The notes below the pieces were generated by a model. It had not been told where the DNA came from. It searched no databases and saw only the letters and a list, made by a program, of their open reading frames with translations. Below, in pieces: positions 1 through 24,426 of a stretch of 24,426 nucleotides of DNA. How positions within the stretch are numbered: position 1 is the first letter of the stretch; each line of letters begins with the position of its first letter. This DNA comes from a virus: positions 22,080 through 46,505 of IMG/VR virus record IMGVR_UViG_3300029309_000077; one strand, 5' to 3'. Both the position numbers and the translations under genes were made by a program.

Positions 1-50
1 CACAGATTGAAGCCTTACAATCTGAAATTAACACACTCAAAGGAGAATAA
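1..50 (+). CDS. 3' end of an upstream gene (partial)
   Basis: One frame is open from the window edge to a TAA at 48-50 and encodes IEALQSEINTLKGE, a heptad-like, charged C-terminus of the kind seen at the end of coiled-coil tail or virion proteins. The Shine-Dalgarno of the next gene (AAGGAGA at about 40-46) lies inside these last codons, as at other junctions in this operon. Only about 15 codons are visible, so function cannot be assigned. A structural protein is likely from context. Confidence 0.5.
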   Translation, partial: QIEALQSEINTLKGE

Positions 51-51
51 A

Positions 52-405
52 ATGGCAATATCATACACATGGGATGTAAGTACCGTTGACACTTATCCGA
101 CAAAGGATTCTAAGTCCGATGTAGTGCACAATGTTCACTGGAGACTAACAGCTACTGATGACACTAATAAAGAAACTATTGATGGAGTAGAAGTAAATAT
201 CACATCGGATGTTTATGGAACTCAATCAGTAGACACTTCAGACTTATCAAGCTTCACAGCCTTTGCAGACTTAACAGCAAGTGATGTACAAGGTTGGGTT
301 GAAGCAGCTTTAGGAGCTGATGAAGTTACTGCAATGAAAGCTAGTCTTGATGCTAACATAGCTGAAAAAGTTACACCTACATCTGTCACTAAAACTATAG
401 GATAA
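52..405 (+). CDS. Small phage protein of unknown function, virion module
   Basis: 117 aa starting MAISYTWDV. The ATG at 52 is preferred over an in-frame TTG at 7 because AAGGAGA sits 5-6 nt upstream and the TTG would overlap the preceding gene by 44 nt. The protein is acidic and Thr/Asp/Ser-rich, with no cysteine and no membrane segment. The alternating Thr/Val/Asp pattern of the first 70 residues suggests a beta-rich fold; a helical Ala-rich stretch follows (about 75-105). It resembles a family of small uncharacterised proteins common in marine phage structural modules, which I recognise by pattern only. The spacing to the next gene is 4 nt. A minor virion or tail-associated protein is an inference from position. 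Confidence 0.75.
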   Translation: MAISYTWDVSTVDTYPTKDSKSDVVHNVHWRLTATDDTNKETIDGVEVNITSDVYGTQSVDTSDLSSFTAFADLTASDVQGWVEAALGADEVTAMKASLDANIAEKVTPTSVTKTIG

Positions 406-409
406 CAAT

Positions 410-652
410 ATGGAGTTTACTCCTGATATATTTTGGAATATAATAATCACTCTAGTATTAGCTCCAATATTATATAGTATCAGACAGAACACAACAGAAG
501 CTAAACGCTTAGACATCCTACTAAATAAAACTCGTGAGGAACTTGCGAGAGACTATGTTACTAAAAATGAATTAAGAGATGACATGGAAAATCTTATGAC
601 TAGACTCGAAAAACTTGATGAGAAGATAGATAAACTATTTGAACTAAGGTAA
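410..652 (+). CDS. Membrane-anchored coiled-coil protein, holin/spanin-like architecture
   Basis: 80 aa with one hydrophobic N-terminal segment (about residues 8-24, WNIIITLVLAPILYSI). A long charged helix follows with clear heptad character (about 27-80) ending in LEKLDEKIDKLFELR. A single TM plus a cytoplasmic or periplasmic coiled coil is the layout of inner-membrane spanins, some holins and other small phage membrane proteins, so the class cannot be fixed. A protein of similar layout (94 aa at 11058) lies on the other side of the ejection-protein block. It is packed between neighbours with gaps of 4 nt on each side, consistent with one late operon. Confidence 0.7.
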   Translation: MEFTPDIFWNIIITLVLAPILYSIRQNTTEAKRLDILLNKTREELARDYVTKNELRDDMENLMTRLEKLDEKIDKLFELR

Positions 653-656
653 TACA

Positions 657-2750
657 ATGGCAAAGAAAAAGAAGACTAGAAAAAAAACTAGAACTGCAAA
701 TCGTTTGGATTATACCAAAGGCGGTAGAGTAGGCTATCAAGTTGGTGGCAGAGGCGGTATGATGGGTGGTGAACCCGGTGCAGATTTTAGAGTTCCTCAA
801 AGTGATTTAGATAGGGCAGAAGAAGAAAGAGAAAAAGCTGCTGCAGAAGCTGCTAGAGCTGCTAACAAAGCTGCTGAAGATGCTCAACAAGCTGCTACTG
901 CTGCTGCCGAAGCTGCTACTGCCACATCAACAGTTCAGACTTCTGCAGATGTAGAGACTCGTAGACAAGAATTAGCTGACCAAGCTATGCAACCGGTTGA
1001 ACCTTTTAAACCTCAAACTATAGGAGAAGTTGTTGGTCAAGAGGCTATGGAAGCTGCAGTCCTAAAAGGTGAAGGAACTCAAATAGCTGAAGGAGATGTT
1101 ACAAAAGTTGCTGGTACTCTTATAGATACTCCAGAAAAACAATCAGTAAGTTTAATAGATGAAGCTCCACAAATAGCTGCACCAGAACAGATTCAAGCTC
1201 CAACTGTAGAGGCTGTTCAAGCTGGAGTAGCTGAAGTAGACGCTGCTACTGGTGAAGTTAGACCAGAGGCTTTGGTTGAAAGAACAGATGTCACTAGAGT
1301 TGAGCCTATTGAAGGTGCTGAAGTTGAAATTAAAGAAGGAGCCATAGCTGAAAGATTAGAAGCTCAAATGAGTCCTGAAGCTATTGCAGAAGCTGCAGAA
1401 GTAAGTGGACTAGATGTTAGAAGAGTTACTAGAGCTAAAGAAGAATTAAGAAACGCAGGTATAGATGATTTAACTATTTCTCAGTTAGGTAATGACCCTA
1501 AAGCTCTTGAAGAAGCTTTAATGGAACTAACTGATGAGGAAAGAGGTTTAGTAGCTGGATTACCTGAAGAAGCCTTAGTCAGTAACCAAATGGATACTTT
1601 ACTAAAAGGTATTGAAGAGGGAGAGATTCCTGCATGGGCTAGACCTGCTGTAGCTGCTGTAGAAGCAACATTAGCTGCTAGAGGATTGAGTGCTTCTAGT
1701 GTTGGTAGAGATGCTTTACTTAATACTATTATTCAATCTGCACTACCCATAGCTCAAAGTAATGCTACTGCTATTCAAAGGTCTATACAACAAGAAAGAG
1801 GCATAGAAGCTCAAGTAGCTATAGAAGATGCAAAATTTAGACAACAGACTGCCTTAACTAATGCTAATAATGTATTTAGATTAGACTTAGCTCAGTTTAG
1901 TGCAGACCAACAAACTAATTTAACAAACAGTAGATTTTTACAAACTGTAAGTATCACTGAGGCAAATAACGAACAACAAGCTACATTACAAAATGCTGCT
2001 TTATTATCTCAAGCTAATTTAGCAGAGGCTAATTTAGACCAACAAAGGTTAATTAAAAATGCTCAAGCTTTTATGCAAATGGATTTAGCTAATCTTAATA
2101 ATGAACAACAAGCGAGTATTATAAAAGCACAAAATGAACAACAAGCATTATTAAGTAATCAAGCTGCTGAAAATGCATCTAGACAATTTAATGCTAGAAA
2201 CGAAATACAAGTACAAGAATTTATGGCTAGTTTAGCTGCAGATATAGATAGAACTAATGCTGCAAACATGTTAGCTATGAAAGAATTTAATGCTAATGCT
2301 TTAAATGTAGCTGCATCTAGAGATGCTGATAGACAATTAGAGGTTGCTAAATACAATGCAATGACTCGTAATCAAATAGAACAATTTAACGCTGCAGTAG
2401 ATAATAATAGAGTAGAGTTTAATAAAAAGAATAGTTTACTTATAGAGCAGTCTAATGTTGAGTGGCAAAGAAAAATTAATACTGCTGAGACTGCTGCTAC
2501 TAATGCATCAGTTGAAATGGCAGCTAAGATGAATTTTGATTTAACTGCTCAAGCACAAGCTAGTTATTGGCAAGATATGAGAGACCAAGCTAGTTTTATA
2601 TTTGACCAACAATTAGCTGACCAAAGTATAGCTGCTAAATTAACTTCAGAGTTCTTAGCAGGACAATACAATGATAAAGAGGCTATGAATAAAGCACACG
2701 AGATTATGAAAAATATGATAAATAAATTAACAGAAATAGAGGTTACATAA
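657..2750 (+). CDS. Large helical internal virion protein candidate with 22/11-residue repeats
   Basis: 697 aa. The N-terminus is strongly basic (KKKKTRKKTR) followed by a Gly-rich motif (KGGRVGYQVGG, residues 21-31) like short linear motifs in other phage virion proteins. Residues 50-90 are a long Ala/Glu helix. Residues 395-559 are built from a 22-residue unit beginning (D/E/R)QQ, with one half unit of exactly 11 residues (EQQASIIKAQN). This periodicity favours a continuous helix or right-handed coiled coil. The protein is almost free of cysteine and aromatic residues. It lies directly upstream of the ejection block, and its stop overlaps the next start by one base (TAATG). A T7-like internal core or ejection protein is inferred from composition and position, not from a recognised domain. 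Confidence 0.75.
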   Translation: MAKKKKTRKKTRTANRLDYTKGGRVGYQVGGRGGMMGGEPGADFRVPQSDLDRAEEEREKAAAEAARAANKAAEDAQQAATAAAEAATATSTVQTSADVETRRQELADQAMQPVEPFKPQTIGEVVGQEAMEAAVLKGEGTQIAEGDVTKVAGTLIDTPEKQSVSLIDEAPQIAAPEQIQAPTVEAVQAGVAEVDAATGEVRPEALVERTDVTRVEPIEGAEVEIKEGAIAERLEAQMSPEAIAEAAEVSGLDVRRVTRAKEELRNAGIDDLTISQLGNDPKALEEALMELTDEERGLVAGLPEEALVSNQMDTLLKGIEEGEIPAWARPAVAAVEATLAARGLSASSVGRDALLNTIIQSALPIAQSNATAIQRSIQQERGIEAQVAIEDAKFRQQTALTNANNVFRLDLAQFSADQQTNLTNSRFLQTVSITEANNEQQATLQNAALLSQANLAEANLDQQRLIKNAQAFMQMDLANLNNEQQASIIKAQNEQQALLSNQAAENASRQFNARNEIQVQEFMASLAADIDRTNAANMLAMKEFNANALNVAASRDADRQLEVAKYNAMTRNQIEQFNAAVDNNRVEFNKKNSLLIEQSNVEWQRKINTAETAATNASVEMAAKMNFDLTAQAQASYWQDMRDQASFIFDQQLADQSIAAKLTSEFLAGQYNDKEAMNKAHEIMKNMINKLTEIEVT
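1839..2333 (+). repeat. Protein-level 22-residue repeat array (7.5 units)
   Basis: Within the 697-aa protein, residues 395-559 divide into units of 22, 22, 22, 22, 11, 22, 22 and 22 residues. The unit starts are RQQ, DQQ, EQQ, DQQ, EQQ (the 11-residue half unit), EQQ, EIQ and MLA. Ala, Asn and Leu recur at fixed positions. The DNA copies have diverged, so this is an old repeat kept at protein level. Confidence 0.7.
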
Positions 2751-3670
2751 TGTTTTCTAGTTTATTTAAAGGAGTAGGTAAAGCTGTAAAAGGTGTTGTA
2801 AAAGGTGTTAAAAAAGTTGTTAAGAAAACAGCAGACTTCACCAAGAAAGCTTTGAAGAATAAATATGTAAGAGCAGGTCTTTTGATAACTGCTGCGGTGA
2901 TGTTACCGGGAGCTATAGCACTAGCTGCACCTGCTTTATCCTCTGTAGCTGTAGGTGCTATTACAGGTGCTGTAGTTGGTGCTGGTGGCGGTATAATAGC
3001 AGGTAAAAAACCTAAAGAATGGTTAGCTTCTGGAGCTATAGGTGCTGCTACAGGTGCTGCTTTTGCTAAGATTGGTCAAAGTATTAAAGCTGCTCAAGCT
3101 AATAAAGCACTACAAGTTCAAGCAGATGCTGCAGATGCTGCAGGAGCTTTTGATGATTTTGGCGGTGGTGAAATTCTTACAGATTCTCAGTTTACTGAGC
3201 AAGTATCAATAGCCCAAGATGTTATTAACAAATCCACTGAGCAAGTATCAATAGCTAAAGATGTTATTGATAAATCAACAGCTAACTTAGCTAAGGTAAC
3301 ATCAGGTGCTGAAAATACTAATAATCCTTTTGACTGGAAAGCTACTGCTACAGAGGCTGGTATTAATGCAGGAGTGCAAACAGGAGTTGGAGTTCTTCAA
3401 CAACAGTTATCTGATGCTACTAAATCCACTCCAGTAACTTCTGGAAGTAGAGGAGTACAAAATATGTTTGATAGTTACCGTAGAGGAGTTGCTCAACTTA
3501 CCGGTAACTACTTAGCTTCTGGAATGTCTTCTGGAAGTAACACTGCTCAGATTTATGGAGACTTAGTAAATAGTTTAGCTTATGGAAACGGAACAGCAGA
3601 CTACGGACAAATGGCAGGAGTAAGTTTACTTAATGGTGTTGAAGTTCCGGGTCTACAATATACGGTGTAA
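2750..3670 (+). CDS. Internal virion/ejection protein candidate with cationic N-terminal helix and glycine zipper
   Basis: 306 aa. Residues 1-40 are a Lys-rich, Val/Gly-spaced amphipathic segment (GVGKAVKGVVKGVKKVVKK). A hydrophobic segment follows (about 43-72). Then comes a Gly/Ala-rich region with small-xxx-small spacing (about 68-112), typical of membrane-inserting glycine zippers. Residues 149-176 hold a tandem 14-residue duplication (TEQVSIAQDVINKS, then a near copy). The C-terminal third is Ser/Gly-rich and hydrophilic. The start overlaps the previous stop by one base. By position and membrane-active character it may correspond to a small ejection protein such as T7 gp14. No direct similarity can be shown by eye. 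Confidence 0.7.
   Translation: MFSSLFKGVGKAVKGVVKGVKKVVKKTADFTKKALKNKYVRAGLLITAAVMLPGAIALAAPALSSVAVGAITGAVVGAGGGIIAGKKPKEWLASGAIGAATGAAFAKIGQSIKAAQANKALQVQADAADAAGAFDDFGGGEILTDSQFTEQVSIAQDVINKSTEQVSIAKDVIDKSTANLAKVTSGAENTNNPFDWKATATEAGINAGVQTGVGVLQQQLSDATKSTPVTSGSRGVQNMFDSYRRGVAQLTGNYLASGMSSGSNTAQIYGDLVNSLAYGNGTADYGQMAGVSLLNGVEVPGLQYTV
3194..3277 (+). repeat. 42-nt in-frame tandem duplication
   Basis: Two adjacent 42-nt copies (3194-3235 and 3236-3277) start ACTGAGCAAGTATCAATAGC and differ at only a few bases. They encode the 14-residue repeats TEQVSIAQDVINKS and TEQVSIAKDVIDKS inside the 306-aa protein. The high identity suggests a recent slippage or duplication. Confidence 0.85.
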
Positions 3671-3673
3671 TAA

Positions 3674-4435
3674 ATGTCAAAGAGAATAAAGCCTATAGTA
3701 AGTTCATCTCCTAGTGGTGCTGCACTACAATTAGTAGATGAATTAGAAAATAAAAATATAACGCTTGAAGAATTTTTAGGAGATTCTTTAGGTAAAACTT
3801 TAGATGAGGAGCCAGTTCCTTTAGTTAATGAAGCTGACCCTATTAATGAAGCTGATAACTACGATGCTATAGCTAAACATCTAACAGAAACTCAAAAGAT
3901 TCCGGGAGCTTCTTTAGTAAGAAGTCCTGATAAACCTAGACCTTTTGAAAGACCTCCTAAATATGTAAACCCTAACGATGCTAAGGATGCTTTGTTTGCA
4001 ACTATGTCAGAACCAGAGGTGGCTAAGTCTATTGTTGACTTATTAGGCATGGGAGTACCTGCAGTAGAGATTGGTAGTTTAATGACTTTCAAAGGCTTTT
4101 TAGATGGTGCTTATAATCCTAATGTTGCTTTACTTATAGCAGAACCTGCAACATTTTTTGTGATGGCTTTAGGAAACAAAGCAAACATAGAATATAAAAT
4201 AGAACAAGATGACTCTGATTTAGAAGAGGGTGATGATTTAGACAAAATGTTCTTTGATGAAGTAAATAGAAATGGTGGTATAGAAAAACTTCAAAGTATG
4301 ATAGCTAAAAAAGAAGTTAGTGAAAAACCAATACCACAAGAAATCTTAAAAGAGGTTGAAGAAAGAGTAGAGCCTTCTAGTTTGTTAGCTAGACAAGAAC
4401 AACCAAACCCTGATAGTTTATTAAGTAGAGGATAA
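3674..4435 (+). CDS. Virion-module protein of unknown function
   Basis: 253 aa, starting 3 nt after the preceding stop. The N-terminal 95 residues are polar and Pro/Glu-rich, probably extended. Residues about 100-175 form the most hydrophobic, compact-looking part (AKDALFATM through FFVMALGNKANI), with alternating Leu/Val/Ala and conserved-looking Gly/Pro turns. Residues 175-253 are very acidic and then charged-helical, ending LLARQEQPNPDSLLSRG. There is no signal peptide and no convincing TM helix. Lying between two ejection-type genes, it is probably a structural or assembly protein. I do not recognise the family. Confidence 0.7.
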   Translation: MSKRIKPIVSSSPSGAALQLVDELENKNITLEEFLGDSLGKTLDEEPVPLVNEADPINEADNYDAIAKHLTETQKIPGASLVRSPDKPRPFERPPKYVNPNDAKDALFATMSEPEVAKSIVDLLGMGVPAVEIGSLMTFKGFLDGAYNPNVALLIAEPATFFVMALGNKANIEYKIEQDDSDLEEGDDLDKMFFDEVNRNGGIEKLQSMIAKKEVSEKPIPQEILKEVEERVEPSSLLARQEQPNPDSLLSRG

Positions 4436-4436
4436 T

Positions 4437-6254
4437 ATGGCAAAGAAAATGGATTTCGGTACAAGCCTTCTTGATTATAAAGGAAGTGTTTTTGGCAGTG
4501 ATTTAAAACAACAAGATAGGGATAAATTTGTTGGTTTTACAAATCAGTTTTTAGATAAATTTATGGGTGACTTTTTAATAAATATTCCTGCTACTCAAAA
4601 GAAAGATTACATAACAGCTAATCTTAATAATGAAAAATTTAACAATAACATGTATGAGGCTAATCAGGAACTAAAATTAAGAAATGTAAATCAAAGACAA
4701 AAAGAAATAGACCTTATTAATTCTGCTGAAAATAGAGCAGAAGGTGTTGAAAAAATAGTATTAAATAATTTTTACAATACTGACATAGGGCAAAAGTTTA
4801 AAGATTTAGGAGGCATTGAAGCTTTCGAAAAAAATCCAGTAGCTAAAAATAAAGCTATTGTAGAAGCTTTTCAAAACTTTGTTAACTCTGAAGTTGAAAG
4901 ATTAACTCCTTTTTATGACAAGCTTATTGATGAAAATGTTATATCTGACATTCCTCTTAATATATCTAGATTAAGTAATGATAGAAGAAATGCTGTTTTT
5001 GCTTCTGTATACGACAAGGCAGATTTATCTTTTGGATTAGAAGGTTTAATTAATTCATCTACAAGGACTAATGCAGGTACTGTAGGTAAATACGAATATT
5101 TAGTATACAAAGCTGAAGAAGAGTTTAATAAATATATTAACAGTGTTAATGAAGTAACAAACTTTGAAACTCTTAAAAACATTGACGAGTTTAAAGAATC
5201 TTTATTAGATACTCCATATGTTCCTGATATAAATAGATATAGTCCTTTTAGAAAAGAGATAGTTAGACGAGAAGCTGATAATAAACTTAGTGATGCTCAA
5301 GAGGCTGTCTTTACTGTTCAACCAAACTTACAATTAATTAAATTATCAAAAGATGACAAAAATGTTTCTCCGAGTTTGTTAAGTCAGTCTGAATTACAAA
5401 CACTAAGAGATGACGGTAAGTTTGAAACAGAACTTTTTAACGTAGTAGAGGGTTATAATGTTGGTTATTTTTCAGGAAAAATTAAACCTACAGGAGAGTT
5501 TCGTGAAAAATATTATGCTGAAATACCCGGACTTGAACAACGTAGTATAGATGAGCCACAAGAAAGAGGCGAAGGCTATGTTGTTAGAAAGAAAATATCA
5601 GACAATCAAGGTAATGTTAGTTTTCAAGGAGAAAACATATCTATAGAAAGTGCTTTTGCAAATGATGTACCTATCATAGCAGAGTTTTATAGGCAAAGAG
5701 ATATAGACCCTAGAACTAATAGAGCTGTTAATGAAGATGTACCTTTCTACTATGAAAAGATTGCTGCTGACCATTTAATTAAATCAGGAAACATTTATAT
5801 TAAAGATAATCTTTTATACTATGACAGACCTATGGATGCTTTAGATTTATCAAATGTAAAAGACTTTTCATCAGGTGTTAATGAGTCAGATTATATTAAG
5901 TCTTCTATAGGTAAAGCTAAAAATAAAAGCAATGATGTTTTATCTAGTAATGAGTTTTTAAACTCTAGTATTGAATTTAAGAAAGATAGTTTAAAAAAAC
6001 AAGTTGGTTTTGAAGATAAAATTACAGAACTAGATAATCTAGAAACTCCACAAGAAATAAGTAGAGAGTTTTTAATTAATTTATCTATGCCTCCACAAGA
6101 ACTAAAAAATAAAATAGTTACTTACGGTAACATGGATTACATGGCTGGTGACCTTAGTGATGAAGATAGAGACATGTTGTATGATTCTTATATAAATCAA
6201 TTTAATCAAGGTCGTGATGATATGTTCTTAAAAACTATTATGTTTAGAAGATAA
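4437..6254 (+). CDS. Internal virion protein candidate (gp15-like position)
   Basis: 605 aa, hydrophilic and rich in Asn, Lys, Asp and Glu, with no TM segment or cysteine motif. The N-terminal 120 residues are strongly helical and charged (NQRQKEIDLINSAENRAEGVEK). The middle and C-terminal parts look mixed alpha/beta. Its size and position, immediately before the giant lysozyme-bearing protein, match T7 gp15, which precedes gp16 and forms part of the ejected DNA-translocation tube. That match is by gene order only. Gaps of 1 nt before and 2 nt after indicate co-translation. Confidence 0.65.
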   Translation: MAKKMDFGTSLLDYKGSVFGSDLKQQDRDKFVGFTNQFLDKFMGDFLINIPATQKKDYITANLNNEKFNNNMYEANQELKLRNVNQRQKEIDLINSAENRAEGVEKIVLNNFYNTDIGQKFKDLGGIEAFEKNPVAKNKAIVEAFQNFVNSEVERLTPFYDKLIDENVISDIPLNISRLSNDRRNAVFASVYDKADLSFGLEGLINSSTRTNAGTVGKYEYLVYKAEEEFNKYINSVNEVTNFETLKNIDEFKESLLDTPYVPDINRYSPFRKEIVRREADNKLSDAQEAVFTVQPNLQLIKLSKDDKNVSPSLLSQSELQTLRDDGKFETELFNVVEGYNVGYFSGKIKPTGEFREKYYAEIPGLEQRSIDEPQERGEGYVVRKKISDNQGNVSFQGENISIESAFANDVPIIAEFYRQRDIDPRTNRAVNEDVPFYYEKIAADHLIKSGNIYIKDNLLYYDRPMDALDLSNVKDFSSGVNESDYIKSSIGKAKNKSNDVLSSNEFLNSSIEFKKDSLKKQVGFEDKITELDNLETPQEISREFLINLSMPPQELKNKIVTYGNMDYMAGDLSDEDRDMLYDSYINQFNQGRDDMFLKTIMFRR

Positions 6255-6256
6255 AT

Positions 6257-9200
6257 ATGACAGACTATACAGTACCTAATTTTACTTTCCAATCTACAGA
6301 AGAAAAGCCTGAGACTCCTCAGACTTTTAGATACTCTGTACCTACATTAGACATACCTATAACTAAAACTAAAGAGCCTAAACAAGCTTTCCAAAGTGTC
6401 TATGACTTTGAAAATGACCCTGACGTATTAAAAGATTGGGATATTGTAGCCAATGCTTTAAATAAAAAAGGTGATGAAATAGCTGAAACTCTTAGAGACA
6501 CTGAGTTTAATGTAGCACAATCTATGTATAGAGCATATCAAACAAATACAATTAATCAACAAGAAATAGATGCTTACAATAGATTACAAAAGAAATTTAC
6601 TAACACTGACCTATCAGGCTGGAATGAATATGCAGAACTAGTAAAAGATGCAGGTATTGATATAGCTTCTGACCCTTTTACTATAGTAGCACTTTTAGCA
6701 GCTCCTTTTACTGGAGGTACTTCTTTAGTAGCTAAACAGGCAGCTAGTAAAATAATATTAGAAGGTGCTAAAAGATATTCTTTTTCTCAGGCAGGTAAAG
6801 CTGCAGCAAGACCTGCAATATTTACAGCAGCAGAAGGTGCTACATGGGCAGGATTGCATAATTATTATAATCAAGATATAGATTTAGACTTAGGTAATAG
6901 AGAAGGAATAGATTGGAATGAAGTTAAAAATAATACTTTAATTGGTGGAGGTATAGGTGGAGTTTTTGGTTTAGGTGCTGGACTTTATAGTGGCACTAAA
7001 TATTTTAATAGAGCTTTTAGATATCACAACGAAGATAAAATTATTAAACAAACTGACGGTCTTTCTAGAAAAGAACTATTAGAAGCTGATGAGCTTACTA
7101 ATACAATTAAAGATAATCCATACGAAGGACTGGATGCTTCTAAACAATGGATAGATGCTGTTATATCTAAATTACCGTTTTTTGGTAAAGCCACAAGTGA
7201 GTTTCAAACTTTATCTAAATCATCAGAAACTTTAAAGAATTTTTTATTGGCTTTACGTTACGATGCTACTAGAACTACACTAGGTAAAAACAAATCTACT
7301 GACTCTATGAGTCTTTCATACTTTGAAGAACTTGATAAGTACATGGGTCAATATAAAGGCATTGGTATAGACAGAATTTTTAATAATTTAGGGTTCAAAG
7401 GTTTTAGTAGAAAAATAACAGCACAAGATAATGCAGGATTACTTCATTTAATGCAAACAGGCGGTCAAGCTAAAACATTTACTTATAGAAATAAAACATA
7501 CACTATATCTGATGACATTAAAAAAGCTTATTTTGGCGATAAAGATAAAGGTATAAAAGGAGTTCAAGGTTTATTAGATGATATGTTTGATGAAGGTAGT
7601 AAGTTAAGTGTATTTGAAAAGTTTGGTAAAGTTAAAAATTATTTTCCAAGATTATTTAAACATGGTTCATTAGAACAAAATAGGGAAGCTTTTAAAGACT
7701 TATTAATTAAATATGGCTACGCTAATCCAGATAACAAAATAAATGAAAAAAAATACTTAACTAAATATATAAATGCTGCAGGTGAAGAAGAAATGGGTAT
7801 TCCTGCAAATACATTAGGTAAAGATGAAGATGTATTTGGTAAAGGTACAGATTTTATTGCAGAAGCTAAAAAAAGATTATCTAATGATGCAACAGATGAT
7901 GATATTTTAAAAAAAGCACAAGAGTTAAAAGCTAACAGAATTATAGACAATATGCTTGACCTTAAATATTCACAATATAAAGTTGGTAGTATTCCAAATA
8001 TAGGTGGTGGTAAACCTTTTTTACAGCATAGAATATTTAATAATATCCCTGACACAGAACTAACTGCTATAGATGTAATTAATAACGATGTTATGGAAGT
8101 ATTAAATGATTACATATTAAATATGTCTCAAGTTTTAGCTCGTAAAAAATCGTTTGGAGTTAAAACTATAGAAGAGTTTCAAAAAAAATGGTTAAATCCT
8201 ATTGATGATGAGTTAAGTAGTTTAGGTGCTGCTAGAGGCGAAATAGATTCAAGTTTACAAGGTATAGAAAATTTATTTAGAGAAATAACTGGACTGTCTG
8301 AAGTTTACGGTGCAGATTTAGGTCAAAGAGGAATTATAGGTTCTTTTAAAAGAGGAGGTTCTGAAACTTTAAGATTAGTGCAACAAATGGCTCATTTAGG
8401 ATTTGCAACTTTATCTAGTATTACAGAGCCTTTAATATTATTTAGTAGAATAAATATGAAAAATTATCCTGAAGCTACTAAAAATATTTTAACAGGCATA
8501 GCTAAAGAAGTTACAAAAAACTTTGACCAATTAACAAAAATAGGAACTTCTTATATCCCAAAGAATACTCCCATTATAGGTAAATTTGGTGGTAAAAAAT
8601 CTTTTAAAGATGTAGATGATGAATACTGGAAAGAACTTTATCAAGGTAATTTAGCTATAGAAGATTCAATTTTAAATGGAGTTGATAGATTAGCTAGTGC
8701 TGATAGGTTAAGAAATAAATTTTTAAGAGGTGTGCAAAACACTTTCTTTAAAATGAATTTACTAACACAATGGACTCGTGCTGTTCAGGGTGCTGCTTTT
8801 ACTTCTGGTAAAATGTTAATTAGAGAAAATGCTAGAAAACTTTATGACGATGCAGTAGGTGTAAAAAAATTATCTACAGGTAGTTTTAGAAATCTAGGCA
8901 TGAATCAAAAAGAATATTTAGAAAGACAATTATTAGAACTAGGTATACAACCTAAAGATGCTATGAATTGGTATCGCAGTTCTTTAAACGATATATCTTT
9001 ATTTGACCAAAGTAAAGCTACAAAATCACCTTATTATAAAAATGTTTTACAAGGTGCTAAAAGATTTACTACAGAAATTATTTTAAATCCTAGTAAAGCT
9101 CAGGCTAATAGGTCTTTATGGTTAAATAATGGTACAGGCAAAATTTTATTTCAATTCGCAGGATATCCAACAGTGTTTAACAATACAATAATGAAAAGAA

Positions 9201-10321
9201 TGGTTAATGAATTAGTTAATTATCCAATGCAAGTTGGACCTAAAAATTTGATAACAGCTTTATTAATGACTACAGTAGCTATGAATAATAATTATTTAAG
9301 AAATCCTGATAGATATGAAAAAATTAGCGATACTGAAAAAGTTATAGAAGGAATTGAAAGATACGGTGGATTAGCTCAAGGTTCAGCAATTAAAAGAATG
9401 TATGATGCTAATAAATATGGTTCTGGTCCTATTGTATCTGTACTAAGAGGATTATTTGGTCCTGCTTTCGGTGATGCATTAGATACGGTTGAATATAGAC
9501 TTGGACCGACTACATTAGTTTATAGAAATTTACCTTTTAGTCAAGTACCTACTATCTTAATGACTGATGAGCAAAAGAAAAAACTTAATAAAACTCTTAG
9601 GGAATTTGATGAACGCTTATTTAATAATGAAGAAGAGGACACTAGAAAAGGCAGACCTAAAAAGCTAAAACTAACTACAGGTGGACTTGTAGAAGGACCA
9701 AAAGTTCCTAATACTATAGAGGACCCTGCAGACCGTATTAATCCTGAGACTGGTCAAACATACTCTGGTAAAGATGTTTTAGATTTAGAGATGGAAAGAC
9801 TAGGGTTTTCTAGAGGTGGTAATCCATTTGAAGAAATAATTAAAGCTACCACAAAAGCAGGGAATGTTAACACTATTGTAGACTATGGTAGAAATAATCT
9901 TGGTCTTCGTGACGAAGCTATTGCAGGAATATTAGGCAATATAGATGTTGAAACAGGTGGTACTTTTGATTATTTACAGAAACAAATAGGTGGTCCGGGA
10001 AGAGGGTTATTTCAATTAGACCCTTCTGGTCCTTTACCTAAACTATACGAAGAATTTAAATTAGAAAAAAATTTAAAAGACTCTCCAGAAGCACAATTAG
10101 ATTTTGTGCATGAAACTATATTTGGTGATAAAAAATATAGAGAAGTTATAGGATATGGTAATGCTAGAAAACTAAAAAAAATAATGACTGAAGGAACTCC
10201 AGCAGAAATATCTATTGAATTTATGAAAAGATGGGAAAAGCCAAGTAAGCCTCATACTCAAAGAAGAATAGAATCTACTAATAATATTTTTAAATTAATA
10301 AAAGATGCTAGTACTATATAG
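6257..10321 (+). CDS. Giant ejection protein with C-terminal phage lysozyme domain (gp16-like)
   Basis: 1354 aa, by far the largest protein. Residues 1-60 are Pro/Thr-rich. Two hydrophobic Gly/Ala-rich stretches (about 138-160, and 228-245 with GGGIGGVFGLGAGLYSG) could insert in membrane. A long helical body follows. Around residue 1140 is a linker (TTGGLVEGPKVP ... DPADRINPETG) of the kind seen in phage virion proteins. Residues about 1190-1354 form a phage-tail-lysozyme-like domain with AGILGNIDVETGG (Glu1232 as candidate catalytic residue) and GRGLFQLD. The family cleaves peptidoglycan during genome entry. In T7, gp16 carries a transglycosylase at the N-terminus; here the enzyme is at the opposite end. 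The 3' end overlaps the next gene by 17 nt. Confidence 0.85.
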   Translation: MTDYTVPNFTFQSTEEKPETPQTFRYSVPTLDIPITKTKEPKQAFQSVYDFENDPDVLKDWDIVANALNKKGDEIAETLRDTEFNVAQSMYRAYQTNTINQQEIDAYNRLQKKFTNTDLSGWNEYAELVKDAGIDIASDPFTIVALLAAPFTGGTSLVAKQAASKIILEGAKRYSFSQAGKAAARPAIFTAAEGATWAGLHNYYNQDIDLDLGNREGIDWNEVKNNTLIGGGIGGVFGLGAGLYSGTKYFNRAFRYHNEDKIIKQTDGLSRKELLEADELTNTIKDNPYEGLDASKQWIDAVISKLPFFGKATSEFQTLSKSSETLKNFLLALRYDATRTTLGKNKSTDSMSLSYFEELDKYMGQYKGIGIDRIFNNLGFKGFSRKITAQDNAGLLHLMQTGGQAKTFTYRNKTYTISDDIKKAYFGDKDKGIKGVQGLLDDMFDEGSKLSVFEKFGKVKNYFPRLFKHGSLEQNREAFKDLLIKYGYANPDNKINEKKYLTKYINAAGEEEMGIPANTLGKDEDVFGKGTDFIAEAKKRLSNDATDDDILKKAQELKANRIIDNMLDLKYSQYKVGSIPNIGGGKPFLQHRIFNNIPDTELTAIDVINNDVMEVLNDYILNMSQVLARKKSFGVKTIEEFQKKWLNPIDDELSSLGAARGEIDSSLQGIENLFREITGLSEVYGADLGQRGIIGSFKRGGSETLRLVQQMAHLGFATLSSITEPLILFSRINMKNYPEATKNILTGIAKEVTKNFDQLTKIGTSYIPKNTPIIGKFGGKKSFKDVDDEYWKELYQGNLAIEDSILNGVDRLASADRLRNKFLRGVQNTFFKMNLLTQWTRAVQGAAFTSGKMLIRENARKLYDDAVGVKKLSTGSFRNLGMNQKEYLERQLLELGIQPKDAMNWYRSSLNDISLFDQSKATKSPYYKNVLQGAKRFTTEIILNPSKAQANRSLWLNNGTGKILFQFAGYPTVFNNTIMKRMVNELVNYPMQVGPKNLITALLMTTVAMNNNYLRNPDRYEKISDTEKVIEGIERYGGLAQGSAIKRMYDANKYGSGPIVSVLRGLFGPAFGDALDTVEYRLGPTTLVYRNLPFSQVPTILMTDEQKKKLNKTLREFDERLFNNEEEDTRKGRPKKLKLTTGGLVEGPKVPNTIEDPADRINPETGQTYSGKDVLDLEMERLGFSRGGNPFEEIIKATTKAGNVNTIVDYGRNNLGLRDEAIAGILGNIDVETGGTFDYLQKQIGGPGRGLFQLDPSGPLPKLYEEFKLEKNLKDSPEAQLDFVHETIFGDKKYREVIGYGNARKLKKIMTEGTPAEISIEFMKRWEKPSKPHTQRRIESTNNIFKLIKDASTI

Positions 10322-10556
10322 AGAATCAGACTTAGACAAAGCTTATCAAATAGATTGTAAAGCTAGAGCTAAGGGTAATGAGCCTTGGTTAAAGAGAGAA
10401 CAATTTAGACGTGTCTATGAAAGCTTATTAGACATGCATTTTACTAGAGCTTTAGATAAAAATTATCAAAACAAAGCTGATGAACTATCTGAGCACATTA
10501 TAGACTTAGTGAATAGTACACTAGAAAAAAGTTTAGATTTTACACCGGAGGACTAA
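10305..10556 (+). CDS. Small charged protein of unknown function, lysis-cluster neighbour
   Basis: 83 aa (MLVLYRESDLDKAYQ...), overlapping the ejection protein by 17 nt and followed directly by the holin candidate. It is helical and charged with no TM segment or signal peptide and a single Cys. The acidic C-terminus ends FTPED, and the Shine-Dalgarno for the next gene (CGGAGGAC) is encoded in these last codons. Position between ejection and holin genes suggests a late function, but nothing in the sequence identifies it. Confidence 0.7.
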   Translation: MLVLYRESDLDKAYQIDCKARAKGNEPWLKREQFRRVYESLLDMHFTRALDKNYQNKADELSEHIIDLVNSTLEKSLDFTPED

Positions 10557-10991
10557 GTGGGTTTTCCGTTTGAAATAATAACCATGCTTGGTTCCACTGT
10601 CCTTGGTGGAGTTATGAGCATTTGGGCTGATAGTAGAAAAGCTAAAGCTGAAGAACAGCAACTGTTAATTACACGAGGTAAGTTTCAGTTACAAGCTGTA
10701 GAAGCTGCAAGAAATGTAAAAGATAAAGGCTTCCAATGGACTAGAAGAATTATAGCACTGACTGCAGTTTTTTCTATTGTAGTCCTACCGAAACTTGTAG
10801 CTGTCTTTGCACCTGATGTATTAGTTACAGTTGGCTATACAGAATTTAAACCGGGCTTTTTATTCTTTACTAAAGATGTAGAGATATTTAAGTGGATAAC
10901 TTTTGAAGGCTTGGTAATTACTCAATTAGATACAAACTTAGTATCGGCTATTATCGGAATGTACTTCGGTGGTAGTTTAGTTAAAAAATAA
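10557..10991 (+). CDS. Three-TM holin candidate
   Basis: 144 aa with a GTG start directly after the preceding TAA and a strong GGAGG 7 nt upstream. There are three hydrophobic segments, at about 5-22 (FEIITMLGSTVLGGVMSIW), 64-87 (IIALTAVFSIVVLPKLVAVF) and 120-141 (LVITQLDTNLVSAIIGMYFG). A charged amphipathic helix lies between the first two (about 25-60). This layout and length match the three-TM holin-type proteins of phages and gene-transfer agents, which open the inner membrane at lysis. The holin assignment rests on topology, size and late-operon position. Its TAA overlaps the ATG of the next small gene. Confidence 0.7.
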   Translation: MGFPFEIITMLGSTVLGGVMSIWADSRKAKAEEQQLLITRGKFQLQAVEAARNVKDKGFQWTRRIIALTAVFSIVVLPKLVAVFAPDVLVTVGYTEFKPGFLFFTKDVEIFKWITFEGLVITQLDTNLVSAIIGMYFGGSLVKK

Positions 10992-11068
10992 TGGAGAAAC
11001 CAAAAACTATACAAGACATAATAGATGAGTCTTTAGCTTTGTGGGAAGACGAAGAAGATGGGGAGTGA
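10991..11068 (+). CDS. 25-aa acidic peptide
   Basis: Short frame MEKPKTIQDIIDESLALWED, ending with acidic residues and TGA at 11066-11068. Its ATG overlaps the holin stop by one base (TAATG), and its end overlaps the next start by 11 nt, so it fills an otherwise unexplained 66-nt gap. It is an amphipathic acidic helix with no TM. The tight coupling on both sides argues for translation. It could alternatively be just a spacer. Confidence 0.5.
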   Translation: MEKPKTIQDIIDESLALWEDEEDGE

Positions 11069-11342
11069 GTGGATAACAGTTGTAGAGACCATAGGGATAC
11101 CTGCAGTGGCAGCCCTTGGTTTAGGCTATCTTGTTTGGACTTTATTTAAGTCTTTGATTGCAGACATACACAAGAAGCTTGATACACAACATGCAATGAT
11201 AGTGGCTCTTATAGACCGTATAAGACAAATGGACAATGATATGATTCGTATAGATGCAATGTGTAGAGCAGCTATGGGATTAAAACCAGAAATAGATAGA
11301 ATAGCGAGGGCAGATGGACAAAAAGACCAACGTAAAGATTAG
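11058..11342 (+). CDS. Membrane-anchored coiled-coil protein next to the holin (spanin/holin-like)
   Basis: 94 aa with one TM segment (about 8-30, VVETIGIPAVAALGLGYLVWTLF) and then a charged helix with coiled-coil spacing (about 32-85). Its place after the holin candidate and before secreted or outer-membrane proteins is where i-spanins or accessory holins are often found. An outer-membrane partner spanin is not evident, but the CsgG lipoprotein two genes downstream is an outer-membrane protein in the same operon. It overlaps the CsgF gene by 29 nt. Confidence 0.65.
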   Translation: MGSEWITVVETIGIPAVAALGLGYLVWTLFKSLIADIHKKLDTQHAMIVALIDRIRQMDNDMIRIDAMCRAAMGLKPEIDRIARADGQKDQRKD

Positions 11343-11769
11343 TTTAATTTTACTTTTATTTTGTAGTAATTTAGTAAATGCAGACGAACTTCTTTTTTCT
11401 TTTAAGTTGCCTAGTTTTTCTGGTATCGGTGCTAGTGCACACTACCTTACTATAGAGAACCAAGAGTTTAATAGAAAAGAAGCTATCAAAGAAGAAATAA
11501 AAGCTTATCAAGAAGAACTAGAAAGAGAGGCAGACAACACTACACTTGCAAGGTTTATTAGAAACTTAGAGTCTAGAGTATACGCACAGTTATCCAGACA
11601 GCTTGTAGAAAACTTGTTTGGTGAGACTCCGAGTGAGAGTGGTAAGTTAGAATTGGAGGGAAATACAATAGAGTATGAAGTCGATGGAGATTACATTACA
11701 CTCACAGTCACTGACGAAGAGGGTGCAGTTACCGTTATTACTGTTCCTATCGGCAGTTTTACTTTCTAG
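11314..11769 (+). CDS. csgF: CsgF-like curli secretion adaptor
   Basis: 151 aa. A Sec signal peptide covers residues 1-23 (basic MDKKTNVK, hydrophobic ISLILLLF, cleavage after VNA). The mature start has F28-x-F30-x-x-P33-x-F35-x-G37, the same spacing as the E. coli CsgF N-terminus (FQFRNPNFGG) that inserts into the CsgG barrel. A helical neck follows (about 52-104, ending LSRQLVENLFGE), then a beta-rich domain (112-148, EYEVDGDYITLTVTD...). E. coli CsgF is surface-exposed and couples secretion to nucleation. Adjacency to csgG strengthens the call. The start codon has GAGGG close upstream. Its last 95 nt are also used by the csgG frame, encoding that protein's signal peptide. Confidence 0.9.
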   Translation: MDKKTNVKISLILLLFCSNLVNADELLFSFKLPSFSGIGASAHYLTIENQEFNRKEAIKEEIKAYQEELEREADNTTLARFIRNLESRVYAQLSRQLVENLFGETPSESGKLELEGNTIEYEVDGDYITLTVTDEEGAVTVITVPIGSFTF

Positions 11770-12535
11770 TTGCGTACATGATTATGGAGATTTGTTAAAC
11801 TCGGGAGGTGCTCCCGGTAAGGTTATAACTGCAGCTTCAATATTAGATTTACAGTCAGACGAACTGAAGAACTTACCGGCAGCTAAAAGACAACCTACTA
11901 TCGCTGTTTATGAAAACAGCTTCAAAGACTTTACAGGGCAAAGAGATAGTAACTCTAAGTTTGCTTTGTTTAGTACAGCTACTACACAAGCTCCAGAGGC
12001 TTTAGTTATTAGAGCACTAAAACATGCAGCTAATGGTAAGTTTTTTAAAGTTGTAGAACGTGTAGGGTTAGATAGTTTAACTAAAGAAAGACAAATAATT
12101 AGGTCCACAAGAGAAAACTTTGATGAGGACCAGCAGTTAAAACCACTGCTTTTTGCCGGAATATTATTACAAGGCGGTATAATTAGTTATGAAACTAATG
12201 AAAAGTCTGGTGGTTTAGGAGCTAGATACTTTGGTATTAGCTCAAGTAAACAGTATCGAGAAGATACAGTAACGATTTCATTAAGATTAGTTTCAGTCTC
12301 TACTGGAGAAATCTTGACAGAAGTATTAGTCTCAAAGTCTATATTATCTGTTAGCGTCAGCCACGATATATTTAGATTCTTTGAAGTTGGTACAAGACTG
12401 TTTGAGTTTGAGGGTGGTACTGCTCAGAATGAAAGCGGAGTTATTGCTTTACAAAAGGCGATAGAAACGGGGGTTTTAAAATTAATTAATATTGGAATAG
12501 AGAGAGGGTATTGGCAATATGAAGAAACTAATTAG
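11675..12535 (+). CDS. csgG: CsgG-like outer-membrane curli secretion pore (lipoprotein)
   Basis: 286 aa. The lipoprotein signal has a hydrophobic run (LPLLLFLSAVLLSSC) with the lipobox cysteine at 33. The CsgG core is clear: SVSTGEIL, YETNEKSGGLGARYFGI, KAIETGVLKLINIGIERGYW, and ERQIIRSTREN all align with E. coli CsgG. CsgG forms a nonameric outer-membrane channel for unfolded curlin. At the E. coli eyelet (Tyr51, Asn55, Phe56) only the Phe appears kept (F99 in FALFSTA). About 40 extra residues follow the lipidated Cys before the core. A TAG lies two codons before the ATG at 11675, so the gene cannot start earlier; a GTG at 11723 giving a shorter E. coli-like signal is an alternative. The 5' part overlaps csgF by 95 nt, the 3' end overlaps the curlin gene by 17 nt. 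Confidence 0.93.
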   Translation: MKSMEITLHSQSLTKRVQLPLLLFLSAVLLSSCVHDYGDLLNSGGAPGKVITAASILDLQSDELKNLPAAKRQPTIAVYENSFKDFTGQRDSNSKFALFSTATTQAPEALVIRALKHAANGKFFKVVERVGLDSLTKERQIIRSTRENFDEDQQLKPLLFAGILLQGGIISYETNEKSGGLGARYFGISSSKQYREDTVTISLRLVSVSTGEILTEVLVSKSILSVSVSHDIFRFFEVGTRLFEFEGGTAQNESGVIALQKAIETGVLKLINIGIERGYWQYEETN

Positions 12536-13223
12536 TATTTTATTTATAAGTGGAGCTGTTTGGGCTGCAGATAATGAAATATATGTAGACCAAAGTGGTG
12601 CTTCTTCTTCTATAGATTTAGAACAAATAGGTTCTGGTAATCTAATAGGAGGACTAAACGCTGCTGCAGGTAATATGACACCGTTAGATTTAGACGGTAC
12701 TAGTATGACACTAGATATTAACCAAATAGGAAGTAGTAATATTTTTAGAGGAGATATAACTGCAGATTCTTACACTGGTTACTTTAACTTTAGTGGGTCA
12801 TCAAATAACTTTACTATGCAAACAGACCCAACAAACACATACGGAGCTGATACTTCTGATGTGAATGTTGATGTAACTGGTAGTAGCAACACGTTTAGTT
12901 TGAATCAAGCAAATGCAGCTATGGCTTCAACACTTGATTTAGACTGGACTATAAATGGTTCTAACAATTCAGTGACTGCTGCTATAGATTACGACACTGC
13001 AACAAACTACATGGATATAGATGGTGATGATAACACAGTAACGCTAGACGCTGATGGCTATGCTGGAGGTTACTTTTATTTAGACCAGACAGGTAGCTCT
13101 AGAACTTTTAATGTTACACAACAAAGCACATTAGATAATGACTGGCTTAAAATACTTAGCACTGGCTCTAACGGTACTATTTGCGTCAACCAAGACGATG
13201 GCGGTACTGCAGTCGGATGTTAA
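12519..13223 (+). CDS. Secreted curlin-repeat protein (CsgA/CsgB-like)
   Basis: 234 aa. A Sec signal peptide covers residues 1-16 (MKKLISILFISGAVWA). The mature part has about nine strand-turn units with the curlin signature Q-x-G-x2-N-x5-Q in full or degenerate form: Q25/G27, Q36/G38/N41, Q69/G71/N74, G93/N96, G121/N124/Q130, G147/N150, G169/N172, Q190/G192/Q201 and G216/Q225. The turn is mostly G-S-(S/N/G)-N. Glycine spacing is usually 22-28. The mature protein is rich in Asp/Ser/Thr/Asn, nearly lacks Lys/Arg, and ends with two cysteines (222, 234). Placement behind csgF and csgG makes it the likely exported substrate, able to form an amyloid-like beta-solenoid. A tail-fibre identity is unlikely because of the signal peptide. 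The last 86 nt also encode the start of the FecR gene. Confidence 0.85.
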   Translation: MKKLISILFISGAVWAADNEIYVDQSGASSSIDLEQIGSGNLIGGLNAAAGNMTPLDLDGTSMTLDINQIGSSNIFRGDITADSYTGYFNFSGSSNNFTMQTDPTNTYGADTSDVNVDVTGSSNTFSLNQANAAMASTLDLDWTINGSNNSVTAAIDYDTATNYMDIDGDDNTVTLDADGYAGGYFYLDQTGSSRTFNVTQQSTLDNDWLKILSTGSNGTICVNQDDGGTAVGC

Positions 13224-14244
13224 TGTAGGAAATATTACAGAAGTAAATGGTGTTGGTCGTGTTGTTAGAGACCAAGAATATCAAGCACAGTTAGATTTTG
13301 ATATAAACAGTTACGATAATGTTCAGACTGCTAATGGCAGAATGGGCATAACCTTTATAGACGATACCACTATAAAGATTACAGAGCACTCTCAAGTTAT
13401 AATTGATGAGTTTGTTTTTGACCCTAATCCAGATAAGTCAAAGATGGCTCTAACCTTTGCCAAAGGAACTGCTAGGTTTATTACTGGTTCCTTAGGTAAA
13501 GTAAAAAAAGAAAATATAGTTCTAAGAACTAATAGTGCCACGATTGGTATACGTGGTACGGATTTTACGGTGACCGTTGATGAGCTAGGTAGGTCTTTGA
13601 TTATTCTACTGCCTCTAGCAGACGGTACTTCAAGTGGTGAAATAGTTGTTTCGACAGCAGCAGGTCAGGTTGTTCTCAACCAACCCTATCAGGCAACCAC
13701 AGCTTCGGTCTTTGAAGCCATGCCGACAAAACCTGTCATACTAGACATCACTTTAGATTTGATTGACAACATGTTGATTGTTAATCCTCCACAAGAAGAA
13801 CGATTAGAAACTGCTGAGTCTAGCAGTACTTCTAATTCTAATCTATTGGATGTTGATTTTTTAGAGTTTGAAGAACTCGATAAAGATTATTTAGAGGATG
13901 ATTTAGAGTTTACTGAGTTAGATGTTAACTATCTTGATGTAAACTTTTTAGAAGACTTATTAGATATCTTAGAAGAAATTGACGAACTAGAGAAAGAAGA
14001 AACCTCTAAAGTTAACGAAGTAGCAGTAAAAGGAACTCAGCTCGGTTTCGATGCAACTACACAAATAAATACGTTTATAACCGGTAACACGATTACTTTA
14101 CTTAGAAGTGTATCGGATACGGTTCGTGTGGATGCAGACAAGGGCGGGTCCTATACTATCTACTTAATACAAGATGGCAAGAGTACCCAAATAGTAATCA
14201 ATGGTGGTGGTGATAATACACTAACCATCAAACAACGAGATTGA
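13138..14244 (+). CDS. Secreted FecR-domain protein with acidic Leu/Asp segment and curlin-like C-terminus
   Basis: 368 aa. The signal peptide covers about residues 1-22 (cleavage after TKTMA) and lies wholly inside the overlap with the curlin gene. A TAG two codons upstream of the ATG at 13138 fixes this as the earliest start. A FecR domain follows (about 60-150: MGITFIDDTTIKITEHSQV, TFAKGTARFITGSLG, TNSATIGIRGTDFTV). Residues 236-288 are an acidic Leu/Asp/Glu segment with recurring DxxFLE/LDxxYL motifs. The C-terminus has curlin-like turns, Q345-D-G347-x2-T350 and N355-x-G357-x2-N360-x5-Q366. FecR domains are known as sigma-regulator sensors and as parts of secreted surface proteins. No sigma partner or cytoplasmic anti-sigma segment is present, so a surface or fibre-linked role is inferred. 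Confidence 0.85.
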   Translation: MTGLKYLALALTVLFASTKTMAVLQSDVNVGNITEVNGVGRVVRDQEYQAQLDFDINSYDNVQTANGRMGITFIDDTTIKITEHSQVIIDEFVFDPNPDKSKMALTFAKGTARFITGSLGKVKKENIVLRTNSATIGIRGTDFTVTVDELGRSLIILLPLADGTSSGEIVVSTAAGQVVLNQPYQATTASVFEAMPTKPVILDITLDLIDNMLIVNPPQEERLETAESSSTSNSNLLDVDFLEFEELDKDYLEDDLEFTELDVNYLDVNFLEDLLDILEEIDELEKEETSKVNEVAVKGTQLGFDATTQINTFITGNTITLLRSVSDTVRVDADKGGSYTIYLIQDGKSTQIVINGGGDNTLTIKQRD

Positions 14245-14255
14245 TAGGAGGTACG

Positions 14256-14342
14256 GTGGGTCGTACAGAAGAAATCTGTATTCTATGTTTTAGCTTTTGG
14301 TTTTTACTAGGCTTTTTCTACACTGCATTTAATACTTTTTAA
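14256..14342 (+). CDS. 28-aa single-TM peptide, last gene of the + module
   Basis: GTG start with a near-perfect Shine-Dalgarno (TAGGAGGT) 5 nt upstream. The frame encodes MGRTEEICILCFSFWFLLGF and ends at TAA 14340-14342. Almost the whole peptide after residue 7 is hydrophobic and aromatic, fitting one membrane helix, with two cysteines. Its stop codon abuts the stop of the convergent gene. The strong ribosome site is the main support. Function is unknown; a lysis or membrane accessory role would fit its place. Confidence 0.5.
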   Translation: MGRTEEICILCFSFWFLLGFFYTAFNTF

Positions 14343-14576
14343 TTATTTACTGTTCATAATCCTAGAGTTCAAACAAGACTCTATGTGGTTGTGAACAGTA
14401 TCTAATTGTTGAGTAGCTTCTCTAATTATAGTTCTTAGAGTTTGATACTCTTCAGGTGTAAAAAATTTTTCAAGTTCTTTTATGTCTGTTGAAGTTCTCT
14501 CAGTAATTAGTTTACCTGTCTTATCATACAGTAGGCTATAACTTAATAGTTTAGCCTCTTTTCTCTTCTTTCTCAT
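14343..14576 (-). CDS. Small basic protein of unknown function downstream of nrdB
   Basis: 77 aa, MRKKRKEAKLLSYSLLYDK.... The ATG at 14576 is preferred over an in-frame TTG at 14591 because AGGA lies 7 nt upstream. It overlaps the end of nrdB by 26 nt. The basic N-terminus is followed by a predicted mixed segment, then a helix (FFTPEEYQTLRTIIREATQQL). A single Cys lies near the end. No TM or known motif. It is the last gene of the - strand module; a role tied to ribonucleotide reduction is possible only by position. Confidence 0.65.
   Translation of the reverse strand: MRKKRKEAKLLSYSLLYDKTGKLITERTSTDIKELEKFFTPEEYQTLRTIIREATQQLDTVHNHIESCLNSRIMNSK
14348..14400. other. Nested stem-loop at the convergent junction
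   Basis: A perfect 9-bp inverted repeat TACTGTTCA (14348-14356) / TGAACAGTA (14392-14400) encloses a 6-bp repeat TAGAGT (14363-14368) / ACTCTA (14378-14383). It lies in the last codons of the - strand gene, directly beyond the + strand stop codons. No U-tract follows on either strand, so it is not a canonical intrinsic terminator. It could still act as a bidirectional 3'-end-stabilising or terminating structure where two operons collide. Confidence 0.4.
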
Positions 14577-15549
14577 TATCAAATCCTGCAAAGGTTAATT
14601 GTCCATAATCGCCTCTGAGTCCTCCTTTTTGATATGCAGTAGCTCTACCTTCGAAAAAGTTTTGGTGTTCTACTCCTAACACATCATCCAACCATGTAAG
14701 CGGATTTTCTTTTTGTTTATAGTTAGGTTTAAGTCCTAACTGAAGTAATCTTCTATCAGCAATGTATCTATTGTAAGCATACATTTCTTCTTTGGTTAAA
14801 CCTTCGATGTTACCCATCTCAAATACTAAGTCTAAAAACTTATCTTCTAACTTAACCATCTCTCTACATATTTGATAGATTTCTTTTTTAAAGTCATCTG
14901 TCCATATGTCTATGTTCTCTTGTATAAACTCTCTAAACATTCTAGTCATGCCTTCGACATGGAGACTTTCATCCTTGATAGACCATGCAACTATCTGACA
15001 CATACCTTTCATCTTGCCAAACCTTTGAAAGTTCATCAAGATTGCAAAGCTACTAAAGAGTTGTAAGCCTTCAGTAAAAGCAGAGTATACAGCTAAGGCT
15101 TTTGCTATAGACCTTTTATCAGACTTCTTAGTTTTAAAGTCTATAATGTAGTTATGTTTGTCTGACATTTCTTCGTATTCAGAAAACGCTTTATATTCTA
15201 TCTCAGGCATACCCACTGTATCTAATAATAAACTGTAAGCATGTTGATGAACACATTCCATGTTAGCAAAAGATAACATCATCATTCTAGCTTCTGGTAA
15301 CTTAAATAATTGTAAGTACCTTTCTACATAACCAGACGCTACGTCTACATCAGACTGAGTAAACAATCTAAATATTTGTGTTAATAAATTCTTTTCGTTA
15401 TCTGTTAGTTTTTCATTCCAGTCTTTAACATCAGTGTGCAAAGGTACCGCTAAAGGTAACCAATGCATTCTGTTTTGCATGTCATAGTATTCAAACATCC
15501 AAGGATATTGAAATGGTTTATAGTAATCTCTTGTGCCTAGTAAGCTCAT
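14551..15549 (-). CDS. nrdB: Class I ribonucleotide reductase small subunit
   Basis: 332 aa. Carries the di-metal ligands and radical tyrosine of class Ia-type R2 proteins: Asp67 (TQSDVD), Glu98 and His101 with Tyr105 (ECVHQHAYS, the E-x2-H-x3-Y spacing of E. coli Glu115/His118/Tyr122), Glu160 (TEGLQ), and Glu194/His197 (DESLH). All six ligands and the Tyr are present, so an active tyrosyl-radical enzyme is expected, supplying electrons to NrdA for dNTP synthesis. The ATG is preceded by GGAGA. The gene follows a 50-codon gene by one base and overlaps the downstream small gene. Unlike most nrdAB operons, three small genes separate it from nrdA. Confidence 0.95.
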   Translation of the reverse strand: MSLLGTRDYYKPFQYPWMFEYYDMQNRMHWLPLAVPLHTDVKDWNEKLTDNEKNLLTQIFRLFTQSDVDVASGYVERYLQLFKLPEARMMMLSFANMECVHQHAYSLLLDTVGMPEIEYKAFSEYEEMSDKHNYIIDFKTKKSDKRSIAKALAVYSAFTEGLQLFSSFAILMNFQRFGKMKGMCQIVAWSIKDESLHVEGMTRMFREFIQENIDIWTDDFKKEIYQICREMVKLEDKFLDLVFEMGNIEGLTKEEMYAYNRYIADRRLLQLGLKPNYKQKENPLTWLDDVLGVEHQNFFEGRATAYQKGGLRGDYGQLTFAGFDNEKEEKRG

Positions 15550-15550
15550 A

Positions 15551-15703
15551 TTATCTCCGTTGTTGTTGTTCCCAACAATCTGCTATGCAAAGATGATTGT
15601 CAGAATAGTTAGTATAAGGTAAGTCTTTATACACTGTAATTATAAAAATGCTAAATATAAAAAATATACCCAAAAAAATTAAAGTAAAGTTAAAAGGATT
15701 CAT
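15551..15703 (-). CDS. 50-aa single-TM protein between small genes and nrdB
   Basis: Frame from ATG at 15703 to TAA at 15551-15553. The N-terminal half is a strongly hydrophobic TM helix (FNFTLIFLGIFFIFSIFII), followed by a short polar tail with two cysteines (CIADC) and QQQRR. AGGAA lies about 9 nt upstream. It starts 11 nt after the preceding stop and ends one base before the nrdB start, with the nrdB ribosome site inside its last codons. It exactly fills an otherwise empty 165-nt gap. Function unknown. Confidence 0.55.
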   Translation of the reverse strand: MNPFNFTLIFLGIFFIFSIFIITVYKDLPYTNYSDNHLCIADCWEQQQRR

Positions 15704-15714
15704 TATAAATTTTC

Positions 15715-15924
15715 CTAATAGTTTTGTTTTAATGTTCTTAATTTATCTTCAGCACCAGCTAACTTTTCTATCAACTCATCTAATGATTCAACAATATTAG
15801 GATGCTCTGCTACACCTACTTTGTTATCTAAATAAATTTCTATATTAGCTTTTGCTTCTATTATTTCAGCTTCATATCTAGCTTTTAATGCTTCATACAG
15901 TTTAGTTCCTGAATATATACTCAT
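15715..15924 (-). CDS. Small coiled-coil protein of unknown function
   Basis: 69 aa, MSIYSGTKLYEALKARYEAE..., with GAGG 6-7 nt before the ATG. Nearly the whole sequence is charged and helical, with heptad-like Leu/Ile/Ala spacing (about 8-30 and 42-66) and a short turn near VAEHPN. No Cys, TM or catalytic motif. It overlaps the zinc-ribbon gene by 23 nt. Probably an oligomerising accessory protein; nothing more specific can be read. Confidence 0.65.
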   Translation of the reverse strand: MSIYSGTKLYEALKARYEAEIIEAKANIEIYLDNKVGVAEHPNIVESLDELIEKLAGAEDKLRTLKQNY

Positions 15925-16072
15925 TTTTTTCCTCTTTTGGTAAGTAAACTACAACGAAAGTTTTACAGTTTGGACAACTTAAATTAGTTTCCATGCTATA
16001 TTCGGAATCTTCATATTCTATATCATGGTCTCCACCCCAAATTAATTCTGTACTACAGTGCCAACATTTCAT
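15902..16072 (-). CDS. Small zinc-ribbon protein
   Basis: 56 aa, MKCWHCSTELIWGGDHD..., with two C-x2-C pairs (CWHC near the N-terminus and CPNC near residue 34) separated by an acidic segment. This is a typical zinc-ribbon knuckle arrangement. The ATG at 16072 is chosen over an in-frame GTG at 16084, because AAGGA sits 4-5 nt upstream and it starts just after the nrdA stop. Such tiny zinc-ribbon proteins are common in marine phages. A role in regulation or in assisting the reductase is speculative. Confidence 0.7.
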   Translation of the reverse strand: MKCWHCSTELIWGGDHDIEYEDSEYSMETNLSCPNCKTFVVVYLPKEEKNEYIFRN

Positions 16073-16073
16073 A

Positions 16074-17969
16074 TTATCCTTCACAACTTATACATTCTAC
16101 TTCATCTAATTTAATTCTAGGTACTTTAACATTTACGTTCTCTGCACCTCTAGCTCCATCAGACCTAAAGTAATACAAAGACTTTAGTTGATTCATACCG
16201 TACCAGTGTACGTCACTTACATACTGTAAATATTCATCATGTGTTTCCTGCTCCATAGAAGCCTCAGGAGGCACAAAAAATAAATTGACTGACTGAGCCT
16301 GACATACGAACTCTTGACGCTTGTAAGCGTGTTCTACTACCCAGATTTGATTAATTTCATTAGCAGTCTTAAATAATTCTTTTTCCTGCTCACTAAACTC
16401 ATCTAAATGTTGTATTGAACCTTTTGCTACATTAATTTCTTTCCAAATGTTTTCTTTTTCTTCTGCAGTTTTAAATTTTTTATTTATTAATTTTTCTAAA
16501 TATTTATTTTTTACTTTATAACTTCCAGATAAAGTTTTATGAGTGTAAACATTAGCCCTAAAAGGTTCTATTGACGGTGACGTACCACCGCATATGATAC
16601 TACTACTAGCATTAGGGGCAACAGCAAGAAGATGAGCATTCCTAAGACCAGAGTTAGAAACGTCAGGAGCTTCACCCCTACTATCAGCGAGTCTCTTAGA
16701 TGCTTCCACCGCAGATTTTTTAATGTGCTTAAACGCTTTGTAATTAAAACTAGTAGCAAATAGACCTTCAAAGGGAATGTTTTTACTTTGGAGATAAGCA
16801 TGGAACCCCATTGCACCAAGCCCGATAGACCTTTCACGATAGGCTGAGTAAGCTGCTTTAGTGAAACCTTCTTGACCTTCTCTGATATAATTTTTAAACC
16901 TTTTAAAGTTTGCATTGTATTCTCCAAGTTGTACAGTATCAACTGCATTGTCAATAAAATGCTGTAAAACATTGTCAAGCATAGTAATTAAATCTTCTAT
17001 GAACAGATTATCTTTGGACCACTTGTCATAGTACTCAAGGTTTACACTTGACAAACAGCATACAGCAGTTCTTTCTTCGTTAGTAGCTAGCGTTATTTCA
17101 GAACATAAGTTACTTTGTTTAACTTCTAATCCTAACTCTCTTTGTTCTTTAGGTAAAGCATCGTTACAAGTGTCTATATTTACTAAGTAAGGCTCACCAG
17201 TTTCTGCACGAGTCTCTAATATCTTAGACCATAACTCTCTAGCTTTGACTATCTTAACAGCAGCCCCAGATTTAGGGTCAATCAATCGCCAGTCATCATC
17301 GTTACGAATAGCATCCAAGAATGCATTTGTTATGTTAACACCATGATGTAAGTTTAAACACTTTCTATTTATATCACCGCCAGATTCTTTTCGCATTATC
17401 ATAAACTCTTCAATCTCTGGATGCGATATATCTAGATAAGCTGCATAGCTACCACGTCTTGTTGTACCTTGATTAAAAGCTAACATCTGAGAGTCAACAA
17501 CATGCATAAAAGGTATTGACCCAGTTGACTTACTACCATTAGCAGTAGAGACACCATCACTTCTTACCTCTCCCCAGTAACCACCAATACCACCACCGGA
17601 ACTAGCTAACCAAATGTTTTCATCGTAGTGGGCTGATAAACCATGCCTACTATCAGGCACATGATTTAAAAAACAGCTAATAGGTAAACCTCTAGTAGTG
17701 CCACCATTAGAAAGAATAGGTGTACTAAACATAAACCAATGATTAGACGAATAGTCATATATTCTTTGAGCCATTTCATAATCTGTTTCATCTTTATATG
17801 TGCTTACATAAACAGCAGCTCTAGCAAAGGCTTCCTGAGGACTAGTCTCTGCATCCCATAAATATCTATCTTGTATGGTATCTTTACTAAACTTATCAAG
17901 CTTTTTATCTTTGTCATAATTTATTATTATTCCTAAATAAGGTTTTTCTCCTACCTTGTCTTCAACCAT
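16074..17969 (-). CDS. nrdA: Class I ribonucleotide reductase large subunit, lacking an ATP-cone
   Basis: 631 aa. Has the expected catalytic features: Cys99 (ISCFLNH), the N287-x-C289-x-E291 triad (NLCSEI), the second redox Cys in CCLSSVNL (304-305), the radical-transfer pair YY (SLYYFRSDG), and a C-terminal redox tail C626-x2-C629 (CISCEG). It is about 130 residues shorter than E. coli NrdA, and the missing part is N-terminal, so the allosteric ATP-cone appears absent and dATP overall inhibition may be lost. This would suit unrestrained dNTP production during infection. GAGGA lies 8 nt before the ATG. It overlaps the upstream DUF3310 gene by 8 nt. Confidence 0.95.
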   Translation of the reverse strand: MVEDKVGEKPYLGIIINYDKDKKLDKFSKDTIQDRYLWDAETSPQEAFARAAVYVSTYKDETDYEMAQRIYDYSSNHWFMFSTPILSNGGTTRGLPISCFLNHVPDSRHGLSAHYDENIWLASSGGGIGGYWGEVRSDGVSTANGSKSTGSIPFMHVVDSQMLAFNQGTTRRGSYAAYLDISHPEIEEFMIMRKESGGDINRKCLNLHHGVNITNAFLDAIRNDDDWRLIDPKSGAAVKIVKARELWSKILETRAETGEPYLVNIDTCNDALPKEQRELGLEVKQSNLCSEITLATNEERTAVCCLSSVNLEYYDKWSKDNLFIEDLITMLDNVLQHFIDNAVDTVQLGEYNANFKRFKNYIREGQEGFTKAAYSAYRERSIGLGAMGFHAYLQSKNIPFEGLFATSFNYKAFKHIKKSAVEASKRLADSRGEAPDVSNSGLRNAHLLAVAPNASSSIICGGTSPSIEPFRANVYTHKTLSGSYKVKNKYLEKLINKKFKTAEEKENIWKEINVAKGSIQHLDEFSEQEKELFKTANEINQIWVVEHAYKRQEFVCQAQSVNLFFVPPEASMEQETHDEYLQYVSDVHWYGMNQLKSLYYFRSDGARGAENVNVKVPRIKLDEVECISCEG

Positions 17970-18186
17970 CTTTATCCTCTAATACTTTTAATAATTTTCT
18001 TTCGTACCACTCAGCTTTAAGTAGGTCCTCTTTACCATTTTTGAAACGAAACCTCCATCTATACTTCAGCGAGTTCCCACGTAGATACCCAACAAACTCT
18101 TCATAAGTTAACATAGCTTCAATAGCGTCTATACACTCTATGTTACCTTGATTATAATGTTCTGGATTGTTTACTTTATCAAACAT
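17962..18186 (-). CDS. DUF3310 (SaV-like) family protein
   Basis: 74 aa, with the family signature: N-terminal NNPEHYNQGNIECIDAIEAM, then the Gly/Asn-rich helix FVGYLRGNSLKYRWRFRFKNG, and C-terminal EDLLKAEWYERKLL. The domain is widespread in phages and, from memory, also occurs in T7 gp1.7, a nucleotide kinase. Its own biochemical role in this short stand-alone form is unknown. Position beside nrdA is consistent with nucleotide metabolism. The start overlaps the preceding stop by one base (TAATG). Confidence 0.85.
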   Translation of the reverse strand: MFDKVNNPEHYNQGNIECIDAIEAMLTYEEFVGYLRGNSLKYRWRFRFKNGKEDLLKAEWYERKLLKVLEDKDG

Positions 18187-18998
18187 TATAAAATAGTTGA
18201 GTCATAATTTTTTACAAGCTTCCAATATTCTAATATATTGTTAAACATAGCTACGTGTTTTTCATGGGACTCCTTATCCCAAATATGATAAAGAATAATA
18301 TTAGTATCTTTCCTATCTACAAATATAGATATTCTTTCTACATCATCAAAACCGCAACCTTGAGCATAAGCCGATAGTTGCATTCCATGTTCATCATAAA
18401 CTAATTTAGCAGGGTCTTTATCTTTTAAATTATCTTTAGTTTTAAAATCAATAAATATTCCTGATTTAGAATATAAGTCTATCTTACCACCATAACCAGA
18501 GTCAGCACAGAAAGAATCTTCTGCTATCCATTTTTCTTTAGGATAATTACTATCAAGCCACTTCTGTATGTCTTTGTAAATTTTATTTTTAGACTTACCT
18601 AAAAATCCTTTTTCAATTTTAGCATGAATTTTTGTACCTTCTTTAGCAGCATCCATACTAATTTGTTTAGAATCTAATTTACATCTATAAGTAAAAGACT
18701 CAATAGATTCATCTTCATATCTTTCTAAAGATAAAGCAGAATTTAAAGCTTGATTTATTTTCCAGTTTTCCAAGGATGGTTTAGCTATCATCCCTAAAAT
18801 AGTGGTCACAGAAGGTACTAATCCTAATGACTTAGCATCTCTTAGAGTTGTATTTCTTTCTTTGCCATTTGCACCAATGATAGTATACATTGGCTCACCG
18901 TCTGGACCATACCAGTGACCTGATTCAGAAGTAAACTTATTATAATTGTCTTGACTGGTTTTGTCAAGTAGTTCATCATTTTTATTCGTTTTTATCAT
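18186..18998 (-). CDS. PD-(D/E)XK superfamily exonuclease (RecB/Cas4-like fold)
   Basis: 270 aa. Has the motif series of the superfamily: an N-terminal helix with conserved His (GTKIHAKIEKG, about residue 105-115), GGKIDLYSKSGIFIDFKTKD (Asp of motif II and D-x-K of motif III, about 170-190), and the Q-x3-Y motif (MQLSAYAQG) after it. It likely takes the place of the T7 gp6 exonuclease in host DNA degradation, recombination or primer removal. The C-terminal part has beta-hairpin-like segments (ISIFVDRKDTNIILYHI). It overlaps the upstream nuclease-like gene by 17 nt. Exact activity (5'-3' exo or endo) cannot be read. Confidence 0.8.
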   Translation of the reverse strand: MIKTNKNDELLDKTSQDNYNKFTSESGHWYGPDGEPMYTIIGANGKERNTTLRDAKSLGLVPSVTTILGMIAKPSLENWKINQALNSALSLERYEDESIESFTYRCKLDSKQISMDAAKEGTKIHAKIEKGFLGKSKNKIYKDIQKWLDSNYPKEKWIAEDSFCADSGYGGKIDLYSKSGIFIDFKTKDNLKDKDPAKLVYDEHGMQLSAYAQGCGFDDVERISIFVDRKDTNIILYHIWDKESHEKHVAMFNNILEYWKLVKNYDSTIL

Positions 18999-19407
18999 TA
19001 TCTTGTAATTTTTTAAATTGTTTTATTACATCACTAGAAAATAATTTTTGTAAATTAACAAGAAACATTCTACTAGCATTATGGTCACCGCCACTAACTG
19101 TTCTAAATGTATCAAGTTGTTCTACTATTTTTTTAAGTATGTCTGTTTTAAAAACTAAAGTGCAATATTCTTCATCATCTATACATAAATTATGAAACCA
19201 GTAGTCTGCTTCAGTTGCTTTTATTCCTGAAGGTTTACCGTAAGATTGATATTCTATACAAATATTTCCTGTCTTTTGCCAAATGTCTCTTTCAGACTTT
19301 ACTTCAATCTTTTTATTAACAAACAAATCAGCAATCTTATCTTCCCGGATAGTACCATACTCTAAATCTATATCAAACTTCTTTCTATCTTTCTTAGTGG
19401 GTTTCAC
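18982..19407 (-). CDS. Small PD-(D/E)XK-like nuclease or resolvase candidate
   Basis: 141 aa with a GTG start and a strong GGGGAGG 6-7 nt upstream; it overlaps the polymerase end by 14 nt. A Glu-containing helix (YGTIREDKIADLF) precedes a strand carrying E-x-K (KKIEVKSERDIW), then NICIEYQSYGKPSG, an arrangement typical of minimal PD-(D/E)XK endonucleases such as Holliday-junction resolvases. A His and acidic residues follow (ADYWFHNLCIDDEEY). A gp3-like resolvase role beside the polymerase and exonuclease would be logical. The fold is inferred from the motif only; a DNA-end-binding accessory is an alternative. Confidence 0.6.
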   Translation of the reverse strand: MKPTKKDRKKFDIDLEYGTIREDKIADLFVNKKIEVKSERDIWQKTGNICIEYQSYGKPSGIKATEADYWFHNLCIDDEEYCTLVFKTDILKKIVEQLDTFRTVSGGDHNASRMFLVNLQKLFSSDVIKQFKKLQDNDKNE

Positions 19408-21121
19408 TCCAATCCTCCCCGATTTTATATTCCCCTGTTAAGGGGCATCGCATATGTAATTGTTGTCCTGCCTGTTCTATTGCTTCAACACCTTTGATTC
19501 CTACGAAAGTAGCTACGGTGTCTTTAACTTGTATCTGCCATTCATCATGTATATTAGCAACAAACTTAGCATCAAACAAGTTTAATTTAATAGCATCATG
19601 TAAATTGCACATCGCTTGTTTCATTACAATAGCACCACCGCCTTGTAACAAAGTATTTAAAGCAGAGTGTTCGTGTCGTACAAATATCTTACGACCATCA
19701 AGACTTTTTAAATATCCTTTTCTCGAAGCATCTCGAACTCTTCCCGTAAGGTTTTCAAGTGCAGGGAGGTTGGTGAGAAAACGGTTTCTAAGTTCTTTAC
19801 CTGCTTTTCTGTTAGCTCCAACCACACTTCCAATCTTCTCATCTCCTGCTCCGTATATAAGGGCATAGATGAAAGTCTTTGCTTGATTTCTTGATTCAAG
19901 TCCTGCAAGTTTTTGATTAGTTGTATGTATGTCTCCATGTAAAATCTCGTCAATATAATCTTTATCGTTCATGTAATGAGCTAACATTCTTAGTTCTAGC
20001 CCACTAGCATCAACACCTAATAATTTATAACCTTCCGGCACTATCCAACAAGCACGACATTCTTTACCATAAGGGTTTATAACACTAGGCACTTGAGCCA
20101 TATTAGGATTTCTATGTGTCATTCTACCTGTAATAGTACCATTAGGTATAACGCTACCATGTACTCGTTCACCAATTAGTTCATCCATCCACGATGATAT
20201 CTGAGCTATTCTTTTTTGTAATAGTAAGAACTCAGCTATCAGTCTTGCTTCTGGTATGTGGTCAATCTTTTTTAACGTACCTTCATCTACTATTGGTTGA
20301 CCAGTAGGGGTAAATCGTTTTGGCTTCCAACCAAAGTCAATCAAGTATTCTCCTATTTGTTTACGAGAACCTAAATTAAACTCTACCAATTTTTTACGAG
20401 TAAATGGTTCAAAGTTATTTGTATCTAAACATTTTTTGTATTCTTCTTCAGTAAGTCCTCGCATAGATAGGGTGCCATCCTTTTTAATGTAAGGGTTTAC
20501 TACCTTATCAGCTACCCACTTAGGTTTAAAAGTTTCTTGTACTTCGTCTTCTACTTCTGTCATCCTAGTTTTGAGTTGTGCTAGTAAAGTCATAGCTCTT
20601 TTTTCATCAAATAAGAATCCGTTTGCCTCTTGTTCTTTCATAATCTTAGCGACCTTGTGTTCTAAGTCTATGCTTTGTTTAGAGAATCCGGAACTTTCTT
20701 CTATTAGATGTTTGTAAACGACCTCATTTAGCCTTACATCCTGTATGCAGTATTCAAGCATTTCAGGTGTATATTCTTCAAAGTCTTCTGGTTGTTCTTG
20801 CTTAGGTAACTTAACTCTAAATCCCCATGTTTTTAAACTGTGTCCGTTCTCTCTGACTGGATTAAATAATCTAGACATGACTAAGGTATCCTCTAACTTG
20901 TTATCAACAAAGGATGCTTTGTGTAGTTTTTCTAAGACAGGAATATCATAACCAATGATGTTATGTCCTATGAGAGTTTTAGCTGATTGTAAAAACTTTA
21001 TACCTTCTTCTATCTGGGTAGGGTCAAAAGTATGTACTGGTCCGTCTAGTTCTTTGGCAACTATGCACCATATTTTAGTAGGGGTAAGTCCATCAGCTTC
21101 AATATCAAAAATCAAATTCAT
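19394..21121 (-). CDS. Family A DNA polymerase, T7 gp5-like, with 3'-5' exonuclease
   Basis: 575 aa from the ATG at 21121, which overlaps the helicase end by 17 nt; an upstream in-frame extension is part of the helicase gene and lacks T7-like sequence. Exonuclease motifs: Asp6/Glu8 (FDIEADG), GHNIIGYDIP, and Asp128 (YCIQDVRLNEVVY). Polymerase motifs: A, Asp371 (VDASGLELR); B/O-helix, R411-x3-K415-x3-Y419 (RNQAKTFIYALIYG); C, H525-D-E. The flanking match to T7 is extensive (NPNMAQVP, GDIHT, LKSLDGRK). It is about 130 aa shorter than T7 gp5, mainly in the thumb insertion that binds thioredoxin (here about 200-265). Confidence 0.95.
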   Translation of the reverse strand: MNLIFDIEADGLTPTKIWCIVAKELDGPVHTFDPTQIEEGIKFLQSAKTLIGHNIIGYDIPVLEKLHKASFVDNKLEDTLVMSRLFNPVRENGHSLKTWGFRVKLPKQEQPEDFEEYTPEMLEYCIQDVRLNEVVYKHLIEESSGFSKQSIDLEHKVAKIMKEQEANGFLFDEKRAMTLLAQLKTRMTEVEDEVQETFKPKWVADKVVNPYIKKDGTLSMRGLTEEEYKKCLDTNNFEPFTRKKLVEFNLGSRKQIGEYLIDFGWKPKRFTPTGQPIVDEGTLKKIDHIPEARLIAEFLLLQKRIAQISSWMDELIGERVHGSVIPNGTITGRMTHRNPNMAQVPSVINPYGKECRACWIVPEGYKLLGVDASGLELRMLAHYMNDKDYIDEILHGDIHTTNQKLAGLESRNQAKTFIYALIYGAGDEKIGSVVGANRKAGKELRNRFLTNLPALENLTGRVRDASRKGYLKSLDGRKIFVRHEHSALNTLLQGGGAIVMKQAMCNLHDAIKLNLFDAKFVANIHDEWQIQVKDTVATFVGIKGVEAIEQAGQQLHMRCPLTGEYKIGEDWSETH

Positions 21122-22760
21122 TATCGAATGTCTGCTCCTCGGAGACTTCAAAAAGTCTACCGGTGTCAGGATTATACCTGAGAGAACAAGCAAGTCCAGT
21201 ATCGCCTGTGTACCTAGATTTTAACACTCTTACTTTAGTTGTGTTAGCTTCTTCTGGATTCTCTGCTTGTTGATTACGTTCTAATGCAATAACACAATCA
21301 GACAGTTGTGCTATACCTTGAGAACCTTTTAAATGAGATAAGGATACTTCAACTCCATTCTCATGTCCTTTGTCTCCGTTTGCTCTACGTAAGTGAGACA
21401 CTAAGAACATTCCTACTCCTGTTTCTTCAACAAGACTTCTTAATCTGTTCATCAATGAATCTATACCTCTACGTTCATCACCTTCTGTCATTACGTTTAC
21501 AAGCATGTGTAAGTGGTCTACTACAATCCATTTACACTGACAACCAACTATGATGTACCTAAGTTTAGAAAAGATTTCTTCTATATCTGTTGCTCCTAGA
21601 TGAGCATGAATGAAGACTCTGCCTTTCTGTATAACATTATCAAACATAGTTTGCAGTTGTTCGTCTGAATATTTATCTCTAGTTTCGTTTAAATAAATTC
21701 TGTCATTGGCTTCTATTGATATAATACCATCTGCAGTTCTTAGCCAGTTCTCTTCAAGAGCAACGATACCTACATTATCTTGTGTATTCTTAATTAGCCA
21801 GTGTTCTAACTCTCTAGTTACTGAAGACTTACCAAGTCCTGTACCGCCTGTCAGAGTTACTAGTTCTCCTCTTCGCATACCGTAAAGCTTTTTATTTAGT
21901 CCTTCCCAAGGATAGGCTATGCTTTCTTTTACTTCTCTGTTTAGCCATTCGTCTTTCTTAGCTGATAAATCTAATATACCTGATGGGGTATAAGTCTTTG
22001 CATCCCACCAAGCTTGTGTAAACTCAGCAAACTTCTTTTGCTTGAGCATATCATTAGCGTCTTTGAAACCATTAGGTAGTGCCATGATTCTTACCTTTCC
22101 GGGTTTAATAATCCTAGCTACTTTCTTTGTGGCTTCTCTTCCTGCTTTATCATTGTCAAAACATAAGACTACATTCTCAAATGATTCAACAAACTCTATG
22201 CTTTCTCGGATATCTTTTACTGCTCCTGCAGAGCCAGTCTTAATAGATACGACTGCATACTTACCTTGAAACAGCTCGTGAACTGCCATCGCATCGCATT
22301 CGCCTTCAGTTATTGTCAGATACTTACCGCCTTTGTTACGATAAAGTTGTTCACCAAACAAACCGGTACCTTCATAAGTACCATTGAATAGAAACTGTTT
22401 GTCTTCTATACGTCTTGTTTTAGTGCCGACTATTTCTGTGCCATTGAAGAATGGATAGATATGCTTAATAGTCTTACCTGCTAAGTCTTTTACAACTCTT
22501 ACACCAAACTTACTTGCAGTTGCTTTTGAGATACCTCTGTCTTGTAAGTCATCAAAGATTCCTGTGTATGAATTTAAAAATGTACTGCTGTGTTTCTCTA
22601 CTGTTTCTTCTGGCACGTAGTCCTCATCATATTTAGGGAAACGAGTAGAACAACTAAAACACCAAGCTGAGCCATCCGCATTCATTGATACGGGGTCAGA
22701 ACCGCCACATTTCTTACAGGGTAATTTGTGTTTTACAAACGTGCTTTTACGTTCTTCCAT
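21105..22760 (-). CDS. Bifunctional DNA primase-helicase, T7 gp4-like
   Basis: 551 aa. Zinc-binding domain with C15-x2-C18 and C34-x2-C37. TOPRIM primase core with Glu152 (TEGECDAMAV) and Asp202/Asp204 (CFDNDKAGREA). RecA-like helicase with Walker A at 305-312 (GGTGLGKS), a catalytic Glu near 336-337 (VALEENW), Walker B (WIVVDHLHML), and the H4-like loop GSQGIAQLSD. The C-terminus is acidic and ends in Phe (EQTFDNEFDF), as in T7 gp4, whose tail contacts the polymerase. The ATG has GGAG 5 nt upstream. Just before that lies a perfect 11-bp inverted repeat, so translation or leader processing may be regulated. A full-length zinc domain indicates that priming is retained. Confidence 0.95.
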   Translation of the reverse strand: MEERKSTFVKHKLPCKKCGGSDPVSMNADGSAWCFSCSTRFPKYDEDYVPEETVEKHSSTFLNSYTGIFDDLQDRGISKATASKFGVRVVKDLAGKTIKHIYPFFNGTEIVGTKTRRIEDKQFLFNGTYEGTGLFGEQLYRNKGGKYLTITEGECDAMAVHELFQGKYAVVSIKTGSAGAVKDIRESIEFVESFENVVLCFDNDKAGREATKKVARIIKPGKVRIMALPNGFKDANDMLKQKKFAEFTQAWWDAKTYTPSGILDLSAKKDEWLNREVKESIAYPWEGLNKKLYGMRRGELVTLTGGTGLGKSSVTRELEHWLIKNTQDNVGIVALEENWLRTADGIISIEANDRIYLNETRDKYSDEQLQTMFDNVIQKGRVFIHAHLGATDIEEIFSKLRYIIVGCQCKWIVVDHLHMLVNVMTEGDERRGIDSLMNRLRSLVEETGVGMFLVSHLRRANGDKGHENGVEVSLSHLKGSQGIAQLSDCVIALERNQQAENPEEANTTKVRVLKSRYTGDTGLACSLRYNPDTGRLFEVSEEQTFDNEFDF

Positions 22761-22775
22761 TCTATCTCCAATGGT

Positions 22776-22814
22776 CTAGACTAGGGAAAAAACTAAGGGA
22801 AAACCCTAGTCTAG
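22776..22814. promoter_or_regulatory. Perfect 11-bp inverted repeat in the leader of the primase-helicase gene
   Basis: CTAGACTAGGG (22776-22786) and CCCTAGTCTAG (22804-22814) are perfectly complementary, with a 17-nt loop. On the - strand the hairpin ends about 5 nt before the helicase Shine-Dalgarno, in the only real gap (22761-22822) between SSB-side genes and helicase. A T-run (TTTGTTTTTT) flanks it on the + strand side, which makes it look like an intrinsic terminator for antisense transcription. In the sense direction it could be an RNase III-type processing site, a translational hairpin or a protein-binding operator. Confidence 0.6.
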
Positions 22815-22822
22815 TTTGTTTT

Positions 22823-23080
22823 TTAAGATTTGTCTTCTTCGACAATCTCTGCTTCAACTACTTCTGTCTCTGGCTCAACGATTGATTCAGGACTATCTTC
22901 AAGCAACCTTTCTAAGTTTGCTCTGTGAGTAGCTGAGGCAAAACTTAGTGCTTCAGTTACAGTATCTAAATTACCTACCTTAGAAATTATAACTCTAGCC
23001 TCTCCTTGCTTTGCCTCGTCTGTAATCTTAGTAACATCATAAATTACTTCGCCATCGTCTTTTTTTACTGTAATAATCAT
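22823..23080 (-). CDS. Small acidic protein of unknown function, coupled to SSB
   Basis: 85 aa, MIITVKKDDGEVIYDVTK.... The N-terminal 40 residues look like a small beta sheet. A helix follows (VTEALSFASATHRANLERLL, about 40-60), then a very acidic, Val/Glu-rich tail (VEPETEVVEAEIVEEDKS). The ATG directly follows the SSB stop (TAAATG) with GAGGAG upstream, so the two are translationally coupled. The acidic tail, like those of SSB and helicase, might contact the replication machinery; that is speculative. Confidence 0.7.
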   Translation of the reverse strand: MIITVKKDDGEVIYDVTKITDEAKQGEARVIISKVGNLDTVTEALSFASATHRANLERLLEDSPESIVEPETEVVEAEIVEEDKS

Positions 23081-23497
23081 TTAAAACTCCTCGCCATCTG
23101 CTAACAGTTCTTCACCATCTGCAGAACGATATTCAATTAAATCTACGACCTGTACAGCTTGTAAGTCTAATCCCTGATAAGGACCATACTTACCTTCACC
23201 TGAGTATTCATTGAACTGTACTCTGACCTTAGAACCATTACCCACAGCAACATTTATTTCTTGCTTGTCTTTATCAAGAAGTCTAGGTGCCGGTCTAGTC
23301 ACTCCGTTTGGACCATTCACTTTTCTCTTGATAACAACTGCAGGACCTTCATCGTGCTGTTTTATTTTATGTCCACGAGAGGCAAAATCATTTGCTATTT
23401 CCTCGTCAACAATTAAATCAACTGTATACATAGGTTCAAATTTAGTATTAGGTGTAGTAATACTTGCCCATTTTACAGTACCTTCTAGTATTGCCAT
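23081..23497 (-). CDS. Single-stranded DNA-binding protein, T7 gp2.5-like
   Basis: 138 aa. Beta-rich OB-fold-like body (LEGTVKWASITTPNTKFEP, YTVDLIVDEE, VAVGNGSKVRVQFNEY, GPYQGLDLQAVQVVDLIEY), as in phage gp2.5-type SSBs, and a C-terminal acidic tail ending in Phe (LLADGEEF). In T7 the same tail contacts polymerase and helicase. It is shorter than T7 gp2.5 (232 aa). Strong Shine-Dalgarno AAAGGAGGT 7-8 nt before the ATG fits the high expression expected of an SSB. It is upstream of primase-helicase and polymerase in the same direction. Low overall identity to T7 is likely, so the call rests on fold pattern, tail and context. Confidence 0.8.
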   Translation of the reverse strand: MAILEGTVKWASITTPNTKFEPMYTVDLIVDEEIANDFASRGHKIKQHDEGPAVVIKRKVNGPNGVTRPAPRLLDKDKQEINVAVGNGSKVRVQFNEYSGEGKYGPYQGLDLQAVQVVDLIEYRSADGEELLADGEEF

Positions 23498-23631
23498 GTA
23501 AAACCTCCTTTGGTTACAAATAAATTAAGTGAGAGTTTTGAGCTAACCACTCTCAGAGCTATGGAGAAAACCAAACCTAACACATACATGAACGGAGATA
23601 GAGGGCTTATGGTTCGTGTTAAATTACTCAT
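23485..23631 (-). CDS. 48-aa single-TM protein overlapping the SSB start
   Basis: ATG at 23629-23631 overlaps the stop of the preceding gene as ATGA, a classic coupled start, with AAAGAGAT upstream. The frame encodes MSNLTRTISPLSPFMYVLGL, a TM helix (about 12-29), then a basic tail, and ends at TAG 23485-23487, 13 nt inside the SSB gene. It occupies a gap of 130 nt that otherwise holds no gene. Function is unknown; a membrane-targeted early protein is possible. Confidence 0.5.
   Translation of the reverse strand: MSNLTRTISPLSPFMYVLGLVFSIALRVVSSKLSLNLFVTKGGFTWQY
23530..23555 (-). other. 7-bp stem-loop ahead of the SSB gene
   Basis: TGAGAGT (23530-23536) and ACTCTCA (23549-23555) form a perfect 7-bp stem with a 12-nt loop. 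On the - strand it is followed by a moderately T-rich stretch and then the SSB ribosome site. It could be a weak terminator or a leader structure, but it also lies within the small 48-aa reading frame. Support is limited to the base pairing. Confidence 0.3.
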
Positions 23632-23816
23632 GTTAAAATCTCTTTGAATGTTACTAGACCATTAGCCCAAAGTTCTACGAAATAGTTATCTTTAATTCCT
23701 CTGACTGAGTAACAGATTTTATTCTCATACCAATCAGTGAAATGTTCATCACTATAATCAACGAACCTCTTGTATTCATCTTTAGTTAACATTTTGGATT
23801 CTGAAAAATATAACAT
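23628..23816 (-). CDS. Small aromatic-rich protein of unknown function
   Basis: 62 aa, MLYFSESKMLTKDEYKRFVD.... Rich in Tyr, Phe, Trp and Asp/Glu; the C-terminal part (CYSVRGIKDNYFVELWANGLVTF) looks like a small beta sheet. The ATG at 23816 is 4 nt after the preceding stop; an internal ATG at 23792 is an alternative, and neither has a strong Shine-Dalgarno. Translationally coupled to the following 48-aa gene by ATGA. Small acidic proteins of this type are common early phage gene products that bind host targets, but no target can be inferred. Confidence 0.6.
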   Translation of the reverse strand: MLYFSESKMLTKDEYKRFVDYSDEHFTDWYENKICYSVRGIKDNYFVELWANGLVTFKEILT

Positions 23817-23820
23817 AATT

Positions 23821-24426
23821 TTAGTTTACCACAACTTTAATTGGGATACTACAATTTTTTGAAAATTGTTTTGTTGTCGCAAACGATAAGACATACTCAG
23901 TAACTTTTCTTTCTAAGTTTGCAGGAATATTTTTACTGTACTGCAAGTCAATTAAATTATAATTATCTACGGAGTAACTAACAGTAAACTCTTGAGTCTT
24001 TCTGAGTTTAACCTTTTTAATAAAATTACTTAAATTATTTCCTGCTCTGACACAAGAGTAATCTATTGATGATTTTGGTTCTGGTACATACTCTGGAGCA
24101 TAGTCCTCTTCTGTTGGTACAGACATAGTAGCCATGCTTTCTTTTTCTCGCAGTATCTCATCCCATGCGGATTGTATTTGTTCTTCTGTTTGATGAGTAT
24201 GCGGATGATTGTGTTCATGTTTATGTTCTCTGAACTCAGTTTGTAATTCATAAAACATTTCCAAGAACTCATCGTTGTTAGCGATAAACTCAGACAAGGC
24301 TCGTTCCATTGACCTAACTTTTTGATTGTCTACCTGTTGTTTATCATCCATCACATAGCCTTCTATGCTTATGATTTTACTACCATTTTGTGCAATAAGT
24401 TGATTGTTATTAACTACTGCAACACC
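23821..24426 (-). CDS. Unknown protein with a His-rich cluster, probably 5'-truncated by the window edge
   Basis: The frame is open from the edge to TAA at 23821-23823 (about 201 codons visible), and the other two frames near the edge hit stops, so the gene may begin outside. An ATG at 24351 with AGAAGG 7 nt upstream is an alternative start (176 aa). Features: an acidic helical segment (VRSMERALSEFIANNDEFLEM, shortened here), a His-rich cluster of six His in eleven residues (HKHEHNHPHTH) that could bind metal, an acidic Pro-containing linker (EEDYAPEYVPEPKSS), and a C-terminal basic/beta domain with two Cys. I do not recognise the family. Confidence 0.55.
   Translation of the reverse strand, partial: GVAVVNNNQLIAQNGSKIISIEGYVMDDKQQVDNQKVRSMERALSEFIANNDEFLEMFYELQTEFREHKHEHNHPHTHQTEEQIQSAWDEILREKESMATMSVPTEEDYAPEYVPEPKSSIDYSCVRAGNNLSNFIKKVKLRKTQEFTVSYSVDNYNLIDLQYSKNIPANLERKVTEYVLSFATTKQFSKNCSIPIKVVVN

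What the first reader, a model, noticed from the sequence alone, without database searches (positions are those of the whole stretch)
11314..14244. Curli-like secretion cassette (CsgF, CsgG, curlin-repeat protein, FecR-domain protein) in a phage late operon
Seen: CsgG core motifs and lipobox; the CsgF mature N-terminal F-x-F-x-x-P-x-F pattern; a secreted protein with Q-x-G-x2-N-x5-Q curlin turns; and a secreted FecR-domain protein, all contiguous and overlapping, directly behind a holin candidate and bounded by phage replication genes. Known: CsgG/CsgF export curlin amyloid across the outer membrane. Inferred: the phage makes infected cells display or release an amyloid-like fibre, or reuses the pore for another late task. 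I faintly recall single csgG/csgF-like genes in marine phage genomes (unverified). The full pore-adaptor-substrate-FecR set would be a dedicated phage system. No CsgE or CsgC was seen.
Basis: partly seen in the sequence, partly recalled or inferred. Interest (0 to 1): 0.9.

Follow-up and report, generated by a model that had tools for sequence, protein, structure and literature searches.

The report
Phage-borne curli secretion cassette
A virus that probably infects the ocean's most abundant bacterium carries a compact set of genes for pushing curli-like amyloid protein onto its host's surface late in infection; such viral cassettes have been published since 2020-2022, and this is one from a phage lineage that those papers, as far as read here, do not name.

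Summary
CsgF, CsgG and a FecR-domain protein pass curated Pfam cut-offs. The curlin protein alone does not, but its family alignment keeps a QxGxxN ladder, folds as a beta-solenoid (pLDDT 82), and its profile finds bacterial curlins beside csgG. The four genes are in order and contiguous in 72 of 73 assessable marine viral loci and under purifying selection.

It is not new as a kind. HTVC008M and Melnitz carry it, and PMC9599517 describes the CsgF-CsgG-CsgA/B-FecR cassette in podo- and myo-pelagiphages. The window's phage is HTVC103P-like. The isolate HTVC103P lacks the cassette at the same junction, so it is optional cargo at the end of the late operon.

Additions and corrections: (i) a 94-aa membrane protein upstream (11058-11342) is a fifth, cassette-specific gene, in 77 of 77 loci. 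It is probably the published 'histidine kinase', yet no kinase ATPase domain is found. (ii) The FecR protein is secreted and lacks anti-sigma parts. (iii) The cassette sits beside lysis or putative holin genes in 69 of 79 loci.

Best reading: a late-expressed minimal type VIII secretion system exporting a phage curlin. Its benefit is undecided.

The parts
11058..11342 (+). 94-aa single-TM, coiled-coil protein (phrog_18771, unknown function); first gene of the cassette; two tandem copies in many relatives
   Evidence: phrog_18771 E 1.1e-23; present in 77 of 77 loci with enough sequence upstream; among 50,697 phage records found only in HTVC008M and Melnitz, which carry csgFG; no kinase domain
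11314..11769 (+). CsgF homologue: signal peptide, F-x-F-x-x-P-x-F-x-G pore-binding N-terminus, C-terminal strand domain
   Evidence: PF10614 E 2.9e-17 over cut-off; alignment; dN/dS about 0.07-0.11
11675..12535 (+). CsgG homologue: lipoprotein signal (LLSSC), full-length outer-membrane pore subunit; start lies 95 nt inside csgF
   Evidence: PF03783 E 1.7e-48; its family profile hits solved E. coli CsgG at E 3.5e-63; invariant lipobox Cys33; dN/dS 0.07-0.14
12519..13223 (+). Secreted curlin-like repeat protein (CsgA/B position), predicted beta-solenoid
   Evidence: QxGxxN ladder, shuffle test, AF2 mean pLDDT 81.6, family profile finds bacterial curlins next to csgG at E 5.6e-6 and 4.5e-6; dN/dS 0.02-0.15
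13138..14244 (+). Secreted FecR-domain protein; signal peptide encoded inside the 3' end of the curlin gene; conserved C-terminal Y-x-x-x-x-Q ... GG ... I-x-I-x-Q tail
   Evidence: PF04773 E 4.8e-9, phrog_37870 E 1.6e-75, fold match to periplasmic anti-sigma domains 4m0h and 6ovk, tail alignment; dN/dS 0.10-0.23
10557..10991 (+). Holin-like membrane protein of the phage backbone, just upstream and not part of the cassette
   Evidence: Relatives at 65-69% identity in curli-free pelagiphages, some under a peptidase M15 annotation; the only cassette-neighbour profile that hits HTVC103P

Best explanation
It is a phage-encoded minimal type VIII (curli) secretion cassette, inserted as optional cargo at the end of the late operon of an HTVC103P-like podophage that probably infects SAR11. 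Late in infection CsgF, CsgG, the curlin and the FecR protein enter the periplasm by the host Sec pathway. CsgG forms the outer-membrane pore, capped by CsgF through its conserved N-terminal peptide, and the repeat protein is exported and assembles as beta-solenoid or amyloid material on the cell surface. The FecR protein is secreted and more likely a periplasmic or surface partner (anchor, nucleator, or ligand for the CHASE2 cyclase that many relatives add) than a transcriptional regulator. The likely pay-off is adhesion or aggregation of infected cells, ghosts or virions with nearby hosts, or surface masking. Shown: gene content, order, homology, selection, cassette boundary, lysis-module placement. 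Inferred: export, assembly, timing, benefit.
For: Pfam matches over cut-off; CsgG full-length with all segments of the solved pore; CsgF pore-binding N-terminus kept; curlin ladder, solenoid model and link to bacterial curlins. Pore, adaptor, substrate and FecR stay together in order in 72 of 73 loci, all under purifying selection. Only 2 of 197 genomes of the SAR11-type family have CsgG, both in phage-cassette contigs, so a host substrate is unlikely. Placement at the late-operon end and the empty site in HTVC103P. [quoted passage not shown]
Against: No CsgE, CsgC or CsgD found (for CsgE). The repeat protein is divergent, acidic, below Pfam's cut-off, and its model has no significant PDB match. 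No clumping was seen with Melnitz in culture (PMC9004378). No fibre has been imaged for any such phage in the papers read.
Confidence: 0.72

Rival explanations
1. The CsgG/CsgF pore is part of the lysis machinery: an outer-membrane hole or a pinholin/secretin analogue that times or finishes lysis, as proposed for Melnitz (PMC9004378).
For: A lysozyme, spanin, putative holin or a phrog_10198 membrane protein lies directly beside the cassette in 69 of 79 assessable loci (families); the upstream small membrane protein has a weak holin match in one relative (phrog_4898 E 0.0012).
Against: The curlin and FecR genes are retained with the pore and under purifying selection, which a bare pore does not need. 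Some cassettes sit beside complete Rz/Rz1 spanins and lysozyme, so CsgG does not stand in for them. CsgG keeps its lipoprotein signal for the outer, not the inner, membrane. Neighbourhood may only reflect the late operon as insertion site. Most of the 69 rest on membrane proteins whose holin role is itself inferred.
Confidence: 0.12
2. The pore is an uptake channel for cofactors, siderophores or nutrients during infection (PMC7029224, PMC9599517).
For: CsgE gate absent; a FecR domain recalls iron signalling.
Against: CsgF, curlin and FecR are always kept with CsgG; no FecI-type sigma factor in the own record; the FecR protein has no detected anti-sigma domain and no internal TM segment; placement with late genes.
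Confidence: 0.06
3. Same secretion mechanism, but the product acts as surface armour that blocks superinfection rather than as an adhesive.
For: Same as for the best explanation; proposed in PMC9599517.
Against: A late, pre-lysis position gives little time for exclusion; untested.
Confidence: 0.1

Closest known systems
Pelagiphage T8SS cassette (HTVC023P-type podophages and pelagimyophages; PMC9599517)
   Same: Same order: upstream small gene(s), CsgF, CsgG, CsgA/B-like, FecR; no CsgC, CsgD or CsgE reported
   Different: The window's phage is HTVC103P-like, a type not named in that paper's main text; lacks the second curlin and the cyclase; the upstream gene is not recognisably a histidine kinase
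HTVC008M and Melnitz curli genes (KC465899, MZ577097; PMC7029224, PMC9004378)
   Same: All five genes are homologous and in the same order
   Different: Those carry two copies of the upstream gene, a second curlin-repeat gene (with a PA14 domain in HTVC008M) and a cyclase (CHASE2 domain shown in HTVC008M); CsgG is 41-45% identical to the window's
Bacterial curli operons (E. coli csgBAC/csgDEFG; alphaproteobacterial csgF-csgG-curlin)
   Same: CsgF-CsgG pair next to curlin genes; pore fold; curlin repeats
   Different: In the five alphaproteobacterial operons examined here no relative of the phage FecR protein or of the 94-aa protein lies within about 6-8 kb
FecR/PupR anti-sigma signalling proteins
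   Same: FecR domain and periplasmic-domain fold
   Different: Starts with a secretion signal; no match to a cytoplasmic anti-sigma domain; no sigma factor found in the record

Membership tests
Type VIII (curli) secretion system | CsgG pore lipoprotein | tested here: met
   PF03783 E 1.7e-48; profile hits solved E. coli CsgG, E 3.5e-63; lipobox Cys invariant in 12
Type VIII (curli) secretion system | CsgF adaptor with pore-binding N-terminus | tested here: met
   PF10614 E 2.9e-17; F-x-F-x-x-P-x-F-x-G kept across the family
Type VIII (curli) secretion system | Secreted curlin-repeat substrate | tested here: met
   Single protein below Pfam cut-off, but conserved QxGxxN ladder, solenoid model and profile link to bacterial curlins; the Melnitz homologue passes the Pfam cut-off
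Type VIII (curli) secretion system | CsgE periplasmic gate | tested here: not met
   No PF10627 match in the 46.5-kb record. PMC7029224 says CsgE boosts but is not essential for curli in E. coli, so it is not a strictly defining part and its absence does not exclude function
Type VIII (curli) secretion system | Amyloid fibre on the cell surface | not testable with these tools
   Needs expression or infection experiments
FecR-type anti-sigma regulator | FecR domain | tested here: met
   PF04773 37.0 bits, cut-off 24
FecR-type anti-sigma regulator | Cytoplasmic N-terminal anti-sigma domain, TM segment and a partner ECF sigma factor | tested here: not met
   Only the FecR domain matched; the protein begins with a signal peptide; no Sigma70_r2 match in the own record or two podophage relatives
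Histidine kinase (published label of the gene before csgF) | HATPase_c domain | tested here: not met
   None in the own record, HTVC008M, Melnitz or two other cassette phages; the control found it in all 14 genomes. That the 94-aa gene is the one so labelled is inferred from position
HTVC103P-type pelagiphage | Terminase, DNA polymerase and late-operon synteny | tested here: met
   Best terminase matches HTVC103P, 104P and 115P at 63-65%; best polymerase match HTVC115P at 52%; backbone gene 10557-10991 at the same junction

The most novel reading that the evidence does not exclude
The cassette is a phage-specific redesign of curli secretion rather than a borrowed operon. It has a fifth obligatory membrane component that is not a kinase and a secreted FecR protein whose C-terminal curlin-like tail anchors or nucleates the fibre (a CsgB substitute), and it is fired together with the lysis genes so that amyloid is laid down just as the cell bursts.
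Probability: 0.25. Interest if true: 0.7.

Novelty: new member of a known kind. Interest (0 to 1): 0.4.

Why it matters
If these phages make SAR11-type cells, which have no curli genes of their own, display amyloid, infection changes how very abundant ocean bacteria stick to each other. The kind of system is known. This work defines the module's borders by an empty site, shows that an overlooked 94-aa gene is always part of it, and questions two published regulatory labels (histidine kinase, iron regulator), which changes which experiments are worth doing.

Tried and rejected
Direct membership of the window's curlin in Pfam Curlin_rpt: below cut-off. Fold search of the solenoid model against PDB: nothing at E <= 0.001, only generic beta-helices. 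Sequence search of the FecR and curlin proteins against PDB: no meaningful hit. Test that the FecR tail is a true curlin repeat: profile comparison aligns the Q-x-G motif but E 0.054, and 4 of 100 column shuffles score as high, so suggestive only. The genome-contig scan for bacterial donors returned only phage contigs binned into MAGs. A 'Salmonella phage' match (OR851715) is a 1.5-kb, 2x-coverage contig with an enterobacterial-type CsgG, treated as contamination. Terminator or promoter inside the cassette: no excess over shuffles.

Full report
Observation. CsgF, CsgG and the FecR domain pass Pfam's curated cut-offs. The curlin protein does not pass alone. Its repeat turns are in excess over shuffled sequence; across 21 relatives its invariant columns include a QxGxxN ladder; an AlphaFold2 model from that alignment is a regular beta-solenoid (mean pLDDT 81.6); and a profile of the phage family finds curlin proteins beside csgG in alphaproteobacterial genomes at E 5.6e-6 and 4.5e-6. 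The Melnitz homologue passes Pfam's curlin cut-off.

Recurrence. A scan of IMG/VR found 294 contigs encoding a relative of this CsgG; the best 80 were kept. Where all four genes are present, they are in order and contiguous in 72 of 73 loci. All genes are under purifying selection (dN/dS 0.02-0.23 in the four core genes).

Which phage. The record is 46.5 kb and linear. Its terminase is closest to HTVC103P, HTVC104P and HTVC115P (63-65%) and its DNA polymerase to HTVC115P (52%). PMC8528129 treats HTVC103P-type pelagiphages as a group of their own. In HTVC103P the backbone gene equivalent to 10557-10991 sits at the same convergent junction between late and early operons, followed only by small ORFs, and no cassette profile matches there. 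The cassette is therefore optional cargo, and its border lies between 10991 and 11058. In 31 of 45 loci with enough downstream sequence the cassette faces a convergent ribonucleotide reductase gene as here; 41 of the 80 IMG/VR loci also show a cyclase gene, which the window lacks.

The fifth gene. The 94-aa ORF at 11058-11342 is present in 77 of 77 loci with enough upstream sequence and among 50,697 phage records only in HTVC008M and Melnitz, twice in each. [quoted passage not shown] this identification is an inference. No HATPase_c domain exists in five cassette phages, while all 14 control genomes have one. It reads as one membrane segment followed by a coiled coil; one relative has a weak holin match.

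The FecR protein. It has a signal peptide and a FecR domain whose model resembles periplasmic anti-sigma domains (4m0h, 6ovk; E 8e-5 to 5e-4) and, more weakly (E 0.014), a cell-surface anchoring domain, 5ix9. The whole-protein model is of modest confidence (pLDDT 63). It has no detected anti-sigma domain and the record has no detected sigma factor. Its last 40 residues carry Q and GG positions conserved across podo- and myophages that look curlin-like, but a profile comparison is not significant.

Setting. A lysozyme, spanin, putative holin or phrog_10198 membrane protein lies directly beside the cassette in 69 of 79 assessable loci (families identified; many of the holin assignments are themselves inferred from topology and weak matches). 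This fits late expression. It does not by itself make the pore a lysis protein: some cassettes sit next to complete spanins and lysozyme, and the substrate gene is always kept.

Host. Only 2 of 197 genomes in the family of a Pelagibacter bin carry CsgG, both in contigs with the whole phage cassette. The substrate is therefore most likely the phage's own.

Literature. PMC7029224 (2020) reported CsgF and CsgG in pelagimyophages and proposed 'sibling capture'. PMC9004378 (2022) described the cluster in Melnitz, said it lacked csgA/B, saw no clumping and proposed a lysis role; but the GenBank record of Melnitz annotates curlin-repeat and FecR proteins. PMC9599517 (2022) described the CsgF-CsgG-CsgA/B-FecR set in podo- and myophages, its ocean-wide distribution and its expression in metatranscriptomes. 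The kind of system is thus known; this is a member in an HTVC103P-like lineage, with corrections to two gene labels. Supplementary files of the papers were not readable here, so an HTVC103P-like example may exist in them.

Noticed in passing
window 11675-11769 and 13138-13223: csgG starts 95 nt inside csgF, and the FecR signal peptide is encoded out of frame inside the last 86 nt of the curlin gene. The 86-nt overlap recurs in most podophage loci but is absent in HTVC008M (the genes do not overlap there), so it looks derived.
   Followed up: partly
L084 8462-9787 (HTVC008M): The second curlin-repeat protein of HTVC008M also matches a PA14 domain (E 2.7e-6), which suggests a sugar-binding adhesin fused to curlin repeats; the window lacks it.
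   Followed up: no
L087, L088, L089, L090, L099-L102, L119: Phage contigs with this cassette are binned into bacterial MAGs (Maricaulis, Flavobacteriaceae, Rhodobacteraceae, Pelagibacter); one Rhodobacteraceae bin has four CsgF matches, all on separate phage-cassette contigs.
   Followed up: partly
L086 (OR851715.1): A 1.5-kb record named Salmonella phage carries an enterobacterial-type CsgG at 2x coverage and looks like host contamination.
   Followed up: partly
L085 (Melnitz) 6692-9486: GenBank annotates two curlin-repeat proteins and a FecR protein in Melnitz, although the paper on it states that fibre genes are lacking.
   Followed up: yes
window 6257-10321: 1354-aa virion protein whose PHROG matches include an endolysin family; its C-terminus looks like a peptidoglycan-cutting domain just upstream of the lysis/cassette region.
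   Followed up: no
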